64,000 nucleotides of DNA from Oscillibacter sp. (GTDB taxonomy: Bacteria; Bacillota; Clostridia; Oscillospirales; Oscillospiraceae), in NCBI GenBank assembly GCA_017526785.1, contig JAFXQV010000015.1:1-64000 (forward strand), read 5' to 3'. The notes under the pieces are model-generated. The model saw only the letters and a list, made by a program, of their open reading frames with translations. It had not been told where the DNA came from and made no database searches. The translations under genes and the position numbers were made by a program. Shown here piece after piece: positions 1 to 64,000 of this stretch; positions within the stretch are counted from its first letter, which is position 1, and every line of letters starts with the position of its first letter.

Positions 1-1
1 A

Positions 2-610
2 GACCTCCCCACGCCCACTTGGACAAATCACGATTTCCTTGGCTGGTTTACCGCGAAAGACGGCGGCACACAAATCAAGCCCGACACCACGGTGAATCTT
101 TCCGGCAACCAGACCTTGTACGCACACTGGACATACGTACCGCCGACGTATACCGTGACGTTCGACGCCAACGGTGACGGCGCAAGTGTGAACCCCGCAA
201 GCAAAACCGTCACGCAAGGCAAGACCTACGGAGACCTGCCCACGCCCACCCGTACTAATTACAACTTCGCGGGCTGGTTCACGGCCAAGGACGGCGGCAC
301 ACAAATCACGTCCAGTACCACGGTGAACCTGTCCGACGACCAGACCCTGTACGCGCACTGGATATACGTACCGCCGACGTATACCGTGACATTTGACGCC
401 AACGGCAACGGCGGGAGCGTGAACCCCGCAAGCAAAACCGTCACGCAAGGCAAGACCTACGGAGACCTGCCCACGCCCACGCGTACCAATTACAGCTTCG
501 CTGGCTGGTTCACGGCCAAGGACGGCGGCACACAAATCAAGCCCGACACCACGGTGAACCTGTCCGGAGACCAGACCCTGTACGCACACTGGACGTATGT
601 ACCGCCGACG
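2..610 (+). repeat. 231-bp in-frame tandem repeats in the surface protein gene
   Basis: Units start at 149 and 380 exactly 231 bases (77 codons) apart, preceded by a partial unit (2-148) and followed at 611 by a diverged copy. Long stretches are identical at the DNA level, including third codon positions, which suggests recent duplication or gene conversion. Confidence 0.9.
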
Positions 611-1090
611 TATACCGTGACATTTGACGCCAACGGCGGAAGCGGTTCCATGCCGTCCCGGAAAGTGCCGGACGATGGAAACTTTGTGTTTCCGAAATGC
701 GAATTTACGCCGCCGCCCACGCCCCCGAACGCCGAATTTGACGGCTGGCTGGTCAACGGTACTGTCTATCAGCTCGGAGACACTCTAAAACTCGATTCCG
801 ATGCCGTTGCTGTCGCGCAGTGGTACAGCTTGGCTGTCAGCGACATTCTGCCGAATTGGTCTGCCGTCACGGTTCAGCTCTCCAACGCGGTCAAGAAGCC
901 CGTGACCGTGGCTGTGTGCGCGTACTCGGACGCCGGACAAATGCTCTCCTGCGCAACCCAAACCATAGACAGCGGCGCAACGGCGAATTTGCGCTTGAAT
1001 GTCACTGGAAGCGCGTATCTGCAAGCGTTCCTTGCCTCTCCTGACACCTCCGCCCCGCTGTGTGCGCCCTTCCGAAAAAATATTGCCTGA
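2..1090 (+). CDS. Surface protein with InlB-type (Listeria-Bacteroides) repeats, 5' partial
   Basis: The frame is open from base 2, so the N-terminus lies outside the window and 362 residues are visible. The protein has near-identical 77-residue repeats, each with YTVTFDANG, a [12 protein letters not shown] segment, [14 protein letters not shown] and TLYAHW. This is the pattern of the Listeria-Bacteroides repeat (Flg_new) beta-grasp domain found in secreted and surface proteins. A last, diverged repeat (about residues 204-275) is followed by about 85 residues I do not recognise. No sortase motif, SLH domain or membrane anchor is visible at the C-terminus, so any anchor must lie upstream. A rho-independent terminator follows 45 bases after the stop. 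The role, adhesion or surface display, is inferred from the family only. Confidence 0.85.
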
Positions 1091-1135
1091 GTGGTTGCCG
1101 CATGTCTCCAAATTCCCCGTTAAGCGAATAATCCC

Positions 1136-1166
1136 CCCCCCTTCAGGGGGGACTTTTATTAATTTT
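1136..1166 (+). terminator. Rho-independent terminator of the surface protein gene
   Basis: Six C, loop TTCA, six G, then ACTTTTATTAATTTT. It lies 45 bases after the stop codon at 1090. A second GC-rich hairpin (about 1172-1210) follows without a clear T tract and sits before the convergent operon end at 1224. Confidence 0.75.
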
Positions 1167-1223
1167 ACGTCTCAATCATCGTTCCCCCGCCCCTGAAAGG
1201 GGAGGGGGACAGGGACTGGGGGT

Positions 1224-1406
1224 TTATTGATATCGGTACTCCATTCCGGCGTATTGGTTGACGCAGTTCCAGAACATGTCCTGACTGTGGAACTCCAACA
1301 GGCACGCGTTTTCCTGTTCGTGGAACGAGACCACGCGCCGCCGGGTGTCAATCCAGACCCGCCAGAGTGCTTCCGTATTCTGCGGCGTCTGTCTCTCCTT
1401 GTCCAT
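1224..1406 (-). CDS. Small conserved-looking protein of 60 residues, function unknown
   Basis: A 60-residue polar protein starting MDKERQTPQNTEALWRVWID, with an acidic-aromatic C-terminal half (FHEQENACLLEF, then MFWNCVNQYAG). The start at 1406 is chosen because an AAAGGAG ribosome site lies 8 bases upstream; a longer reading through to 1556 is arginine-rich and overlaps the amidase gene out of frame. No signal peptide, membrane segment or metal motif is visible. It is the last gene of the leftward operon that begins near 5874, 19 bases after the amidase stop. I do not recognise the family. Confidence 0.6.
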   Translation of the reverse strand: MDKERQTPQNTEALWRVWIDTRRRVVSFHEQENACLLEFHSQDMFWNCVNQYAGMEYRYQ

Positions 1407-1425
1407 TACGACGCTCCTTTCACAC

Positions 1426-2148
1426 TTACTCGGCCTCTTTTGCCGCTTCCTCGGCGGCTTTCGCGACGAGACGCGCCTTGACCGCCGCGATATCGCCCCG
1501 CAACGCCTCCCACGCGTCGGGGTGTTCCACGTAGTAGAGCGGACACCGCTTTCCATTCACATCATAATGGCGTATCACGTCTGATGACGGGTCTAAATCG
1601 AACTTCCAGCAGAGCCAGCCCGTCAACTCGGCCACTTTCTGATACGTCACATCGTAAAACTTGCCCCCGGCGTCCGGGTGGCAGACTTCTACCGAAATCG
1701 TGTCGGCGTTGCGGTCGTTGGACGCGTACGCGATTTCCGTCAGCGGGATACACTGTATCGTTTCGCCTTCCAGCCCCACAATAAAGTGACTGCTCGCGTA
1801 CGTGTTCAGTCTGCCGTCGGACAGGCTCTCGAAATAGTTCCGGTTCGCGCCCGCCGTCGAACCCGGATTCCCCACATAGTGTATCACAACGCCGTTGATT
1901 TTGCGCAGGTACGTTCCCGGGCGCGAATAGGGATTTTGCGTCAGCAGGTTTTCCCGCACGTACTCCGGGAGTTCGACTGCCGCCCCCGGCAGATACGCCG
2001 GATACTCGGTACTCACACGCGGGTCACGCACCCGGATAGTATAGAACACAATCACGAAGAGCGTCAGCCACACCCACGGCATGAGAAAGCGGTACAGCGC
2101 CCCGTGCTTTCGGCGCGGCGCGCCGTCCGTGTCGGCATGTGCAATCAT
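1426..2148 (-). CDS. N-acetylmuramoyl-L-alanine amidase (Amidase_2 / PGRP fold), membrane-anchored
   Basis: 240 residues. Residues 22-42 form one membrane segment (FLMPWVWLTLFVIVFYTIRV), so the enzyme probably faces the wall. The Amidase_2 domain runs from about residue 85 to 215. It has the zinc histidine in GVVIHYVGNPGST, a SSHFIVGLEGETIQCIP strand, EIAYASNDRN, and the second metal site IRHYDVNGKRCP. These match zinc amidases that cut the amide between muramic acid and the stem peptide. The tail is a charged alanine/glutamate helix. A GGAGGCG ribosome site precedes the ATG. It lies 18 bases after the ABC permease gene, so it is probably in the same operon; a link between export and wall remodelling is inference. 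Confidence 0.85.
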   Translation of the reverse strand: MIAHADTDGAPRRKHGALYRFLMPWVWLTLFVIVFYTIRVRDPRVSTEYPAYLPGAAVELPEYVRENLLTQNPYSRPGTYLRKINGVVIHYVGNPGSTAGANRNYFESLSDGRLNTYASSHFIVGLEGETIQCIPLTEIAYASNDRNADTISVEVCHPDAGGKFYDVTYQKVAELTGWLCWKFDLDPSSDVIRHYDVNGKRCPLYYVEHPDAWEALRGDIAAVKARLVAKAAEEAAKEAE

Positions 2149-2166
2149 GTCAAATCGCCTCCGCCG

Positions 2167-4251
2167 TCAGTTCGCGGAACTCGCGGCGGAACTCTCCGCG
2201 GGCGTCTGCGGGGCGCTGTTCGGGTTCGCCGCGCCGCCGGAAACTGTCACGGGTTCCGACGGCTCAAAGTTCGACGCCGTTTCCGTCGTGACGGCCTCTG
2301 TCGGATAGATTATCTCCCCCAAAGTCGCCGCGTCTAAGTCTACCCCCGCCATGTCGCGCTCCTCCCAGATTTTGTGCATTTCCGCCGACGTGATTAAATC
2401 GCCGTCCTCCAGATAGTTCATCTTCTTGAGCGCCGCAATCGTGTTCGTCATGCCCGGACGGAGATACACCACGATATTGTCCGTACCCCGTCCGGTCTGT
2501 TCTCTCAGGGTGGGCATGCTGTACCAGAAGAACATATTCACGGCGTAGGTCGAATCGTCCTCATCGAACCACGTATAATTCCCCCACGCGCCCGCTCTGG
2601 CGTCGGCGGCTATCGCGTTCAGGACTTCCGTCAGTTCCCGACTGCTGAACTCATAATTCTGGTCGCGCTTCTGGACGCTAATGTTACCCATTTCCACGAC
2701 AAAGCGCGGGTCTCCGAAACGCAAGCGCCGGAGTTTCATTTCCGTGCCGTTGATGAAGCTGTCCAGCAGGTTGTCAAACGTCCCCGGCTCCGCCATGCGC
2801 TCTTTTGAGAGGAACAGGGGGTAATTCCTGTCAACGGTCAAGCCGTTTTTCAGGTAGTAGCACACGCGGACTGTCACGTAGGTGTATTGGCTGAAATCGG
2901 TCTCACCTCTCATGAGAGGGCTTTTGAGCGCGTTCCGTATATAGTCCCTGTTGGCGATAATCGTCTTTTGCACGTTGCGGAACTCCTCAATAACAGCGGA
3001 ATCCTCTCCGGGGAACAGATAATAGGTGTTGTTCGCGGTGTACAGGCGTACATAGTTGATATCGTCCACAGACGGCACGCGCCGCGACACGCCCAGCAGG
3101 TCAAAGCCCACGACACAGCACACCACCACGCACCCCGCCGCGATAACCACGACGCCGCGCCGGGTGTCTTTGTTGAATACCCGCAGCGTTTTCGCCAGCG
3201 CCATAGACGCGGCGTAGTACCCGATTAGCCCCGCTATCAGCATACAGCATATCAGCGGGAGAATACGGTAGGTGTTGCTGTCAATGTCGAACGAGTTAAA
3301 GAGTATGACGTAGAGCAGTTGACCGCCGCCGAGCGCGAACAACGCCGAGATTCCGTACCGGAACACAGGCCGCCCCCAGCTCATGGCGATGACTTCCCCG
3401 GCGCACTCGCTTTTACGGTAACGGTACAGCACATAGGCCACGCCCAGCAGTGCAAGCCCCACCAGCGCGTAAAGGGCGATAATCCACGGCTTTTCCAGCG
3501 TCACGGACTGCAACACGCTTTCGGTCGCGTTGGGGTATCCGGGAATCGGGCGTTCGGTGTAAACGGAGTTTGGTCTGACGTTCTTCATAATGTAGACCGT
3601 CGGGGAGAGCCAGTCGACAACGCCCGTGTAGACACGGCTTTGCAGTCCGAAAATCATGTTGGAGGAAAACTGCGTGATGAGGAAATCCAGCATGGGCGCG
3701 AGGAAGTGGAACAGGAAGTAGAGCAGGGGCAGGGCGAACGCGTTGCCCGTGACGAACGCCGCCGCCGTCGCCGACGAGAAGTAGAACACGCCCTCACCGA
3801 ATACGCACAGAATTGTCACCAACAGCGGCACCGCCGAGAAGGACTTGCTAATCAGCATCAGTATCACGCACAGAACCGCCACGACCACCCACGGAATGGC
3901 AACCATCGTCAGTCCCGACAAGAAGTTTGTCAGGAACAGCCCCTCCCGGCTGATAGGAAGCGTGTGCATCATGCCGACGCTCCGGGCGTTGTAGAGGTAG
4001 CTCCAAACCGCCATGGCGCACAGAATCGAGTAAAAGAGCAGCGCAAGCGGCGCGAAGTAGCTCACTCCGCCATAGTAAACTTCCGCCCAGTCCAGCGCGT
4101 CCAAGTTGTGGAGTTCGCCGTCCAGATACATCATGATACCGGAAATCGGAATCAGCGCCCCGAAAAACGCGGTCAGCCCCCACAGAGGCCAGTAACGCGT
4201 AAGGTTCTTGACGTAGAGCGTCTTATTAAAGAAGGATGTCTTTGACTTCAT
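2167..4251 (-). CDS. ABC-2-type transporter permease with large C-terminal soluble domain
   Basis: 694 residues with about eight to nine hydrophobic segments in the first 380 residues (for example WPLWGLTAFFGALIPISGI and ALALLGVAYVLYR). A 310-residue hydrophilic region follows from about residue 390. The architecture matches Clostridia permeases paired with a YtrA-type GntR regulator. The extracytoplasmic C-terminal region resembles what is annotated as DUF6449 in such proteins, but I cannot confirm that. The start overlaps the ATPase gene by 26 bases and has its own GGGAGGGG ribosome site inside that gene, which points to translational coupling. The C-terminus is Ser/Ala-rich. The substrate is unknown; cell-envelope antibiotics or lipid II-binding peptides are a family-based guess. 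Confidence 0.85.
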   Translation of the reverse strand: MKSKTSFFNKTLYVKNLTRYWPLWGLTAFFGALIPISGIMMYLDGELHNLDALDWAEVYYGGVSYFAPLALLFYSILCAMAVWSYLYNARSVGMMHTLPISREGLFLTNFLSGLTMVAIPWVVVAVLCVILMLISKSFSAVPLLVTILCVFGEGVFYFSSATAAAFVTGNAFALPLLYFLFHFLAPMLDFLITQFSSNMIFGLQSRVYTGVVDWLSPTVYIMKNVRPNSVYTERPIPGYPNATESVLQSVTLEKPWIIALYALVGLALLGVAYVLYRYRKSECAGEVIAMSWGRPVFRYGISALFALGGGQLLYVILFNSFDIDSNTYRILPLICCMLIAGLIGYYAASMALAKTLRVFNKDTRRGVVVIAAGCVVVCCVVGFDLLGVSRRVPSVDDINYVRLYTANNTYYLFPGEDSAVIEEFRNVQKTIIANRDYIRNALKSPLMRGETDFSQYTYVTVRVCYYLKNGLTVDRNYPLFLSKERMAEPGTFDNLLDSFINGTEMKLRRLRFGDPRFVVEMGNISVQKRDQNYEFSSRELTEVLNAIAADARAGAWGNYTWFDEDDSTYAVNMFFWYSMPTLREQTGRGTDNIVVYLRPGMTNTIAALKKMNYLEDGDLITSAEMHKIWEERDMAGVDLDAATLGEIIYPTEAVTTETASNFEPSEPVTVSGGAANPNSAPQTPAESSAASSAN

Positions 4252-5122
4252 AGTCTACCCCTCCCAACTCGTAGATGAAAATTTCTTCCAGCGTCAGCGG
4301 CACGGCCTCCGCCAACATCGGATGATAGGCCGCCACCGCGTTTTCGGCGTCCTCCGCGTTCATGCGCATGATGAGCGTATGGACGCGGCCTGTTTTCGAG
4401 GCGTGGAGTATCGGCAACTCCGGCGGAACCTCCGTCACGCCCTCCGGGAAGACGACCTGCAACTTTACCATGTTGTCCTGCAACTGTTCGAGACTGCGTT
4501 CCAGTAACACCTTCCCATGGTCCATAATCCCGACGTGGTCGCACACGTCCTCCAGTTCCCGGAGATTGTGCGAACTGACAAGCACCGTCGTCCCGTTCTG
4601 CGTCACGTCGCCCATGACCAGTGACCACACTTGCCGCCTCATCACGGGGTCGAGGCCGTCCACAGGCTCGTCGAGTATCAGAAAGTCCGGCATACAGCAC
4701 AGCGTCAGCCAAAACGCCACTTGCTTCTGCATGCCCTTGCTCAGACGCCGGATGACGCGCTTTTCGTCAATCTGGAAAACTTCCTTGAGTTTCTCGTAGC
4801 GCTCCATGGAGAATTTCGGGTAGAAGCCGCGATAGAATCTCATCATGTCGCGCACCGTCGACGGGTTGAAGTAAAACCAGTCGTCGGGAATGGCGGCAAT
4901 TTTTTCTTTCAGCGCGGGGTTCTCCCAGACGTTTTCGCCGTTCATTTGCACGGTTCCGCTGTCCTGCCGGTAAATCCCGGTCAGGTGCCGGATGATGGTC
5001 GATTTCCCCGCGCCGTTGGGTCCCACAAGCCCGTAAACGCTCCCGGTCGGCACCGTCAGCGACGCGCCGTCCAGCGCCCGGAAACCGTCAAAGAGCTTTA
5101 CCACGTTCTCAACCTGTATCAT
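4226..5122 (-). CDS. ABC transporter ATP-binding protein (YtrB-like)
   Basis: 298 residues. The Walker A motif is GPNGAGKST (about residues 34-42). The signature region is the degenerate LSKGMQKQVAFW, Walker B with the catalytic glutamate is DFLILDEP, the D-loop is VDGLDP, and the switch histidine is in VLVSSHN. It would energise the permease encoded immediately downstream. The LSKGMQKQ variant is usual in GntR-linked YtrB/EcsA-like exporters. The ATG overlaps the regulator stop codon by four bases, with AAGGAGGAA upstream. The C-terminal 90 residues are the accessory domain common in this subgroup. Confidence 0.93.
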   Translation of the reverse strand: MIQVENVVKLFDGFRALDGASLTVPTGSVYGLVGPNGAGKSTIIRHLTGIYRQDSGTVQMNGENVWENPALKEKIAAIPDDWFYFNPSTVRDMMRFYRGFYPKFSMERYEKLKEVFQIDEKRVIRRLSKGMQKQVAFWLTLCCMPDFLILDEPVDGLDPVMRRQVWSLVMGDVTQNGTTVLVSSHNLRELEDVCDHVGIMDHGKVLLERSLEQLQDNMVKLQVVFPEGVTEVPPELPILHASKTGRVHTLIMRMNAEDAENAVAAYHPMLAEAVPLTLEEIFIYELGGVDYEVKDILL

Positions 5123-5517
5123 GTGGCCGTTCCTCCTTCCGTCGAGGCGTCCGCCGACGCCGCGCCCGCGCTCCGGATGATGTCCAGAAGTTCCGGCTCC
5201 GGCACGCCCAGAAATTTCAACTCCGCCGCCAGTACGCTTAACTGGTCTTTGAGTTCCTTACGCCGCTTCTCGCCCGTGTCCACGCTCCCGGAAACGAAAC
5301 TCCCTTTCCCCGGCACGGAGTAACAGTAGCCGTCGCGTTCGAGTTCGGCGTAGGCGCGCTGAATCGTGTTCGGGTTGATGGACAACTGTGTGGCCAGCGT
5401 CCGCACAGACGGCAGACGCTCCTCCGCCGCAAGCGCCCCCGTGACAATCAGCCGCTTTAGACCCTCCTGTATCTGCTCGTAAATGGGGCGGGAGTCCCTG
5501 TAATTCAGGCTAATCAT
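5119..5517 (-). CDS. GntR family transcriptional regulator (YtrA subfamily)
   Basis: 132 residues. The winged helix-turn-helix runs over about residues 10-78 (RPIYEQIQEGLKRLIVTG, then LPSVRTLATQLSINPNTIQR and AYAELERDGYCYSVPGKG). It is followed by only a short helical C-terminus of about 50 residues. That short effector region defines the YtrA subfamily, which represses linked ABC exporter operons. The gene lies between three micro-ORFs and the ABC genes. A tandem 9-base direct repeat just downstream of the operon's -10 element (5899-5916) is its likely operator. A GGGGAGG ribosome site is present. Confidence 0.92.
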   Translation of the reverse strand: MISLNYRDSRPIYEQIQEGLKRLIVTGALAAEERLPSVRTLATQLSINPNTIQRAYAELERDGYCYSVPGKGSFVSGSVDTGEKRRKELKDQLSVLAAELKFLGVPEPELLDIIRSAGAASADASTEGGTAT

Positions 5518-5538
5518 AATTGGCCTCCCCTCTTAAAT

Positions 5539-5631
5539 TCACCTGCCCGCGATGGTCGCCGCCATAGCCGCCAGCGTCAGCACCGCCAGCAGTCCCACGG
5601 CGTACGCACGCAATGGCACCAGAAATAACAT
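5539..5631 (-). CDS. Micro-membrane peptide 3 of the GntR/ABC operon (30 residues)
   Basis: Thirty codons starting MLFLVPLRAYAVGLLAVLTL and ending ATIAGR, with a TGA stop. It is almost entirely one hydrophobic helix of 20-25 residues. An AAAGGGGTG ribosome site lies 6 bases before the ATG. It is the third of three consecutive tiny ORFs, each with its own ribosome site, between the promoter at 5932-5960 and the GntR gene. No family is recognised; a small membrane-embedded regulator or subunit of the exporter is a guess. Confidence 0.55.
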   Translation of the reverse strand: MLFLVPLRAYAVGLLAVLTLAAMAATIAGR

Positions 5632-5647
5632 GATGTCGCACCCCTTT

Positions 5648-5737
5648 CTACTTCCGGTTCAGAAACGCCGCGAACGCCACGATAACGACAAGCGCCGCTG
5701 CGGCAATTCCCACGAAAACAAACGACAATGTAAACAT
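5648..5737 (-). CDS. Micro-membrane peptide 2 of the GntR/ABC operon (29 residues)
   Basis: Twenty-nine codons starting MFTLSFVFVGIAAAALVVIV and ending AAFLNRK. It forms one strong membrane helix with a short basic tail. An AGGTGAAAG ribosome site lies immediately upstream. Its C-terminus (FLNRK) nearly repeats that of the first peptide (LLNRK), suggesting the two arose by duplication or share an orientation/retention signal. The 29-codon frame is conserved in form (start, ribosome site, hydrophobic, basic end), which argues against a chance ORF. Function unknown. Confidence 0.55.
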   Translation of the reverse strand: MFTLSFVFVGIAAAALVVIVAFAAFLNRK

Positions 5738-5745
5738 TCTTTCAC

Positions 5746-5874
5746 CTACTTTCGATTCAGCAGAAACGACATGGCGAAGCAAAAGCCCGTGACGAGCAGT
5801 CCGCCGACGAACGCTAACCCGACAATCCACGGAAACGGCAATGTCTCCGACACCGCCTCCAAAAATTCCCGCAT
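5746..5874 (-). CDS. Micro-membrane peptide 1 of the GntR/ABC operon (42 residues)
   Basis: Forty-two codons starting MREFLEAVSETLPFPWIVGL. A polar 16-residue N-terminus is followed by one membrane helix (about residues 17-38) and a final LLNRK. A consensus GGAGGT ribosome site lies 8 bases upstream, and a near-consensus promoter lies about 60 bases upstream. As the first gene of the operon it should be its best translated. No homologous family is recognised. The position at the head of a GntR-regulated exporter operon suggests a partner or sensor peptide for the transporter (inference). Confidence 0.6.
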   Translation of the reverse strand: MREFLEAVSETLPFPWIVGLAFVGGLLVTGFCFAMSFLLNRK

Positions 5875-5898
5875 GGTGTGTACCTCCACTGTGTGATA

Positions 5899-5916
5899 TG
5901 TATTAACTGTATTAAC
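5899..5916 (-). promoter_or_regulatory. Tandem 9-bp direct repeat, likely GntR (YtrA-type) operator
   Basis: On the plus strand TGTATTAAC occurs twice with no gap (5899-5907 and 5908-5916). It sits 15 bases downstream of the -10 element of the operon that contains the GntR gene. The position suits repression by autoregulation. Assignment to this GntR protein is inference. Confidence 0.5.
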
Positions 5917-5931
5917 TGACTTAGTACGGAT

Positions 5932-5960
5932 AGGATAACACAAGAGCGCCTCTTTGTCAA
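5932..5960 (-). promoter_or_regulatory. Sigma-A promoter of the peptide-GntR-ABC-amidase operon
   Basis: On the minus strand, -35 TTGACA (complement of 5955-5960), a 17-base spacer and -10 TATCCT (complement of 5932-5937). It is divergent from the symporter promoters at 6056-6159; together they fill the 356-base gap 5875-6230. Confidence 0.8.
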
Positions 5961-6055
5961 GAGGCAATTTCAGAAAATTTCCGGCCTGAACCCCGAAACG
6001 CAACGGATGAGCCGTCAAGCACAAGAAGTCACGCCGACCGAAGCGTGTTCCTTGC

Positions 6056-6084
6056 TTGACACATGGAAAAAAGTTGGGTATAAT
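6056..6084 (+). promoter_or_regulatory. Consensus sigma-A promoter P1 of the alanine/glycine symporter gene
   Basis: TTGACA (6056-6061), a 17-base spacer and TATAAT (6079-6084): a perfect consensus. It lies 147 bases before the start codon, leaving a long leader. Confidence 0.85.
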
Positions 6085-6130
6085 ACCGCCAATCGGCGTT
6101 ACGAGTAAGCAAAACCCGGAAATTTCAGGC

Positions 6131-6159
6131 TTTACTTTTCCGTGTCAAACTGCTATACT
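6131..6159 (+). promoter_or_regulatory. Possible second promoter P2 of the symporter gene
   Basis: TTTACT (6131-6136), a 17-base spacer and TATACT (6154-6159) inside the leader made from P1. It is followed by a small hairpin, GTCTT-gtcga-AAGAC. Weaker than P1; I found no recognisable glycine riboswitch in the leader. Confidence 0.45.
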
Positions 6160-6230
6160 GTGAAAGTCTTGTCGAAAGACGGGATAAGCGGGGGCGTTTG
6201 TCTCCGGCATGACAGGAAAGGTGTGTGACT

Positions 6231-7628
6231 ATGTATCAGTTTCTGCTCTATCTGACCGGGTGGCCGCTGGCGCTGTTATTGCTCTGCGGCGGCGTGTACT
6301 TCACTGTCCGGCTGAAGTTCCCGCAGTTCCGGCTTTTCGTCGAATCCATCCGGGTTGTCTCCGAGAAGCCCGTAAGCGCGGACGCGTCCATTTCGTCTTT
6401 CGGCGCGCTGATGATTTCCACGGCGTCCCGCGTGGGTACCGGCAATATTATCGGCGTATCGAACGCCATTTGCGTTGGCGGCCCCGGGGCGGTGTTCTGG
6501 ATGTGGGTCACGGCGATTTTGGGCGGCGCGTCGGCGTTCGTGGAGTCGACCCTTGCCCAGATTTACAAAAAGCGTTCCTCCGACGGTATCAGCTACGGCG
6601 GCCCCGCGTACTACATCGAGGAGGCCTTACACAGTCGCGCACTGGCCATTGTCTTTTCGCTGGCACTCATCACCTGCTACGGCGTGGGCTACAACATGCT
6701 GGCGTCGTATAACCTGCAATCGGCGTTTTCGGGGTTCGCGTTCTACCAGAGCAAGCCGGGCGTGGTTCCTGCGGTGTTCGGGCTGGTGGTATCCGTCATC
6801 ACGCTGTATTGTCTGATTGGCGGCGGACAGCGTATCGTCAAGGTCACGGAAATTTTAGTCCCGGGCATGGGCATTCTCTACGTCCTGCTCTCGCTGATGG
6901 CGCTGACGATAAATATTGGCAACGTTCCGGGCATGTTCGGCATGATTTTCGCGGACGCGTTCAACTTCCGGGCGATTTTCGGCGGGTTCATGGGTTCCTG
7001 CCTGATGTTGGGATTCAAGCGCGGCCTGTACTCCAATGAGGCCGGAATCGGCTCCGCGCCGAACGCGGCGGCGGCGGCGGACGTGTCCCACCCCGTCAAA
7101 CAAGGCCTCGTGCAAATGCTGTCCGTGTTCATCGACACCCTGCTGTTGTGTACGGCGACGGCGTTCATGGTGCTGTGTTCGGGCGTCACGCCGTCGGAGG
7201 ATATCGCGGGCGCGCCGTTCGTACAGCAAGCCTTGTTAAAGACGTTCGGCACCATTGGCCCCGTGTTCATCGCCGTGGCCATGCTCCTTTTCGCGTTTAC
7301 GACCCTGCTGGGCAACTTCTACTACATTGAGAACTGCTTCGCGTACCTGCTCCGCCGCCAGCCGTCCAAGCGGTTCATGAACACGGTTCGGGTCATTGGC
7401 GCGGTGCTGATTTTCCTTGGCGCCATTATCGAAATGAGTTTGGCGTGGAATATCGCGGACATTTGTCAATGTATATTGGCCATTATCAATATTCCGGTGT
7501 GCGTGATTTTGGGCGGGGTGGCGTTCCGCTCTCTGGACGACTACATCGAACAAAAACGCGCCGGGAAAAATCCGGTCTTTCACGCGAAAAATGTCGGTGT
7601 GACCGAACACACGGATTACTGGCAATAA
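6231..7628 (+). CDS. Alanine/glycine:cation symporter family protein (AGCS)
   Basis: 465 residues with about eleven hydrophobic segments. The AGCS signature is present: GTGNIIGVSNAICVGGPGAV, then FWMWVTAILGGASAFVE with the following YGGPAYYIE. The family imports alanine or glycine with sodium or protons. The ATG at 6231 is chosen over the in-frame GTG at 6225 because AGGAAAGGTG lies 7 bases upstream of the ATG. It is single-gene, with its own promoters and a terminator 20 bases after the stop. The C-terminal 35 residues are polar and cytoplasmic. Which amino acid and ion it uses cannot be read from sequence. Confidence 0.93.
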   Translation: MYQFLLYLTGWPLALLLLCGGVYFTVRLKFPQFRLFVESIRVVSEKPVSADASISSFGALMISTASRVGTGNIIGVSNAICVGGPGAVFWMWVTAILGGASAFVESTLAQIYKKRSSDGISYGGPAYYIEEALHSRALAIVFSLALITCYGVGYNMLASYNLQSAFSGFAFYQSKPGVVPAVFGLVVSVITLYCLIGGGQRIVKVTEILVPGMGILYVLLSLMALTINIGNVPGMFGMIFADAFNFRAIFGGFMGSCLMLGFKRGLYSNEAGIGSAPNAAAAADVSHPVKQGLVQMLSVFIDTLLLCTATAFMVLCSGVTPSEDIAGAPFVQQALLKTFGTIGPVFIAVAMLLFAFTTLLGNFYYIENCFAYLLRRQPSKRFMNTVRVIGAVLIFLGAIIEMSLAWNIADICQCILAIINIPVCVILGGVAFRSLDDYIEQKRAGKNPVFHAKNVGVTEHTDYWQ

Positions 7629-7648
7629 TTCCCCATAGCGGACGCGAG

Positions 7649-7687
7649 CCGTCGGCAGACTTCCAAAGCCTGTCGGCGGTTGTTTTG
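7649..7687 (+). terminator. Rho-independent terminator of the symporter gene
   Basis: A ten-base stem (CCGTCGGCAG with CTGTCGGCGG, two G-U pairs) closes an 11-base loop and is followed by TTGTTTTG. Confidence 0.75.
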
Positions 7688-7742
7688 ACGGAAAATCCAT
7701 AGGTTTCATTACGGTATCAGTAGTTTTCCCTTGCACGTCGCG

Positions 7743-7773
7743 CAAAGAAAAGCCCCTCCCCGCGAGGGGAGGG
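7743..7773 (-). terminator. Candidate terminator for leftward transcripts (tre operon)
   Basis: A perfect eight-base stem, CCCTCCCC-gcga-GGGGAGGG. On the minus strand it is followed by CTTTTCTTTG. It would end read-through from the leftward tre operon, whose last stop codon is at 8212, but it lies beyond the oppositely oriented gene 7798-8208, so that gene would be covered by antisense RNA. Confidence 0.45.
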
Positions 7774-7797
7774 AAATTGTGTCAGGAGGAATCGGCC

Positions 7798-8208
7798 ATG
7801 CGAGAACGGAACGCGGACGCGTTGCTCATTACGGAAATCCACGATTTGCTGTACCGATTAGGTATCCGAGCCACGCGTCAGGGATTTTTGGAAACGTCCT
7901 GCGCGGTCTTTCTGGTCATGCGGCAGCGGGAGCCGTTATGGTTCTCCATCATGGACGTGTATCAGCAGGTTTCCGAACTGTACCACATGGACATTCATGT
8001 GATTGACCCGCGTATCCGCCTCATCATCCGGAAGATATGGAGGGAACACCGGGCGACGCTGAACGGCCTCATAGGCAAGGAACTGGAGAGCGTTCCGACG
8101 CCCCGGCAGTTCATCCAGATTCTGTGCGGCTACCTGCACAAGCGGAGGCCGTACCGCATATCCAGACCGCGTGAAATCCCCGTACGGAGACAGCCCGAAC
8201 GGCGCTGA
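7798..8208 (+). CDS. Stand-alone Spo0A C-terminal-like DNA-binding protein
   Basis: 136 residues with no receiver domain. Residues 8-110 follow the Spo0A effector fold: ITEIHDLLYRLGIRATRQGF matches the first helices, then SIMDVYQQVSELYHMD, IDPRIRLIIRKIWREH in the recognition-helix region, and a final TPRQFIQILCGYL (compare TNSEFI in Spo0A). The C-terminal 22 residues are strongly basic. AGGAGG lies 8 bases before the ATG at 7798; an upstream in-frame start lacks a ribosome site. It lacks the aspartate-bearing receiver, so phosphorylation cannot control it. It may compete for or modulate 0A boxes (inference). The stop lies 3 bases from the convergent phosphotrehalase stop. Confidence 0.75.
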   Translation: MRERNADALLITEIHDLLYRLGIRATRQGFLETSCAVFLVMRQREPLWFSIMDVYQQVSELYHMDIHVIDPRIRLIIRKIWREHRATLNGLIGKELESVPTPRQFIQILCGYLHKRRPYRISRPREIPVRRQPERR

Positions 8209-8211
8209 ACG

Positions 8212-9852
8212 TCAGTTCAGGACGGCGAAGGCCTCATAGGGGCGAAGCGCCAGCGTGCCGTTTTCGAGACGCGCCATTTGGTCGGACGCGCCATTGCAGA
8301 GCAGAAGCGTACCGGGCTTCAAGTCGACGTTCGCGGCCTCGTTCTGCCCGCTGAAACTACATACCACGGTCAGCCGCTGTCCGTCAAGGCTTCTCTCGTA
8401 GGCAAACACGCGCTCATTGCCAGTCTCCAAGAAGCGTACTTCCCCTTCCGCGATAATCGGGTACTCCTTGCGGAGTTTGATAAGGGTTCTGTAGTAGTGC
8501 AAAATGGAGTCGGGGTCGTCTTCCTCGGCTTCCACGTTGATGAAGCTGTAGTTTGCGGGGATTTCGAGCCACGGGGAACCGTCCGTAAATCCGGCGTTCC
8601 GTCCGGCGCTCCACTGCATGGGCGTCCGGGAGTTGTCGCGGGAACGCTGTGCAAGCACTTCCAAGGCGTCCTGTTCGGACAGGCCGCGCTCAAGGAGAAT
8701 CTTATAGTAGTTAATGCACTCCACGTCGTTGTATTGTTCGATTGTCGTATAGTGCGCGTTGGTCATGCCGAGTTCCTCGCCCTGATAGACGTAGGGCGTA
8801 CCGCGCAGAAAGTGGATGAACGTCCCCAGCATTTTCGCGGACTGCTTCCAGTATTCGCCCTCGTCGCCGAAGCGCGACACAATGCGCGGCTGGTCGTGGT
8901 TGCACCAGAAGACGGCATTCCACCCGCCCCGGCGCGACATCTCCTCTTGCCACTGCCGGAAAATCCCGTGCAGTTGCGCCAAGTCCGGCGGCATTAACGC
9001 CCACTTGTCGCCGTTCTTGTAGTCTACTTTCAGGTGGTGGAAGTTGAAGCACATCGCCAGTTCCCGGCTCTCCGGGTTCGAGTACCGGATACAGTTTTCC
9101 AGCGTCGTGGACGCCATTTCACCGACCGTGACCATGTTCTCAATGCCGGTGTCCGTGACCATCTCGCGTATGAACTCGTGGATTCTGTGGCCGTCCTTGC
9201 AGTAACTCGCGCCGCTTCCGGAACCGCACTGTTCCAGATGTTCCGGCTTTGAAACAAGGTTCAGCACGTCGAAACGGAATCCCTTGACGCCCTTCCCCTT
9301 CCAGAAGCGGATAACGTCTTTGAGCGCGTCCCGGACTTTCGGATTTTCCCAGTTCAAGTCCGGCTGTGACTTGTCGAACAGGTGCAGGTACCACTTATCG
9401 AGGTTCGGGACGTACTCCCAAGCGGGGGTTCCGAAGCTGGCAGTCCAGTCGAGAGGCGGCTTCCCGTCCACGCCGTCCCGGAAAATGTAGTAGTCCATGT
9501 ATTCCGGGTCGCCCGTCAGCGCCTTTTTGAACCATTCATGGTCCCAAGAGGTATGATTAAAGACCATGTCGAACATGAAGCCAATGCCCAGCTTGTCGGC
9601 CTCGGCAATCATGGCCTCGCAGTCGGCCATCGTGCCGAACATCGGATTGACCGCGCAGTAGTCGGCCACATCGTAGCCGTTGTCGAACATCGGCGACGGG
9701 AAGAACGGCGTCACCCAGATGTAGTCCACGCCCAGACTTTTCAAGTACGGCAGTTTGGCGCGAATGCCGTTCAGGTCGCCGATACCGTCGCCGTTGCTGT
9801 CGTAGAACGACTTCACATAAATCTGATATACCACGCTGTTTTTGTGTTCCAT
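8212..9852 (-). CDS. treC: Alpha,alpha-phosphotrehalase (GH13)
   Basis: 546 residues, the usual length for TreC. GH13 motifs are in order: VVYQIYVKSFYDSNGDGIGD at the N-terminus, DMVFNHTS (region I), GFRFDVLNLVSK with the nucleophile aspartate, TVGEMAST with the acid/base glutamate, and WCNHDQPRIVSRFG (third acid). The LNLVSK and DGHRIHEFI context is typical of trehalose-6-phosphate hydrolases rather than oligo-1,6-glucosidases. It would hydrolyse trehalose-6-P, delivered by the PTS gene upstream, to glucose and glucose-6-P. An ACAGGAGGG ribosome site is present. An alternative is another phospho-disaccharide glucosidase. Confidence 0.88.
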   Translation of the reverse strand: MEHKNSVVYQIYVKSFYDSNGDGIGDLNGIRAKLPYLKSLGVDYIWVTPFFPSPMFDNGYDVADYCAVNPMFGTMADCEAMIAEADKLGIGFMFDMVFNHTSWDHEWFKKALTGDPEYMDYYIFRDGVDGKPPLDWTASFGTPAWEYVPNLDKWYLHLFDKSQPDLNWENPKVRDALKDVIRFWKGKGVKGFRFDVLNLVSKPEHLEQCGSGSGASYCKDGHRIHEFIREMVTDTGIENMVTVGEMASTTLENCIRYSNPESRELAMCFNFHHLKVDYKNGDKWALMPPDLAQLHGIFRQWQEEMSRRGGWNAVFWCNHDQPRIVSRFGDEGEYWKQSAKMLGTFIHFLRGTPYVYQGEELGMTNAHYTTIEQYNDVECINYYKILLERGLSEQDALEVLAQRSRDNSRTPMQWSAGRNAGFTDGSPWLEIPANYSFINVEAEEDDPDSILHYYRTLIKLRKEYPIIAEGEVRFLETGNERVFAYERSLDGQRLTVVCSFSGQNEAANVDLKPGTLLLCNGASDQMARLENGTLALRPYEAFAVLN

Positions 9853-9877
9853 TGTTACCCTCCTGTTTCATGACGGA

Positions 9878-9901
9878 CAGGGGAAGCGTGCACTTCCCCT
9901 G
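9878..9901 (-). other. Intercistronic hairpin between the PTS and treC genes
   Basis: A perfect nine-base stem, CAGGGGAAG with CTTCCCCTG, and a six-base loop in the 58-base gap. There is no T tract on either side, so it more likely tunes mRNA stability or relative expression than terminates. Confidence 0.5.
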
Positions 9902-9910
9902 AAAACGGAA

Positions 9911-11878
9911 TTACTCGGCGTGTCCGACGATATCGCCGCCCGCCCGCACGTCCTTTCCGGCGTCGAAGCGGAACTTTCCGTATCCGCCATCGTCCGTGAC
10001 GACCATCATCGTAATGAGGGGGTGTCCGGCGGCCTTGATTTTCACGGGGTCGAACGTAATTAACTGCTCTCCCGCTTTGACGCGCTGTCCGCGCCGGACA
10101 TGAATTTGGAACCCGTCGCCGTTCATGCCCACGGTGTCGAGGCCGATATGCAGTAAGATTTCAATGCCGTTCGGGAGCGTCAGCCCGAGGGCGTGGTCGC
10201 TTCCGTCCATTGTCTGGGAAACGGTGCTGTCCGCGGGGGCTACCAGTACACTGCTCGTCGGCTCAATGGCAATGCCGTCGCCCAAAACCTTTTCGGAGAA
10301 GGTCGCGTCGGGAACCTGCGTAATGTCAACGGTTTTGCCGGTCAGGAACGCCTTGAAGTCAATGGGCGCGTGGGCGGCTTTGGCCTGCGCGTCCACGACG
10401 GCCGCTTCCGCGTCCATGCGTTCGGCCTCCGCCTCGGCGGCGGCTTCGGCGTCCAGCCCCTTGCGCTTGCCGACGACGTACGTCAGCGCGAACGGCACCA
10501 CAATCGCAATCAGCATGCAGAGCGCGAACTGCGCCATGTACTCCGGCCGAATCGACAGAATGCCCGGCAGCCCGCCGACGCCGATTGCCGTCGCGGTCAC
10601 GCTGCTTGCCGTGCTGACCACGCCCGCCAGACACGACCCGCACATCCCGCAGATGAACGGGAACACATACTTTAAATTGATACCGAACATCGCCGGCTCC
10701 GTGACGCCCAAGTAGCACGAAATGCACGACGGAATATTCAGTTCCTGCGCGCGGGTACTCTTGCGCTGTAAGGCAATCATGCCGAGGACGGCGGAACCCT
10801 GCGCGATATTGCTAAGCGCAATCATCGGCCAGAGCATGGTTCCGGGGTGGGCGCTGGCCTGCGAACCCGCGATAAGCTGTAAGTCAATGGCGTTGCTCAT
10901 GTGGTGCAGACCCGTGATGACCAGCGGGGCGTAGAAGAACCCGAACACCGCCCCGAACAGGACACGGAACGAACCACTGATGCCCGCATAGACGACCTTG
11001 GAAATGGCGTCGCCGATTTTCCAGCCGATGGGGCCGAGTACGAAGTGCGCCGCCATGACCGCGCAGAGCAGGCTACAGAACGGCACCAGAATCATAGATA
11101 CGACTTTCGGCGAAATCTTCTTGAAGAACCGCTCCAGATAGGCCAGCGTGAAGGCCGCCAGAATCGCCGGGAGTACCTGCGCCTGATAGCCAATCATGTT
11201 GACCTTGATAAAGCCGAAGTCCCACTGGTTGATGGTGCCGTTTGCGAGGGCGTCGGCGACGCCGTAGGCGTTGGTCAACTGCCCGGAAACGAGCGTCAGA
11301 CCGAGGATAATGCCCAGCATTTCCGTACCGCCCATTTTCTTCATGACCGTCCAGCAGATTCCGACCGGAATGCCGACGTGGAACACGGCCTCACCGAGTA
11401 ACCACAGAAAGTGGTCGACGCCCGCCCAGAACTGGCTCTGACTGACGAGTGTCGCGCCGTTGAAAACTTCCATGCTGTCGATGACGTTCCGGAAGCCCAG
11501 AATCAGGCCGCCCGTGACAATGGCCGGAATCAGCGGCGCGAAAATCTCAGCAAGAGAGGTCATGAGTTTTTGCAGAACGTTTTGATTCTGCTTGGACATG
11601 CTCTTGACCTGTTCCTTGGACACCCCCGACACGCCCGACACCGCCGCGAAATCGTCGTAGAAGTCGGCGACCTCGTTGCCGATAATCACCTGAAACTGTC
11701 CGGCCTGCGTGAAGGTGCCTTTGACGGAGGGAATGCGCTCAATGCGTTTGATGTCGGCCTTTTTGGGGTCCATGAGTACGTACCGCATGCGGGTAATGCA
11801 GTGGGACACCGCCGCGATGTTTTCGCTTCCGCCGATTGCGGCAAGCAGTTCTTTTGAGTCCTCTGTAAACTTGCCCAT
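9911..11878 (-). CDS. treP: PTS system trehalose-type EIIBCA fusion
   Basis: 655 residues in three parts. EIIB (1-90) has the phosphocysteine in AAVSHCITRMRYVL. EIIC (about 110-480) has ten or so membrane segments with GLHHMSNAIDLQLIAG. EIIA of the glucose type (about 525-655) has the phosphohistidine in EILLHIGLDTVGMNGDGF. All three domains are fused, so no separate EIIA is needed. The start at 11878 is chosen because GAGGAGG lies 7 bases upstream; the ATG at 11893 precedes that site. Pairing with treC and a TreR-like operator in the promoter supports trehalose; other alpha/beta-glucosides remain possible. Product: phosphorylated trehalose in the cytoplasm. Confidence 0.88.
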   Translation of the reverse strand: MGKFTEDSKELLAAIGGSENIAAVSHCITRMRYVLMDPKKADIKRIERIPSVKGTFTQAGQFQVIIGNEVADFYDDFAAVSGVSGVSKEQVKSMSKQNQNVLQKLMTSLAEIFAPLIPAIVTGGLILGFRNVIDSMEVFNGATLVSQSQFWAGVDHFLWLLGEAVFHVGIPVGICWTVMKKMGGTEMLGIILGLTLVSGQLTNAYGVADALANGTINQWDFGFIKVNMIGYQAQVLPAILAAFTLAYLERFFKKISPKVVSMILVPFCSLLCAVMAAHFVLGPIGWKIGDAISKVVYAGISGSFRVLFGAVFGFFYAPLVITGLHHMSNAIDLQLIAGSQASAHPGTMLWPMIALSNIAQGSAVLGMIALQRKSTRAQELNIPSCISCYLGVTEPAMFGINLKYVFPFICGMCGSCLAGVVSTASSVTATAIGVGGLPGILSIRPEYMAQFALCMLIAIVVPFALTYVVGKRKGLDAEAAAEAEAERMDAEAAVVDAQAKAAHAPIDFKAFLTGKTVDITQVPDATFSEKVLGDGIAIEPTSSVLVAPADSTVSQTMDGSDHALGLTLPNGIEILLHIGLDTVGMNGDGFQIHVRRGQRVKAGEQLITFDPVKIKAAGHPLITMMVVTDDGGYGKFRFDAGKDVRAGGDIVGHAE

Positions 11879-11926
11879 ATTTCTCCTCCTCACATGACTG
11901 AAACCGTGCGTTTTCGAGACAGGTTC

Positions 11927-11955
11927 ATCTTAACTTGTTTATACAAGATTGTCAA
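11927..11955 (-). promoter_or_regulatory. Promoter of the trehalose operon
   Basis: Minus strand: -35 TTGACA (complement of 11950-11955), a 17-base spacer and -10 TAAGAT (complement of 11927-11932). The start codon is at 11878. Confidence 0.78.
11934..11947 (-). promoter_or_regulatory. TreR-like operator between -35 and -10
   Basis: CTTGTTTATACAAG is an inverted repeat (CTTGT and ACAAG) lying wholly inside the promoter spacer. It resembles the TTGTATATACAA operator of GntR-family TreR repressors. No treR gene is in the window, so the regulator must be encoded elsewhere. Confidence 0.6.
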
Positions 11956-12198
11956 GAAGCCCCGTCCAAAAAACATGTACAAATCATGAAAGCCTGTCTT
12001 GTGCATATTCCCAGTATGCGAAATCGGCCTGTGCGCTTGGCCAGCCGCACAGACCGCTATGTGTAAAGTTTTCCGGACAAACAAATGTTCGTCGCAACGT
12101 ACCGGGCAGGGCGATTTCGGATAATGTTTCCGCTTCGCTTCACGCGTACGCCTTTTGGGGAGATGTCGCCGTAAATGACAGAGGGCGCAAATTCGCGG
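11956..12198. other. Gap with no gene between the tre promoter and ylbJ
   Basis: No coding region is supported here; a 64-codon minus-strand reading across 11890-12084 has no ribosome site and overlaps the tre promoter. Two hairpins are visible: 12003-12019 (GCATA and TATGC) and 12026-12055 (ten-base stem GGCCTGTGCG). Neither has a T tract. The second could stop or stabilise the leftward ylbJ transcript. Confidence 0.4.
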
Positions 12199-13101
12199 TC
12201 AGGCGGCGGAAGCCGCGCAAAATGCCGCCGCGAGCAGTCCGGAAAGCGCGGCCTGTACGGCTTTCCCGTACAGACAGGGGCGGACGGACAGCCCGGTGTT
12301 TTCGAGTGCGGCGGCGGTCTGCGCGAGTGCCGACACCCCGCCCCACCCCGCGCACAGCGACGCCAATACAAAGCCGTGGGCGTCGGGCGTCAGTAGCGGC
12401 GTCAGCGAGAACAGTTCGAGCAGTCCGACGCACGGCGGGGCGGCGCGGAGCGGGTGCGCGAGTACATAGAAGAACACCACGAAGCCGCACACGCGCAACA
12501 TCGCCGAGGCGGCGTCTCCGGCGGCGTCGACGAACGCCGGGAAGAAGCCGGGCGGCGTTGTGCCGGACAGCGCGGGAATGTCGGGCGGCGCGGTACGCCG
12601 GGCGTCGCGTCCGCGGAAACACAGCCCCGTCAGGAACGCCGACAAGACATGTATCAATAGAAGCGCGATTCCGGCGCGGGTACTCCCGAACACGCCGACG
12701 CCCAACACGCTGTACAGAAACGCGGGATTCGCGTTGTTGCAGAATGTCAGGAGGCGTTCTGTTTCGTTTTTGGTGAGCAGACCGAGGCGGTAGAGGTCGG
12801 CGGCGGTACGCGCCCCGACAGGGTAGCCGCCGAGCAGTCCCAGTAATACGGCGCTTCCGGCGCTTCCGGGGAGACGATACAACGACATCAGCGGCGCGAG
12901 TGTCGGCGACGCCCACGCCCCGAAGCCTAACGACATCAGCAGACCCGTCACGACCAGAAACGGGAACAGCGCCGGGACGACCGACACGGCGCAGAGCCGC
13001 AACGCGTCGGACGCGGCCTGCCGTACGCGTCCGGCGTCGGCGAGGAACCACACAAGGAGTGCCGCGCACAGTAACAGGTTTGTCCGCCGGGACAGTTTCA
13101 T
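12199..13101 (-). CDS. ylbJ: Sporulation integral membrane protein YlbJ-like (nucleoside-recognition/Gate fold)
   Basis: 300 residues with seven to eight membrane segments. Family motifs are VVPALFPFLVVTGLL, the conserved LLGGYPVGARTAADLY, TERLLTFCNNANPAFLYS, and a late GWGGVSALAQTAA. These match YlbJ, an endospore-formation membrane protein of the Gate family made in the mother cell in Bacillus. About 300 residues is shorter than the 400-residue Bacillus protein but common in Clostridia. A possible sigma-E-like -10 (CATACATT) lies about 22 bases upstream of the start; I could not find a good -35. It lies near tmcAL (ylbM), as in Bacillus, but on the opposite strand. Confidence 0.85.
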   Translation of the reverse strand: MKLSRRTNLLLCAALLVWFLADAGRVRQAASDALRLCAVSVVPALFPFLVVTGLLMSLGFGAWASPTLAPLMSLYRLPGSAGSAVLLGLLGGYPVGARTAADLYRLGLLTKNETERLLTFCNNANPAFLYSVLGVGVFGSTRAGIALLLIHVLSAFLTGLCFRGRDARRTAPPDIPALSGTTPPGFFPAFVDAAGDAASAMLRVCGFVVFFYVLAHPLRAAPPCVGLLELFSLTPLLTPDAHGFVLASLCAGWGGVSALAQTAAALENTGLSVRPCLYGKAVQAALSGLLAAAFCAASAA

Positions 13102-13375
13102 GACACATCACCTGTCGCAATGTATGCGGCGTCGCGGGAAACCATGTCCGATTATCACGCCCCGGCGCGGGACAACAAAAAACCACTTTGTGAAAAGTGA
13201 CCCGGTTCGTAAAAATGTGTAAAAAGCCTATGCGGAAACTGATTGCCGATATAGCGCAAATCTATAGATTTATCAATATTTAATTTTAGAAAATTTTGCT
13301 ATCTGTCTGAAAAAGCGCTCTGTTTAACGGACTTTGCCAATGATTCCTTTACACATATGTGAGAATTTGGCTTTG
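13102..13375. other. AT-rich intergenic region upstream of nagZ
   Basis: No gene is seen. Bases about 13195-13375 are strikingly AT-rich compared with the rest of the window. They contain two perfect palindromes, AAATCTATAGATTT (13258-13271) and CACATATGTG (within about 13350-13362). Likely a regulatory or curved-DNA region between divergent genes. Confidence 0.45.
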
Positions 13376-13404
13376 TTGACGCGCCCGGGTTTCTGTGCTA
13401 TAAT
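13376..13404 (+). promoter_or_regulatory. Sigma-A promoter of nagZ
   Basis: TTGACG (13376-13381), a 17-base spacer and TATAAT (13399-13404). The start codon is 33 bases downstream of the -10. Confidence 0.82.
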
Positions 13405-13436
13405 GGCGTGGAAACAGTGTGAAGGGAGTGTTGCCT

Positions 13437-14729
13437 ATGGCTCATAAGCCCGGAAAAGTATATTTCACGGATACCGAGAAGAAATGGAGTCCGTTCCGGA
13501 TTCTGGCGTTACTGGGAATTATGGCGCTCGTCGTGGCGCTGACGGGGTTCGGGATTTCGCGCCTGAAAAATCAGGAACCGGAACCCGTGCCGGAGACGGA
13601 ACGCGTAAGCGTGCCGGAGGAACTGTCGGACGCGGAGGGCGTCCTGCCGCCGGAGGAACTGGAGAAAGAATCGTGGTTGTCGCGTCTGGTACATCCGCGC
13701 TCAAAGGCGGAAAAATTGCTGTCCGAAATGAGTATCCGGGACAAGGTTTACCAACTGTTCATTGTGTTTCCCGACCAGTTGACGGGCAAGCCGCCCGTGA
13801 CCGAGGCCGGGGACGATGTGCGGGACGGTCTCGACCGCTACCCCGTCGGGGGCATTCTGTTCGACCGCGACAACATCCAGAGCCGCGCGCAAATCGGTAA
13901 CCTGCTCGCGCAAATGCAGTCCTACAGCCGGATACCGTTACTCATGACCTGCGACGAGGAGGGCGGACGCGTAAGCCGCCTTATGAAAACGGTGGGTACG
14001 CCGTACGTCGGCCCCATGCTCTCCTACCGCGACAGGGGCGAGGCCACCGCGAAAGCCAACGCCGTGACGATTGCGGGCGGCCTGACTTCCTGCGGGTTCA
14101 ACATGGACTTCGCGCCCGTGGCGGACGTTTGGTCGAATCCGGACAACTCCGTGATTGGGAACCGCGCCTACAGCACCGACTTCGACGAGGCCGCGGCACT
14201 TGTCCGGGCGGCCGTGGAGGGCTTCCATGAGGGGGGCGTCGCCTGTACCTTGAAGCACTTCCCCGGCCACGGCGACACCTACGAGGACAGCCACAACGGA
14301 CTCGCGAAAGTCTACCGCACTTGGAACCAGTTGGAAGAGGCGGAGTTGAAGCCGTTCCGGGCGGGAATCGCGGCCGGGGCGGACGCCGTTATGGTCGGAC
14401 ACCTTATCGTCGGCGAAATCGACGCAGACCCCGCCACAATTTCCCGCGTCATCGTCACGGACATGCTCCGGGACGAACTCGGGTTTCAGGGCGTGATTAT
14501 CACGGACAGCCTGCAAATGGAGGCAATCACGCAGCACTACACCCCGGGAGAAGTCGCGCTGCGCGCCATTGAGGCCGGGGTAGACGTACTGTTAGCGCCG
14601 AACAATCTTGGAGAGGCGGCCGACGCGCTGCTCTCCGCCGTGGAGGACGGGCGGCTCCCCGAAAGCCGCATTGACGAAAGCGTGATGAGGGTGCTACAGT
14701 TGAAAGAATCGTACGGCATTCTGAAATAA
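13437..14729 (+). CDS. nagZ: Beta-N-acetylhexosaminidase / glycoside hydrolase family 3, membrane-anchored
   Basis: 430 residues. A membrane anchor lies at about residues 20-45 (RILALLGIMALVVALTGFGI), followed by an acidic linker and the GH3 barrel from about residue 90. Motifs: PLLMTCDEEGGRVSRL, NMDFAPVADVW, the NagZ-type catalytic loop LKHFPGHGDTYEDSHNG, and VIITDSLQMEAI with the nucleophile aspartate. KHFPGHGDT with its nearby histidine is diagnostic of N-acetylglucosaminidases that trim peptidoglycan fragments. The anchor places it outside the membrane, acting in wall turnover. The start at 13437 follows GAAGGGAG; the ORF itself could begin at GTG 13419. tmcAL follows 64 bases downstream without a terminator. 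Confidence 0.9.
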   Translation: MAHKPGKVYFTDTEKKWSPFRILALLGIMALVVALTGFGISRLKNQEPEPVPETERVSVPEELSDAEGVLPPEELEKESWLSRLVHPRSKAEKLLSEMSIRDKVYQLFIVFPDQLTGKPPVTEAGDDVRDGLDRYPVGGILFDRDNIQSRAQIGNLLAQMQSYSRIPLLMTCDEEGGRVSRLMKTVGTPYVGPMLSYRDRGEATAKANAVTIAGGLTSCGFNMDFAPVADVWSNPDNSVIGNRAYSTDFDEAAALVRAAVEGFHEGGVACTLKHFPGHGDTYEDSHNGLAKVYRTWNQLEEAELKPFRAGIAAGADAVMVGHLIVGEIDADPATISRVIVTDMLRDELGFQGVIITDSLQMEAITQHYTPGEVALRAIEAGVDVLLAPNNLGEAADALLSAVEDGRLPESRIDESVMRVLQLKESYGILK

Positions 14730-14793
14730 ATGTCGGCTCCCGGCGTTTTTTACCGAACTGTCACTTTTTCGTAACCGAAAAGAGGTGAAATCC

Positions 14794-16035
14794 GTGCGCG
14801 TGGCGGGTATGATTACGGAGTACAATCCGCTCCACATGGGACATCTCCGCCTTGTGGAGACCATCCGGCAGAACCTCGGCAGAGACACCGCTGTGATATG
14901 TTGCATGAGCGGCGACTTTGTCCAGCGCGGAGACCTTGCCGTTGTGCGGCGGCAGGCGCGCGCCAAGGCGGCCGTGATGAGCGGCGTTGACTTGGTGCTG
15001 GAGTTGCCCCTGCCCCAGTGCGTGTCATCGGCCGAGGGATTCGCCGAAGGCGGCGTTGGCCTCCTGCTGGCGACGGGTCTGCTGGATACCCTTGTTTTCG
15101 GAAGTGAGCGCGGAGACACCGCCGCGCTCCGGGAGACGGCCGCTGTTTTGCTGCGTGAGAACTTTCCCGCCGCCCTCCGCGGAGAGTTGGCCGCCGGTAT
15201 CTCGTACCCCGCCGCGCGGCAGAGGGCGGTTTCCAAACTGGCCGGGGACGCGCTCGCCGACGTTCTCTCCCGCCCCAACGACCTGTTGGGCGTGGAATAC
15301 TGCAAGAGCCTGTTACGCCGCGCCTCCGACGTGTACCCGCTGGCGGTTCGGCGGGAGGGTACGCCCCACGGACAGGACATCTCCGGCGACGCCGGGTTTC
15401 CGTCCTCGACCGCCATCCGCGCCCTCCTGCGCCGGGGGGAACGGGCGGCGGCACTCTCGCGCATGGCTCCGGCTATGCGGGCGTGCTATCTGGAAGAGGA
15501 GGCCGCCGGACGCGCCCCCGTGTTCTACGAGACGGTCGAACGCGTGATTCTCTACCGTCTGCGTTCGATGTCCCGCGCGGACTTCGCCGCGTTCGACGAC
15601 GGCCGGGAAGGCCTCTCGAACCGCCTCTACGACGCAAGCCGCGGCGCGGTGTCCGTCCGCGAGACGCTCGAACGCGCAAAGACGAAACGCTACCCCATGT
15701 CCCGCCTGCGGCGCATGATTCTGTGGGCGGCGCTGGGTCTGACGGAACGGGAACGCGCCCTCCGCCCGGCCTACCTGCGCCCGCTGGCCATGAGCGCCAC
15801 GGGGCGGAAGTTACTGGCGCGTATGCGAACCTGCGCCGCGCTTCCCGTGCTGACGAAGGCCGGGGACGTGTCCGCGCTGGGTTCCGGGGCGGAGGCGCTC
15901 CTGCGACTGGAAGCAAAAGCCGCCGACCTGTACGCGCTGGCCTGTCCCGTTACCGCCGCCGCCTCGGGCGGCGCTGTCTGGAAAGAGCCGCCTTGGATTG
16001 CGGACGCCGCCTCTTTCAGAAAGGATGTTCCATGA
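14794..16035 (+). CDS. tmcAL: tRNA(Met) cytidine acetate ligase (YlbM/TmcAL family)
   Basis: 413 residues, the usual length. The nucleotidyltransferase fold starts MITEYNPLHMGH (the HxGH ATP-binding site), then VICCMSGDFVQRG, VDLVLELP and VSSAEGFAEGGVGLL, with the distal SSTAIRALL. These are hallmark TmcAL segments. The enzyme activates acetate with ATP and makes N4-acetylcytidine at the wobble base of elongator tRNA-Met. The GTG at 14794 is chosen as start: AGAGGTG ends six bases before it, while the earlier GTG at 14785 lies inside that ribosome site. The last four bases overlap the next gene. Confidence 0.9.
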   Translation: MRVAGMITEYNPLHMGHLRLVETIRQNLGRDTAVICCMSGDFVQRGDLAVVRRQARAKAAVMSGVDLVLELPLPQCVSSAEGFAEGGVGLLLATGLLDTLVFGSERGDTAALRETAAVLLRENFPAALRGELAAGISYPAARQRAVSKLAGDALADVLSRPNDLLGVEYCKSLLRRASDVYPLAVRREGTPHGQDISGDAGFPSSTAIRALLRRGERAAALSRMAPAMRACYLEEEAAGRAPVFYETVERVILYRLRSMSRADFAAFDDGREGLSNRLYDASRGAVSVRETLERAKTKRYPMSRLRRMILWAALGLTERERALRPAYLRPLAMSATGRKLLARMRTCAALPVLTKAGDVSALGSGAEALLRLEAKAADLYALACPVTAAASGGAVWKEPPWIADAASFRKDVP

Positions 16036-16907
16036 AATCACAGATTCCCCCCCGCGTACGTATCATTCCGCTGTCGCTGGCGCTGTTGCTTCTGACGGCC
16101 TGCGCGCTCAACCAGATTTCCGCCCCCCCGCCGGAGGACGCCCCCGCCGGACTGCCCGAAAACTTGACCTGCGAAATCGAGACCGAACCCGAAAGCGGCG
16201 TCTCCCGCGCCGACGACGGCTCCATGATTGCTGCGTACACGTATAAGTTGCCCGTCATGCGGCTCTACCGCGAAAACGGCGCGCCCGTCACGGAGGAGAC
16301 CGCCGAATCCGGGCAGGAACTTGACGCCGTGCAGATGGCCAACACATTTAATCAGGCGTTCCGGGACTGGAAAGAAGAGGCCGACTACCCCGCGCTTGAA
16401 GAATTAGCCCAGCAGGATTACGCACAGAAAAAAGAGGAGAAACAGAATTGGGATTACCATTACGAACAGGGGTTAGAGACTGATGTCTACAAGACGAGCC
16501 GTTTCGTGAGCGTGTCCGGGCGCTTCTACTATTACGCCGGAGGGGCGCACCCCAACACCGTCTTTTTGGGCTGGAACTACGACATGGAAAAGGGTACCTT
16601 CTTCTATGCCGGACAGCTCTTTCAGGACACGGAGGCCGTCACGGAGGAACTGCTACACCTTGCGCGGGAGCGCGCCGCCGAGTGGAACATGACCCCGGAA
16701 GATTTCTTCTGGGAGGACTACGCCGAAACCCTCAACGGCTGGAGTGAGAAGTCGGCCGTCGTCACGTTTGACCAGTTCAACATGACCATTTCGTTTTCTC
16801 CGTACGTTATCGCGTCCTACGCCGCCGGGGAGCAGATTTTCAACATCCCCATTACGTGGCTCTGGCAGTACCTCAACCCGTACGGGCAACACCTGCTTTC
16901 GCAGTGA
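16032..16907 (+). CDS. Lipoprotein with DUF4163/DUF3298-type (RsiV/PdaC-like) domain
   Basis: 291 residues. A lipoprotein signal peptide ends LLLLTACALN (lipobox cysteine about residue 24). The mature part has an N-terminal DUF4163-like region (MRLYRENGAPVTEETAES) and a DUF3298-like C-terminus (SVSGRFYYYAGGAHPNT, then FSPYVIASYAAGEQIFNIP), the pair seen in RsiV anti-sigma factors and the deacetylase PdaC. There is no anti-sigma N-terminal domain or deacetylase domain, so it is a free-standing binding domain, possibly for muropeptides (inference). The ATG overlaps the tmcAL stop by four bases, so translation is probably coupled. A strong terminator follows. Confidence 0.8.
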   Translation: MKSQIPPRVRIIPLSLALLLLTACALNQISAPPPEDAPAGLPENLTCEIETEPESGVSRADDGSMIAAYTYKLPVMRLYRENGAPVTEETAESGQELDAVQMANTFNQAFRDWKEEADYPALEELAQQDYAQKKEEKQNWDYHYEQGLETDVYKTSRFVSVSGRFYYYAGGAHPNTVFLGWNYDMEKGTFFYAGQLFQDTEAVTEELLHLARERAAEWNMTPEDFFWEDYAETLNGWSEKSAVVTFDQFNMTISFSPYVIASYAAGEQIFNIPITWLWQYLNPYGQHLLSQ

Positions 16908-16914
16908 ATCACTT

Positions 16915-16952
16915 CCCCCTTTGTCTCCGAAAGACAGAGGGGGATTATTTTG
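16915..16952 (+). terminator. Rho-independent terminator after the nagZ-tmcAL-lipoprotein unit
   Basis: A twelve-base stem (CCCCCTTTGTCT with AGACAGAGGGGG, one G-U pair), a short loop and then ATTATTTTG. Confidence 0.85.
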
Positions 16953-16962
16953 AAAATAGGGA

Positions 16963-16991
16963 TTGACAAAGCCTCGCGGAAATGGTATAGT
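16963..16991 (+). promoter_or_regulatory. Promoter of the DUF3793-flavodoxin operon
   Basis: TTGACA (16963-16968), a 17-base spacer and TATAGT (16986-16991). A leader of about 100 bases precedes the ATG at 17103. Confidence 0.82.
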
Positions 16992-17000
16992 TCTTTTTGC

Positions 17001-17079
17001 AAGTTAAACAAGACTAACTCCGTGGAATCGGCGTGGGCGGGACGCCTTTCTTCTCACAGCGGAAGTTAGTTTAGGCTAA
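17001..17079 (+). promoter_or_regulatory. Paired DtxR/IdeR-like iron boxes in the leader
   Basis: The downstream element (17066-17079) reads TTAGTTTAGGCTAA, matching 13 of the first 14 bases of the DtxR/IdeR consensus TTAGGTTAGGCTAA. The upstream element (17001-17019) carries an inverted, weaker version around the transcription start (ACTAAC). The arms (ACTAACT and AGTTAGT) could also pair in RNA, enclosing a GGCGT/ACGCC hairpin. Iron control is inferred. Confidence 0.55.
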
Positions 17080-17102
17080 TAGAGACGGAGGAGCCACAGA
17101 GA

Positions 17103-17672
17103 ATGAATCAGAGCTTTGAAATGGCACTGGCGGCATACTGTGCGCCGACTTTGGCGGCTTTGAAACCTTCCAGTTTGTTCCGCTGGTTCGGGAATCCGAA
17201 CGACTTCACCGTATGGAGCCGGAAACTTGCCGGTTTCGGACTCGGCCTCCGAAGCCTGAAACGCTGTCCGGACGGCGGCTGTCTGCTCTACCTGTACCGC
17301 GTGCGGTGGATGGAGCGGATTGTGTCAGAGGCCGACAACGCCGCGTTTCTGCGTTCCCGCGGATACGCACCCGAACACGGCATGGAATCCCTGTTGAGCC
17401 GCCTTTCCGAGCGCCTGCGCGGAGACGGAACCTTTCCCCATGAAATCGGCGTCCTTCTGGGCTACCCGCTGGAAGATGTCCGGGGGTTCATCGAAAACGG
17501 CGGGCGGAATTACACCTGTTGCGGCTGTTGGAAGGCCTACGGCGACCCGGAAGCCGCCCGCCGGAAATTCGCCTCCTACCGCCGCTGTACGGAACGGTAC
17601 CGGGAAAACTTGCGTATGGGAATCGCGCTGGAAGCGCAAATTGTCACTATGCGGCGGAATCCCGCCGTGTGA
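17103..17672 (+). CDS. DUF3793 family protein
   Basis: 189 residues, the usual family length. Recognisable segments are MALAAYCAPTLAALKPSSLF near the start, the cysteine-bearing LKRCPDGGCLLYLYR, GTFPHEIGVLLGYPLEDV, and a CCGCWKAYGDPEAARRKF motif. The last is a cysteine-rich site near the C-terminus that might bind metal or be redox-active (inference). In Clostridia this family is usually encoded beside a flavodoxin and ferrous-iron transport genes, and here the flavodoxin follows 27 bases later. The biochemical role is unknown. Iron-responsive expression is suggested by the DtxR-like boxes in its leader. Confidence 0.88.
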   Translation: MNQSFEMALAAYCAPTLAALKPSSLFRWFGNPNDFTVWSRKLAGFGLGLRSLKRCPDGGCLLYLYRVRWMERIVSEADNAAFLRSRGYAPEHGMESLLSRLSERLRGDGTFPHEIGVLLGYPLEDVRGFIENGGRNYTCCGCWKAYGDPEAARRKFASYRRCTERYRENLRMGIALEAQIVTMRRNPAV

Positions 17673-17699
17673 ATATTCATTGACAAGGAGAGAATCGTT

Positions 17700-18137
17700 A
17701 TGAGCAAAATCGCGGTCGTGTACTGGAGCGGCACGGGCAACACGGAACAGATGGCCAACTGTATCGCCGAGGGCGCCAAGGGTGCCGGCGCGGACGTGGA
17801 TATTTTCAACGTCACCGACGCGGGGGACTTCACCGCCGACCAGATGGGCGGCTATGATGTCGTGGCGTTCGGGTGTTCCAGTCAGGGGTCGGAACAGTTG
17901 GAAGAGGCGGCTTTTGAGCCGATGTTCGCGGCGCTGGAAGACGCCCTCTCCGGCAAGAAAGTCGCGCTGTTCGGCTCTTACGGCTGGGGCGACGGCCAGT
18001 GGATGCGGGATTGGAACGACCGCTGTAAGGCCGCCAAGGCGGTTCTGTTCGATGACGGACTGACCGTGAACGAAGCCCCCAACGACGAGGCGCAGGAAAA
18101 CTGCCGCGACATGGGCAAAGAACTCGCCAAGTGGTAA
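17700..18137 (+). CDS. Flavodoxin
   Basis: 145 residues, a short-chain flavodoxin. The FMN phosphate loop is YWSGTGNTEQMA (T/S-x-T-G-x-T pattern) at residues 8-19. The isoalloxazine loops are GCSSQGSEQLEE and FGSYGWGDGQWM. It is a soluble one-electron carrier that replaces ferredoxin when iron is short, which fits the iron-box-like sites upstream of the operon. AAGGAGAG precedes the ATG by 8 bases. Downstream lies a strong terminator. No ferrous-iron transporter is linked here, unlike the common Clostridia arrangement. Confidence 0.93.
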   Translation: MSKIAVVYWSGTGNTEQMANCIAEGAKGAGADVDIFNVTDAGDFTADQMGGYDVVAFGCSSQGSEQLEEAAFEPMFAALEDALSGKKVALFGSYGWGDGQWMRDWNDRCKAAKAVLFDDGLTVNEAPNDEAQENCRDMGKELAKW

Positions 18138-18154
18138 CACCGCATACGCGTACG

Positions 18155-18185
18155 GCGTCCCGGTTCGTCCGGGACGCTTCTTTTT
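18155..18185 (+). terminator. Terminator of the DUF3793-flavodoxin operon
   Basis: GCGTCCCGG and CCGGGACGC, loop TTCGT, then TTCTTTTT. Confidence 0.85.
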
Positions 18186-18603
18186 ACGATTCGTCCATGT
18201 CGACCGTGATATGGTCTGTTCCGTAGCGGTCGAACTCCGACAGATACGCGTCAATCCGCGCCTTCAAGGCCTCGTAATTCTCCCCGGTCATGGGTTCGCC
18301 GTCCATGTCGCGCAGTGCCAGCTCCTCCGCCAGAATCTCGAAGAAGGTCACGTCCTCGTACTGCTCGATTACCTCGTGAATGCCGCCGTCGGCGAACGCC
18401 CGCGACGGAATCAGCTCCCCGTTGTAGAGTTCCACGAGCTTGCTCATGCGGTGGTGGAGGCAGTGGGAAAAAATCGTACTCTCCACGGCGTCATATTCCC
18501 GGATGCGGTCTGTCTCTTCCCGCGTCGAGTTCATAATCCAGTTGCCTATGTACACAAGGTCCAGCAGATAACGAAACTGCTGCTCCGTCAGCTCAATTTT
18601 CAT
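18184..18603 (-). CDS. Uncharacterised acidic helical protein (139 residues)
   Basis: 139 residues, strongly acidic, with predicted helices throughout (LTEQQFRYLLDLVYIGNWIM, IREYDAVESTIFSHCLHH, HEVIEQYEDVTFFEILAEEL). No signal peptide, membrane segment or catalytic motif is visible. AGGAGGC lies 6 bases before the ATG, and an isolated TATAAT-like -10 lies upstream (complement of 18654-18659) with a poor -35. It is monocistronic and convergent with the flavodoxin operon. I have seen similar small acidic proteins as hypotheticals in Firmicutes but assign no function. Confidence 0.7.
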   Translation of the reverse strand: MKIELTEQQFRYLLDLVYIGNWIMNSTREETDRIREYDAVESTIFSHCLHHRMSKLVELYNGELIPSRAFADGGIHEVIEQYEDVTFFEILAEELALRDMDGEPMTGENYEALKARIDAYLSEFDRYGTDHITVDMDES

Positions 18604-18716
18604 CTCGAAGCCTCCTGAACGATTGCGCGGCGTACGCGCTCCATGATTTCATCATTATAGCACACACCCCCCGGAATTTCCACCTGAAAAACCGGGAAAA
18701 AATACAAAAGTCTGTC

Positions 18717-18745
18717 TTGCGGCTTTGCCAAAGACATAGTATAAT
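18717..18745 (+). promoter_or_regulatory. Promoter of the murI-DUF1934-argS operon
   Basis: TTGCGG (18717-18722), a 17-base spacer and TATAAT (18740-18745). The start codon is at 18793. Confidence 0.72.
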
Positions 18746-18792
18746 ATGCCCCGAACATTGCGACGGCTCACAGCATTTCAGGAGATGATACC

Positions 18793-19614
18793 ATGACAGA
18801 CACCAGACCCGTAGGCGTGTTTGATTCCGGCCTCGGGGGGCTGACCGCGATACGCTCCCTCCTGCGCATTCTGCCGGAAGAAAACTTGATTTATTTTGGC
18901 GACACCGCCCGCGTACCGTACGGGAACCGCGCCCCCGAAACTATCTTGCAATATGCCCGGCAAGATGTCCGCTTCCTGCGCTCGTTCCACCTCAAAGCGA
19001 TGGTCGTCGCCTGCGGGACTATCTCCACAACGTCCCTTGACACCTTACAGGCCGAAAACCCCGACCTGCCCTTTGTCGGGGTCGTCTCCCCGGCCTGCCG
19101 CCGCGCCGCCGAAGTGACGAAGCAAAAGCGCGTGGGCGTTATCGCCACCCGCGCCTCCGTCCGCTCCGGCGCGTACGAAGCCGCTCTGCGCCGCCTTGAC
19201 CCTGAAATCGCTGTGATTGGCAAGCCCTGTCCCTTGTTCGTTCCGCTGGTGGAAAACGGACGCTTTCGCCCCGGCGATATCGTCATTGAGACCGTCGCCC
19301 GCGAGTACCTCACGCCCCTGCTCCGACAGAACATTGACACGCTCATCCTCGGCTGTACCCACTACCCGCTGCTGCAAGAAGTGATTGCCGACATCTGCGG
19401 GGCGTCCGTGACGCTGGTTTCCGCCGGGGAGGAGGCCGCCTACGAGTTGAAGCGCCTGCTAAAGGCGCGGAACCTGCGCGGCGATTTGTCACATACCGGG
19501 GAGGCGCAATTTTTCGTCAGCGACCAGACGGAAGATTTTGAAAACATGGCCTCGCTCTTCCTGCGCGAAGACCTGCGCCATACCGTACGGAGGATTGACA
19601 TTGAACAGTATTGA
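18793..19614 (+). CDS. murI: Glutamate racemase
   Basis: 273 residues. Family motifs: GVFDSGLGGLTAIRSL with the catalytic DS pair, YFGDTARVPYGNR, the first catalytic cysteine in VVACGTISTTSL, and the second in LILGCTHYPLL. Both cysteines and the aspartate are intact, so it should interconvert L- and D-glutamate for peptidoglycan synthesis in the cytoplasm. AGGAGAT precedes the ATG. Its 3' end overlaps the next gene's TTG start, indicating a coupled murI-DUF1934-argS operon. Confidence 0.95.
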   Translation: MTDTRPVGVFDSGLGGLTAIRSLLRILPEENLIYFGDTARVPYGNRAPETILQYARQDVRFLRSFHLKAMVVACGTISTTSLDTLQAENPDLPFVGVVSPACRRAAEVTKQKRVGVIATRASVRSGAYEAALRRLDPEIAVIGKPCPLFVPLVENGRFRPGDIVIETVAREYLTPLLRQNIDTLILGCTHYPLLQEVIADICGASVTLVSAGEEAAYELKRLLKARNLRGDLSHTGEAQFFVSDQTEDFENMASLFLREDLRHTVRRIDIEQY

Positions 19615-20197
19615 AAACATGGAACGTACCGACAACACGCCCTCCGCCGCTTCCAAGCAAGAGGAGGACACCCCCACGGACACGCCAAGCCCGACAGAAA
19701 CCGACACCGCGCTTTCTGTCCTGCCCGCGCGCTCCGGCGACGCGCTCCCCGTCCTGCTGACCATCCACTCCGAACAGGACATTGACACCCCCCAGCAGGA
19801 CCACATGGAACTGCTCACCGAAGGCACCATGAACCTTACGCCCGACTGCCTCACGCTTACCTACCACGAAAGCGCCCTCACGGGCATGGAGGGTACCACG
19901 ACCGTTTTCGAGATGTACGGCCCCAAAGTGATTCTCCGGCGCATGGGTACCGTCAGTTCCCAGATGATTTTCGAGGAGGGGCGACAGCATACCTCCCTGT
20001 ACGAAACCCCCATGGGCGAACTCTCCATTGATATACAGACCGGCTATCTGCGCAACTCCGTGACGGAGAGCGGCGGACTGCTGGAAATCCGCTATTCCGT
20101 GTCGGTCGAACACGCGAGTACCGGAAAGAACCGCTTCCGGATGAGAGTCCGGCGCAAGCGGAAACAATCCCAACGTGAAAAGGACTGTACACCATGA
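19601..20197 (+). CDS. DUF1934 (YwiB-like) beta-barrel protein
   Basis: 198 residues if started at the TTG at 19601, which has GGAGGA six bases upstream; the first ATG (19619) has no ribosome site. The N-terminal 45 residues are disordered and rich in Thr, Pro and Asp. The DUF1934 barrel follows (LPVLLTIHSEQDIDTPQQDH, LTEGTMNLTPDCLTLTYHES, RRMGTVSSQMIFEEG, TPMGELSIDIQTGYL, LEIRYSVSVE). It is the lipocalin-like family of YwiB, which also lies directly before argS in Bacillus. The extra N-terminal low-complexity arm and a very basic C-terminal tail are unusual. Function of the family is unknown. Confidence 0.83.
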   Translation: MNSIENMERTDNTPSAASKQEEDTPTDTPSPTETDTALSVLPARSGDALPVLLTIHSEQDIDTPQQDHMELLTEGTMNLTPDCLTLTYHESALTGMEGTTTVFEMYGPKVILRRMGTVSSQMIFEEGRQHTSLYETPMGELSIDIQTGYLRNSVTESGGLLEIRYSVSVEHASTGKNRFRMRVRRKRKQSQREKDCTP

Positions 20198-21918
20198 ACA
20201 TGATGCAAGAGGCTCATAAACAAATTCATTCCCTGACGCTGGACGCTTACCGCGCCGCCGTGTCGGACGGCGTTCTTCCTGACGCGGAACTGCCCGCGAT
20301 TGCCGTCGAGATTCCCAAAGACCCGTCCAACGGCGACTTTACCACGACATTCGCGCTGGCCGCCGCCAAAGCCTTAAAAAAGCCCCCAAAAGTGATTGCG
20401 GCGGCGTTGTCGGAACGCATGCGCTTGGACGGCACTTACTTTCAAAGCGTCGAGATTGCCGGCCCCGGCTTCCTGAACTTCCGCGCGGGGTCACGCTGGT
20501 ATGACGGCGTTCTGTCCGCGATTGAGACTGAAGGAAATGATTATGGAACCTGTACAGACCTACAGGGACAGAAAATCATGGTGGAATTTGTGTCGGCGAA
20601 CCCCACCGGCCCCATGCACATGGGCAACGCGCGCGGCGGGGTTCTCGGCGACACGCTGGCGTCCATCCTAAGCGCCTGCGGCGCGGAGGTTGAGCGGGAA
20701 TTTTACGTCAATGACGCCGGAAACCAGATTGAGAAGTTCGCCCACTCCATAGAGGCGCGTTATCTGCAACACTTTCAGGGCGAGGACGCGGTGACGTTCC
20801 CGGAGGACGGCTACCACGGCGACGACATCCGCGACCTCGCCGAACAGTACGCCGCGCAGTACGGCGACACGTTATTAAATGTCACGCCCGACGAACGCCG
20901 CGAAAAACTGGCCGCGTTCGGCCTGTCCGTGAATCTCCCGAAGATGAAAGCCGACTTGTTACGCTATAAGATTTCTTACGACACTTGGTTTCTGGAATCG
21001 ACTTTGCACGAAAGCGGCTATGTCGCGGAGACCGTGGACGAGCTTTCCAAACGCGGCTGGACGTACGAGAAAGACGGCGCGTTATGGCTCAAAACGTCGG
21101 AAATTATGCGCGGCAACCTCCTGAAGGCCGGGAAAAAGCCGTCAGACGACCTCAAAGACGACGTACTCCGCCGCGCGAACGGCTTCTATACCTATTTCGC
21201 GGCGGATATCGCCTACCACCGGAACAAGTTTGAGTTGCGCGGCTTTGACCGGGTCATCAACATCTGGGGCGCTGACCACCACGGGCATGTGGCGCGCCTC
21301 AAGGCCGCCCTCGACGCCCTCGGCCTCGACGGCTCCGGCCGCCTCGACATCGTGCTGATGCAACTGGTCAAGCTCCTGCGCGACGGGGAGACAGTCCGCA
21401 TGAGTAAGCGTACCGGAAAGGCCATCAGCCTGTCAGACCTGCTCGACGAAGTACCCGTTGACGCGGCGCGGTGGTTCTTCAACGCCCGCCCCGAAACGCA
21501 AATGGAATTTGATTTGGGGCTTGCCGTCCGGGAGGACGCCGAAAACCCCGTCTATTATGTCAAGTACGCCCACGCCCGGATATGTTCGCTTCTGCGTACG
21601 CTTGCCGACGAAGGCGCGAACGTCCCCGCGCACGCCGACATTTCCCTCTTGACCGACGACACCGAACGCGCATTGATAAAGGCGCTGGCGCGCTTCGGGG
21701 AGGAAATCCGCCTCTGCGCCCGCGACTACGACCCCAGTCACCTGAACCGTTACCTGCAAGACCTCGCCGGGTGTTTCCACAGGTTTTACACCTCCTGCCG
21801 TATCAAGGGAGAGGCTGCGGACGTACAGTCGGCGCGCCTCGGCCTCGCCGACGATACCCGGAAAGTGCTTTGCAACGGCTTGCGCCTGTTAGGCATTGAG
21901 GCTCCGGAGAAGATGTAA
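20194..21918 (+). CDS. argS: Arginyl-tRNA synthetase
   Basis: 574 residues, standard for class I ArgRS. The N-terminal additional domain (1-110) is followed by FVSANPTGPMHMGNARGGV, where HMGN is the HIGH motif, DAGNQIEKFA, and the KMSKS-equivalent RMSKRTGKAI. The C-terminal alpha-helical anticodon domain ends in CRIKGEAADV with the typical final LGIEAPEKM. It charges tRNA-Arg in the cytoplasm. AAAGGA precedes the ATG, which overlaps the upstream stop by four bases. Confidence 0.97.
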   Translation: MNMMQEAHKQIHSLTLDAYRAAVSDGVLPDAELPAIAVEIPKDPSNGDFTTTFALAAAKALKKPPKVIAAALSERMRLDGTYFQSVEIAGPGFLNFRAGSRWYDGVLSAIETEGNDYGTCTDLQGQKIMVEFVSANPTGPMHMGNARGGVLGDTLASILSACGAEVEREFYVNDAGNQIEKFAHSIEARYLQHFQGEDAVTFPEDGYHGDDIRDLAEQYAAQYGDTLLNVTPDERREKLAAFGLSVNLPKMKADLLRYKISYDTWFLESTLHESGYVAETVDELSKRGWTYEKDGALWLKTSEIMRGNLLKAGKKPSDDLKDDVLRRANGFYTYFAADIAYHRNKFELRGFDRVINIWGADHHGHVARLKAALDALGLDGSGRLDIVLMQLVKLLRDGETVRMSKRTGKAISLSDLLDEVPVDAARWFFNARPETQMEFDLGLAVREDAENPVYYVKYAHARICSLLRTLADEGANVPAHADISLLTDDTERALIKALARFGEEIRLCARDYDPSHLNRYLQDLAGCFHRFYTSCRIKGEAADVQSARLGLADDTRKVLCNGLRLLGIEAPEKM

Positions 21919-21921
21919 CGC

Positions 21922-21951
21922 GGCGTCCCGCCCGCGCCAAGGCGGGACGCC
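21922..21951 (+). terminator. Hairpin after argS
   Basis: A perfect eleven-base stem, GGCGTCCCGCC with GGCGGGACGCC. The following bases (TGTCAG) lack a T tract, so termination may be weak or factor-dependent, with some read-through into telA. Confidence 0.55.
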
Positions 21952-21988
21952 TGTCAGATACCAGTTATAGCGAAAGGAATGAGTACCC

Positions 21989-23305
21989 ATGTCCGACAAC
22001 ATCCCCCGTCTCACGCTGACCCCCGACGAATCCGCGGACGCCCCCGCGTTCGTGTCGTACGAGACGCCCCCGGAACTGTTCCAGCAGTACCAGACGCCGC
22101 AACAGGCGGCTCCCGCGGCGGCTCCCGCACAACAGGCCTACGCGGCGGCTCCCGTACAGCAACAACAGGCGTACGCACCCGCCCCGGCGGCGTCCGCCGT
22201 CCCGCAACTGACGCTGAACCCGACCATGCCCGAAGCCGCACCCGCTCCGGCTCCGGCTCCCGCCGCCGTCGCCGAAGAAATGCGCCTCACCCCCGAAGAA
22301 CAGCGCGCCGTCGACGAGTTCGCCAAGAAAATCGACATCACGGACACAAACCTTGTCCTGCAATACGGCGCGGGCGCACAAAAGAGCGTGGCCGAATTTT
22401 CGGAAAGCGCCCTGTCGTCCGTGCGTACGAAAGACCTCGGCGAAGTCGGGAATTCGCTTAGCGCCCTTGTGGCGTCGCTCGACAACATCAACGAGACCGG
22501 GGAGAAGAAAGGCGGACTGTTCGGCTTCTTCAAGAAGTCAGAGGACAAAATCCAGACCCTCAAAGCGCAGTATTCCAAGGCGGAAACCAACGTCGACAAA
22601 ATCAGTAAGGAACTCCAACAGCACCAAATTACCCTGCTCAAAGACTCCGCCATGCTCGACCAGCTCTACGAGAAGAACCTGCAGTATTACAAGGAACTGT
22701 CGATGTATATTCTGGCGGGGAAAAAGCGTCTGGCGGACATCCGCGCCAACGAACTGGCGGACTTACAGCGCAAGGCACAGCAGACGGGTTCCCAAGAGGA
22801 CGCGCAGCGCTTCAATGACATGGTTCAGCTCTGCGACCGCTTCGAGAAGAAACTGCACGACTTGGAATTAACGCGCATGATTTCCATTCAGATGGGACCC
22901 CAAATCCGGCTGATTCAAAACAACGACGTGTTAATGGCGGAGAAAATCCAGTCGTCGCTTGTGAACACAATCCCGCTTTGGAAAAGTCAGATGGTGATAG
23001 CGCTGGGCGTCGAACACGGACGCCGCGCCGTCGCGGCGCAGAACGCCGTCACCGAAATGACGAACACGCTCTTACAGCAGAACGCCGACCTGTTGAAAAT
23101 GGGTACCATTGAGACCGCCCGCGAGGCCGAGCGCGGCGTCGTCGACATCGAGACCCTGCAACACACCAACCAGCAGTTGATATCGACCATTGACGAAGTG
23201 CTGAACATCCAGCGCGACGGCGCGGAAAAACGCCGCGCGGCGGAAGTCGAACTGCACCGCATTGAGGGCGAACTGCGTCAGAAGTTAATGCAACTCAACC
23301 AGTGA
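21989..23305 (+). CDS. telA: TelA family toxic-anion resistance protein
   Basis: 438 residues. The first 100 residues are low-complexity, rich in Ala, Pro and Gln. The TelA (PF05816) helical domain follows: FAKKIDITDTNLVLQYGAGA, FGFFKKSEDKIQTLKAQYSK, DKISKELQQHQITLLKDSAM, LYEKNLQYYKELSMYI and QMGPQIRLIQNNDVLMAEKI. The family was named for tellurite resistance, and in Firmicutes it is usually part of cell-envelope stress responses. It is probably cytoplasmic and a coiled-coil scaffold. No ter genes are linked here. AAAGGAA lies upstream of the ATG. Confidence 0.9.
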   Translation: MSDNIPRLTLTPDESADAPAFVSYETPPELFQQYQTPQQAAPAAAPAQQAYAAAPVQQQQAYAPAPAASAVPQLTLNPTMPEAAPAPAPAPAAVAEEMRLTPEEQRAVDEFAKKIDITDTNLVLQYGAGAQKSVAEFSESALSSVRTKDLGEVGNSLSALVASLDNINETGEKKGGLFGFFKKSEDKIQTLKAQYSKAETNVDKISKELQQHQITLLKDSAMLDQLYEKNLQYYKELSMYILAGKKRLADIRANELADLQRKAQQTGSQEDAQRFNDMVQLCDRFEKKLHDLELTRMISIQMGPQIRLIQNNDVLMAEKIQSSLVNTIPLWKSQMVIALGVEHGRRAVAAQNAVTEMTNTLLQQNADLLKMGTIETAREAERGVVDIETLQHTNQQLISTIDEVLNIQRDGAEKRRAAEVELHRIEGELRQKLMQLNQ

Positions 23306-23314
23306 CGGCGCAAG

Positions 23315-23342
23315 CCGTGCCGGGGAACGATTCCCGGCACGG
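23315..23342 (+). terminator. Hairpin after telA
   Basis: A perfect ten-base stem, CCGTGCCGGG with CCCGGCACGG, 9 bases after the stop codon. There is no T tract. It marks the left chromosomal flank of the IS element. Confidence 0.6.
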
Positions 23343-23429
23343 TCAAGCTACGTCATGATTGCAACTTTCGCCAATCTCGATATCTGAACTGACAGGCGGA
23401 ATCTGATTCAAAAAACGTAGTCAAACGAT

Positions 23430-23620
23430 ATAAAACATATCCAATGAATACGTTTTTGCTTTTTCTCGTTTCAAACCTGTCCCGTTTCCTGAAAGTCGCC
23501 TTTACAGTAATCCGGTTTGTGTAACAGTCCACGAGCGTAAATTCCCGACAATCCATCGGTACTAAGCCAAAACGTACTCCGTCGTATCGCGTATGTTCAA
23601 AGCCGCGTTTAAGTCCCTGT
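23430..23620 (-). ncRNA. Candidate omega RNA (guide RNA scaffold) region of TnpB
   Basis: In IS605-group elements the guide RNA overlaps the tnpB 3' end and runs to the right end of the element. Here that is the minus strand from about 23620 to 23430. A CCGA/TCGG hairpin just after the stop codon and further paired tracts are visible. A 67-codon reading in this region has no ribosome site. Limits are estimates only. Confidence 0.35.
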
Positions 23621-24725
23621 CAATCCGCTTTCCGCAACATGCGCAGACATAGGAACGGTCAGAGAGTTTCAAGTCCGCTTTCAGCGTTCCGCAGAAATGA
23701 CAGGTTTTCGAGCTTGGATACCATCTGTCAACCATGTGAAGCGGAATCCCGTGGATTTTGCATTTCCATGTGAGAAAATCGCGGAATCCATAGAAATTCT
23801 GTCGCGCCACGGCTTTTGACAAATGGCGGTTCTTCATCATACCCGATACGTTCAAATCTTCAATCGCCACAAACTCCGGCTTGGCTTTCACCAGAGAAGC
23901 GACCGTCTGCCGCAGATAATCCTTACGGATACAGTCAAGGCGATAGTGGAGTTTTTGAACTTTCAGACGTTGTTTGTTATATCGTTTGCTTAAATCCTTT
24001 CCTTTCTTGGAATTTTTCTTCTGACTTTCGCGTTTTCTCGAAAGCCGCCGCTGTTCCCGCTTGAGCTTCTTTTCCAGTTTTCTGACTTTGCGCGTCCGGT
24101 TGATATTCGGAAATTCGCGCCCGTCGCTGACAACCGCGAAAGACTTGATTCCCAAATCCAAGCCGATTCCCTCTGTTTCAGGTTCCACGGGTTCCGGGTC
24201 GTGGATTTCCACCAGCACGGAACAGAAAAACCGTCCGGCGTGATAAGAGATACTGCCGGAATGAATGACATTCGCTTCCGTTGGAAAGTATCCGTACTCT
24301 TTCATCGCTACCCAACCAAGACCGGGTACTTTGATTCTGTGCCGTTCGCAGACAATCGGCTGTTTCGCGCCGTTTCGTACAAAGTAATAAGACGGCTCAT
24401 TGACGCTTTTTTTCTTGAAGTTCGGATGAGCGGCAAGCCCCTTAAAGAAGCGCTGATATGCCGAATTTGCGTTGATTATCGCCTGTTTTACCGCTTTGGC
24501 GTGCGTTTCCTTAATCCAAATCTTATCCGGGTTTTCGGACAGATAATCATGGTTCAGCCATACGGAGAAATCGTAAGCAGACATATACCGCTGTCCGTCC
24601 CGATACCGTTTATCCGCTTCCGCTAAAAACAGGTTGTAAACAAACCTGCAAGTCCCGATTGCCTTTAATAGAGTAACGCGCTGTTCCGTCGTGGGCTTAA
24701 TTTCTGCTTTCAGGCTCTTGAACAA
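23562..24725 (-). CDS. tnpB: TnpB RNA-guided nuclease / OrfB transposase-associated protein
   Basis: 387 residues from the TTG at 24725, which follows an AGAGGTG ribosome site; the ATG at 24743 has none. The protein starts with the family's FKSLKAEIKPTTEQR helix and GTCRFVYN. RuvC residues are complete: aspartate in GIGLDLGIKSFAV, glutamate in FVAIEDLNVSGM, and aspartate in RIDRDLNAALNI. The zinc ribbon CHFCG...CACCG lies between the second and third. A basic coiled-coil insertion (about 180-230) is present. So it should be a competent DNA endonuclease guided by an RNA from its own 3' end. Known roles are element retention and, in domesticated cases, regulation. Confidence 0.9.
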   Translation of the reverse strand: MFKSLKAEIKPTTEQRVTLLKAIGTCRFVYNLFLAEADKRYRDGQRYMSAYDFSVWLNHDYLSENPDKIWIKETHAKAVKQAIINANSAYQRFFKGLAAHPNFKKKSVNEPSYYFVRNGAKQPIVCERHRIKVPGLGWVAMKEYGYFPTEANVIHSGSISYHAGRFFCSVLVEIHDPEPVEPETEGIGLDLGIKSFAVVSDGREFPNINRTRKVRKLEKKLKREQRRLSRKRESQKKNSKKGKDLSKRYNKQRLKVQKLHYRLDCIRKDYLRQTVASLVKAKPEFVAIEDLNVSGMMKNRHLSKAVARQNFYGFRDFLTWKCKIHGIPLHMVDRWYPSSKTCHFCGTLKADLKLSDRSYVCACCGKRIDRDLNAALNIRDTTEYVLA

Positions 24726-24905
24726 GGTTTTCACCTCTTCCATTCGTGAACACACCTGAATATTTATGCCTGCATTTGTTCCTATTTTTGATTGCTTAAC
24801 ATCGCCTCCTCCTTGTTTTCCTTTGTCTAATTTCCGGAAAGTCACATGAGAAAGGATTTAGGGGAGACAGAGTGAATGATATCGTAATGGATTGTGGCGG
24901 GGCGT

Positions 24906-25064
24906 TCAGTCGAAAATAAGGCGGCTGACGAGCCAGTAGACCGCGCCGCCGAGCAGTCCCGCGCCGATACTGACTATCCAGCCGTTCCCGGCGCTCCGCA
25001 CACTCCACGCGATAATGACCGCGAACACCCCCGACACCGCTAAACGGCTCTCTTTCCGTTTCAT
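24906..25064 (-). CDS. Small membrane protein (52 residues)
   Basis: 52 residues starting MKRKESRLAVSGVFAVIIAW, with two hydrophobic segments (about 8-22 and 28-48) joined by RSAGNG and ending SRLIFD. AGGAGGG lies just before the ATG at 25064; the longer reading frame through 25214 overlaps the L31 gene and is not used. It follows the rpmE terminator, so it probably has its own promoter or depends on read-through. A possible gene start with a strong ribosome site (24802-24812) lay next downstream before the IS arrived. Function unknown. Confidence 0.6.
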   Translation of the reverse strand: MKRKESRLAVSGVFAVIIAWSVRSAGNGWIVSIGAGLLGGAVYWLVSRLIFD

Positions 25065-25083
25065 ACTCCCTCCTATGTATGAC

Positions 25084-25108
25084 AAAAGGCTCGTCTCCGA
25101 CGAGCCTT
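25084..25108 (-). terminator. Rho-independent terminator of rpmE
   Basis: A ten-base stem, AAGGCTCGTC with GACGAGCCTT, and a 3-base loop. On the minus strand the stem runs into TTTTGTC. Confidence 0.8.
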
Positions 25109-25123
25109 CTTTCACACCCTGTT

Positions 25124-25327
25124 TCACTTGCCGAGGCCAAAGCGCTTGTTGAACTTCGCCACGCGTCCGCCGGTGTCGACCAGCTTCTGCTTGCCCGTGA
25201 AGAAGGGGTGACACTTTGAGCAGACTTCCACCTTGATATCCTTCTTGGTGGAACCTGTCTCAATTACATTACCGCAGGCGCATGTAATCGTAGTCTGCTG
25301 ATAACTGGGATGGATTCCTTCTTTCAT
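25124..25327 (-). CDS. rpmE: 50S ribosomal protein L31, zinc-binding type
   Basis: 67 residues starting [20 protein letters not shown]. Four zinc cysteines are in place (CAC and CSKC), making this the C-plus form used in zinc-replete conditions. The family segment [20 protein letters not shown] is intact, as is the basic C-terminus. It sits in the large subunit near the central protuberance. It has its own promoter (25395-25423) and terminator. The ribosome site AAAGGGGTG precedes the ATG. Confidence 0.96.
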
Positions 25328-25394
25328 GCTCTTTGTTCACCCCTTTCGGATTCAGATTGCCCCGGCGAGCTTTCACCCGACGAAAGCGGGGTAT

Positions 25395-25423
25395 ATTCTA
25401 CCACGCTTCCGGACGGAATGCAA
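25395..25423 (-). promoter_or_regulatory. Promoter of rpmE
   Basis: Minus strand: TTGCAT (complement of 25418-25423), a 17-base spacer and TAGAAT (complement of 25395-25400). It lies within the last codons of the upstream regulator gene. Confidence 0.65.
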
Positions 25424-26174
25424 GTGTTTTTTTTCGCTTTTTCCAGTTGAGGAAGATTTTCAGCAGTTTGACCGCCGGGAACGCGGCGAAGCACGCGAAC
25501 AGTCCGGTAACGGGCAGGATGTCAAACACGCCAGCGCTTAAAAAATCGTACAGGAGAAAGAACGGTGACCAGCCGTGTTTTTTGAGCAGTTCATTCCATG
25601 GTTCCGGCTCTACGTTCATCAGGCGTCCGGGGAACTCCCACAGCAAAAACGGCTGACTCATCAGAAAGAGGTACGCCGCGCCGAGGGCGGCAAGAATCAG
25701 AAGCAGGTCGCAGACCCGCCGCCAGTGGAAACATGTGTCCCGTTCCGCGCGGCGCAGGGCGTACCGGACGCCGAACCCCGCGCAGAACGCGCATTGGCAC
25801 AAGGCGCTGAGCGGAATAATTTTCAGGACGCCCGTCAATTCCAGAATCTGTCCGGGGTAGCAGAGAAGCGCCGCCGCGAGACAGCCCAACAGCAAAACGC
25901 CGTATTCCCTCCAGACGACCAGCGGCGGCACTTCCTCCGCAATGACTTGGGGTGTCGGGGGCGGCAGACGCTTCGCCCGCAGGACTTCCAAATCAGTCAG
26001 GCCGAGCGCGTCGGCGATGTCGTCGAACTTCGCCACGTCCGGCAGGCAAATTCCGCGCTCCCATTTGCTTACGGCCTTGTCCGTCACGCCTAATTTTTCC
26101 GCGAGTTCCTTTTGGGTCATGCCCTTGGCTTTCCGTTCTTCCGACAGAAACTGCCCGAATCGCACAGTATCCAT
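25398..26174 (-). CDS. XRE-family helix-turn-helix protein with membrane domain
   Basis: 258 residues. The HTH_3 domain (residues 5-60) reads FGQFLSEERKAKGMTQKELA then KLGVTDKAVSKWERGICLPD. About four membrane segments follow (YGVLLLGCLAAALLCY, LSALCQCAFCAGFGVRYAL, VCDLLLILAALGAAYLFL, and one near 205-225). Such HTH-membrane proteins in Clostridia are thought to be membrane-tethered regulators. The start at 26174 is chosen because it begins the HTH domain directly; a longer frame to 26447 overlaps the upstream terminator. The ribosome site (GGGGGG) is poor. No neighbouring target gene is evident. Confidence 0.82.
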   Translation of the reverse strand: MDTVRFGQFLSEERKAKGMTQKELAEKLGVTDKAVSKWERGICLPDVAKFDDIADALGLTDLEVLRAKRLPPPTPQVIAEEVPPLVVWREYGVLLLGCLAAALLCYPGQILELTGVLKIIPLSALCQCAFCAGFGVRYALRRAERDTCFHWRRVCDLLLILAALGAAYLFLMSQPFLLWEFPGRLMNVEPEPWNELLKKHGWSPFFLLYDFLSAGVFDILPVTGLFACFAAFPAVKLLKIFLNWKKRKKTLAFRPEAW

Positions 26175-26252
26175 TGTCCGCGCCCCCCTATGTCTTTGGG
26201 ACATTGTAGGGAAAGCGCGGCGGAAAGTCAAGAAACTTGTGGTAGAGCGCGG

Positions 26253-26282
26253 AAAAAGCCCCCTCCGTTGCCGGGAGAGGGC
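26253..26282 (-). terminator. Rho-independent terminator of the solute-binding lipoprotein gene
   Basis: Minus strand: GCCCTCTCC pairs with GGAGGGGGC (nine bases, one G-U), then TTTTTCC. Confidence 0.8.
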
Positions 26283-26290
26283 GAACACTG

Positions 26291-27802
26291 TCACGGGATA
26301 TCTTCGGCGGGGGCGTCGGGGCGAGGTTCTCCGGCCAGCAGGGCTTCCATACGCTTTTGGGCGTCGTCGAGAGCCTCCGTTACTTTCTTGCGTCCGGCCA
26401 TGACCTTCCAGAGTTCTTCCCCGAGGATATCGGCCATTTCCGGCCACTCCGTGAGCGTCGGCACATACTGGCTTTGTTCCATTGCCGCGGCGACTTTGGC
26501 ATAGTGCGGACGGGACTTCAAAATTTCGGCGTCCTGTAAGAGCGAGTAGCGGCAGGGCGTGACGCCGGACGCAATCAGGTTTCTTTGGATGCTGGGGTGC
26601 ATGAGGTACTCAAGGAGGCGCTCGGCCTGTTCGGGGTGCTGACTGTTCGCGGGAATGCCAAGCCCCCAAATGGTACAGGTTCCGGCGGGGTGGGTTTCCC
26701 CGCCCTTTTCCGCCGCGCCGGGGAATACGATGTAGGTCGCGGCACTCTTCGCGGATGGCGTGTACCAGTCGGAGCGGATAAAGCCCACGGCGGCCTTGCC
26801 GCTGTCAATGGCCTTGACAAACTCGGAATCGGGGAGGGCTTTCCCGGTGGCGGTCAGTTCGAGGAAGAAGTTGACGGCGTCCTGAAACTTCTTGGTGTAG
26901 ACGGACGGCTTTTGATTGTGGTCGACAAACCAGCCGTCGAAACTCCGCAGAATCGGCAGGAAATCGAGCGTGACGCGGTCTTCGTGGGACTGGTGGTACA
27001 CGAAACCAATTTCCCCGCGCTGTTTGGCGGCCTTGCAGACGGCCAACAGGTTTTGCAGGTTCTGTATTCTGTCGGTGGAGCTGTCGGAGGCAATCAGGGA
27101 CTGCTTGTTACAGAGCAGAACCGTGGCGTTCCCGTACCACGGCGCGAGGGTGTACGCGCTTCCGTCGGCGCAGATGTCGAGAACGGACGGTATGAAGTCG
27201 TCGCCGGGGCGGTAGCCCAGCGCGCTGAGACTGGCGAGGGCGTTCGTTTTCCGGCACGCGGCGACGCTGGAACTGTGTACCATGATAAGGTCATAGGCGG
27301 TGTCGGTTTGTGACAGCGCGGCGCGGAGTTCGTCGCGGGAGAGTTCCCGGACTTCACAAGTAACATGGTTGCCCTGTTCAAAGGCGGGCAGTTCCGCCCG
27401 GACGGCCTCCGCCCACGCCCCCGACAGCATGGCCAGTGTCAGCGGGACAGGCGGCTCTTCCGGCGTCGCGGGGATTCCGTCGGGGGCGGGTTCAGCGTCG
27501 GCGTCGGCTTGGGATGTGGTATCGGCGTCCGTGGGGGTCTCTGTCCCGCCGTCGCTGTCCGTATCGGACGCGGTATCGTCGGCACTGTCCGTATCGGACA
27601 CGGTATCGTCGGCACTGTTCGCGGGCGTGGTCACTTCCCCGTCGGGGCCGATGATGATGGCGTTTTCGGTGTCGCCGTCGGTGACAAAAACGCTTGTGGG
27701 GCCGTCCGCGCCCCCGATGATTCCGACTTGCTGTTTGCAGGCCGTCAGAGACCATAAGAGCGTGACGGCCAGCAGACAGAGCGCCACTGTTTTTCTGTTC
27801 AT
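26291..27802 (-). CDS. Extracellular solute-binding lipoprotein (family 1-like)
   Basis: 503 residues. The signal peptide ends in LLWSLTACKQ (lipobox cysteine 22). A segment GIIGGADGPTSVFVTDGD follows immediately, then a 70-residue Asp/Thr/Ala-rich linker. From about residue 120 the fold is an ABC solute-binding protein: AYDLIMVHSSSVA, APWYGNATVLLCNKQSL, DSGKAAVGFIRSDWYTPS, WGLGIPANSQHPEQAERLLE. It probably binds a sugar or oligosaccharide outside the cell. No permease genes are adjacent, so the transporter is unknown. The GGADGPT motif recalls sodium-pumping decarboxylase beta subunits and small Clostridia proteins. Monocistronic with its own promoter and terminator. Confidence 0.8.
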   Translation of the reverse strand: MNRKTVALCLLAVTLLWSLTACKQQVGIIGGADGPTSVFVTDGDTENAIIIGPDGEVTTPANSADDTVSDTDSADDTASDTDSDGGTETPTDADTTSQADADAEPAPDGIPATPEEPPVPLTLAMLSGAWAEAVRAELPAFEQGNHVTCEVRELSRDELRAALSQTDTAYDLIMVHSSSVAACRKTNALASLSALGYRPGDDFIPSVLDICADGSAYTLAPWYGNATVLLCNKQSLIASDSSTDRIQNLQNLLAVCKAAKQRGEIGFVYHQSHEDRVTLDFLPILRSFDGWFVDHNQKPSVYTKKFQDAVNFFLELTATGKALPDSEFVKAIDSGKAAVGFIRSDWYTPSAKSAATYIVFPGAAEKGGETHPAGTCTIWGLGIPANSQHPEQAERLLEYLMHPSIQRNLIASGVTPCRYSLLQDAEILKSRPHYAKVAAAMEQSQYVPTLTEWPEMADILGEELWKVMAGRKKVTEALDDAQKRMEALLAGEPRPDAPAEDIP

Positions 27803-27851
27803 AACGTACCCTCCCGGCAGAGATTCCGGAACAGATTCCCATTCCGCTCAC

Positions 27852-27880
27852 AGGATAGCATATTTCCAGCAAAAACGCAA
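27852..27880 (-). promoter_or_regulatory. Promoter of the solute-binding lipoprotein gene
   Basis: Minus strand: TTGCGT (complement of 27875-27880), a 17-base spacer and TATCCT (complement of 27852-27857). Confidence 0.65.
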
Positions 27881-27907
27881 GAATTTTTTAAAATCTCCAC
27901 AAAAAGA

Positions 27908-27936
27908 TTGACAACGCCGGGAGTTTGTACTATTCT
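27908..27936 (+). promoter_or_regulatory. Promoter of tpiA
   Basis: TTGACA (27908-27913), a 17-base spacer and TATTCT (27931-27936). The start codon is at 27973. Confidence 0.75.
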
Positions 27937-27972
27937 AAGGGTACCGCGTTCGCGGACAAAGGAGGAGTACGC

Positions 27973-28734
27973 ATGAATAGCAACCGCAAGACTATCATCG
28001 CCGGAAACTGGAAGATGAACAAGACCCCCAAGGAAGCCGAAGCCCTGTTAGGGGAAGTCCTCCCAAAAGCGGCTGGCGCGTCCTGTGAAGTCGTCGTCTG
28101 CGTGCCTTACGTGGATTTGCCGATTGCCTGCGGCAAAACCGCCGGAAGCAAGGTCAGCGTCGGCGCGCAGAATCTGCACTTCAAGGCCAGCGGCGCGTAC
28201 ACCGGGGAAATCAGCGCGGCCATGCTTCAGGAAATCGGCGTGTCCTACGTGGTCATCGGGCACAGCGAACGCCGGGAGTATTTCGCCGAGACGGACGCGA
28301 CGGTATCCCTGAAAATCGGCGCGGCGCTGGCGGCGGGTCTGACGCCCATTCTGTGCGTGGGCGAGAGCCTCGAACAGCGCGAGCAGAACATCATGCCCGA
28401 ACATATCCGCACACAGATTAAAATTGACCTCTCCGGCGTCTCCGCCGCCGACATGGGCAGGGTCGTCGTCGCCTACGAACCCATCTGGGCTATCGGCACG
28501 GGCAAGACCGCCACGTCCGAACAGGCGCAGGAAGTCTGCAAGCTCATCCGCGACACCCTCGCGGAGCTTTTCGGCGCGGAAACCGCCGAAACGGTCTCCA
28601 TCCTCTACGGCGGTTCCATGAACGCGAAGAACGCCGCCGAACTGCTGGCGCAGCCCGACATCGACGGCGGCCTCATCGGCGGCGCGTCCCTGAAAGCCGA
28701 CGATTTCGGCCAGATTATCGCCGCCGCGCAGTGA
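27973..28734 (+). CDS. tpiA: Triosephosphate isomerase
   Basis: 253 residues. Catalytic residues are all present: lysine in IIAGNWKMNKT, histidine in VIGHSERREYF, glutamate in VAYEPIWAIGTGKTA. The phosphate loop is ILYGGSMNAKN with LIGGASLKADDF. It interconverts dihydroxyacetone phosphate and glyceraldehyde-3-phosphate in glycolysis. The ATG at 27973 is used because AAAGGAGGAG precedes it by 6 bases. It stands alone here rather than in the common gap-pgk-tpi-gpmI cluster, with its own promoter and a long terminator. Confidence 0.97.
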   Translation: MNSNRKTIIAGNWKMNKTPKEAEALLGEVLPKAAGASCEVVVCVPYVDLPIACGKTAGSKVSVGAQNLHFKASGAYTGEISAAMLQEIGVSYVVIGHSERREYFAETDATVSLKIGAALAAGLTPILCVGESLEQREQNIMPEHIRTQIKIDLSGVSAADMGRVVVAYEPIWAIGTGKTATSEQAQEVCKLIRDTLAELFGAETAETVSILYGGSMNAKNAAELLAQPDIDGGLIGGASLKADDFGQIIAAAQ

Positions 28735-28777
28735 ACGCGATTTTGTAACATTGCGCCGGGAGTGTCCCGGCGGTTCG

Positions 28778-28817
28778 GACGCCGCTTCCCATGAACCGGG
28801 AAGCGGCGTCTTTCGGT
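28778..28817 (+). terminator. Terminator of tpiA
   Basis: A perfect 13-base stem, GACGCCGCTTCCC with GGGAAGCGGCGTC, followed by TTTCGGTT. It abuts the convergent transporter stop and may serve both strands. Confidence 0.75.
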
Positions 28818-30172
28818 TAAATCAAGCCGACAATCAGGATAAAGAGAATCAGCACGGGAAGCACGAACTGAAAATAGGGTTTCAGGGCGGCGGGCATTTT
28901 CAGGCCGGTTCCGGTGTTGGCCTCTTTCAGGTAGTTGTCGAAGCCCCAGCCCCAGCGCGTCACGCAGAAGAGCAGGTACGTCAGCGACCCCAGCGGGAGC
29001 AGTAACGAACTGACAATGAAATCCTCGCTGTCGAGTACGTCACGCGCCCCGATGATGTGCAGGTCCATCCAGACGTTGTAGCCGAGTACGCAGGGCATAC
29101 TCGCAATGAGAATAAAGATACAGCAGACCAGAGAGGCCTTTTTCCGGTTCCAGCCAAAATCGTCAATGCAGTTGGCTATCAGGTTCTCAAAGACGGCAAT
29201 GACCGTCGAGAAGCTGGCAAACGTCATGAACAGGAAGAACAGCGCCCCCCAGAAGCGGCCGCCCGTCATGTCGGAGAAGATGCGCGGCAGGGTCATGAAA
29301 ATCAGGCCGGGGCCTTGGTTCGGTTCCACGCCGAAGCTGAAGCACGCCGGGAAGATAATCAGTCCGGCCATAAAGGCCACGAACGTGTCAAGGGCGCAGA
29401 TACGCGCCGCCTCGCCGGGGAGCGTGTTTTCATCGGACATGTAGCTTCCGAAAATCTCCATGGAGCCGATTCCGATACTCAGCGTGAAAAATGACTGGTT
29501 CATGGCGTCCATGATGACATGAAACAGCCCGACTTCCCGGGCGCGTTCCATGGACGGGAGCAGGTAGAACTTGACGCCTTCCAGACCGCCGGGGAGCGTC
29601 AGTCCGCGCACGGCCAGTATCACAATCAGGCACAGAAGCCCCAGCATCATCCACTTTGTGACGCGTTCGAGACCGTTGCGGAGTCCGAAACTGCACACCA
29701 AAAAGCCCGCAATGACGGTAATCGCCATCCAGAGCGCCATTTCCGCTGGGGAGGCCAGCATGCGTTCAAACACGGAATCGGCCTCGGCGGGCGGGAGCAG
29801 GTAGAACACGCCCCCCGCGAACTTGAAGAAGTAGCCCAACATCCAGCCGGAGACCGTGGTATAGTACATCATGAGCAGTGTACAGCCCGCGAAGCACGCC
29901 CAGCCGTGAATATGCCACTTGCTTCCGGGGGGTTCGAGGGCTTGGAAAGCGGGCAGGGCGCTTTTCCGGCTTGCGCGTCCGACCGCGAACTCCATGGTCA
30001 GGACGGGAATGCCCATCAGCACCAGAAAGAGCAGGTAGAACAGCACGAACACGCCGCCGCCGTCCGCGCCCGTGACGTACGGGAAGCGCCACACGTTCCC
30101 GATTCCGATTGCACACCCGGCGCTGACCAGCAGGAAGCCCAGACGTGACCGGAAAGTTTCGCGTTCCATCAT
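28817..30172 (-). CDS. Neurotransmitter:sodium symporter (NSS/SNF) family transporter
   Basis: 451 residues with about eleven to twelve membrane segments. The NSS signature at the N-terminus is GFLLVSAGCAIGIGNVWRFP with the unwound TM1 region, then GVFVLFYLLFLVLMGIP. TM6 has QSFFTLSIGIGSMEIFGSYM and TM8 FASFSTVIAVFEN. Bacterial members such as LeuT and MhsT import amino acids with sodium. Substrate cannot be read here. AAGGAG lies 9 bases before the first of two adjacent ATGs. It is the last gene of the leftward run from parE, 36 bases after the LUD gene. Confidence 0.93.
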   Translation of the reverse strand: MMERETFRSRLGFLLVSAGCAIGIGNVWRFPYVTGADGGGVFVLFYLLFLVLMGIPVLTMEFAVGRASRKSALPAFQALEPPGSKWHIHGWACFAGCTLLMMYYTTVSGWMLGYFFKFAGGVFYLLPPAEADSVFERMLASPAEMALWMAITVIAGFLVCSFGLRNGLERVTKWMMLGLLCLIVILAVRGLTLPGGLEGVKFYLLPSMERAREVGLFHVIMDAMNQSFFTLSIGIGSMEIFGSYMSDENTLPGEAARICALDTFVAFMAGLIIFPACFSFGVEPNQGPGLIFMTLPRIFSDMTGGRFWGALFFLFMTFASFSTVIAVFENLIANCIDDFGWNRKKASLVCCIFILIASMPCVLGYNVWMDLHIIGARDVLDSEDFIVSSLLLPLGSLTYLLFCVTRWGWGFDNYLKEANTGTGLKMPAALKPYFQFVLPVLILFILIVGLI

Positions 30173-30208
30173 AACTTGTCACTCCTTACTATGTTCACCC
30201 GACCCGGA

Positions 30209-30799
30209 TTACAGGCCGAGGTCTTCGCGCACGAGCAGGACTTCCGTTTCCGTGCCAAACATCGGTTCCCACAGAACCACAAGCCCCCGGCAGATTCGCT
30301 CCGGACTGTTGCAGTCATAACAGCGCTCCGCACGCGCCGCGCACGGTGTTTTCATGCCTAAGCGTTGCGCGTTTTTCGGCGCGGCGATGTTCCGCGCCCG
30401 CCACAGTGCCTGTTCGTAGTCCGGGGCGATTTTGTTCTGACCCACGACGAAATACACGCGCTTATGCCCGTACAATGTCGACGCGACGCGGTTGCCCGTG
30501 CCGTCGATGTTGAGCAGTTCGCCGCCCTCCGTCATGGCGTTGACCGACGAAAGGTAAACTTCCGTATTCATGGCGCGGTCGCGTTCCGTGCTGTCCCCGA
30601 CCCAGTGCCAGTGCAGGTCGTTATGCGTCGAGAGGCTTTTATCAAGGCCAAGTTCTTTCAGCGTCACGGAGCCGCCGAAGCCGACCGTTGTGCCGTCAAT
30701 CGCGGCGTTGAGGTAGTCCGACGCGGCCTTCCCGTCGGGGAAAATCTCCGCGCGGAATCCCCGCGCCCGCAAGTTGTCCCGTACCTGTTCGAGTTCCAT
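30209..30799 (-). CDS. LUD-domain protein (LutC/YkgG-like)
   Basis: 196 residues forming a single LUD domain. Motifs are DGTTVGFGGSVTLKELGL, SSVNAMTEGGELLNIDGTGN and VYFVVGQNKIAPDYEQAL, with a C-terminal cysteine cluster (TPCAARAERCYDCNSPERIC) characteristic of the short LUD subfamily. Related proteins take part in lactate oxidation as LutABC. Here neither lutA nor lutB is linked, so the role is open. AAAGGAC precedes the ATG. It follows the hepT gene by 14 bases in the same operon run. Confidence 0.85.
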   Translation of the reverse strand: MELEQVRDNLRARGFRAEIFPDGKAASDYLNAAIDGTTVGFGGSVTLKELGLDKSLSTHNDLHWHWVGDSTERDRAMNTEVYLSSVNAMTEGGELLNIDGTGNRVASTLYGHKRVYFVVGQNKIAPDYEQALWRARNIAAPKNAQRLGMKTPCAARAERCYDCNSPERICRGLVVLWEPMFGTETEVLLVREDLGL

Positions 30800-30813
30800 A
30801 TTGCCACGTCCTT

Positions 30814-31203
30814 TCAGAGCCAGTCGCGTTCCAGCGTCTCCCGCAACGCCCGGAACATGTCATAATAACGCGCTTTGGTATTCTGGACAATGCCCAGCGC
30901 AATGGCCTCATTGTAAGCGTGCGCGACATGGTTTCTGTCCTCCAGCGCCCGGAGCCACAAGGCCTCGTCGGGAATCATCTCCGCCGCGTAGGCGGTTCTG
31001 ATAACCAGTTTCGGGGAACCGATTTTTCCCTCCCGGTAGCCGCTCTTGTCCAAGCACTCCTTCATAGTTTTCCAAGCCTGTTCAAAGCAGATTTCAAAGA
31101 GCGCCACCATACCGGACAGTTCCACGTTTCCGTAAGGTTCCGTGTAGGCGTAAATGTCGCCGAGATTGTCAAGCGCCCGGACAAAATTTTCAAACTTGCT
31201 CAT
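30814..31203 (-). CDS. hepT: HepT-like HEPN toxin (HI0074 family)
   Basis: 129 residues, all helical, matching nucleotidyltransferase substrate-binding (HI0074) proteins: VRALDNLGDIYAY, MVALFEICFEQAWKTMKECL, PKLVIRTAYAAEMI. The HEPN active-site motif Rx4HxY is intact in LEDRNHVAHAYNE. In the MntA/HepT system HepT is the toxin, an RNase or tRNA-acting HEPN protein that MntA silences by adding AMP to the motif tyrosine. The start overlaps the mntA gene by 14 bases, as expected for a coupled pair. Confidence 0.9.
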   Translation of the reverse strand: MSKFENFVRALDNLGDIYAYTEPYGNVELSGMVALFEICFEQAWKTMKECLDKSGYREGKIGSPKLVIRTAYAAEMIPDEALWLRALEDRNHVAHAYNEAIALGIVQNTKARYYDMFRALRETLERDWL

Positions 31204-31504
31204 AAATCACAACTCCGTCGCGTTGAATAGATTCCAACAATTCGGGCTGCACGGGTTTGTCCAGATTCACGATATCGAACATCAGCAGAGTGTACGTCTC
31301 CTCGTCCACGTCGAGCGAGAACCGCGCCCCGTCGCCGCCCGTGAAAGCAAGGTCAATATCGCTCCGTTCGCGGAAATCGCCCCGCGCCCGCGAACCGAAC
31401 AGTAGCACCTTTTTGACGCCGTACTTTTCCGCGAACGTCCGGATTTCCCGAATGACACGTTCCCGGATACCAGTTTTTTGGGAAAGTTCCGCTTCCGTGT
31501 CCAT
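31190..31504 (-). CDS. mntA: MntA-like nucleotidyltransferase antitoxin
   Basis: 104 residues of the minimal nucleotidyltransferase family. The catalytic GSx10DxD motif is intact in LLFGSRARGDFRERSDIDLA. A short N-terminal helix bundle (about 1-30) precedes it. The third acid is probably in LLMFDIVNLD. It would AMPylate the HepT toxin encoded immediately downstream. AGAGGT lies upstream of the ATG. Together the two genes form an intact MNT-HEPN toxin-antitoxin pair inside a housekeeping operon. Confidence 0.9.
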   Translation of the reverse strand: MDTEAELSQKTGIRERVIREIRTFAEKYGVKKVLLFGSRARGDFRERSDIDLAFTGGDGARFSLDVDEETYTLLMFDIVNLDKPVQPELLESIQRDGVVIYEQV

Positions 31505-31516
31505 GTGGCAGACCTC

Positions 31517-32140
31517 TCAATCCAGCAGTGTTTTCCAGTGTTCGGCGCGGTGGGCGTCGAAGCACATCGCAATCTGTTCGGGGGTGTTCTTCTCCGTCGA
31601 CAGCGGCGGGAGCGCGTCCAGCGGAAAGTAGCCGCTTTCCGTGGTCTCCGTGTTCTCCTCGAACTGTCCGCCGTGCGCCGTGCAGAGTACGAAAATTTTG
31701 CACAGCTTCCATGCGTACACGGGTTGGTTGTGCTTTTCGCGGTCTTGGACTGCAATCACCAAATCGGCGCTGACCTCTAATCCGGCCTCTTCGCGCACTT
31801 CCTTGACGGCGCTTTCCATCACGGACAGGTTGACATCGACCCAGCCGCCCGGCAGAGACCAGTTTCCGGTGCGGCGTTCCCGTACAAGCAAGATTTTGTC
31901 GTCCCGGAAAATGGCGGCGCGGGTGTCCAGTTTGGGCGTCTGGTATCCGGTTTCGGCGCAGAACAGTTCCCGGACTTTCTCCGCGGGAATGCCGGACTTC
32001 TCGTGAAGCATTTCCGCGGCGATTTCCCGTACCCGCTGGAAGCGTTCCACATCAAAGGGGTCTTTGGAGTAGTGCAAGCCGGCCTGTGCCAGACTTTGCA
32101 ATTCCACAGCCCATTGTAACCATTGTTCGTTACGGTTCAC
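31517..32140 (-). CDS. NUDIX hydrolase with N-terminal helical domain
   Basis: 207 residues. The Nudix box is complete (GGWVDVNLSVMESAVKEV, then REEAGLEV: Gx5Ex7REUxEExGU). The N-terminal 65 residues (QWAVELQSLAQAGLHYSKDP, ERFQRVREIAAEML) match the Nudix_N domain of ADP-ribose or CDP-choline pyrophosphatases. It hydrolyses a nucleoside-diphosphate derivative; the exact substrate is not readable. The GTG at 32140 is the start because AGGAGG lies 6 bases upstream; the TTG at 32158 precedes that site. It lies 14 bases after parC. Confidence 0.9.
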   Translation of the reverse strand: MNRNEQWLQWAVELQSLAQAGLHYSKDPFDVERFQRVREIAAEMLHEKSGIPAEKVRELFCAETGYQTPKLDTRAAIFRDDKILLVRERRTGNWSLPGGWVDVNLSVMESAVKEVREEAGLEVSADLVIAVQDREKHNQPVYAWKLCKIFVLCTAHGGQFEENTETTESGYFPLDALPPLSTEKNTPEQIAMCFDAHRAEHWKTLLD

Positions 32141-32154
32141 GGTGTCGCCTCCTG

Positions 32155-34392
32155 TCAAATTATGCTCAACTGCTTTTCTTCGGTGTCGTCTTGGCGCAAC
32201 AGCGCCCCGGCGGCGGGGAGTGTGCGCGCCCGGTAACGCGCCGGGTTGACAATGGGCGTCTCGGACGCCGGAAGCGCCCTTTCCAGCGTGTGGCTTCCTT
32301 TCAGCGTCATGACGTTGACGCCCTGCGTCGTGCGGGTGGACTTCTGCGGGAGAGCGGACGTGTGGAACAGCACACAGCGCGGCTCCGTCGAGTAGACCGC
32401 GATTTCCGTCTCATCCGTCAGACAGAGCATGGACGCCAGCGGCGATTTATCGGAGTAGGCACCCGTGAGGCGGCGGCGGTTGGATTTCGTGTCGTACGCC
32501 GACAGCGGGACACGGGCGGCCTTGCCGTTTTCGTAGAAAAATAGCAGATAGCCGGAGTAGTCGCCGGGAAGCACGGCGTAAATGACGTTTTCGCCGGAAT
32601 CCATGCCCAGTTTCGCCGGGAGGTAGTCGCCCAAGACGCTTGCTTTCGTGTCGTCGAACTCGCTCAGGCGCGTCTTGTAGACCTGACAGCGGTCTGTGAA
32701 AAACATAATTTCCGCGCCGGATGTGGTCTGGTACGTCTGCCGGAGTTCGTCGCCCTCTTTAAATTTCTGTTCGCCGCCCATGCGGAGCGACAGCGGCGTA
32801 ATTTTCTTGAAGTAGCCCTCCCGCGACAGAAAGACGTGTACCGGGTACTCCGACGGGGTTTCGGCTTCGGTATCCGCGTCGGTGTCGTACTGGTACAGAA
32901 TGGTCGTGCGGCGGGGTTCGCCGTACTTCTTCGCGGCGGCCTTGAGTTCGTCCGTGATGATTTTCCGTACGCGCTTCGGGTCGTCGAGTGTGGCGCGCAA
33001 GTCGGCAATTTCGGCCTCCAAGCCGCTGATTTCCTCGGTACGCTTCAACAGATATTCCCGATTGAGATTCCGTAACTTGATTTCCGCGACATACTCCGCC
33101 TGTGTCTTGTCGATACCAAAGCCTATCATGAGATTTGGCACGACTTCGGATTCCTCCTCCGTGCCGCGGATGATGTTCACGGCGCGGTCGATGTCGAGCA
33201 GGATTTTTTGCAGACCTTGTAACAGGTGCAGGCGTTCCTCCCGGCGCTGTAGCACGAACGACACCCGCCGCCGTACGGATTCCGTACGCCACGCCGCCCA
33301 CTCCGCCAAAATCTCGCGCACGCCCAGCACTTTCGGCACGCCTCCAATGAGGACGTTAAAGTTACAGGCAAAGGAATCTTCCAGCGGGGTTTGCTTGAAC
33401 AGGCGCGACATGAGTTTGTCGGGGTCGGTGCCGCGTTTGAGGTCGATAGCCAGTTTGAGGCCGGAAAGGTCTGTCTCGTCGCGCATGTCGGAAATTTCCC
33501 GGACTTTCCCGGCCTTGATGAGTTTCTCGACTTTGTCCAAAATGGCCTCGGACGTGGTGGAGTACGGGATTTCGTAAATCTCAATAAGATTCTCCGCCTT
33601 GACATAGCGGTACTTGGCGCGTACGCGCACACTCCCGCGTCCGGTCTCGTAAATGTCGCGGATTGCGTCGGCGTCCCAGAGGAGTTCGCCGCCCGTCGGG
33701 AAGTCCGGCGCGGGGAGCGTCGCCGACAGGTCGCAGTCGGGGCGTTTCAGGTACGCGGCGGCGGTGTCGCAGACTTCCTTCAGGTTGAATCCGCAGAACT
33801 GAGACGCCATGCCCACGGCGATTCCGCTGTTTGCCGACACCAGAATATTAGGAAAGGTCGTCGGCAACAGGGACGGCTCTTTCATGGTGTTGTCGTAGTT
33901 GTCGACAAAGTCCACGGTGTCGGAGTCGATGTCGCGGAACAGTTCCTGACAAATGGGCGTCAGCCGCGCCTCCGTGTAGCGCGGCGCGGCACAGGACATG
34001 TCGCGGGAGTACGCCTTGCCGAAGTTGCCTTTTGAGTCGACAAAAGGCGTCAGCAACGCGCCGTAGCCGCTCGACAGCCGAACCATGGTATCATAAATGG
34101 CGGCGTCGCCGTGGGGGTTGAGGCGCATGGTCTGCCCGACAATGTTCGCGGACTTGGTGCGGGTGCCGCCTAACAGCCCCATTTTGTACATGGTGTAGAG
34201 CAGTTTCCGGTGGGACGGCTTGAAGCCGTCGATTTCCGGAATTGCGCGGGAGACAATCACGCTCATGGCGTAGGGCATGTAATTTGTTTCCAGCGTGCGG
34301 GTAATGGGTTCCTCCACGACGGCGGCGCGAAGCCCCATGACGTTCGGGTTATGCTTGCGGCCTGTCTCGCCGCTTACTTTCTTCCTTGGCAT
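32155..34392 (-). CDS. parC: DNA topoisomerase IV / gyrase subunit A
   Basis: 745 residues. The catalytic tyrosine is in the conserved MSCAAPRYTEARLT. The breakage-reunion domain also shows EIDGFKPSHRKLLYTMYKMG, NPHGDAAIYDTMVRLS and VGMASQFCGFNLKEV. A C-terminal beta-propeller region starts near residue 510 (VHVFLSREGYFKKITPLSL, RTTQGVNVMTLKG). The absence of a canonical gyrase box (QRRGGRG), from what I can read, and the pairing with the parE-type gene favour topoisomerase IV, which decatenates chromosomes. It is unusual that hicA and hicB separate it from parE. Confidence 0.9.
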   Translation of the reverse strand: MPRKKVSGETGRKHNPNVMGLRAAVVEEPITRTLETNYMPYAMSVIVSRAIPEIDGFKPSHRKLLYTMYKMGLLGGTRTKSANIVGQTMRLNPHGDAAIYDTMVRLSSGYGALLTPFVDSKGNFGKAYSRDMSCAAPRYTEARLTPICQELFRDIDSDTVDFVDNYDNTMKEPSLLPTTFPNILVSANSGIAVGMASQFCGFNLKEVCDTAAAYLKRPDCDLSATLPAPDFPTGGELLWDADAIRDIYETGRGSVRVRAKYRYVKAENLIEIYEIPYSTTSEAILDKVEKLIKAGKVREISDMRDETDLSGLKLAIDLKRGTDPDKLMSRLFKQTPLEDSFACNFNVLIGGVPKVLGVREILAEWAAWRTESVRRRVSFVLQRREERLHLLQGLQKILLDIDRAVNIIRGTEEESEVVPNLMIGFGIDKTQAEYVAEIKLRNLNREYLLKRTEEISGLEAEIADLRATLDDPKRVRKIITDELKAAAKKYGEPRRTTILYQYDTDADTEAETPSEYPVHVFLSREGYFKKITPLSLRMGGEQKFKEGDELRQTYQTTSGAEIMFFTDRCQVYKTRLSEFDDTKASVLGDYLPAKLGMDSGENVIYAVLPGDYSGYLLFFYENGKAARVPLSAYDTKSNRRRLTGAYSDKSPLASMLCLTDETEIAVYSTEPRCVLFHTSALPQKSTRTTQGVNVMTLKGSHTLERALPASETPIVNPARYRARTLPAAGALLRQDDTEEKQLSII

Positions 34393-34413
34393 ACGGTTTC
34401 CTTGTCCTTAACT

Positions 34414-34809
34414 TTATGATATATCCAGTTTCGCTTTCAACGCCTCTTGGAGAATGACGGAACAATCCATTCCGGCGCGTTCGGAGAGGGTGTTTAACCA
34501 GTTGGGCAGAGAGAGCGTCTTTCGTACGGGTTGATTATCGTACAGTTTCCGATATTCGAGCGTATCGCAGAAAATCAGAGAAACAATATCGCCCGTGTGT
34601 GACTGCACGGCGCGAATATCGGACGGCGGCGGTATGGGTTCGGCGTCTTCCTCGCGGTCGTAGAGCGCCAGACAAAGCGCGTCCTCCGCCATTTCCACTG
34701 CTTCCGGCAAGGTGTCGCCGCATGTGAAACAGCCGTCAATATCGGGGAATGTCACGGAATAGCCGTTATCTTCCTTCGTAAAAATCGCCGGATACGCGTA
34801 CTTCGCCAT
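34414..34809 (-). CDS. hicB: HicB family antitoxin
   Basis: 131 residues. The N-terminal partial RNase-H-like HicB domain reads YPAIFTKEDNGYSVTFPDID, GCFTCGDTLPEAVEMAEDAL. A C-terminal ribbon-helix-helix/CopG-like segment follows (VRKTLSLPNWLNTLSERAGM, VILQEALKAKL). It neutralises HicA and represses its own promoter. AAGGAGTG lies before the ATG at 34809, five bases after the hicA stop. The pair lies between parE and parC on the same strand, so it is expressed with topoisomerase genes unless it has an internal promoter. Confidence 0.92.
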   Translation of the reverse strand: MAKYAYPAIFTKEDNGYSVTFPDIDGCFTCGDTLPEAVEMAEDALCLALYDREEDAEPIPPPSDIRAVQSHTGDIVSLIFCDTLEYRKLYDNQPVRKTLSLPNWLNTLSERAGMDCSVILQEALKAKLDIS

Positions 34810-34814
34810 TATTC

Positions 34815-35171
34815 TCACTCCTTGTCCAGTCCCGCGCTTTTTTGGATAGATTTCAGGGTTCCCAATGGGACTTCCTGCGAACCGTGGCGGGGAACCTGAA
34901 ATTTTTTCCCTGTCCGGCGGCTTATCCAAATTTCGTGCCGACTTCCTTCGCGGTACAGGTAACAGTCGTTTTCCCGCAGAATCTTTTTTATTTCGCTGAC
35001 ACGCACGGCGTCCCCCTTCCAAACTTCCCATATCCAGTCCCATTTTACCGGAATTTCCTCTTCCGGCTCTATCAGTTCGTGAACAGTTCCCTTGCCCTCG
35101 CGCAGTTCCCACATAGCTTTCAAAACACGTTTCTGATTGGCGGGACTGAAAAATAAATCTGTCTCTTTCAT
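34815..35171 (-). CDS. hicA: HicA-like toxin with YefM/Phd-like antitoxin segment at its N-terminus
   Basis: 118 residues. Residues 57-118 are a HicA mRNA-interferase (dsRBD fold): VSEIKKILRENDCYLYREGS, then RHEIWISRRTGKKFQVPRHG with the catalytic histidine in GSRHE, and LGTLKSIQKSAGL. Residues 3-35 (ETDLFFSPANQKRV, then WELREGKGTVHELIE) match the C-terminal toxin-binding tail of YefM-type antitoxins (ET...SPAN...R...L..GKGT...IE). The ATG at 35171 overlaps the parE stop by four bases. An alternative start, GTG at 35006 with AAGGGGG upstream, would give a normal 63-residue HicA. The reading frame is open across both parts. Confidence 0.75.
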   Translation of the reverse strand: MKETDLFFSPANQKRVLKAMWELREGKGTVHELIEPEEEIPVKWDWIWEVWKGDAVRVSEIKKILRENDCYLYREGSRHEIWISRRTGKKFQVPRHGSQEVPLGTLKSIQKSAGLDKE

Positions 35172-37168
35172 GAGATATCCGCCATTGCCAGATATTCGTA
35201 GCCGTGGGCGGCGATATGCTCCTTGCGGCCTTGCAGATTGTTTCCGAGAAGCAGTTCAAAGACCTGCGCGGTGCGCTCCACGTCCTCCGGCATGACGCGT
35301 ATCAGACGCCGCGTCTCCGGGTTCATGGTTGTCAGCCACATCATGTCCGGGTCGTTTTCGCCGAGGCCTTTGGAACGGTCAACTTTGACTTTCTTGCCGG
35401 ACAACTGTTTCAGGATATCGTTCTTTTCGGCGTCGGAGTAGGCGAACCACGTCTTGTCGCCGGAGTTGATTTCAAACAGGGGCGTTTCGGCGATATAGAC
35501 ATAGCCCTTTTCAATGAGCGTCGGCGTGAGGCGGTAGAGCATGGTTAGAATGAGCGTACGAATCTGGAAGCCGTCCACGTCGCCGTCCGTACAGATTACG
35601 ACTTTGTTCCAGCGCAAATTTTTCAGGTCGAAGGCCGACATATCCTTTACGTGGCGGTTCTGCACCTCCACGCCACAGCCAAGAACGCGTATCAAATCCG
35701 TGATGATTTCGCTTTTGAAAATCAGCGCGTAGTCGGCTTTCAGGCAGTTGAGGATTTTGCCGCGTACGGGCATAATGCCCTGATATTCGGCGTCGCGGCT
35801 GAGTTTGACGCTTCCGAGCGCGGAATCTCCCTCGACAATATAGATTTCGCGCTTTTCGGGGTCACGGGAACGGCAGTCGACGAACTTCTGCACGCGGTTT
35901 GCAATGTCGATGTTGCCGGAAAGTTTCTTCTTGATGTTCAAGCGGGCTTTTTCGGCGCTCTCACGGCTCCGCTTGTTGATTAAAATCTGTTCGGCGACGC
36001 GGTCGGCGTCCTGTCGGTTCTCAATGCACCAGATTTCGAGATTCGAGCGCAGAAACTCCGTCATGGCCTCCCGGATGAACTTGTTTGTAATGGATTTTTT
36101 GGTCTGGTTCTCGTAGGAAGTCTGGGTCGAGAAGTTGTTGGAGACCAGCACAAGGCAGTCCTCGATATCCTCCCACGAGACTTTGGACTCGTTTTTCTGG
36201 TACTTGCCCTGTTCGCGGAGATACTTGTCGAAGGCCGAGACAAAGGCCGATTTCGCGGCTTTCTCCGGGCTTCCGCCGTGTTCCAGATAACTGGAATTGT
36301 GGTAATGTTCGATGACGTGTACGCGGTTCGAGAAGCGGAACGCGCACGAAAGACGCACCTTGTATTCGTCCTTGTCGGGGCGGTCGCGCCCCTGCCGTTC
36401 CGCCGACCAAAAAATGGTATCGGTCAGCGCGTTGTCGCCGGAGAGTTCCCCGACGTAATCCGCGATTCCGTCCGGGTAGAGAAAGTCCGCGGCGTCAAAC
36501 TTGCCGGGGGCGGTCTCGTTCTCGAACCGGAACGAAATCCCGGCGTTGACCACTGCCTGACGCTTTATCACGTCCGTGAAGAACTCCGGCGGAATGTTGA
36601 TATCCGTGAACACGTCCAAATCGGGGAGCCAGCGGATACGGGTACCGGTCTCGCGGACACGGGAACGCGGCAGGGGGGTCTTTTGGAGTTCGCCGACGAT
36701 TTCGCCGCGCTCGAAGTGCAGGGCGTACTCGTGGCCGTCGCGCCTTACGGTGACATCCATATAGCGGGAGGCGTACTGCGTGGCGCAAGCGCCGAGGCCG
36801 TTTAAGCCCAGCGAATACTCGTAGCTGTCGCCCGTCAGGTTGTTGTACTTGCCCCCGGCGTACAACTCGCAAAACACGAGTTCCCAATTGTAACGGCCTT
36901 CCTTTTCGTTCCAGTCCACGGGACAGCCGCGCCCGGCGTCCTGTACCTCTATGGAGTGGTCGAGGAAGCGCCGGACTGTAATCAAAGTTCCATGCCCTTC
37001 GCGGGCTTCGTCGATGGAATTGGAAAGTATCTCAAATACGGCGTGTTCACAGCCGTCGAGGCCGTCGGAGCCGAAAATGACGCCGGGACGCTTGCGCACG
37101 CGTTCGGCACCTTTCAGGGACGAAATGCTGTCGTTTCCGTAATTTTGTTTCAGGGGCTGTTTTTTCAA
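35168..37168 (-). CDS. parE: DNA topoisomerase IV / gyrase subunit B (divergent ParE type)
   Basis: 666 residues from the TTG at 37168, which has GGAGG eight bases upstream; no better ATG exists. GHKL ATPase motifs: AVFEILSNSIDEAREGHGT, VQDAGRGCPVDW and GLNGLGACATQYAS. The transducer domain follows, then TOPRIM with the catalytic glutamate in IYIVEGDSALGSVKLSRD and the DxD in VICTDGDVDGFQIRTLIL. EGDSALGS replaces the usual EGDSAGGS, a known variation in a divergent Clostridia clade. With ParC it forms topoisomerase IV. It heads the leftward run behind a clear promoter. Confidence 0.9.
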   Translation of the reverse strand: MKKQPLKQNYGNDSISSLKGAERVRKRPGVIFGSDGLDGCEHAVFEILSNSIDEAREGHGTLITVRRFLDHSIEVQDAGRGCPVDWNEKEGRYNWELVFCELYAGGKYNNLTGDSYEYSLGLNGLGACATQYASRYMDVTVRRDGHEYALHFERGEIVGELQKTPLPRSRVRETGTRIRWLPDLDVFTDINIPPEFFTDVIKRQAVVNAGISFRFENETAPGKFDAADFLYPDGIADYVGELSGDNALTDTIFWSAERQGRDRPDKDEYKVRLSCAFRFSNRVHVIEHYHNSSYLEHGGSPEKAAKSAFVSAFDKYLREQGKYQKNESKVSWEDIEDCLVLVSNNFSTQTSYENQTKKSITNKFIREAMTEFLRSNLEIWCIENRQDADRVAEQILINKRSRESAEKARLNIKKKLSGNIDIANRVQKFVDCRSRDPEKREIYIVEGDSALGSVKLSRDAEYQGIMPVRGKILNCLKADYALIFKSEIITDLIRVLGCGVEVQNRHVKDMSAFDLKNLRWNKVVICTDGDVDGFQIRTLILTMLYRLTPTLIEKGYVYIAETPLFEINSGDKTWFAYSDAEKNDILKQLSGKKVKVDRSKGLGENDPDMMWLTTMNPETRRLIRVMPEDVERTAQVFELLLGNNLQGRKEHIAAHGYEYLAMADIS

Positions 37169-37204
37169 AGTGAGTTCCTCCAGACGCGGAATACATGTGG
37201 CGGC

Positions 37205-37233
37205 AGTATAGCACACTTTTTCCGCGTTTGCAA
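37205..37233 (-). promoter_or_regulatory. Promoter of the parE-hicAB-parC run
   Basis: Minus strand: TTGCAA (complement of 37228-37233), a 17-base spacer and TATACT (complement of 37205-37210), 37 bases before the TTG start. Confidence 0.75.
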
Positions 37234-37400
37234 GCCGCAGAAAAGAGCCGTCGGTGTCAAGTTTTAGTAGGACTTTTCCGGAGCCGCCGTAAACAGCGAC
37301 GGCGCGGATTCAAGGCGTATTGTCGAGCGCAACCCCGTTTCGCGTCCGAACTATGGAAACAAAAAGTCCTGCAATGATTTTGCGCCAATCAAACTTTCAC

Positions 37401-37429
37401 TTGACACGCGTGAAAAACTATAGTATGCT
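37401..37429 (+). promoter_or_regulatory. Promoter of the DUF3795 gene
   Basis: TTGACA (37401-37406), a 17-base spacer and TATGCT (37424-37429). Confidence 0.75.
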
Positions 37430-37463
37430 TAGCGCCTTATTTTTGACGGGAAAGGATGATATG

Positions 37464-37904
37464 ATGAAGCAAGCCATCTGTGGGGCGGACTGCGCGTCCT
37501 GCCCGAAAAAGGACACTTGCCCCGGCTGTGCGGCCACTGGCGGCAGACCGTTCGGCGGAACCTGCGTCGCGGCGGAGTACATCAAGGCCGGGGGACAGAA
37601 GCACTACGCCGCTTTCAAGAAGCAACTCCTGACGGAAGTCAACCGCGTTCTGGAAGCCCACGACATCCCGGAAGCGGATACCCTTTACGAGTTGCCGGGG
37701 GCGTCCGTGAATCTGGCTTACCCGATTCCCAGTGGGCGGACGGTCAAGTTTCTGGACGACAGCAAGGTATATCTCGGCTGTCAAATCGAGTTCGCGGACA
37801 TGGGCGTATGTTACGGCGTTGTCGCCGACACAACGTTTATTTTACTGTGTGCCTACAGCGTCGACGGCTCCGAACCGGAGTTGATAGCGTATCAGAAGCG
37901 GTAA
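37464..37904 (+). CDS. Cysteine-rich DUF3795-like protein
   Basis: 146 residues. The N-terminal cysteine cluster CGADCASCPKKDTCPGC resembles the DUF3795 family (CGxxCxxC...CxGC), a likely metal or iron-sulfur site. It is followed by FGGTCVAAEYIKAGG, a helical region, and a beta-rich C-terminus (NLAYPIPSGRTVKFLDD, YLGCQIEFADMGVCYGVVAD). Either of two adjacent ATGs can serve; the second (37464) is better spaced from AAAGGA. It is monocistronic. Function unknown; the cysteine spacing suggests metal binding. Confidence 0.8.
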   Translation: MKQAICGADCASCPKKDTCPGCAATGGRPFGGTCVAAEYIKAGGQKHYAAFKKQLLTEVNRVLEAHDIPEADTLYELPGASVNLAYPIPSGRTVKFLDDSKVYLGCQIEFADMGVCYGVVADTTFILLCAYSVDGSEPELIAYQKR

Positions 37905-37909
37905 CGACG

Positions 37910-37936
37910 CGCCGTCCCCGAAAGGACGGCGTTACG
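37910..37936 (+). terminator. Hairpin between convergent DUF3795 and metF genes
   Basis: CGCCGTCC with GGACGGCG, loop CCGAAA, then TTACGATTT. A weak T tract; it may serve both strands. Confidence 0.55.
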
Positions 37937-37938
37937 AT

Positions 37939-38796
37939 TTACGCATACTGCTCGCGGACTGCCCGCACAATCTCCGCCGAAAGCGCGGTACGCCGGAACG
38001 GCGTCATAAGATATAACCCGTCGGTGTGGGGCAACACGTCCCGCGCCGTGCGTAACGACAGTTCAACGGCGACACGTTCGCCCTCCTCGCGGTTCTTGCC
38101 CTCGTAGAGCGCGATTATCTCCGGACTGACCCGAATGCCCGCCACATGTTCGTTGAGAAAGCAGGCGTTCTTATGGCTGACGACCGGGAACACGCCGCCT
38201 AAAATCGTACCCTTTAACGCTTTCCGGGCGGCTTTCAGGTTTTCGAGCGCCTCCGGCGACAAAATCGGCTGTGTCAGGAATCCCGTCACGCCGCAGTCCT
38301 CCTTTTCGGCGGCGCGTTCCAGTTCGCGGTCAAAGTGGCGGGCGTTGACGTTCAACGCGCCGAAAATCCGGAACGGCGTCCGGAACATGGTCTCGTTCAT
38401 CTCGCGGACAATCCGCGCCAGTTGCCGTGACTGCACCTGAAACACGGGTCTGACGGCCGGGTGTTCGTCCGGCGAAATCGGGTCGCCCGTGACAAGCAAA
38501 ATGTGGTGTACGCCCTCTATGGACAGCGCAATCAGCGCGGCGCGGATTGCGTTCAGGTTGCGGTCGCGGCAGGTCATGTGCGGAAGCGCGTCAATGCCGT
38601 ACTGACGTTGTACAATGGCGGCCAGTACGCAACTGTCGGCGCGCGGCCGCCCTACCGGACAGTCGGCGATGGTAATCAAGTCCGCGCCCGCGTCGCGGAT
38701 TTCCTGCACGCCGTCCATGAAAAACGCGGCGTCGTCATTGGCGGGCGGGTCGAGTTCCACGGCGATAGTCGGCCGCTTGGACAGTGTTTTACTCAT
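37939..38796 (-). CDS. metF: Methylenetetrahydrofolate reductase-like protein
   Basis: 285 residues of the MTHFR barrel: IAVELDPPANDD (E of the P-x-E region), DLITIADCPVGRPRADSCVL, LPHMTCRDRNLNAIRAALI, HHILLVTGDPISPDEHPAV, GFLTQPILSPEALENL and a late GGVFPVVSHKNACF. It reduces methylene-THF to methyl-THF with FAD. The sequence resembles the reductase half of fused homocysteine methyltransferase/MTHFR proteins. The start overlaps the metH stop by four bases. It provides methyl donor to MetH encoded just upstream. Confidence 0.87.
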   Translation of the reverse strand: MSKTLSKRPTIAVELDPPANDDAAFFMDGVQEIRDAGADLITIADCPVGRPRADSCVLAAIVQRQYGIDALPHMTCRDRNLNAIRAALIALSIEGVHHILLVTGDPISPDEHPAVRPVFQVQSRQLARIVREMNETMFRTPFRIFGALNVNARHFDRELERAAEKEDCGVTGFLTQPILSPEALENLKAARKALKGTILGGVFPVVSHKNACFLNEHVAGIRVSPEIIALYEGKNREEGERVAVELSLRTARDVLPHTDGLYLMTPFRRTALSAEIVRAVREQYA

Positions 38797-41174
38797 CCTA
38801 ACACCTTCTTTGCGATTTCGGCGGACGCCTTCGCGTCTTTGGCGTAGTAGTCCGCGCCCATACGCGCGGCGTATTCCGGCGTGACGACCGCGCCCCCCAC
38901 CATGACCACGGGCGGCGGCGCAAGTTGTTTTAACCGCTTCACGGTCTCCTCCATGGCCGGAAGCGTGGTTGTCATGAGCGCCGACAACCCGACAAGCCTT
39001 ACATTCCGCTCCGTCACGGCGTTGACAACGGTTTCCGGCGGCACGTCGCGCCCCAAGTCAAGGACGCGGTAGCCGTAATTTTCCAGCACCGTCTTGACGA
39101 TGTTCTTTCCGATATCGTGAATGTCGCCCTGCACCGTAGCGACGATAATCGTACCCTTTTGCACGGACGCCCCGCCGCGCTCCGCCAGAGATTCCCGCAA
39201 GACCTCAAACACGGCCTGCGCCGCCTGTGCCGCGCTGAGCAGTTGCGGCAAAAACGCCTTGCCCTGTTCGTAGGCCTCGCCCACGCGGTCTAACGCCGGA
39301 ATCAATTCCCGTTCCACAATGGACAGTTCCGGGTTGTCGCCGGACTGTTGCGCGGCTTCTTTCAACGTCTCTTTCGCCAGTCTCGCGGCCTCTGATTGCA
39401 GACCTTTCACAATGGCGTCCCGTATCGAGACAGAGTTTCCCGGCACCGCCGCCCGTGTCACGGGCGCGGCGTCCGCAAAACGCGCAATATAGGCGCGGCA
39501 TTGCGCGTCCTCGCCGGACAGTACCCGGTAGGCCGTCACGGCGTCCATCATGTCCGGCTGATTCGGGTTGATAATCGGAAGCGTCAGACCGCATTGCATG
39601 GCCTGCGTCAGAAACGTACGCGCAATCAGTCCGCGGTTGGGCAGGCCGAACGAGATATTGGACACGCCCAGAACCGTTTGCAGTCCGAGAACCTCCCGGA
39701 CGTGGCGCAAGGCGTTTAATGTCTCTATTGCCTGTTCCTGTTGCGCGGAGACCGTCAGCGTGAGACAGTCAATCCAGACATCCTCTTTCGGGATTCCGTA
39801 CGAAAGCGCGGCTTTCAGGATACGCTCCGCGATTGCGACACGTTCCGCCGCCGTCTGCGGGATTCCGTTTTTGTCGAGCGTCAGCCCGACGACCGCCGCG
39901 CCGTACTTTTTCACGACGGGCAGGACACGCTCCAAGACTTCCCGGTTTCCGTTGACGGAGTTTACCGCCGCCTTGCCGTTGTAGACGCGCAAACCCGCCT
40001 CTAACGCGTCCGGGTTCGACGAATCCAGTTGCAGAGGCAGAGACACGGCGCTTTGCAGTTTCTTCACGACGCGGGGCAGCATGGAAACCTCGTCCACGCC
40101 CGGAAAGCCTACGTTCACATCCAAGATATCGGCTCCGGCGTCCTCCTGCTTCACGGCCACATCCAAAATGTAGTCCAAATCGTTTTCAAGCAACGCCTGC
40201 TGGAAGCGCTTCTTCCCGGTGGGGTTGATACGCTCCCCGATGACGCGGACGCCCGTAATTTTACACGGCGCGACGGGCGTGCAGACAAACGGCGGCAGTC
40301 GTACGGCGTTGGCGCGGACGCGCCTCCCGGACACCGCCTCCCGCAAGCGCCGGATGTACTCCGGCGACGTGCCGCAACAGCCCCCGACAATCGACACGTA
40401 GTCCAGACAGTCGGCCAACGCCGCCGCGAACGCGTCCGGCTCCATGTCGTACTGTCCGGTCACGGGGTCGGGGAGTCCGGCGTTAGGCTTCGCGATAATC
40501 GGCAGGCGCGTGTTCTCCGACAGTTCCCGCAGAAGCGGCGACATGCGGTCGGGTCCCGTCGAACAGTTCAGGCCGACGGCGTCCGCGCCGAGGCCTTCCA
40601 GCGTCCGCGCCATCGACGCCACGGTACAGCCCGTGAACGTCCGCCCCGTCTCGTCGAAAGACATCGTGACGAACACGGGCAGGCCTGTATTCTCCTTGAC
40701 CGCTAACAGCGCGGCTTTGGCTTCGTATAAGTCGGTCATTGTCTCAATGACGGCCAAATCCGCGCCGGATTCCGCGCCTGCTACCGCCATTTCCCGGAAC
40801 AGTGCGTAAGCGTCCTCAAAGGACAGGGTTCCCATAGGCTCCAGCAGTTCGCCGAGCGGGCCAATGTCCAGCGCGACGGCGGCCGGGTACGTCGACGCCT
40901 CACGCTTTGCCAGCGCGATTCCGGCGGAGACAATTTCCCGGACACTCTTTCCGGATTTGCGCAGTTTGCGGGCGTTCGCGCCGAACGTGTTTGCGTAGAG
41001 TACCCGGCTTCCCGCTTCCAGATAGTCCCTGTGTACGGCGGCAATCAAGGCCGGGTCGGACAGGTTCAGGAGTTCGGGCTGTGCGCCGGGCTTCATGCCG
41101 CGATTTTGCAACATGGTACCCATTGCGCCGTCCAGCAGTAACGGCGCGTCCCCGTCCCAGAAAGGAAAATTCAT
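38793..41174 (-). CDS. metH: Cobalamin-dependent methionine synthase lacking the activation domain
   Basis: 793 residues. Modules in order: homocysteine methyltransferase (1-290) with zinc cysteines in VGLNCSTGPDRM and GGCCGTSPEYIRRL; pterin-binding domain (about 315-575) with VIGERINPTGKKRFQQ; cap helices (about 590-670); and B12-binding Rossmann domain (about 675-793) with the lower-ligand motif GDIHDIGKNIV. It transfers methyl from methyl-THF to homocysteine. The SAM-dependent reactivation domain found in 1200-residue MetH is absent and is supplied by the next gene upstream. ATG at 41174 follows AAGGGGG. Confidence 0.93.
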   Translation of the reverse strand: MNFPFWDGDAPLLLDGAMGTMLQNRGMKPGAQPELLNLSDPALIAAVHRDYLEAGSRVLYANTFGANARKLRKSGKSVREIVSAGIALAKREASTYPAAVALDIGPLGELLEPMGTLSFEDAYALFREMAVAGAESGADLAVIETMTDLYEAKAALLAVKENTGLPVFVTMSFDETGRTFTGCTVASMARTLEGLGADAVGLNCSTGPDRMSPLLRELSENTRLPIIAKPNAGLPDPVTGQYDMEPDAFAAALADCLDYVSIVGGCCGTSPEYIRRLREAVSGRRVRANAVRLPPFVCTPVAPCKITGVRVIGERINPTGKKRFQQALLENDLDYILDVAVKQEDAGADILDVNVGFPGVDEVSMLPRVVKKLQSAVSLPLQLDSSNPDALEAGLRVYNGKAAVNSVNGNREVLERVLPVVKKYGAAVVGLTLDKNGIPQTAAERVAIAERILKAALSYGIPKEDVWIDCLTLTVSAQQEQAIETLNALRHVREVLGLQTVLGVSNISFGLPNRGLIARTFLTQAMQCGLTLPIINPNQPDMMDAVTAYRVLSGEDAQCRAYIARFADAAPVTRAAVPGNSVSIRDAIVKGLQSEAARLAKETLKEAAQQSGDNPELSIVERELIPALDRVGEAYEQGKAFLPQLLSAAQAAQAVFEVLRESLAERGGASVQKGTIIVATVQGDIHDIGKNIVKTVLENYGYRVLDLGRDVPPETVVNAVTERNVRLVGLSALMTTTLPAMEETVKRLKQLAPPPVVMVGGAVVTPEYAARMGADYYAKDAKASAEIAKKVLG

Positions 41175-41196
41175 GCCGGGTTCCCCCTTTACGCGT

Positions 41197-41853
41197 TCAG
41201 ATTTGGCAACTCGCGCCGGATTTGCGTAACGTGCAGGTCTCTTTGATGTTACAGTACGCACACCCCCGGACACACGCCTTTTGCGGGCGGTTCGCGACGC
41301 CGACAACCGCCGTAACGGACTTCTGTGGATTGAGCGTCATACTTTCGCCGACGCACACACCCAGCCGCCGCGACGCGTCCAGTACGCCGCAGATATCCGC
41401 CTGTAGGGACAGCGGCATGTCTCCGTAGCCGGGGCTGAAACGGTCGGTTAAAAAGCGTCCCGGACAACGCGCCGCTAATTCGCGCTCGGCCGCGTCACAT
41501 CCGGCCTCCGCCAGCGCACTCCCGCACGCGTCCAGAATCACGGCCTTCGCCATGTCCCGGGCTTGCGCCGCCCGGAATACGGTATCGAACGCCGCGCCCA
41601 GCGTGCAGGCCAGCAAAAATACCGCGTCGCAGTCCTCCAACATCGTCCGGACGGTGTTCCCGGACAGGACAATGGACGTGTCTTGCAGGCGAAAAGCCCC
41701 GTTTTCGCGGCGTACCGGGAACAGTCGGCAGACGTAACGGGGTTGTATCCTGCTTTGCAGTTCGTCCAAGAGCGCCGATATCTCCCGGCGCAGGCTTTCC
41801 GGCGCGGACTGCCCCGCGCCCAGATACCGTAAAACTTCTATGACAAGTTCCAT
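41197..41853 (-). CDS. Stand-alone MetH activation-domain protein
   Basis: 218 residues. It matches the vitamin B12-dependent methionine synthase activation domain: DACGSALAEAGCDAAERELA, the SAM-site RFSPGYGDMPLSLQ, VGESMTLNPQKSVTAVVGVA, and a C-terminal cysteine set (KACVRGCAYCNIKETC). It would bind SAM and reductively remethylate inactive cobalamin on MetH, here in trans. The terminal CVRGCAYC...C may bind a metal or cluster, common in the Clostridia form. It precedes metH by 22 bases. The ribosome site is weak, so translation may be coupled to the upstream gene. Confidence 0.9.
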   Translation of the reverse strand: MELVIEVLRYLGAGQSAPESLRREISALLDELQSRIQPRYVCRLFPVRRENGAFRLQDTSIVLSGNTVRTMLEDCDAVFLLACTLGAAFDTVFRAAQARDMAKAVILDACGSALAEAGCDAAERELAARCPGRFLTDRFSPGYGDMPLSLQADICGVLDASRRLGVCVGESMTLNPQKSVTAVVGVANRPQKACVRGCAYCNIKETCTLRKSGASCQI

Positions 41854-41856
41854 ATG

Positions 41857-42642
41857 CTACGCGTCCCCGTCGTCCAATTCGTAGAGCCAATCGAAGTAAA
41901 ACAGCAGTACGGAAAGCCCCGTACCGACAATCAGCGGCGCGGACACGAACATCAGCACGAAACGCGCCACTTGCTTTTGTGCCTCCCGGTCGCCCCACAT
42001 CAGAAGCAGTACGCAGACGAAGAGCGTCAGCGCGATACGGAGCAGTTTCCGGTAGGCCGACAGCCCCACGCGGCTTTCCAGCCGCAAGGGGTAGCGCGTC
42101 AGCGCGCAGAGCGCCGCGCCAGTCAGCGCGGGCAGGAACGCCCGGACAATGCCCCCCAGCGGAAACGGTACGCGGGCGGTCAGCACGTTGAGCGGGTAAA
42201 TTAACAGAATGACACAGACAGCATGAATCAGCGCGTACAGCAGGGCGCACACAAACGCGATACGGTTCAGGGCGGGGGCGTCGGGCGTCGACGGCCAAAG
42301 CGCGTCACGAAAACTCGGCTCCGGTTTCGCCGCCGCGCTTTGCGGACGGGGCTTGACCGCTTGCGGCGGTGCCGGATTGCTTTTCAGAATGCGCGGCGGC
42401 GTCTGGCCGGATTGCGGAATATACGGCGGCGGGTACGCGCGGGGTTGCGTCGCCCTCTGCGGCGGCGGAGAGGGACGGGGACGCGCGGCATTTTGCGGCG
42501 GCGGATAGCGTACGGGCGGCCGCCGCTGGGGCGTCGAACCCGGCCGCTGTTGAGACGCGGAACCCGTCTGCGTACCCGGCCGCCGCTGGGACGCGGAACC
42601 CGGCGGCCGCTGGGGCGTCGCGCCCGGTCGTTTGTTCTCCAT
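41857..42642 (-). CDS. Proline-rich membrane protein of unknown function
   Basis: 261 residues. The first 110 residues are disordered and rich in Pro, Arg and Gln with loose repeats (ATPQRPPGSASQRRPG, then GSTPQRRPPVRYPPP). Four membrane segments follow (about 126-145, 160-180, 200-218 and 228-248; for example IAFVCALLYALIHAVCVILL). The acidic end is YELDDGDA. A proline/arginine-rich cytoplasmic arm plus four helices recalls small tethering or division-associated membrane proteins, but I do not recognise a family. It lies between prfC and the methionine genes with 4-11 base gaps. Confidence 0.65.
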   Translation of the reverse strand: MENKRPGATPQRPPGSASQRRPGTQTGSASQQRPGSTPQRRPPVRYPPPQNAARPRPSPPPQRATQPRAYPPPYIPQSGQTPPRILKSNPAPPQAVKPRPQSAAAKPEPSFRDALWPSTPDAPALNRIAFVCALLYALIHAVCVILLIYPLNVLTARVPFPLGGIVRAFLPALTGAALCALTRYPLRLESRVGLSAYRKLLRIALTLFVCVLLLMWGDREAQKQVARFVLMFVSAPLIVGTGLSVLLFYFDWLYELDDGDA

Positions 42643-42653
42643 TGCCCCGCTCC

Positions 42654-44234
42654 CTACACGGACAGGTCAAGCGCCAGTTCCAGACCCGGGTTGTGTTTCG
42701 TCAGAAATCCCGCGCTCCACTCGCCCTCGAAGGCAATTAAGAGGCGTTGCCGGAAGTCCTCCAAGACAGCGGCTCCCGTACACAATACCAAATCCTCGGG
42801 CTTTCCGGGCAGTGCCGTCACGCGGCGCAAGTGGTCGAACGGAAGCCCCTCCATGCGCAGTTCCACGCCGTACTCGCTCCGCATGCGGTACTGGAACACG
42901 TCAAATTGCAGTGTACCCACCACGCCGACAATGACTTCCTCCAGCCCCGCCCCCGGACGCTTGAAAATCTGGATTGCCCCCTCTTGCGCGATTTGCTCCG
43001 TACCCTTGATGAACTGTTTCCGCTTCATGGTGTCTTTCGGGGAAACCAGCATGAAATGTTCGGGTTCAAACGTCGGGATTCCCTCGAAGCGGAACTTTTT
43101 CCCCGGCGTGGTCACGGTGTCGCCGATTGCGAACAGGCCGGGGTCGAACACCCCGATAATGTCCCCGGCGTACGCCTCCTCGACAATTTCGCGTTCGGCG
43201 GCCATCATCTGCTGGGGCTGGCTGAGGCGGAGTTTCCTCCCGCTCTGGACGTGGTAGTATTCGTTCTCGCGCCGGAACTGCCCCGAACAGATACGCAAGA
43301 ACGCCAGCCTGTCCCGGTGGGCTTTGTTCATGTTGGCCTGAATCTTGAACACGAACGCGGAGAAGTCCGGCGAAAGGGCGTCAATGATTCCGGTGTCCGC
43401 CTGTCTGGACAGCGGCGGCGTGGTCATGCGCAGAAACGCCTCTAAAAACGGCTCCACGCCAAAGTTGGTCAGCGCCGACCCGAAAAATACCGGGGATAGC
43501 GTCCCGTCCCGCACCGCCGACAGGTCAAACTCCTGTCCGGCCTCCAATAACTCGATTTCGTCGCGCAAGGCGTCCGCCCGCTCCGCGCCCAAAGCCTCGT
43601 CCAGCGCCGGGTCACGAAGCGGCAACTCCGTGACGGCGGCCTTTTGCGCGTGGCTCCCGGCGCTGTAGAACAGTACCCGGTCACGCTGGCGGTCGTATAC
43701 GCCCCGGAAGTCGCGCCCGGAACCGATAGGCCAATTGACCGCACAAGTACCGATTCCTAATTCCCGCTCGACTTCCTCGCAGAGTTCCAGCGGGTCGCGG
43801 GCTTCGCGGTCTAACTTGTTGATGAACGTGAAAATGGGAATGTTTCGCAACGAACAGACCCGGAACAGTTTCCGCGTCTGCGGCTCCACGCCCTTCGCGC
43901 CGTCGATGACCATCACGGCCGAATCCGCCGCCATGAGGGTGCGGTAGGTGTCCTCGGAGAAGTCCTGATGTCCGGGGGTGTCAAGGATGTTGACGCAGTA
44001 GCCGCCGTGCTGAAACTGCATGACCGACGACGTGACCGAAATGCCGCGCTGACGCTCAATCTCCATCCAGTCGGACGTGGCGGCGCGGGCGCGTTTGCCG
44101 CGAACCTCTCCGGCCTGCGCGATTGCCCCGCCGTAGAGAAGCAGTTTTTCCGTTAAAGTGGTTTTCCCGGCGTCGGGGTGGGAGATTATCGCAAACGTAC
44201 GGCGTCGGGTGATTTCCTCTTGCAATGTTGGCAT
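42654..44234 (-). CDS. prfC: Peptide chain release factor 3
   Basis: 526 residues, standard RF3 length. GTPase motifs: G1 ISHPDAGKTTLTEKLL, effector region RGISVTSSVMQF, G3 DTPGHQDFSEDTYRTL, G4 FINKLDREARD. Family segments KKFRFEGIPTFEPEHF and VVGTLQFDVFQYRM follow. It recycles RF1/RF2 from the ribosome after termination. The ATG at 44234 follows GGGAGG; an extended reading frame to 44456 has no ribosome site. It heads a leftward operon with the methionine genes from the promoter at 44267-44295. Confidence 0.95.
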   Translation of the reverse strand: MPTLQEEITRRRTFAIISHPDAGKTTLTEKLLLYGGAIAQAGEVRGKRARAATSDWMEIERQRGISVTSSVMQFQHGGYCVNILDTPGHQDFSEDTYRTLMAADSAVMVIDGAKGVEPQTRKLFRVCSLRNIPIFTFINKLDREARDPLELCEEVERELGIGTCAVNWPIGSGRDFRGVYDRQRDRVLFYSAGSHAQKAAVTELPLRDPALDEALGAERADALRDEIELLEAGQEFDLSAVRDGTLSPVFFGSALTNFGVEPFLEAFLRMTTPPLSRQADTGIIDALSPDFSAFVFKIQANMNKAHRDRLAFLRICSGQFRRENEYYHVQSGRKLRLSQPQQMMAAEREIVEEAYAGDIIGVFDPGLFAIGDTVTTPGKKFRFEGIPTFEPEHFMLVSPKDTMKRKQFIKGTEQIAQEGAIQIFKRPGAGLEEVIVGVVGTLQFDVFQYRMRSEYGVELRMEGLPFDHLRRVTALPGKPEDLVLCTGAAVLEDFRQRLLIAFEGEWSAGFLTKHNPGLELALDLSV

Positions 44235-44266
44235 GACACGGCCTCCCGTGGCGGAATTTTCGGTAC

Positions 44267-44295
44267 AGTGTACCACAAAATTTACCGCCTTGCAA
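44267..44295 (-). promoter_or_regulatory. Promoter of the prfC-met operon
   Basis: Minus strand: TTGCAA (complement of 44290-44295), a 17-base spacer and TACACT (complement of 44267-44272). No SAM or cobalamin riboswitch was recognised in the 33-base leader. Confidence 0.72.
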
Positions 44296-44359
44296 GGGGC
44301 GTCCGCGAATAAAACGGCGTCGGCGTGTCCATACTCCCCGTGAAAGGACGTGACGCCAT

Positions 44360-44968
44360 ATGTCTGCGCGTACATCACAAATTTTGCAAGCCGCGTTTCT
44401 GTTTCTGCTGGCGCTGGCGCTGAACAGCGGTGCCGTCGCCGTACGCACACAAGCACACTTGTCCGAAAAGGTCATCCGCCTGCACGTACTGGCAAACTCG
44501 GATTCTCCCGCCGACCAGTCCCTGAAACTGCTTGTCCGTGACCGCCTCCTGCACGACGCCGCGCCGCTACTCGACAAAGCCCGCGACCGCCGGGAAATGG
44601 AAACACTCCTGCGCGAAAGTCTCCCGGCACTCTCGGACGCGGCGCGGGAAACGTTGTCCATGAATGGCAGTTCGTACCCCGTCACGCTCGAACTCCGGGA
44701 GACGGAGTTTCCCACGCGCTACTATGACACGTTCGCGCTTCCCGCCGGACGCTACTTAGCCTTACGGGCGGTTATCGGCGACGGCAACGGGCGTAACTGG
44801 TGGTGTGTGGTATTCCCGCCGTTGTGCGGCGGGGGCGTCCCCGACACGGACGACGATTTCACGGCGGAAGAAATCAGCCTTATCAGCCGCGACACCGCGC
44901 CGTATGTGCTGAAATTCCGCGTTGTGGAGTGCTGGGAACGCCTCCGGCAGACGCTGGCGCGGGACTGA
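44360..44968 (+). CDS. spoIIR: Stage II sporulation protein R
   Basis: 202 residues. The signal-anchor (about 8-25, LQAAFLFLLALALNSGAVAV) is followed by the SpoIIR hallmark KVIRLHVLANSDSPADQSLK then LLVRDRLL, and the C-terminal RYYDTFALPAGRYLALRAVI with NWWCVVFPPLC. It is secreted from the forespore to trigger cleavage of pro-sigma-E by SpoIIGA. GAAAGGA precedes the ATG by nine bases. I could not find a convincing sigma-F promoter in the short divergent gap. Its presence supports a sporulating lineage. Confidence 0.94.
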   Translation: MSARTSQILQAAFLFLLALALNSGAVAVRTQAHLSEKVIRLHVLANSDSPADQSLKLLVRDRLLHDAAPLLDKARDRREMETLLRESLPALSDAARETLSMNGSSYPVTLELRETEFPTRYYDTFALPAGRYLALRAVIGDGNGRNWWCVVFPPLCGGGVPDTDDDFTAEEISLISRDTAPYVLKFRVVECWERLRQTLARD

Positions 44969-45042
44969 ACACGAACAGAAGTTCTATTTTCCCCTCTGAA
45001 AAAGTCGGTCGGTCTTTCTGACACTTTTTTTCGGAAAAAGTC

Positions 45043-45071
45043 TTGACAAGTCACGGAAAGGCGGCTATAAT
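45043..45071 (+). promoter_or_regulatory. Consensus promoter upstream of the CRISPR array
   Basis: TTGACA (45043-45048), a 17-base spacer and TATAAT (45066-45071). Perfect consensus. It lies 219 bases before the first repeat and drives the predicted structured RNA. Confidence 0.85.
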
Positions 45072-45077
45072 GGCTTC

Positions 45078-45230
45078 ACTTTGAAAGAAGCCTTTGCCGC
45101 TGTAAACGGATTTTGACCGGAAATCGCCGGAAAAGTCGGTCGATGTCAATTCCAGTTTCTGGAATTGACAGGAATGCCGTCACCAAGCGGGTTTGCGCGG
45201 TGTTCGGTTTCCGGCACCGACCGACTTTTT
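45078..45230 (+). ncRNA. Predicted structured small RNA with terminator, between promoter and CRISPR array
   Basis: From the expected start (about 45078) to a T tract at 45226-45230 the transcript would be about 150 bases. A perfect 12-base closing stem (AAAAGTCGGTCG at 45131-45142 with CGACCGACTTTT at 45218-45229) ends in T residues like a terminator. Inside are a perfect 12-base hairpin (45144-45155 with 45159-45170, loop TTT) and a branched arm with CACC/GGTG and GCCG/CGGC pairings. It has no open frame with a ribosome site. I do not recognise an Rfam family. It could be a leader RNA for the array or an independent small RNA. Confidence 0.5.
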
Positions 45231-45289
45231 GACCATAAAAGGGGCTGACCGCGCAAGTTTTCGCCTTTACACCCCGCGTAACTACTGTT

Positions 45290-45831
45290 GTTCATACCTT
45301 CCCTATGAGGGATTAAAACAATATACCTGATTTCGTCACATGGTTCCATGTTCGGATAGTCATACCTTCCCTATGAGGGATTAAAACACGTTCACCGCTG
45401 GGTCTTTAATCCACTTTTGCAAGTTGGAGTCAGGAGCCGGGTCATACCTTCCCTATGAGGGATTAAAACTTGTCTTCGTCACCAGAGGGACTGGTTTCAC
45501 CAGAGACCTGAGTCTCGTTCATACCTTCCCTATGAGGGATTAAAACCATAGCTCTCCAGGGTACTTGGCTCAAAATATTTGCGCGTGGTGTTCATACCTT
45601 CCCTATGAGGGATTAAAACGAGTTTTTTGCCCGGTTAGCAGTTGTTTCTGAATATCTTCCGGTTCATACCTTCCCTATGAGGGATTAAAACTCCATCGAC
45701 CTTGCCCATGATAGCACTGCTTTTGAGTACAGTTCATACCTTCCCTATGAGGGATTAAAACCAGAAGTCCTCCAAGAGCTTGCAACGGTATTCAGCGACA
45801 AGTTCATACCTTCCCTATGAGGGCTAAGAGC
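45290..45831 (+). CRISPR. CRISPR array, 8 repeats and 7 spacers, no cas genes nearby
   Basis: Thirty-base repeats start at 45290, 45358, 45440, 45517, 45590, 45662, 45732 and 45802. Each begins GTTCATACC, contains CCCTATGAGGG and ends ATTAAAAC; the ending resembles type I-B/III repeats. Repeats 2 and 3 differ in the first two or three bases. The last repeat is intact for 22 bases and then degenerate, marking the trailer on the right, so transcription is rightward. Spacer lengths are 38, 52, 47, 43, 42, 40 and 40, an unusual spread. No cas gene lies within the window, so any effector would act in trans. Confidence 0.95.
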
Positions 45832-45874
45832 AGTCCCGCCAGCCTTGCGTGAGGCTGACGGGACTTGTTTTGCT
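45832..45874 (+). terminator. Terminator after the CRISPR array
   Basis: A long stem, AGTCCCG-CAGCC with GGCTG-CGGGACT (one unpaired base each side), then TGTTTTG. Confidence 0.8.
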
Positions 45875-45881
45875 CTATCCC

Positions 45882-45910
45882 TTGACAAATTGCATATATC
45901 ATGATATATA
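45882..45910 (+). promoter_or_regulatory. Promoter with embedded palindromic operator for the VapB-like gene
   Basis: TTGACA (45882-45887), a 17-base spacer and TATATA (45905-45910). The perfect 16-base palindrome ATATATCATGATATAT (45894-45909) overlaps the spacer and -10, as expected for antitoxin autorepression. Confidence 0.75.
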
Positions 45911-45929
45911 TCATGCGGGAGGTGTAACC

Positions 45930-46184
45930 ATGGAGACGGCAAAAGTTTTTGAGACCGGGCGAAGTCAGGCGGTCAGGATTCCCAAACGCTTCCGCTTTTC
46001 GGGGGACGAGGTTTTCATCCAGAAAGTGGGAAACGTGCTTCTGCTGACGCCCAAGGAAAAGGCGTGGGAAACATTTCTGGAAGGCCTGAACGGCTTCACG
46101 GACGATTTCTTTCCGAACGGACGCGAACAGGACGGACAGCAAGCCGTTGGGTCATATAAGGATACAAAAATCCCGAACAGGTGA
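45930..46184 (+). CDS. VapB-like AbrB-fold antitoxin, no toxin partner
   Basis: 84 residues. The swapped-hairpin AbrB/SpoVT domain fills residues 1-45: [20 protein letters not shown] then [19 protein letters not shown]. The acidic-aromatic tail [16 protein letters not shown] is the usual VapC-binding segment. GGAGGTG precedes the ATG by 6 bases. No PIN-domain vapC follows; the next gene is upp on the other strand after a terminator. So it is an orphan antitoxin, either a remnant, a regulator, or a neutraliser of a toxin encoded elsewhere. Confidence 0.88.
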
Positions 46185-46205
46185 CAGAGCCTGTCCGGGG
46201 TTTTG
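46166..46205. terminator. Bidirectional terminator between vapB-like and upp genes
   Basis: CCCG-ACAGG with CCTGT-CGGG stem (one A-C mismatch). A T tract follows on the plus strand (GTTTTG) and on the minus strand (TTTTTG). Confidence 0.75.
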
Positions 46206-46844
46206 TTATTTGGTGCCGAAAATGCGGTCTCCGGCGTCGCCCAGTCCGGGGAGAATGTAGCCGTTTTCGTTGAGGCCTCTGTCCAGCGCGCCGCAGTAGA
46301 TTTCCACGTCCGGGTGGTCTGTCTCTATCCGCTCGACGCCCTCCGGCGCGGCAAGCAGTATCATGAGTTTGATATTCTTACAGCCGCGCCTTTTCATTTC
46401 GGCGATAGCGGCGGACGCGCTCCCGCCCGTGGCTAACATCGGGTCTACTACCAGAATGTCGCGCTCGGCGATATCCTTGGGCATTTTGCAGAAATAGACA
46501 TGCGGCTCTAACGTGTCCTCGTCGCGGTACATGCCGATATGTCCCACGCGGGCGCTCGGCACCATGCGGAGTACGCCGTCGACCAGTCCCAGCCCGGCGC
46601 GGAGAATTGGCACGACCGCGAACTTTTTACCCTTGATGGTGGGTACCTCCGCCGTACAGAGCGGCGTTTCCACGGTTTTTGTCGTCAACGGCAAGTCCCG
46701 CGTGGCCTCGTAGGTAATCAGCATGCCGATTTCCGACACCAGTTCGCGGAAATCCTTGACACTGGTGTTTTTATCGCGGAGAATGCTCATTTTGTGCGCC
46801 ACAAGGGGGTGGTCAATGATGTGCAGTTTCGCGTTTCTCTCCAT
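46206..46844 (-). CDS. upp: Uracil phosphoribosyltransferase
   Basis: 212 residues. Motifs: [50 protein letters not shown], the PRPP site [18 protein letters not shown] and the uracil-binding C-terminus [18 protein letters not shown]. It salvages uracil to UMP with PRPP. The start lies one base from the tsaB stop, with AAGGAGC upstream, so it is in the obg-tsaE-tsaB operon, an unusual partner for these genes. Confidence 0.97.
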
Positions 46845-46845
46845 T

Positions 46846-47580
46846 TTATAAAGCTCCTTTCTCCCGGTTCCTTCTATTATCTTCTATTCCGTTCAGGCGC
46901 TCCCGCAACGGGACGGCCTGCGGCGGACGCAGATACACGGGGCGCAAGTCCCCCGCCGACACATAGCCGCTTTCCGGCAGTGTCTCCGCCTCCAGCGCCA
47001 CGGAGACGGCATTTTGCATAATGAGGTGTGGGGGGGCTTTACGGCAGGCCACGCCGTGGGCGTTGAGACAGTCCGCGCAGAGTGCCGCGCCGTCGCCCAC
47101 AACGAGTATCGGCGGCGTTTCGCCGGACAGCTCCGCCGACAAGTCCGCCAGTGACACCGCCCTGTCCGGCGTCAGACGGGAAAGCGTCCCGTTTTCGGCG
47201 CGGAACGTGGCCTCGTAGACCTGTTGCCGCCGGGCGTCCATGGCGGCGACAATCAGACCGTCGGCAAACGCGACATTCCGCGCCATAGCCGCCAGTGTCG
47301 ACACGCCCACAGTCGGGCGTTCCGCGCCAAACGCCAGACCCTTGGCCGCCGCGACGCCGATTCGGATTCCGGTAAACGAACCGGGTCCCGCCGCGACCGC
47401 GAACAAGTCCATATCCCGGACTGTCAGCCCGATTCCGCGCAACAGGTTTTCGGCCAGCGGCATAAGGGTTCGACTGTGCGTCAGCCCGGTGTTCTGGTAC
47501 GCGGACGCAAGAACAACGCCGTTTTCCGTGACGGCCACGGACACCGCCCGCGCCGACGTTTCCAAAGCGAAAATTTTCAT
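46846..47580 (-). CDS. tsaB: tRNA threonylcarbamoyladenosine biosynthesis protein TsaB
   Basis: 244 residues of the ASKHA fold: [33 protein letters not shown], and the family's [20 protein letters not shown] with [10 protein letters not shown]. TsaB is the scaffold partner of TsaD and TsaE in t6A37 synthesis. The start overlaps the tsaE stop by four bases. TsaD and RimI genes, which usually follow, are not here; upp takes that place. Its C-terminus is longer and looser than the N-terminal lobe, as in most TsaB proteins. Confidence 0.93.
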
Positions 47581-48017
47581 GTCGCCGCGCCCTCTTTCGG
47601 ACTTGTAACCGTGACGCGGCGGGAGGTGTCGCCGTCCGAGCCGCGTTCCAGCGTGACGTACACCGTATCGGGCGGGAACGCTTCCGGGGCTTGTTCGCTC
47701 CACTCGACGGCGCAGACGCCGCCGCGTTCCCGGTACTCGTCCCAGCCCAAGTCCCAGAGTTCCCCGGCACCGTTCAGGCGGTACAGGTCGAAGTGGAACA
47801 GCGGCAGGCGTCCGCCCTCGTACTCGTTGACAATCGTAAACGTGGGACTGGTCACGCGTCCGGGGAAGCCCAAGCCCCGGGCGAGTCCGCGCACAAAGGC
47901 AGTCTTGCCCATGCCCAGACCGCCCCGGAACGCCACCACGTCCCCGGCGCACAGATTCCGCGACAGTTCCGCGCCGATTCGCTCCGTTTCCCGTTCGCTA
48001 TGCGAGACGTATTCCAT
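47577..48017 (-). CDS. tsaE: tRNA threonylcarbamoyladenosine biosynthesis ATPase TsaE
   Basis: 146 residues. Walker A is FRGGLGMGKTAFVRGLARGL, with the switch SPTFTIVNEYEG, HFDLYRL and the Walker-B-like CAVEWSEQAPE. It is the small P-loop ATPase that cycles TsaB-TsaD during t6A synthesis. Ten bases separate it from the obg gene upstream. Confidence 0.95.
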   Translation of the reverse strand: MEYVSHSERETERIGAELSRNLCAGDVVAFRGGLGMGKTAFVRGLARGLGFPGRVTSPTFTIVNEYEGGRLPLFHFDLYRLNGAGELWDLGWDEYRERGGVCAVEWSEQAPEAFPPDTVYVTLERGSDGDTSRRVTVTSPKEGAAT

Positions 48018-48027
48018 AAGCCGCGCC

Positions 48028-49296
48028 TCACTTCCAATACTCGAACTCGAAGCCGTACAGCGACACCGTGTCGCCGTCCGCGATTCCCAGCGCTTCCAGA
48101 CGGTCGAACAGTCCCGCCTCTCTCAAAGCCCGGTCGAAGTACATCCGGCTTTCGTAGTCGGCGAAGTTGATATTGCCCATGAAGCGCTCCAGCCACGCGC
48201 TCTCGACCGTCCACGCGCCGTCGTCCCGGCGCTGAATCACGGGTTCGGCGTCGGCGTCCTGCACGGGCGGCACGTACTCCGGCTCGTACACCGTCACGGG
48301 CGGGAGTGTCGGCAGTGTACGCGTGATTTCCCGTAGCAGTTCGCGGACGCCCTGATGGGTCGCGGCGGAAATCAGATACAGCGGAAAGCCGCATTCTTGC
48401 GCTTTTGCGCGTAGCGCGTCCAGCGCGGAGGCGTCCTGCAATAAGTCGGCCTTGTTCGCGGCGATAATCTGCGGACGCGTCGCCAGCGCCGGACTGTAGC
48501 GCGACAGTTCCGCGTTGATGGCCTCGAAGTCCGCCACGGGGTCGCGCCCCTCACTCCCCGCCGCGTCAATGACGTGTACCAGAAGCCGGCAACGGTCGAC
48601 GTGGCGGAGGAAGTCGTGACCCAGCCCGACGCCCTCGCTTGCGCCCTCAATCAGCCCGGGAATGTCGGCCATGACGAAGCCGCCGCCGTCGGTCTCCACA
48701 ACGCCCAGATTCGGCGACAGCGTTGTAAAGTGGTAGTTTGCGATTTTCGGCCGCGCTTTCGATACCACGCTCAACAGCGTGGACTTTCCCACGTTCGGGA
48801 AGCCAATCAAGCCCACGTCGGCAAGCAGTTTCAACTCTAAAATGACCTCGTGGGATTCGCCGGGGAGGCCGCTTTTCGCGAAGCGCGGAGCCTGCCGCGT
48901 CGGCGTGGCGAAGTGGGCGTTGCCCCAGCCGCCGCGGCCGCCACGGCACAGCGTCCACGGCGCGTCGTCGGACAGGTCTTTCATAATCTGTCCGCTCTCG
49001 GCGTCGCGGACGAGCGTACCGCGCGGGACGCGGATTAGCAAGTCCGCGCCGTCCCTGCCGGACTTGCGTCCGCCCTGCCCGTCCGCGCCGTTCTCGGCGA
49101 CGTACTTCTTGCGGTAGCGGAAGTCCATCAGCGTGGACAAATTCGCGTCGACCCGCAAGACGACGGAGCCGCCTTTCCCGCCGTCGCCGCCGTCGGGGCC
49201 GCCCGCCGCCACGTACTTTTCACGGTGGAACGCCACCGCGCCGTTGCCGCCGTTCCCCGCCTGTACCGTGATTCGCGCCTTGTCGATAAAAGCCAT
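48028..49296 (-). CDS. obg: Obg family GTPase
   Basis: 422 residues. The glycine-rich Obg fold (1-158: DKARITVQAGNGGNGAVAF, GPDGGDGGKGGSVVLRVD) is followed by the G domain with IGFPNVGKSTLLSVV, DIPGLIEGASEGVGLGHDFL, AANKADLL and a C-terminal OCT domain (about 350-422). It acts in 50S assembly and stress/sporulation control. ATG at 49296 follows AGGAGGGA. It heads the leftward operon and is divergent from the helicase gene. Confidence 0.96.
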   Translation of the reverse strand: MAFIDKARITVQAGNGGNGAVAFHREKYVAAGGPDGGDGGKGGSVVLRVDANLSTLMDFRYRKKYVAENGADGQGGRKSGRDGADLLIRVPRGTLVRDAESGQIMKDLSDDAPWTLCRGGRGGWGNAHFATPTRQAPRFAKSGLPGESHEVILELKLLADVGLIGFPNVGKSTLLSVVSKARPKIANYHFTTLSPNLGVVETDGGGFVMADIPGLIEGASEGVGLGHDFLRHVDRCRLLVHVIDAAGSEGRDPVADFEAINAELSRYSPALATRPQIIAANKADLLQDASALDALRAKAQECGFPLYLISAATHQGVRELLREITRTLPTLPPVTVYEPEYVPPVQDADAEPVIQRRDDGAWTVESAWLERFMGNINFADYESRMYFDRALREAGLFDRLEALGIADGDTVSLYGFEFEYWK

Positions 49297-49324
49297 GCCG
49301 TCCCTCCTGTAACGCGTTTGGTCT

Positions 49325-49353
49325 ATTGTAGCCAAAACCGCCCCCCGCGTCAA
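49325..49353 (-). promoter_or_regulatory. Promoter of the obg operon
   Basis: Minus strand: TTGACG (complement of 49348-49353), a 17-base spacer and TACAAT (complement of 49325-49330). Confidence 0.78.
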
Positions 49354-49376
49354 GCGGTTCCGCGATTTTGTTCATA

Positions 49377-49405
49377 TTGTGTTTCGACGGATTTTCTGAT
49401 ATAAT
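49377..49405 (+). promoter_or_regulatory. Promoter of the GHKL-helicase gene
   Basis: TTGTGT (49377-49382), a 17-base spacer and TATAAT (49400-49405). The expected start is within a few bases of the ribosome site at 49413, giving a leader of under 20 bases. Confidence 0.65.
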
Positions 49406-49427
49406 GTCTATCGGGGAGGTGTCGGCA

Positions 49428-52400
49428 GTGACAGAGCAAGAGGAACTGTATTTCAAGGCCTTAGCGAAGGACAGAACCGAGAACGCCAAGGTTCTGGAAA
49501 AGCCGTCCATGAGCGGAACCAAGGACAGCGTCACAGACAAATACTCAGACCAAGCGCATTTTGTCTACGAACTCCTGCAGAACGCGGACGACGCGGGAGC
49601 CACGCGCGCGCGTTTCGTCCTGTACCCGGACAAGCTGGTTTTCGCCCACAACGGGACGGAGCGCTTTACCATATCGAACCCGGAGACGGAGGACGCGGAC
49701 AAAGAGCGCGGGAAATTGGGGCATATCAACGCCATCACCTCTATAGGACACTCCACGAAAAGTGAGGCGAAAATCGGGAAATTCGGGGTGGGGTTCAAGG
49801 CGGTTTTTCAGTACACCGCCGCGCCGCGCATTTACGACCCGGGTATTTTTTTCCGGATTACGCGCTTTATCGTCCCGGAGAGGCTGGAGGCGGATTACCC
49901 GGAGCGGAAGGCGGGGGAAACCCTCTTTGTGTTTCCGTTCGACGGCGGCAAAATTTCCACGGAAGAGGCGTACGCCGACATTTCCGAAAAATTGCGGACG
50001 CTCTCTTTCCCGGTGCTGTTTCTGTCCAAGCTGGAGACGGTCACATTTCAGGCGGGGGGCGATTCCGGGGAGTACGGGAAACAGACCTTGCAGACCCGGA
50101 CTTTCGGCGATACCGCCGCGGCGTTACTCGAACTGTCCGGCGGACGTGAAAAGGAACGCCTCTGGCTCTTTTCGCGTCCGGACGGGAGCGGGAGAACGTA
50201 TAGCGCGGGCTTTTTCCTGAACGACGCCGGAAAACTGCGGAAGTGCGACGAACCCGCGTTTTGCTTTTTCCCCACGAAGGAGCAAACCGGGCTGAACTTT
50301 ATCATTCACGCGCCGTTCCTGCTGACGGACAGCCGCGAGGGGATTAAGGCTGGCGAAAAGCACAACAAAACCATGATAGAACTGCTGGCGAATCTGGCGG
50401 CGGACAGCCTGTCGTATCTGCGCGACATCGGGGAGCAGTCCGGCGTCCGGCTGATTGACGACGGCATGCTCAATATCATTCCCACGGACAGTAACCGCTT
50501 TCAGAACAGCGGGGGGAGAATTTCCTTTGCACCGTTCTACGAGGCCATCAAGAAGAAACTGAAAACGGACAAACTGCTTCCCACAAAAAACGGGTACGCC
50601 GTCTTCCGACACGCCTACGGGGCTTCTCTTGAAATCATGGACGTTTTCACAGACGAACACCTGCAATATATGACGGGAGACCCGGAGGCGCAATGGGTAT
50701 TTGTTACCCGGTCGTATTACGGCGAAAAGAAAAGTTACCTGAACCAGTTGATTCAGCGGCGTATCAGTGACGACGATATTTTCAACGGGCGTTCTGACTA
50801 TCATTATCGCGGGTGGTCGTATGAAAGCTATGAAGTTGTAAAGAGGATTGACGCGGCGTTTATAGAGCGTCAGCCGCTTGCGTGGCTGCACAAGTTCTAC
50901 AAATGGGTATCGGAATCCGAAGCCCGGAAAGAGCTTGCGCGTAAAAGGCCGCTGTTCCTCTCCAAGAACGGAAAAGCCCTGCCCGCTTATGACGACAACA
51001 ACCGCCTAATTCTCTTCCTGCCGTCCGAAGAAATGCCGCTGGGAGAAAAGACCGTCCATCCGGAACTGTTGGAGAACGAACAGACCGCCGCGTTTCTGGA
51101 AAGTCTCGGCGTCGCGGAGCCGTCCAAGCGGGACTATATCTACAATGAGATATTGCCGCAGTACAAGGACGGCGCGGCCATTGACACGGAACCCCATTTC
51201 AGGCTGTTCTTTGCGTATTACCGCGAGTGTCCGAACGCGGAGACGGACAGCTTTATCGAGGACATCAAAGACTGTAAATTTGTACGGTATTCCAGCGCGA
51301 AGGACGCCACGATTTATCGGGGACGCGCTTCCGACTTGTACTTCCCGACAAAGACTTTGCGGGAGTATTTCGCCGCGAAGCCCGAAACGCTGTTTGTGGA
51401 TTGGAACGGCTATCTTCCGTTCGTGAAGGACAACGAGAGAAAATACTTGGAATCTTTTCTTTCGGAACTGGGCGTGAAGAAAACCGTATCCGTCAGCGTT
51501 GAATCGATTCCCTCTAACATTGGGGTTACGCGCCGTTACGACTGGTTTTCGGGACACCGTTACAGCGATATTTGGCGGGAACCCCGTATTGACGGCTTAC
51601 AGGAGGCATTGCGGGCGATAACAAGCACAAAATCGAAGGGGCAGTCCGTGACACTCTGGAATGTCCTGTTGGGGTTCATGGAATCGCTTCCCAAGGGCAA
51701 AACGCTTGCGGCGTCGCTGACCGGGACTTTTGAGCACTGGCCGCAGGGGAAAGGCAATCACGCGCACAGAACGGGGACATTTGACTCACAAGACATGTCC
51801 GGTCTGCGACAGGAGCCGTGGCTTCTGGACAAAGACGGACAGTTTCTGCCGCCCTGTAAAATGACGCTGGATTCCTTGTCGCCGATTTATGACCGTAAAC
51901 ACGCTTGCGCGAAGGAACTGCTTGATTTTCTACAGTTCAAGCCCGCCGCGCCGCCCGTCGACCCGAACCGTTTTTTAAGCAAAGAGCAGAAGGCGTCACT
52001 TGCGTTGGCGGAAGCGCTGAAAAAGGCGGGCGTGACCGACAGCGCGGAGGCGTTAAGGCTTATCGAGGCGGGCAAAAAAGCGGACGAACGCAGGCGCAAC
52101 CGGGAACGTAATCCGGAGGCGCGGCGCGAAAATGACGCATATGAAAGCGACACGGACAGTCCGGACGAAGGACAGACCATTGCCCCGTCCGTGCGGCGTA
52201 CGAGACGGGAGATTATCAGCCGTACGCACAGCGTCCCGACGTACCCGCCGGAGCCGAAAGCGCGTCAGGACGCGGGGGACTGGGACGAGTATACCCGCCC
52301 GCCCGTGGATTACGCGCAAAAGCTGGAACGTGAGGAAGAAAAAAGCGCCAGAGAACTTGACCGTATCGCGTATCTGCGGGAACTCCAAGACAGGGCGCTG

Positions 52401-54266
52401 GAAATGGAACAATACGCTTTGGGGTGGTTCAAAGTCCTGCTGGAACTGGAAGAGTTAAGCGGCGAGGAGGACAGCCTTGACAGCCGGGAAATTTCCATAC
52501 GCTTTGGGCGGGTGGAGTTGGAGCCGGGGACGGTGCGGACGCTGATTTTGAGCCAGCCCAGCCGGGGAATACCGCGCTTCATGGAGGACTTGTCCAATAT
52601 TCCGCTGGTTCTGCGCATGGATTCCGGGAATAAGACTTTGGGCATTGAGGTCGTGAGTATCCGGGGCTACTCTCTGCGCGTGAAGCTGAAATCCGGCGCG
52701 GAACTGGACGACATCGACCTTTCCGCCGTGAAAGAGGCGTCCATCGACGCCAGAAACCCCTCTTTCCTGCTGAAAGAGTGGCGGACGGCTTTCGAGAGGC
52801 TTCCCGTGCCGGACACGGAGAACCTCCGGGACAAGTTATGTGAAAATATCCGCTTCATCTTTGGCCCCCCGGGGACGGGCAAGACCACGTATCTTGCGAG
52901 CGCGGTTCTCCGCCCGCTCATGCGCGAAAAGGGACGTGTCCGCGTTTTGGTTCTGACGCCGACCAACAAGGCGGCGGACGTTCTGACGGCGCGGATTATG
53001 GAAGTCATGGGGGACGATTTGTCGTGGCGTGAATGGCTTGTGCGCTTCGGAGCCACGCAGGACGAGAACATCGAGCGGAGCGGCGCGTATAGGGAAAAGA
53101 CGTTTGATATCAGGAAATTGTCCCATAGCGTGACCATTACGACAATCGACCGCTTCCCGTACGACTACTTCATGCCGGGTTCGGGAGAGCGTCAGACGCT
53201 GGACGGCTTGCGGTGGGATTACATTGTCTTTGACGAGGCGTCCATGATTCCGCTGTTCAAGATAATCTACCCCCTGCACAGAAAAACGCCCCGCGAGTTC
53301 ATCATAGCGGGCGACCCGTTTCAGATTGGCCCCGTGGCGTCCGTGTCCATCTGGCAGGACGAGAACATTTACAGCATGGTGAGACTGGCGTCTTTCGACG
53401 CGCCCAGTACGATTCCCCACAACTACCCCGTGGAGACGCTGACGACGCAGTACCGGAGCGTCCCGGAGATAGGCGAACTGTTCAGCCGCCTTACCTACGG
53501 CGGAATCCTGAAACATAACAGGACTTCGGCAGAACGCAGAGACCTCGGCCTTCGTGACATACTGGATATAGAGGCCGTCAATATCGTAAAATTTCCCGTC
53601 AGCCAGTACGAGAGCGTCTACCGGGCGAAAAGGCTGGAAAACAGTCCGTATCAGATATACTCCGCCCTGTTCGCCTACGAGTTCGCGTCGTTTCTGGCGG
53701 CGCGCATCCACGAGGCCAAAAAAGACGAACGTTTCCAAATCGGCATTATCACGCCCTACAAGGCGCAGGCGGATTTAATCGAAAAGTTACTGCTCTCCTC
53801 CGCGACGCCGGACGGCGTGGAGGTCATAGCGGGAACCATCCACACGTTTCAGGGGGACGAATGCGACATTCTGCTTGCTCTGTTCAATCCCCCGCCGTAC
53901 ATTTCCGCCTCCAAGGAAATGTTCCTGAACAGGCGGAATATTGTCAATGTCTCCATCAGCAGGGCGCGGGACTACCTGTTTCTGCTCATGCCCGACGAAC
54001 GTACCGAGAACGTGGGAAACCTTAAGATTGTGCTTACGGTCGAGGGGCTTATCCGGGAGCAGGCGGCGTGGACAGAGTACCATTCCGCCGCGCTGGAAAA
54101 GCTGATGTTCGGGAACGAGCGCTTTATAGAGGAAAACACATTTTCGACCAGTCACCAAAGCGTCAACGTGTACGAAGTCCCCGAAAAGCGCTATGAAGTC
54201 AGAACCGAGGATTCCGCCGTGGACATACAGAAGCGCTACAAAAGCAATCCGGAGAGCGCAATATAA
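49428..54266 (+). CDS. Giant GHKL (sacsin/Hsp90-like) ATPase fused to SF1 Upf1-like helicase
   Basis: 1612 residues from the GTG at 49428 (GGGGAGGTG six bases upstream). Residues about 30-210 form a Bergerat-fold ATPase like the sacsin N-terminus: FVYELLQNADDAGATRARFV, then IGHSTKSEAKIGKFGVGFKA. Residues about 210-900 are unrecognised. An acidic/basic linker (about 880-960) precedes a complete SF1 helicase: Walker A GPPGTGKTTYLAS (about 1146), TPTNKAADVLT, motif II VFDEASMIPLF, motif III IIAGDPFQIGPV, LTTQYRSVPEIGELF, GTIHTFQGDECDI and VSISRARDYLFLL. All catalytic motifs look intact. No nuclease domain is visible. The gene is monocistronic between conserved obg and accessory genes. A DNA/RNA-surveillance or anti-phage role is inference. 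Confidence 0.9.
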   Translation: MTEQEELYFKALAKDRTENAKVLEKPSMSGTKDSVTDKYSDQAHFVYELLQNADDAGATRARFVLYPDKLVFAHNGTERFTISNPETEDADKERGKLGHINAITSIGHSTKSEAKIGKFGVGFKAVFQYTAAPRIYDPGIFFRITRFIVPERLEADYPERKAGETLFVFPFDGGKISTEEAYADISEKLRTLSFPVLFLSKLETVTFQAGGDSGEYGKQTLQTRTFGDTAAALLELSGGREKERLWLFSRPDGSGRTYSAGFFLNDAGKLRKCDEPAFCFFPTKEQTGLNFIIHAPFLLTDSREGIKAGEKHNKTMIELLANLAADSLSYLRDIGEQSGVRLIDDGMLNIIPTDSNRFQNSGGRISFAPFYEAIKKKLKTDKLLPTKNGYAVFRHAYGASLEIMDVFTDEHLQYMTGDPEAQWVFVTRSYYGEKKSYLNQLIQRRISDDDIFNGRSDYHYRGWSYESYEVVKRIDAAFIERQPLAWLHKFYKWVSESEARKELARKRPLFLSKNGKALPAYDDNNRLILFLPSEEMPLGEKTVHPELLENEQTAAFLESLGVAEPSKRDYIYNEILPQYKDGAAIDTEPHFRLFFAYYRECPNAETDSFIEDIKDCKFVRYSSAKDATIYRGRASDLYFPTKTLREYFAAKPETLFVDWNGYLPFVKDNERKYLESFLSELGVKKTVSVSVESIPSNIGVTRRYDWFSGHRYSDIWREPRIDGLQEALRAITSTKSKGQSVTLWNVLLGFMESLPKGKTLAASLTGTFEHWPQGKGNHAHRTGTFDSQDMSGLRQEPWLLDKDGQFLPPCKMTLDSLSPIYDRKHACAKELLDFLQFKPAAPPVDPNRFLSKEQKASLALAEALKKAGVTDSAEALRLIEAGKKADERRRNRERNPEARRENDAYESDTDSPDEGQTIAPSVRRTRREIISRTHSVPTYPPEPKARQDAGDWDEYTRPPVDYAQKLEREEEKSARELDRIAYLRELQDRALEMEQYALGWFKVLLELEELSGEEDSLDSREISIRFGRVELEPGTVRTLILSQPSRGIPRFMEDLSNIPLVLRMDSGNKTLGIEVVSIRGYSLRVKLKSGAELDDIDLSAVKEASIDARNPSFLLKEWRTAFERLPVPDTENLRDKLCENIRFIFGPPGTGKTTYLASAVLRPLMREKGRVRVLVLTPTNKAADVLTARIMEVMGDDLSWREWLVRFGATQDENIERSGAYREKTFDIRKLSHSVTITTIDRFPYDYFMPGSGERQTLDGLRWDYIVFDEASMIPLFKIIYPLHRKTPREFIIAGDPFQIGPVASVSIWQDENIYSMVRLASFDAPSTIPHNYPVETLTTQYRSVPEIGELFSRLTYGGILKHNRTSAERRDLGLRDILDIEAVNIVKFPVSQYESVYRAKRLENSPYQIYSALFAYEFASFLAARIHEAKKDERFQIGIITPYKAQADLIEKLLLSSATPDGVEVIAGTIHTFQGDECDILLALFNPPPYISASKEMFLNRRNIVNVSISRARDYLFLLMPDERTENVGNLKIVLTVEGLIREQAAWTEYHSAALEKLMFGNERFIEENTFSTSHQSVNVYEVPEKRYEVRTEDSAVDIQKRYKSNPESAI

Positions 54267-54267
54267 A

Positions 54268-54297
54268 AAATCCCCTCCCGTTTCCGGGAGGGACTTT
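54268..54297. terminator. Bidirectional terminator between helicase and lipoprotein genes
   Basis: CCCTCCCG-tttc-CGGGAGGG. On the minus strand a run of six T follows (strong); on the plus strand ACTTTC (weak). Confidence 0.82.
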
Positions 54298-54299
54298 CA

Positions 54300-55013
54300 T
54301 CAGGTGTTGAGGGAAATTATTGTTTCGACTATGCCGAGGAAGTCCAGCCTGTCCATGCTGGCACTCGCGCCGAGGGAGTAGGAGTAATCGTCGACCGTCC
54401 ACATGGCCAGAAACAGGGAATCTCCGTCGCCCAGACAGGTCACGTTGACGCCTTGAAGCGACTGCGCGACTTCCTGCGTGTACTGGCTGTAGTCTCCGCT
54501 GATGTTCCAGTCTCCGGGAGCCTTGCGGGCGGTCAGGGACGCGTCGGCGTCGTTGGAGTAGATGACCTCAAACAGAGCGCTGTTTTCGGCGACGCGGTAG
54601 GCGACTTTGTCATAGCCGCCGATTTCCTCCGGCACGCCGAACTTGAAGCCCGCCGCCGTCTCGGCTTCGGCATACGTGGCGTAGTCCTTGAAGGGGTTCG
54701 CAAGCCCCATGTCCGGGACTTCGGGCGCGGCGGTATCGTCGGGAGTTGTCGCGGCGGCGTCGGGGGCGGCGGTATCATCGGGAGTTGTCGCGGCGTCGGG
54801 GGCGGCGGTATCATCGGGAGTTGTCGCGGCGGCGTCGGGTGTGGCGGTATCGTCGGGTGTCGCGGCGTCGTCGGGTGCGGCGGTATCGTCGGGAGTTGTC
54901 GCGGCGGCGTTCGTCTCATCGTCGGCGGCGGGTTCGCTGGTGTCCTGTTTGCCGCAGGCCGCGAGGCTTAACGTCAGCGCAAAGGCCAAGGCAAGCGCAA
55001 GCCATTTTTTCAT
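54300..55013 (-). CDS. Lipoprotein with Thr-Pro-Asp repeats and DUF4367-like C-terminus
   Basis: 237 residues. The signal peptide ends ALTLSLAACGKQ (lipobox cysteine 20). Residues 30-98 are a disordered repeat of TTPDDTAAPDAA type, acting as a wall-spanning stalk. The folded domain (about 105-237) contains GFKFGVPEEIGGYDKVAYRV, ENSALFEVIYSN, the ISGDYSQYTQE segment and LAMWTVDDYSYSLGAS. This resembles the DUF4367-like domain of many Clostridia lipoproteins. Monocistronic, with a promoter at 55066-55094. Its function is unknown and a link to the helicase is not supported by operon structure. Confidence 0.8.
   Translation of the reverse strand: MKKWLALALAFALTLSLAACGKQDTSEPAADDETNAAATTPDDTAAPDDAATPDDTATPDAAATTPDDTAAPDAATTPDDTAAPDAAATTPDDTAAPEVPDMGLANPFKDYATYAEAETAAGFKFGVPEEIGGYDKVAYRVAENSALFEVIYSNDADASLTARKAPGDWNISGDYSQYTQEVAQSLQGVNVTCLGDGDSLFLAMWTVDDYSYSLGASASMDRLDFLGIVETIISLNT
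54716..54910 (-). repeat. Short in-frame tandem repeats in the lipoprotein stalk
   Basis: Repeated GCGGCGGTATCATCGGGAG-like units of 27-36 bases encode the TTPDDTAAPDAA stalk. Copies are near-identical in DNA and so prone to length change. Confidence 0.8.
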
Positions 55014-55065
55014 GTCATCCAATCCCTTCGTTGTGATGTTCCGGCGTCTCCGCCGGACGCGCTTC

Positions 55066-55094
55066 ATTGTATCACGCCGTGTCGGCTTTTGCAA
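55066..55094 (-). promoter_or_regulatory. Promoter of the stalk lipoprotein gene
   Basis: Minus strand: TTGCAA (complement of 55089-55094), a 17-base spacer and TACAAT (complement of 55066-55071). A CCGGCG/CGCCGG hairpin lies in the leader. Confidence 0.7.
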
Positions 55095-55138
55095 GCGAAT
55101 TGCCGTAAAATACCAGTCTATGCGCGGGTCTTTCCGTG

Positions 55139-57859
55139 TCACAACAGCCCCGTGAGCAGGGATATCAACGCCTCCACAAACTCGTGGCGTACGTCCGGGA
55201 ACGCCCAAATCAAAAACGCGAGCAACAACACGGCCGCGACAGCCGCCTTTATGCCCAGATTCATTTTTGTGATTTCCACTTTCGTTTTGTCCGCTTCCAC
55301 GTTGTTTTTCTTCGTCTCCGATTTGCTCTTTTCGGTGTCGGCGTTAATTTGCGCAATTTCGGCGCGTGTCTTTTCGTCGTCGAGTTCCGATTTCTCCGGC
55401 GGCTCCGGGGCGCGGAACATGTCACGCTGACAGTAACGCGCCGCCTCCTGTTCCCAGTTGTAGTACGTGTCCCGCAACAGTGCCGCCGGGTTGACATACT
55501 TGTGAATGCCCGGAATATAAATTTCGTCCCGCTTGTCGTAATACTGCTGTACCACGTCCTCATAGGGTACGGCACCCTCCTGTCCGTCCACCGTACAGCA
55601 GATGACTTCCGACACTTTCAGGTTTAAGATAGTCAAAATCGCCTGTATCACGCGCCGGAACGTTTCCAGATACTGCCGACAGTCGCGCTCCCCGTTGACA
55701 TAGACATTTAGCGCTTTTTCGTTCATCTCGGCCAGCGCCTCACAGCCGCCGCCCTCCTGCACGAAATGCCCGCCCGTGCGCCAGACACAATCTCTGTCCA
55801 GTTCCGGAAACTTGCGGATTAAGAGACGGTGTATCAGGTTATTGGGCAGATACGCGCCCTCCCAGCGCAGATGTAACGCGTTTTGCCTGTTGAAGTTGTC
55901 CAAAGTCGGCGGGGGCGTCTTGGGCATTTTCAGCGGTATCATCTCGACGCCGTTGCCCATGTCATGCGAAATCTCAAAGTAGCGCATGACATGCAAAATG
56001 TACTCCGTTTCTTCGGGAGTGTACGTGATTTCACTGTGAACGTCCCCGGCGTAGCCGTCGCGCAAGGTGTCCTTAATGGTCTTGTGCGACAGGAAGCCGC
56101 TTTCGGGGGTGCGGAGAATCAGGCGGTAGATACCGTTCGTCAGCCATTGGGGATTGAGTACGCGGACGCTTTCCAGACGCGTGTCAAAGGCGTTGCTCTC
56201 GTAATAGTACGCCACGCCCAAGTCACGGAAAAAGCCCAGCAGGGAGTATTGTAACGCCGCGTCCGTAATGTGATGTTCCGCGCAGATTTCGCGGTAGCGT
56301 TCGGAGGAAATGTAATCGTCTTTCATATCCTCCAAGGTCTGCTTGATTCCCAGCATATCCGCGTTGACCTTGTAGCGGTTGAGCGCGCCGGGGATTTCGT
56401 CAAGAATAGCCGACATCAGACGATTGACGCCGTATTTCCTGTCCTCTGGCTTCTCTTTCGCGGACGTTTTCAGGACGCATTTTAATTTCGGATTGCGTTC
56501 TTTCAAGTCGCGCTCGTTTACGGACACATTCGCGTTGAGGTCGCACTTGTTCAAGGCCAGAATCACGGGGCAGTCGGGCGCGAACGCCTTGACGGTTTCG
56601 AGCCAGCGCGCCGCCTCGTTGTCAATGTCCGCGTCGTCGCGGCTCTCGCAGACCACGACATAGACCGTATGCGCGGTCAGGAAACAGCGGTGCATGGAGT
56701 GCATGATTTCCTGTCCGCCAAAGTCGAGTATGCGCAGCATAAACGGCAGATTCAATAACGGAGTTTCCCATTTTGTGGTCTTTACGCCGTCCGTGGGCAG
56801 TTTGGCCGGGTCAAAGTCGCCGTGAACCATGCGCTGAATGAGGGAGCTTTTTCCGGCGGCACCGTCGCCAAGGAAAATCACCTTGCATTCGCGGACGCGT
56901 ACTTGTTCCAGATACGCCGCCTCTATCACGTCCCGCGGTTGCGCGAACAGTTGCAGGTCGCCTTCGTCCAGTTCGACGCCCGTCAGGTTGATACAGTTAT
57001 AAGCGGTATCATTATCTATGACAAACGGAAGTCCCAGTTTTACCAGAGCGTACGGAATCGCTTTCAGGTGACAGTCGCTCAAATCCAGCAATTGCAGACT
57101 GGACAGGCGCGTGATGGTTTCCGGCACTTCCCGAATTTTGGTGTAACTCAAATACAGCGTTTGCAGACTGGACAGGCGCGTGATGGTTTCCGGCACTTCC
57201 TGAATTTGGGTGCCGCGCAAATACAGCGTTTGCAGACTGGACAGGCGCGTGATGGTTTCCGGCACTTCCCGAATTTGGGTGTAACTCAAATCCAGCGATT
57301 GCAGACTGGACAGGCGCGTGATGGTTTCCGGCACTTCGCTAATGTCAGTGTTGCTCAAATACAGCGTCTGCAGACTGGACAGGCGCGTGATGGTTTCCGG
57401 CACTTCCTGAATTTGGGTGTTGTTCAAAGACAGCACTTGCAGACTGGACAGGCGCGTGATGGTTTCCGGTACTTCGTTAATTTTGGTGAAGCTCAAATCC
57501 AGCGTTTGCAGACTGGACAGGCGCGTGATGGTTTCCGGCACTTCCCAAATTTGGGTGCCGCACAAATCCAGCGTTTGCAGACTGGACAGGCGCGTGATGG
57601 TTTCCGGCACTTCTCGAATTTGGGTGTCGTACAAACCCAGCTTTTCCAGACTTGTCAGGTTTCCAATGGAATCCGGCACTTCCTGAATTTGGGTGTTGCT
57701 CAAATCCAGCGTTTTCCATTGTTGTTCCTCGGCGTCTCGGAGCAGTTCCGCCAGTTCTTCCGGCGTGAGTTCGTCATACAGCCGCTTATATGGCTTATTA
57801 TCCCACGATTGCGGCTCTGACGGGTCATAATCCGGATTCGGTTCCCACAGTTTCGACAT
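55139..57859 (-). CDS. Roco protein: LRR - Roc GTPase - COR - coiled coil - membrane tail
   Basis: 906 residues. About ten 23-residue leucine-rich repeats (about 55-295; unit VPETITRLSSLQTLDL). The Roc GTPase follows (about 325-490): P-loop FLGDGAAGKSSLIQ, switch DFGGQEIMHSM, NKCDLN. COR runs about 490-800 (LGFFRDLGVAYYYES, RVLNPQWLTNGIYRL, HVMRYFEIS). A charged coiled coil (about 816-865) is followed by a hydrophobic segment, LGIKAAVAAVLLLAFLIWAF, and an amphipathic end. The ATG at 57859 follows AAAGGGGG. The LRR sensor, GTPase switch and membrane tail recall NLR-type proteins; a membrane-acting immune role is inference. No kinase domain is present, unlike LRRK2. Confidence 0.93.
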   Translation of the reverse strand: MSKLWEPNPDYDPSEPQSWDNKPYKRLYDELTPEELAELLRDAEEQQWKTLDLSNTQIQEVPDSIGNLTSLEKLGLYDTQIREVPETITRLSSLQTLDLCGTQIWEVPETITRLSSLQTLDLSFTKINEVPETITRLSSLQVLSLNNTQIQEVPETITRLSSLQTLYLSNTDISEVPETITRLSSLQSLDLSYTQIREVPETITRLSSLQTLYLRGTQIQEVPETITRLSSLQTLYLSYTKIREVPETITRLSSLQLLDLSDCHLKAIPYALVKLGLPFVIDNDTAYNCINLTGVELDEGDLQLFAQPRDVIEAAYLEQVRVRECKVIFLGDGAAGKSSLIQRMVHGDFDPAKLPTDGVKTTKWETPLLNLPFMLRILDFGGQEIMHSMHRCFLTAHTVYVVVCESRDDADIDNEAARWLETVKAFAPDCPVILALNKCDLNANVSVNERDLKERNPKLKCVLKTSAKEKPEDRKYGVNRLMSAILDEIPGALNRYKVNADMLGIKQTLEDMKDDYISSERYREICAEHHITDAALQYSLLGFFRDLGVAYYYESNAFDTRLESVRVLNPQWLTNGIYRLILRTPESGFLSHKTIKDTLRDGYAGDVHSEITYTPEETEYILHVMRYFEISHDMGNGVEMIPLKMPKTPPPTLDNFNRQNALHLRWEGAYLPNNLIHRLLIRKFPELDRDCVWRTGGHFVQEGGGCEALAEMNEKALNVYVNGERDCRQYLETFRRVIQAILTILNLKVSEVICCTVDGQEGAVPYEDVVQQYYDKRDEIYIPGIHKYVNPAALLRDTYYNWEQEAARYCQRDMFRAPEPPEKSELDDEKTRAEIAQINADTEKSKSETKKNNVEADKTKVEITKMNLGIKAAVAAVLLLAFLIWAFPDVRHEFVEALISLLTGLL
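57094..57645 (-). repeat. 69-bp tandem repeats encoding the LRRs
   Basis: Eight units spaced exactly 69 bases (23 codons). The common core GCAGACTGGACAGGCGCGTG starts at 57094, 57163, 57232, 57301, 57370, 57439, 57508 and 57577. About half of each unit is identical at every base; only the solvent-face codons vary. This favours copy-number change by slippage or recombination. Confidence 0.95.
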
Positions 57860-57888
57860 GCCGCTGCCCCCTTTCGCGTCACGCCGAC

Positions 57889-57917
57889 AGTTTACCACAT
57901 TTTCCCCCATGACGCAA
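57889..57917 (-). promoter_or_regulatory. Promoter of the Roco gene
   Basis: Minus strand: TTGCGT (complement of 57912-57917), a 17-base spacer and TAAACT (complement of 57889-57894). It is divergent from the Phd promoter 30 bases away. Confidence 0.6.
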
Positions 57918-57932
57918 CCGCGTTTTTTGACG

Positions 57933-57979
57933 TTTACATAAAATTCATCGTTGATTTTTATGTGAAACCATGCTACAAT
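57933..57979 (+). promoter_or_regulatory. Promoter and operator of the Phd-like antitoxin gene
   Basis: -35 TTGATT (57951-57956), a 17-base spacer and -10 TACAAT (57974-57979). An inverted repeat, ACATAAAA and TTTTATGT (57935-57963), overlaps the -35. This position suits antitoxin autoregulation and might also reach the divergent Roco promoter. Confidence 0.6.
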
Positions 57980-58002
57980 ATCCCCACGAGGAGGGATACA
58001 TT

Positions 58003-58290
58003 ATGCCGAATATCAAACCTGTGTCCGACTTGCGCAATTACGCCGAAGTCCTGCGGGATGTGGCGATAGGCCGTCCGGTGTTTCTGACCCGCAACGGCCA
58101 CGGACGTTACGCCATTCTCGACATAGAGGAGTATCAAGAGTACGAGCGCATGAAGGCCATGCAATGGCTCATGGGCGAACTCGAAAAGGGTCGCCGTTCC
58201 GGCGAGGAAGAAGGATATATCCCGTTTGAGGATGTCTTCCGGGAGTTGGGCGTTGACGAAGCCGCACAGTGCGACGACGAAAGCGAATAA
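58003..58290 (+). CDS. Phd/YefM family antitoxin, no toxin partner
   Basis: 95 residues. The YefM/Phd N-terminal fold is MPNIKPVSDLRNYAEVLRDV then GRPVFLTRNGHGRYAILDIE, and the C-terminal toxin-binding tail is helical and acidic (LMGELEKGRRSGEEEGYIPF). GAGGAGGG precedes the ATG. A terminator follows directly and the next gene is on the other strand, so no RelE- or Doc-type toxin is linked. It may neutralise a toxin elsewhere, be a remnant, or regulate the divergent Roco gene (inference). Confidence 0.88.
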   Translation: MPNIKPVSDLRNYAEVLRDVAIGRPVFLTRNGHGRYAILDIEEYQEYERMKAMQWLMGELEKGRRSGEEEGYIPFEDVFRELGVDEAAQCDDESE

Positions 58291-58296
58291 CATTCA

Positions 58297-58335
58297 AGGG
58301 ACACCCGGCAACAGTTACCGGGCGTCCCTTGTTGC
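58297..58335 (+). terminator. Terminator of the Phd-like gene
   Basis: AGGGAC-CCCGG with CCGGG-GTCCCT, one unpaired base on each side, then TGTTGCTGTC. Confidence 0.65.
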
Positions 58336-58337
58336 TG

Positions 58338-59519
58338 TCACTTCACGCAGAGCCGAAGAATGGCCTCCATGCCGTCGGGGTCGATTTTCACGAAGTTTCC
58401 GAACGGGAAACCGTTGGGTTTCTCCCGACGGTGCGCTATCATGTCGGGGATATCCTTTTCGTCGCCGCCGAGTTCGGCGAGCGTCGCGGGCATGCCTAAC
58501 GCGTGGAAGAATGTCCGCAGACGCCGGACGCCCTCTCTTGCGGTACGTTCGGGGTTAGCGTAGTCCATTTCCGCGCCGAACACGTTGACCGCGAACCGGG
58601 CGAACCGCGCCACGTCGTGTCCCATGACATATTCCATCCACGCGGGGGTCACGACGGCCAGCCCCGCGCCGTGGGCGCAGTCGTAGAACGCGGATAACTC
58701 GTGTTCAATTTGGTGGCTTGCCCAGTCTTGGTCGCGCCCGACGCCCACGGAGTTATTGTGGGCAAGCGTGGAAGTCCACATCAAGTCGGAACGGGCGGCC
58801 ATGTCGCCGGGACTGGCAATGGCGCGGGGCGCGGCGTCCAGCACGGTCTTTAGCAGGGCTTCACAGAGGCGGTCAGTCAGTGCGACATCGGGCGTGTTGC
58901 TGAAGTAGCGCTCACAAATGTGGCTGAACATGTCGACCGCGCCGCAAGCGGTCTGGAAGGCGGGAAGCGTGCAGGTGTAGCGGGGGTTCAATACCGCGAA
59001 GCGCGGGCGGATGAGGTCTGATTTCGGACTGCCCCACTTCATATTTCCGGCTTCCTGCGTAATGACACAACTGTTACTGCCCTCGCTTCCGGCGGCGGCA
59101 ATCGTCAGCACGACGCCCACGGGCATACAGGCGCTTAACGGTGCCTTACCTGTGAAAATGTCCCAGAAGTCGCCGCCGTAGGGCGCGCCGAATCCGATTG
59201 CCTTTGCGGTGTCGATGGAACTCCCGCCGCCGATTGCAAGCAGGAAGTCGGCGTTGGTCTTGCGGAACAGTTCGATACCCTCGTACACAAGGCCGCTTTT
59301 GGGGTTGGGCTGTACGCCGCCGAGTTCGTCCCACGGAATACCGGACGCGCGGAGCGATTCCGTCACGGCGTCATAGGCGCCGTTGCGCTTGACGGAGCCG
59401 CCGCCGTAGACCAACAGCACGCGATGTCCGCCGAAGCGCCGGACAAGTTCTCCGGTCTGCTGTTCGGCACCCTCGCCGAACGCAAACAGCGTTGGGGAAT
59501 AGAATGTGAACGCGTTCAT
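58338..59519 (-). CDS. Iron-containing alcohol dehydrogenase (BDH-like)
   Basis: 393 residues. The NAD(P)-binding segment is LLVYGGGSVKRNGAYD and LLAIGGGSSIDTAKAI. The metal site lies in ACGAVDMFSHICERYF (Asp, His), ASHQIEHELSAFYDCAHGAG (His, His) and the following region. Length and motifs match butanol dehydrogenases BdhA/YugJ, which reduce aldehydes to alcohols with NAD(P)H in the cytoplasm. The exact alcohol cannot be read. AAGGAG lies 9 bases before the ATG. It is monocistronic after the hydroxyacid dehydrogenase, separated by 166 bases. Confidence 0.92.
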   Translation of the reverse strand: MNAFTFYSPTLFAFGEGAEQQTGELVRRFGGHRVLLVYGGGSVKRNGAYDAVTESLRASGIPWDELGGVQPNPKSGLVYEGIELFRKTNADFLLAIGGGSSIDTAKAIGFGAPYGGDFWDIFTGKAPLSACMPVGVVLTIAAAGSEGSNSCVITQEAGNMKWGSPKSDLIRPRFAVLNPRYTCTLPAFQTACGAVDMFSHICERYFSNTPDVALTDRLCEALLKTVLDAAPRAIASPGDMAARSDLMWTSTLAHNNSVGVGRDQDWASHQIEHELSAFYDCAHGAGLAVVTPAWMEYVMGHDVARFARFAVNVFGAEMDYANPERTAREGVRRLRTFFHALGMPATLAELGGDEKDIPDMIAHRREKPNGFPFGNFVKIDPDGMEAILRLCVK

Positions 59520-59685
59520 AAATTTGCAACTCCTTCACAATGACGGGGCGGGGTGCGGTGTCCCGTCCCAAAAAATACCGGATATTTTTTACGAAACTGT
59601 CTCTTACAGGAAAGCGAAAATCTGCCGATATAGAAACGGGGGAGATGAGTTTTCCCGCGCGGGAACATTTTCCGCCCGGAACGCG

Positions 59686-60657
59686 TCAATACCCGCGGGA
59701 GCGGTCAACGACGCCGGAGGGCGTGTCGCCGTTGGCGTAACGCAGGAGGTTCTTGCAGAACAGCCGGACGTTCTCATCTCTGGTGAAGCCGAGCGCCATA
59801 TTCCCGGAGATGTGCGGCGTGAGAATGAGGTTTTTCGTCTCCCAGAGGGGATGGTCGGCGGGCAACGGTTCCGGCGTCACGACATCCAGCGCCGCGCCCG
59901 CGATTGCGCCACGGTTGAGCGCGTCCATAAGCGCGTCCTGTTCGACGGCGTTGCCGCGCCCGACGTTGACAACGTACGCATTGGACGGCAAGAGCGCGAT
60001 TCGTTCGCGGTTCAGAATTTGCACGGTTTCGGGCGTGCCGGGGAGTGCCATAATCAGGAAGGACGTTTTGGGCAGAACGTCGTCAAGTTGCGACACGGGG
60101 AGAACCTCGTCGAAGATATCGACCTTGCGCCCGCTGTGGCTGACGCCGAGAATACGCCGCGCCTCCATGCTCCGCAGACGCGCCGCGATGGTGTGGCCGA
60201 GATTGCCCGTACCCAAAATCGTGAAGTCGCCGTCCTTGATAGAGCGGATGGGCGGGGAAAGTAACCATTCATGGCGGCGCAGAGGTTCCTTGAAGTACGG
60301 CATTTGGCGCAGGAGTTCGAGCGTGACCATAATGACGTGTTCGGCGATGGTCGCGCCGTAGACGTTGGACGCGCTGAGAATGCAGTCCGGGTTCTTGAAC
60401 AGGGACGGGTCGGCGCAGTACACATCAGCCCCGGCGGACGCGCAGACGTACCATTTGAGGGCGGCGGACGTTTCGCGCAGAATGTCGGGGCTGTTGGCGT
60501 ACAGCACTTCGCAAGTTTGCAAATACTCTTTCGCGGCGTCTTTCTGGTCGGGCGTGAAAAAGTACGGTGTAAACCCGGCTCTGTCGGCGGCCTGCCGGAT
60601 TTTGTCGCGGTGTTCCCCGGAGAGAAAGTCCTGCACGACACAAAGAATACGGCTCAT
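59686..60657 (-). CDS. D-2-hydroxyacid dehydrogenase family protein
   Basis: 323 residues. The Rossmann dinucleotide site is TILGTGNLGHTIAARL. Catalytic residues are arginine in VNVGRGNAVEQ, glutamate in DVVTPEPLPADHPL and histidine in ILTPHISGNMALG. N-terminal residues 1-95 form the substrate domain (ADVYCADPSL). The sequence resembles members that act on glyoxylate/hydroxypyruvate or a ketoacid, but substrate identity is open. AGGAGGT precedes the ATG. It lies 17 bases after the flavoprotein gene. Confidence 0.92.
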   Translation of the reverse strand: MSRILCVVQDFLSGEHRDKIRQAADRAGFTPYFFTPDQKDAAKEYLQTCEVLYANSPDILRETSAALKWYVCASAGADVYCADPSLFKNPDCILSASNVYGATIAEHVIMVTLELLRQMPYFKEPLRRHEWLLSPPIRSIKDGDFTILGTGNLGHTIAARLRSMEARRILGVSHSGRKVDIFDEVLPVSQLDDVLPKTSFLIMALPGTPETVQILNRERIALLPSNAYVVNVGRGNAVEQDALMDALNRGAIAGAALDVVTPEPLPADHPLWETKNLILTPHISGNMALGFTRDENVRLFCKNLLRYANGDTPSGVVDRSRGY

Positions 60658-60674
60658 AATGGGATACCTCCTGT

Positions 60675-62279
60675 TTATTTGGAAACTCTATCTGTTGCGT
60701 ACTGTTTACAAATCTGTTCGGCACAGCGCATGCCGTCGGCGGCGGCGGACATAATGCCGCCCGCGTATCCCGCGCCCTCCCCGCAAGGGTACAAGCCCCG
60801 TAAAGCGGATTCACATGCACCGTCCCGCAGAATCCGCACGGGGGAAGAGCTTCTGCTTTCCACGGCCGTTAAGACGGCGTCGGGGTCGTCGAAGCCGCGT
60901 AGTTTGCGGCCGAGTATGGGAATGGCCTGTTCGAGCGCGTCCGAGAGGAACGGCGGGAGACAGTCATGCAAGTCAGTCCACTTGACACCCGGCTTGTAGG
61001 AAGGCATGACGCGTCCGGGGGCGTCGGACGCCCGCCGCGACAGGAAATCCTCCACGCGCTGGACGGGCGCGGAGAAGTCGCCGCCGCCCAGCCTGTACGC
61101 GGCCTCCTCCAAGCGTCGCTGAAAGGCGATTCCGGCAAGCGCCCCCGTGCCGCCGAAGTCGGGCGGCGCGACGCCGACGAGTAATCCGCCGTTGATGTTC
61201 TCGCGGTCGCGGGCGTAGGCGCTCATACCGTTGGTGACGACGCGGCCGGGTTCCGACGCCGCCGCGATGACCTCCCCGCCCGGACAGACGCAGAACGAGA
61301 ACACCCCGCGCCCGTCGGGCAGGTGGCAGGACAGCTTGTAGGACGCGGCGGGAAGTCCGGGGCGTCCGGCGTATTGGCGGTATTGCGCGGCGTCACAGTC
61401 GGCTTGACGGTGTTCGATGCGCACACCCACGGCAAACGGTTTCGGCTCAATGGGGACGCCGGAACGCGACAGCGCGTCGAAGGTGTCGCGGGCGGAATGC
61501 CCCACGGCAAGGACGGCGTGGCTACAGTTCAGGATTTCCGTACCGTACGGCGTACGGACTTCCAGCGCGGAGAGGCGCTTTCCGTCGCGGCGGAACCCGG
61601 TCACGGTGTGTCCGAAACGGACATCCGCGCCCAGTGACAGCAGTTCCGCCCGGAGAGACCGCAACACATGAAAAAGCATGTCCGTCCCGACATGCGGCCG
61701 GGCGTCAATGAGGATATCGGGCGGCGCGCCGTGGGTCGCGAGCGTCTCCAAAATGAAGCGGTGGCGCGGGTCACGGGTTCCGGTGTGCAGTTTGCCGTCG
61801 GAAAACGTCCCGGCTCCGCCCTCGCCGAATTGGGCGTTGCTGTCGGGGTTCAGGATTCCGTGACGCCGGAAACGTTCCACGTCCTCGCGGCGCTGTTCGA
61901 CGGGCTGGCCGCGTTCGAGCAGAAGCGGCCGCAGTCCGGCGCGCGCGAGAACGAGAGCCGCGAACAGTCCGGCCGGCCCCGCGCCGACGACGATTGGCAC
62001 GCGCTCCGGTTCCGGGAGGCGTTCCGGGGGACGATACGGCGGCTCCGCGGCATAGCGCTTGACTTTGCGGCGGTTCCGGTGTAAAATTTCGCGTTCGCCG
62101 CGCACCTCCACGGCGGCGCGGCAGAGGTACACGGGACTTTCCCGCGCGTCCAGACTGCGCCGCAGAACCTTGACCGACACAATGTCCGATTCCGGAACGC
62201 GCAAACGCCGTGCGGCCTGTCCGCGTAGCGCCGACAACGCCTCACCCGGCGCGAGCCGCAGTCCATCCATGTCCAGCAT
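60675..62279 (-). CDS. FAD-dependent protein (COG2509-like)
   Basis: 534 residues. The first 85 residues are a beta-alpha domain ending RRKVKRYAAEPPYRPPE. The FAD site VPIVVGAGPAGLFAALVLAR follows at about residue 95. Then SNAQFGEGGAGTFSDGKLHT, RPHVGTDMLFHVLRSLR, AVLAVGHSARDTFDAL and the C-terminal GLYPCGEGAGYAGGIMSAAA. These are all characteristic of the large NAD(P)/FAD-dependent COG2509 family. Function is not established; a reductase or dehydrogenase is likely. ATG at 62279 follows AAAGGAGG; a longer frame to 62498 lacks a ribosome site. It starts the leftward operon with the hydroxyacid dehydrogenase. Confidence 0.9.
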   Translation of the reverse strand: MLDMDGLRLAPGEALSALRGQAARRLRVPESDIVSVKVLRRSLDARESPVYLCRAAVEVRGEREILHRNRRKVKRYAAEPPYRPPERLPEPERVPIVVGAGPAGLFAALVLARAGLRPLLLERGQPVEQRREDVERFRRHGILNPDSNAQFGEGGAGTFSDGKLHTGTRDPRHRFILETLATHGAPPDILIDARPHVGTDMLFHVLRSLRAELLSLGADVRFGHTVTGFRRDGKRLSALEVRTPYGTEILNCSHAVLAVGHSARDTFDALSRSGVPIEPKPFAVGVRIEHRQADCDAAQYRQYAGRPGLPAASYKLSCHLPDGRGVFSFCVCPGGEVIAAASEPGRVVTNGMSAYARDRENINGGLLVGVAPPDFGGTGALAGIAFQRRLEEAAYRLGGGDFSAPVQRVEDFLSRRASDAPGRVMPSYKPGVKWTDLHDCLPPFLSDALEQAIPILGRKLRGFDDPDAVLTAVESRSSSPVRILRDGACESALRGLYPCGEGAGYAGGIMSAAADGMRCAEQICKQYATDRVSK

Positions 62280-62589
62280 ACGAAAATCCGCCTCCTTTCG
62301 CCGGACTATTTTATCACAGTTTCCGCGTTTGGGAAAGATAAAATTGTAAATTTTTCCGGTTTTTTCCGGCTTATGACTGAAAAAATTATGGAGGAATTGT
62401 GCGGAAATGATTGCAATTTCCAAAACTGTTTGATATAATGTCACCTGTCCGGAGGGGCGGACAGCGCTGGAAAAATATCCCTGTAACCGTTTTTCCATCT
62501 CCGGAACCTCTCCAAAATTCTGGACAGGACTCCCAATGCCGCCCGCGCGGCGGCTGAAACATCACAACGCGGGAAAGGAGGAACATGTA
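62280..62589 (+). other. Divergent intergenic region with long structured leader
   Basis: Bases 62280-62410 carry no gene. After the promoter (62411-62439), the 145-base leader of the cohesin gene can form CTGTCC/GGACAG (about 62446-62466), GGAAAAA/TTTTTCC (about 62469-62496) and GCCGCC/GGCGGC (about 62536-62553) hairpins. It ends in AAAGGAGG. It could be regulatory RNA; I do not recognise a known riboswitch. Confidence 0.45.
62411..62439 (+). promoter_or_regulatory. Promoter of the cohesin-SLH gene
   Basis: TTGCAA (62411-62416), a 17-base spacer and TATAAT (62434-62439), 151 bases upstream of the TTG start codon. Confidence 0.78.
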
Positions 62590-63867
62590 TTGAAAAAACG
62601 ATTCCCCGCGCTGATACTGTCGCTTACGCTTCTGTTCTGCGTGACGGCGTACGCCGCCGAACCGTGTTTCGTGGTACACCTGCCGGAGAAACCCGTTGAG
62701 GCCGGGGAGGATTTCACGGTGACCGTCGACTTGACCGGAAACCCGGGCATTCGCGGCATACGCTTTGCCCTCTCGTTCGACCGGAAGCGCATGGAGTGCG
62801 CGGGCATGAAAATCGGAACCTTGCTCGCGACACAGGAAACGGTAAATTCCGTCAATCCCGACGCGAAATCCGGCGCGATGTTGGCGGCGGTGGCGACGGA
62901 TATCATAGAAGGGGACGGACAGGTAGCCGTGTACCATTTCCGGGCGAAGGAAAAGCTCTCGGACTTTCACTTTTCGCTGGAGAAAATCGACCTCGGAAAC
63001 CAGAGCCGGGAAAACATTGACGTAATTGTGACGGGCGGCGGCACCGATACCGCAAGCCGTGACGACGACAAACCGGACACCGATACCGCAAGCGGCAAAC
63101 CGGACACTGACACCGCAAGCGTCAAATCTGGCACCGACACCGCAAGCGTCAAATCTGGCACCGACACCGCAAGCCGTGACGACGACAAACCGGACACCGA
63201 CGCCGCAAGCGTCAAATCTGGCACCGATACCGCAAGCGCCAAACCGGACACCGACGCCGCAAGTGGAAAATCCGAAACTTCCGCGGCCGTCAGCGGCGGC
63301 GACGCCCAGCCCCTCTTTACCGATATCGCCGGAACGTGGGCGGAAAGCTATATCCGCGCGGCCGCCGAACAGAACCTTTTTCAAGGTTACCCGGACGGCA
63401 CATTTCGCCCCGATAATCACTTGACCCGGGTGCAGTTCATGATGGTGCTTTGGAATCTGGCGGGGCGTCCCGCCGTGCCGGACGAGACCCCGTTCAAGGA
63501 CATGGGTGGGCAGATTCAGAACTTCCGCCACGCCGTCGCGTGGGCGTACGCCAAGGGCTATGTCAACGGCACCTCGCCCGACACCTTCTCCCCCGGCGAA
63601 CCCCTCACCCGGCAGGCCACCGTAAAGATTCTATTCGCCTACAACGGTTCCGCGCGCGGCACGGAAGTCATGATAACCAGCGTCTACGACGACATTTTCT
63701 CCGACAGCGGGCGTATCTCCGCGTGGGCGAAAGACGCCATGTACTGGGCGGTCTATCAGAAAATCATCTCCGGCACCAGCCCTTCCACACTCGAACCCGG
63801 CGGCACCGTCACCAGAGCGCAACTCGCCGCCATGATGGTTCGCTACGTGGAGCGGTTCCCACGATGA
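62590..63867 (+). CDS. Cohesin-like domain protein with SLH cell-wall anchor
   Basis: 425 residues from the TTG at 62590, which has AAAGGAGG seven bases upstream. The signal peptide (ILSLTLLFCVTAYAAEP) is followed by a cohesin-type domain (about 28-155: VEAGEDFTVTVDLTGNPGIR, FALSFDRKRMECAG, YHFRAKEKLSDFHF). A repeat linker DTASVKSGTDTAS-like comes next (about 155-240), then SLH modules (about 245-425: FTDIAGTWAESYI, LFQGYPDGTFRPDNHLTRVQ, GYVNGTSPDTFSPGEPLTR, ISGTSPSTLEPGGTVTRAQ). It is like cellulosome anchoring proteins such as OlpA, or an autonomous surface cohesin. A dockerin partner is not visible in the window. Confidence 0.87.
   Translation: MKKRFPALILSLTLLFCVTAYAAEPCFVVHLPEKPVEAGEDFTVTVDLTGNPGIRGIRFALSFDRKRMECAGMKIGTLLATQETVNSVNPDAKSGAMLAAVATDIIEGDGQVAVYHFRAKEKLSDFHFSLEKIDLGNQSRENIDVIVTGGGTDTASRDDDKPDTDTASGKPDTDTASVKSGTDTASVKSGTDTASRDDDKPDTDAASVKSGTDTASAKPDTDAASGKSETSAAVSGGDAQPLFTDIAGTWAESYIRAAAEQNLFQGYPDGTFRPDNHLTRVQFMMVLWNLAGRPAVPDETPFKDMGGQIQNFRHAVAWAYAKGYVNGTSPDTFSPGEPLTRQATVKILFAYNGSARGTEVMITSVYDDIFSDSGRISAWAKDAMYWAVYQKIISGTSPSTLEPGGTVTRAQLAAMMVRYVERFPR
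63040..63285 (+). repeat. In-frame linker repeats in the cohesin-SLH gene
   Basis: Near-identical GACACCGCAAGCGTCAAATC-type units of 30-36 bases encode the alternating DTAS/KPDTD/KSGTD linker. They are acidic, disordered and probably variable in number. Confidence 0.85.
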
Positions 63868-63901
63868 TTGTCACCTTTACTTTTCATAAGGAGGGATTAC
63901 T

Positions 63902-64000
63902 TTGAAAAAAAGTTTCATGCAACTGGCTTTGATTCTCGGCCTTATGACGCTGGCTTGTGTCACGGCGTGGGCGGCCGAATCAGACCCGGAAGCGGAACCC
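63902..64000 (+). CDS. Secreted protein N-terminus (partial at window end)
   Basis: Thirty-three codons from the TTG at 63902: a signal peptide (KKSFMQLALILGLMTLACVT, then AWAAES) and the start of an acidic mature region. AAGGAGG lies 7 bases upstream. It is 34 bases after the cohesin-SLH stop, in the same orientation, so it is probably in the same operon. Like its neighbour it uses a TTG start and AAGGAGG site. The mature protein lies beyond the window. Confidence 0.75.
   Translation, partial: MKKSFMQLALILGLMTLACVTAWAAESDPEAEP

Follow-up and report, generated by a model that had tools for sequence, protein, structure and literature searches.

A TmtA-like ATPase fused to a Upf1-like helicase in Oscillibacter: a candidate defence protein from a patchily distributed family

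The window analyzed here, a stretch of 64,000 nucleotides from an Oscillibacter sp. genome (assembly GCA_017526785.1, contig JAFXQV010000015.1, positions 1 to 64,000), carries on its forward strand a gene for a protein of 1612 amino acids at 49428..54266 (GTG start, TAA stop). A previous reading made from the sequence alone had described this gene as a fusion of a GHKL ATPase with a superfamily 1 (SF1) helicase, and its coordinates and motifs proved right in the open reading frame (ORF), Pfam, and NCBIfam results. Because the chance of 1612 codons without a stop is about 10^-28 at the base composition of the gene, and because full-length relatives (29-88% identity) keep the frame whole, the gene is real and not a chance frame. 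It had also been credited with its own promoter and terminator, of which the first was borne out in part and the second at most as a shared one. A possible promoter read by eye at 49377..49405 (+) combines a poor -35 element (TTGTGT), a 17-nt spacer, and a perfect -10 element (TATAAT, 49400-49405) that is absent from the list of a consensus promoter scan; a promoter belonging to the gene is only plausible. A possible ribosome-binding site (GGGGAGG, 49413..49419, +), likewise read by eye, lies 8 nt before the GTG. Between the gene and a converging minus-strand gene lies a hairpin (54272..54293) whose T-run is on the minus strand; it is therefore better placed as the terminator of that converging gene, being at most shared.

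The neighbors of the gene in the window are obg, a lipoprotein-like gene, and a Roco-type gene. The small lipoprotein-like gene (54300-55013, -) was recognized by eye and contains a low-complexity TPDDTAA-type repeat; the 302-aa ORF listed for it starts too early, and an ATG near 55013 fits better by eye. The Roco-type protein (923 aa, 55139-57910, -) is encoded convergently with the gene and contains leucine-rich repeats, a Roc GTPase, COR-A, and COR-B, and had no match in PADLOC. Beside it lies a Phd/YefM-like antitoxin gene (57970-58290, +) that scored just below the Pfam cut-off.

A scan of species genomes returned 499 stretches encoding a relative, a share of which may have the ATPase half alone, the scan patterns having been drawn from that half. 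The best 80 of these 499 were kept, 69 of them full length in one frame, and were joined with six more into a set of 86 loci, which is a best-scoring rather than a random sample and includes many metagenome bins. From the family alignment, 11 of the 86 loci were excluded as broken, partial, or truncated at a contig end, and 70 of the remaining 75 were used after an 85% identity filter. Structure alignments were made without L005, L006, and L034, and the C-terminal alignment consisted of 30 sequences.

Residues 1-205 (49428..50042, +; outer boundary approximate) were assigned to a GHKL/Bergerat ATPase of the sacsin/Hsp90 type by using Pfam, NCBIfam, conservation, and Foldseek. Pfam SACS matched residues 35-135 (E = 1.6e-12) and NCBIfam P_loop_sacsin also matched (E = 5.7e-20), both above cut-off. 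The catalytic glutamate, the N-box asparagine, and the glycine motifs are present, as in a predicted GHKL ATPase, and 95% or more of 71 aligned sequences have E48, N52, D55, G98, G117, G120, and G122. The AlphaFold model of residues 2-1130 (pLDDT 84.7, pTM 0.61) and that of residues 985-1612 (pLDDT 88.0, pTM 0.82) were confident except in a linker at about 890-960. Foldseek searches with the N-terminal model returned Hsp90/TRAP1 as the best match (E = 1.8e-8), together with sacsin SR1 (1.4e-6). The ATPase is followed by a beta-rich part in the secondary structure of the model (residues 205-340, 50040..50447, +), which from its position may correspond to the Hsp90 middle/transducer domain. Residues 340-845 (50445..51962, +) form an alpha/beta array with weak internal repetition (E values of 8e-4 and 6e-5 among six sub-segment pairs in profile comparison). 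A linker modelled at low confidence and long helices (residues 846-990, 51963..52397, +), recognized from pLDDT and secondary structure, lead to the helicase.

The middle of the protein had been suggested as the site of a novel effector, an idea that found no support. An alpha/beta array without active-site candidates is predicted there, as part of the TmtA-like scaffold described below. The window protein had no match in Pfam searches of 68 middle regions, which returned single-member matches alone (E = 0.002-0.0099), and a PDB profile search with the middle region returned no match. The positions kept in at least 95% of the 71 sequences between residues 340 and 985 are P352, F478, W486, Y491, P565, Y638, Y662, G723, S740, W798, and Y821, none of them charged, and a hidden effector in this region was rejected as unsupported. 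Pfam reported no DnaJ, HEPN, kinase, or phospholipase-D domain above cut-off in the window protein.

Residues 985-1530 (52380..54017, +) were assigned by Pfam, AlphaFold, and Foldseek to a complete Upf1-like SF1 helicase with a stalk, a 1B-type barrel, and two RecA folds, the names of these sub-domains having been read from secondary structure. Pfam matches here were AAA_12 (1.6e-20) and AAA_11 (2.9e-12). The SF1 motifs are GPPGTGKT (1146-1153), DEAS (1269-1272), GDPFQIG (1295-1301), TIHTFQGD (1470-1477), and SRARDY (1511-1516), and K1152, D1269-E1270, Q1341, R1343, and R1512 are kept in at least 95% of a set formed by 70 diverse relatives and the window protein. Both enzyme sites are conserved across the family in sequence and structure alignments, and the earlier view that the fusion is genuine with both motors apparently intact was confirmed, catalytic positions being kept at 95% or more in the 71 sequences. 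Foldseek with the C-terminal model gave Upf1 as the best match (E = 1.1e-26), followed by Sen1, IGHMBP2, and Dna2; motifs and best fold matches (Upf1, IGHMBP2, Sen1) together place the predicted motor in the Upf1-like group of SF1. From its fold, it would translocate and unwind in the 5'-3' direction on RNA or single-stranded DNA.

The last 82 residues (1531-1612, 54018..54263, +) are a family-specific signature, in which E1557, T1574, H1576, N1580, Y1582, Y1589, R1592, and D1599 are invariant in all 30 aligned members. As a known enzyme this signature was rejected, the PDB search having yielded a single hit that was not significant (E = 1.6). Its confirmed occurrences in viral contigs are restricted to the four that already hold family members.

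The sequence-only reading could not match this architecture to a described system. That statement no longer holds, since PADLOC matched TmtA, which we take to be the protein of the single-gene defence system Tiamat, to residues 1 to about 700 (E = 6e-46; to about 990 in relatives), and MkoA of Mokosh to part of the helicase (E = 6e-32). The TmtA model PDLC03972 aligned with the window protein over profile positions 36-212 and 281-682 of 1302, with the relative in L005 as far as profile position 938 (residue 994), and with that in L077 as far as profile position 925 (residue 955). Shared with Tiamat are a GHKL/sacsin ATPase and the long array that follows it, and on this homology residues 1 to about 990 are a TmtA-type scaffold. 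The likeness covers the N-terminal scaffold and not the whole protein: the C-terminal 600 or so residues are here a Upf1-like helicase, and residues 712-1612, searched alone, matched MkoA over part of the helicase but no TmtA model (E ≤ 1e-5). In Sulfuricurvum, a TmtA-like protein whose gene adjoins a Qat anti-phage operon ends in NOV_C and not in a helicase. The window protein is thus best described, from these matches, as a TmtA-type scaffold joined to a different working part. For Tiamat itself, a table row gives the mechanism as "Unknown" (PMC12926258).

With Mokosh (MkoA/MkoC) the protein shares the SF1 core, the best MkoA stretch running from residue 1262 to 1519 against positions 791-1072 of 1112 in PDLC03920. 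This match is part of the helicase, whereas the N-terminal half matches TmtA instead; no full-length match was found, and the kinase or phospholipase-D domain that is associated with Mokosh is among those missing above the Pfam cut-off. Sacsin and Hsp90, which act as chaperones, share the ATPase domain (Pfam SACS; Foldseek TRAP1 and sacsin SR1) and differ in that the domain is fused here to a helicase and that Pfam reported neither DnaJ nor HEPN. CnuH of the CoCoNuT Type IV restriction system is described as a Upf1-like helicase with a stalk and an OB-fold that is attached to a restriction system, encoded by its own gene in association with a McrB-type GTPase (PMC11090510), whereas in the window protein the helicase and a GHKL ATPase form one chain. 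A literature search of titles and abstract openings returned no description of a GHKL ATPase-Upf1-like helicase architecture.

Presence of the family was very patchy. Of 99 related genomes, four gave a match, that of the window itself, two with full-length relatives (88% and 50% identical), and one with a weak match to the helicase alone, so that 2 of the 98 other genomes hold a full-length relative. Of 391 class genomes sampled evenly, three matched at E ≤ 1e-30, the window's own among them (2 of 390 others). None of the three genomes whose obg is closest to that of the window (87-91% identical protein) has the family gene, and in all three the DNA alignment runs to window position 49354, just upstream of obg, and then stops. 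One of these (G003) has different ORFs upstream of obg, and in another (G019) the contig continues for only about 0.6 kb past obg. Read by eye, the flanking genes are thiolase-like and repeat/cytidine-deaminase-like for the 88% relative; for the class relative in G188, a solitary copy with an intact frame of 1587 aa, they are secreted-protein-like and selD-like. The gene order given earlier, between obg and accessory genes, is correct for the window, but the obg flank is a variable site and the linkage is not conserved. Universal conservation beside obg had been named as one outcome that would speak against the defence or surveillance reading, and the genomes did not bear it out. The gene is accessory and not housekeeping.

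Full-length relatives were found on two Bacteroidota plasmids (38 plasmid records matched overall, the others partially) and in four IMG/VR contigs, while phage records gave two partial matches only. The 86 loci, including the best 80 of 499, fall into 13 named phyla, with seven loci lacking a phylum: Bacillota (34), Bacteroidota (23), Pseudomonadota (7), Spirochaetota (3), and nine more represented by one or two loci apiece. A tree of 76 rows built from the helicase part has 15 changes of phylum label where its 11 phyla need at least 10. Since this tree was quick, with long branches and many metagenome bins, it was used for the broad pattern only. A Spirochaetaceae bin placed inside Lachnospiraceae and a Methylobacter bin beside Lewinellaceae suggest transfer, and binning errors may account for some of the odd phylum labels. 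The copies of L021, L087, and L090, from a Butyricicoccus genome and two IMG/VR contigs, are nearly identical and occur with Type III-like Res genes, and this region may be mobile or phage-borne cargo. Just downstream of the full-length family gene in L033, the C-terminal part of the helicase occurs a second time as an incomplete copy (6378-7391, +), 51% identical to window residues 1273-1601.

The survey of genes beside homologues that the sequence-only reading had proposed was carried out on these loci, and it turned up recurrent partners in part of the family. The commonest neighbor family in the 86 loci (including the best 80 of 499) was a RecD-like protein of about 1220 aa, present in 18 loci and matching the PADLOC candidate PDC-S68 (1762 bits for the copy in L024). 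It is directly adjacent to the family gene in 17 of the 86 (on the same strand, upstream in 11 and downstream in three; convergent in two; and divergent in one). The distance is at most 240 bp in 16 loci and 8.6 kb in L006; in L080, where the family gene is broken, 34 bp separate the end of PDC-S68 from its first piece. Compared with the L024 copy, identity ranges from 83% down to 24%, and the linkage is therefore old or was repeatedly rebuilt. On the helicase tree the PDC-S68 label changes 12 times, some of the rows labelled "other" being cut by contig ends. At E ≤ 1e-30, PDC-S68 was found in 0 of the 391 class genomes by a search that recovers 4 of 4 known holders.

An alignment of the 18 PDC-S68 copies (that of L009 is shortened and without a tail) shows SKSE, PDFT, and WEHxG blocks in the tail, which we take to be a PD-(D/E)XK-like nuclease; Pfam nuclease models did not match the two copies scanned. 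Homology between PDC-S68 and the window protein is limited to the shared SF1 motor (E ~1e-6). PDC-S68 is itself a defence candidate only, and its name was not found in the literature searched. PDC-S68-like genes also occur without the family gene, beside a Type ISP restriction-modification (R-M) gene on Paracoccus p7 (L143), near a Type I R-M operon on a Bartonella plasmid (L144), and near a NACHT gene in Rhizobium (L146). An extra C-terminal domain of about 125 aa is present in nine family members (L007, L017, L022-L024, L055, L070, L079, and L080), seven of which are PDC-S68 loci; this domain could serve to dock the partner, and Pfam reported helicase domains only in the one example scanned (L024).

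Type III restriction-type genes were found in 10 of the 86 loci (including the best 80 of 499), or in seven after removal of near-identical viral copies. The Res gene lies directly upstream in nine of the 86 and further off in one more; Type III Res models match it only weakly (4.6e-11) in the L021 group. Both kinds of partner occur at L006 and L007. The description of the fusion as lacking a nuclease therefore holds for this protein, while 17 of 86 relatives adjoin a nuclease-like partner and 10 of 86 Type III restriction-type genes. When the loci were de-duplicated and limited to those flanked by 3.6 kb or more on each side, 46 remained, 17 with a partner and 29 with neither. A PADLOC enrichment test, from which three near-identical loci were first left out, compared 84/198 near with 117/181 distant (at least 6 kb) neighbor proteins. 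PDC-S68 accounted for nine near proteins and one distant protein, the latter from L006, itself a family locus. Beyond the partners, PADLOC matches near the gene were not clearly richer than those at least 6 kb away; because these were scattered both near and far, no broader defence-island claim is made. Three near proteins that match TmtA were not counted as neighbors and most likely represent the N-terminal parts of the family genes that are broken in L060, L080, and L081.

The window copy adjoins neither PDC-S68 nor Mod/Res, and no PDC-S68 was found in its genome (94.6% complete), which holds a RecD-like frame of 742 aa only. It is a solitary copy in no recognized defence island, and the window accordingly shows neither a two-gene module with PDC-S68, nor an accessory of Type III R-M, nor an obg-linked housekeeping gene. 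Elsewhere in the genome there are two N6/N4-methylase matches and nine ResIII matches, one being the gene itself; these say little about R-M acting in trans, since ResIII matches occur in 14 of 14 control genomes.

Taken as a whole, the proposal of a candidate defence protein is partly supported, the gene being accessory and its relatives lying near restriction or nuclease-like genes. That the ATPase may sense and the helicase act was proposed in the sequence-only reading. We consider it probable, though well short of certain, that this is a horizontally mobile gene for an anti-phage (or anti-plasmid) helicase motor, that a TmtA-like ATPase gates the motor, and that it works with different nucleases or alone. 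The sacsin/Hsp90-type ATPase and repeat array would form a TmtA-like chassis that probably dimerizes when ATP is bound, serving as a clamp or gate. Once the gate is satisfied, the Upf1-like helicase would run along the single-stranded nucleic acid of the invader. DNA is the likelier substrate, being what the partners act on, although Upf1-like helicases use RNA too (PMC11090510). Under such a division of labor, cutting would probably be supplied by a neighbor, PDC-S68 or the Type III restriction-type genes, in 26 of the 86 loci (best 80 of 499 plus six). The solitary copy of the window would probably block or dismantle replication or transcription intermediates alone or borrow a host nuclease; protection by solitary copies, if any, is the weakest step of this mechanism.

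Among other explanations, the likeliest makes the protein an accessory of restriction systems, a remodeller that helps or restrains its partners, for instance by clearing Type III Mod/Res or PDC-S68 from DNA, with solitary copies being relics or acting on host R-M in trans. The association with Type III-type Mod/Res and PDC-S68 speaks for it, as does the presence of PDC-S68 on other plasmids beside Type ISP and Type I R-M genes. We nevertheless regard it as unlikely, given the 29 of 46 well-flanked loci that have neither partner and the solitary copies, which do not look like relics because the window copy keeps all its motifs and the G188 frame is intact. A non-immune role in stress or in RNA/DNA surveillance, where a chaperone-like ATPase and a Upf1-like helicase clear stalled transcripts, R-loops, or recombination intermediates, would suit the nearest solved folds (Upf1, Sen1, IGHMBP2, and Dna2), the chaperone activity of sacsin and Hsp90, and the solitary copies among ordinary chromosomal genes. 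It fits poorly with the very patchy presence, the changing position, the plasmid and IMG/VR copies, and recurrent partners that are restriction and helicase-nuclease genes, and we judge it improbable. That the protein is simply a divergent Tiamat with nothing new is very improbable in spite of the TmtA profile match and the common N-terminal scaffold, given that TmtA models leave residues 712-1612 unmatched and that the Sulfuricurvum protein ends in NOV_C.

The gated anti-phage motor that we favor would have a wider form, which we put forward tentatively: a widespread and undescribed defence family in which a shared TmtA-like, ATPase-gated Upf1-type chassis is licensed to interchangeable effectors (PDC-S68, Type III enzymes, or none), and in which the ATPase decides when a general helicase attacks. 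Because the same ATPase scaffold as in TmtA carries a recognizable motor at its other end here, a role for the scaffold is suggested, that of gating a module that acts on nucleic acid. The repeated pairing with PDC-S68 and with Type III restriction-type genes makes a testable two-part system, and it gives a hypothesis of function for PDC-S68, so far an orphan candidate in PADLOC.
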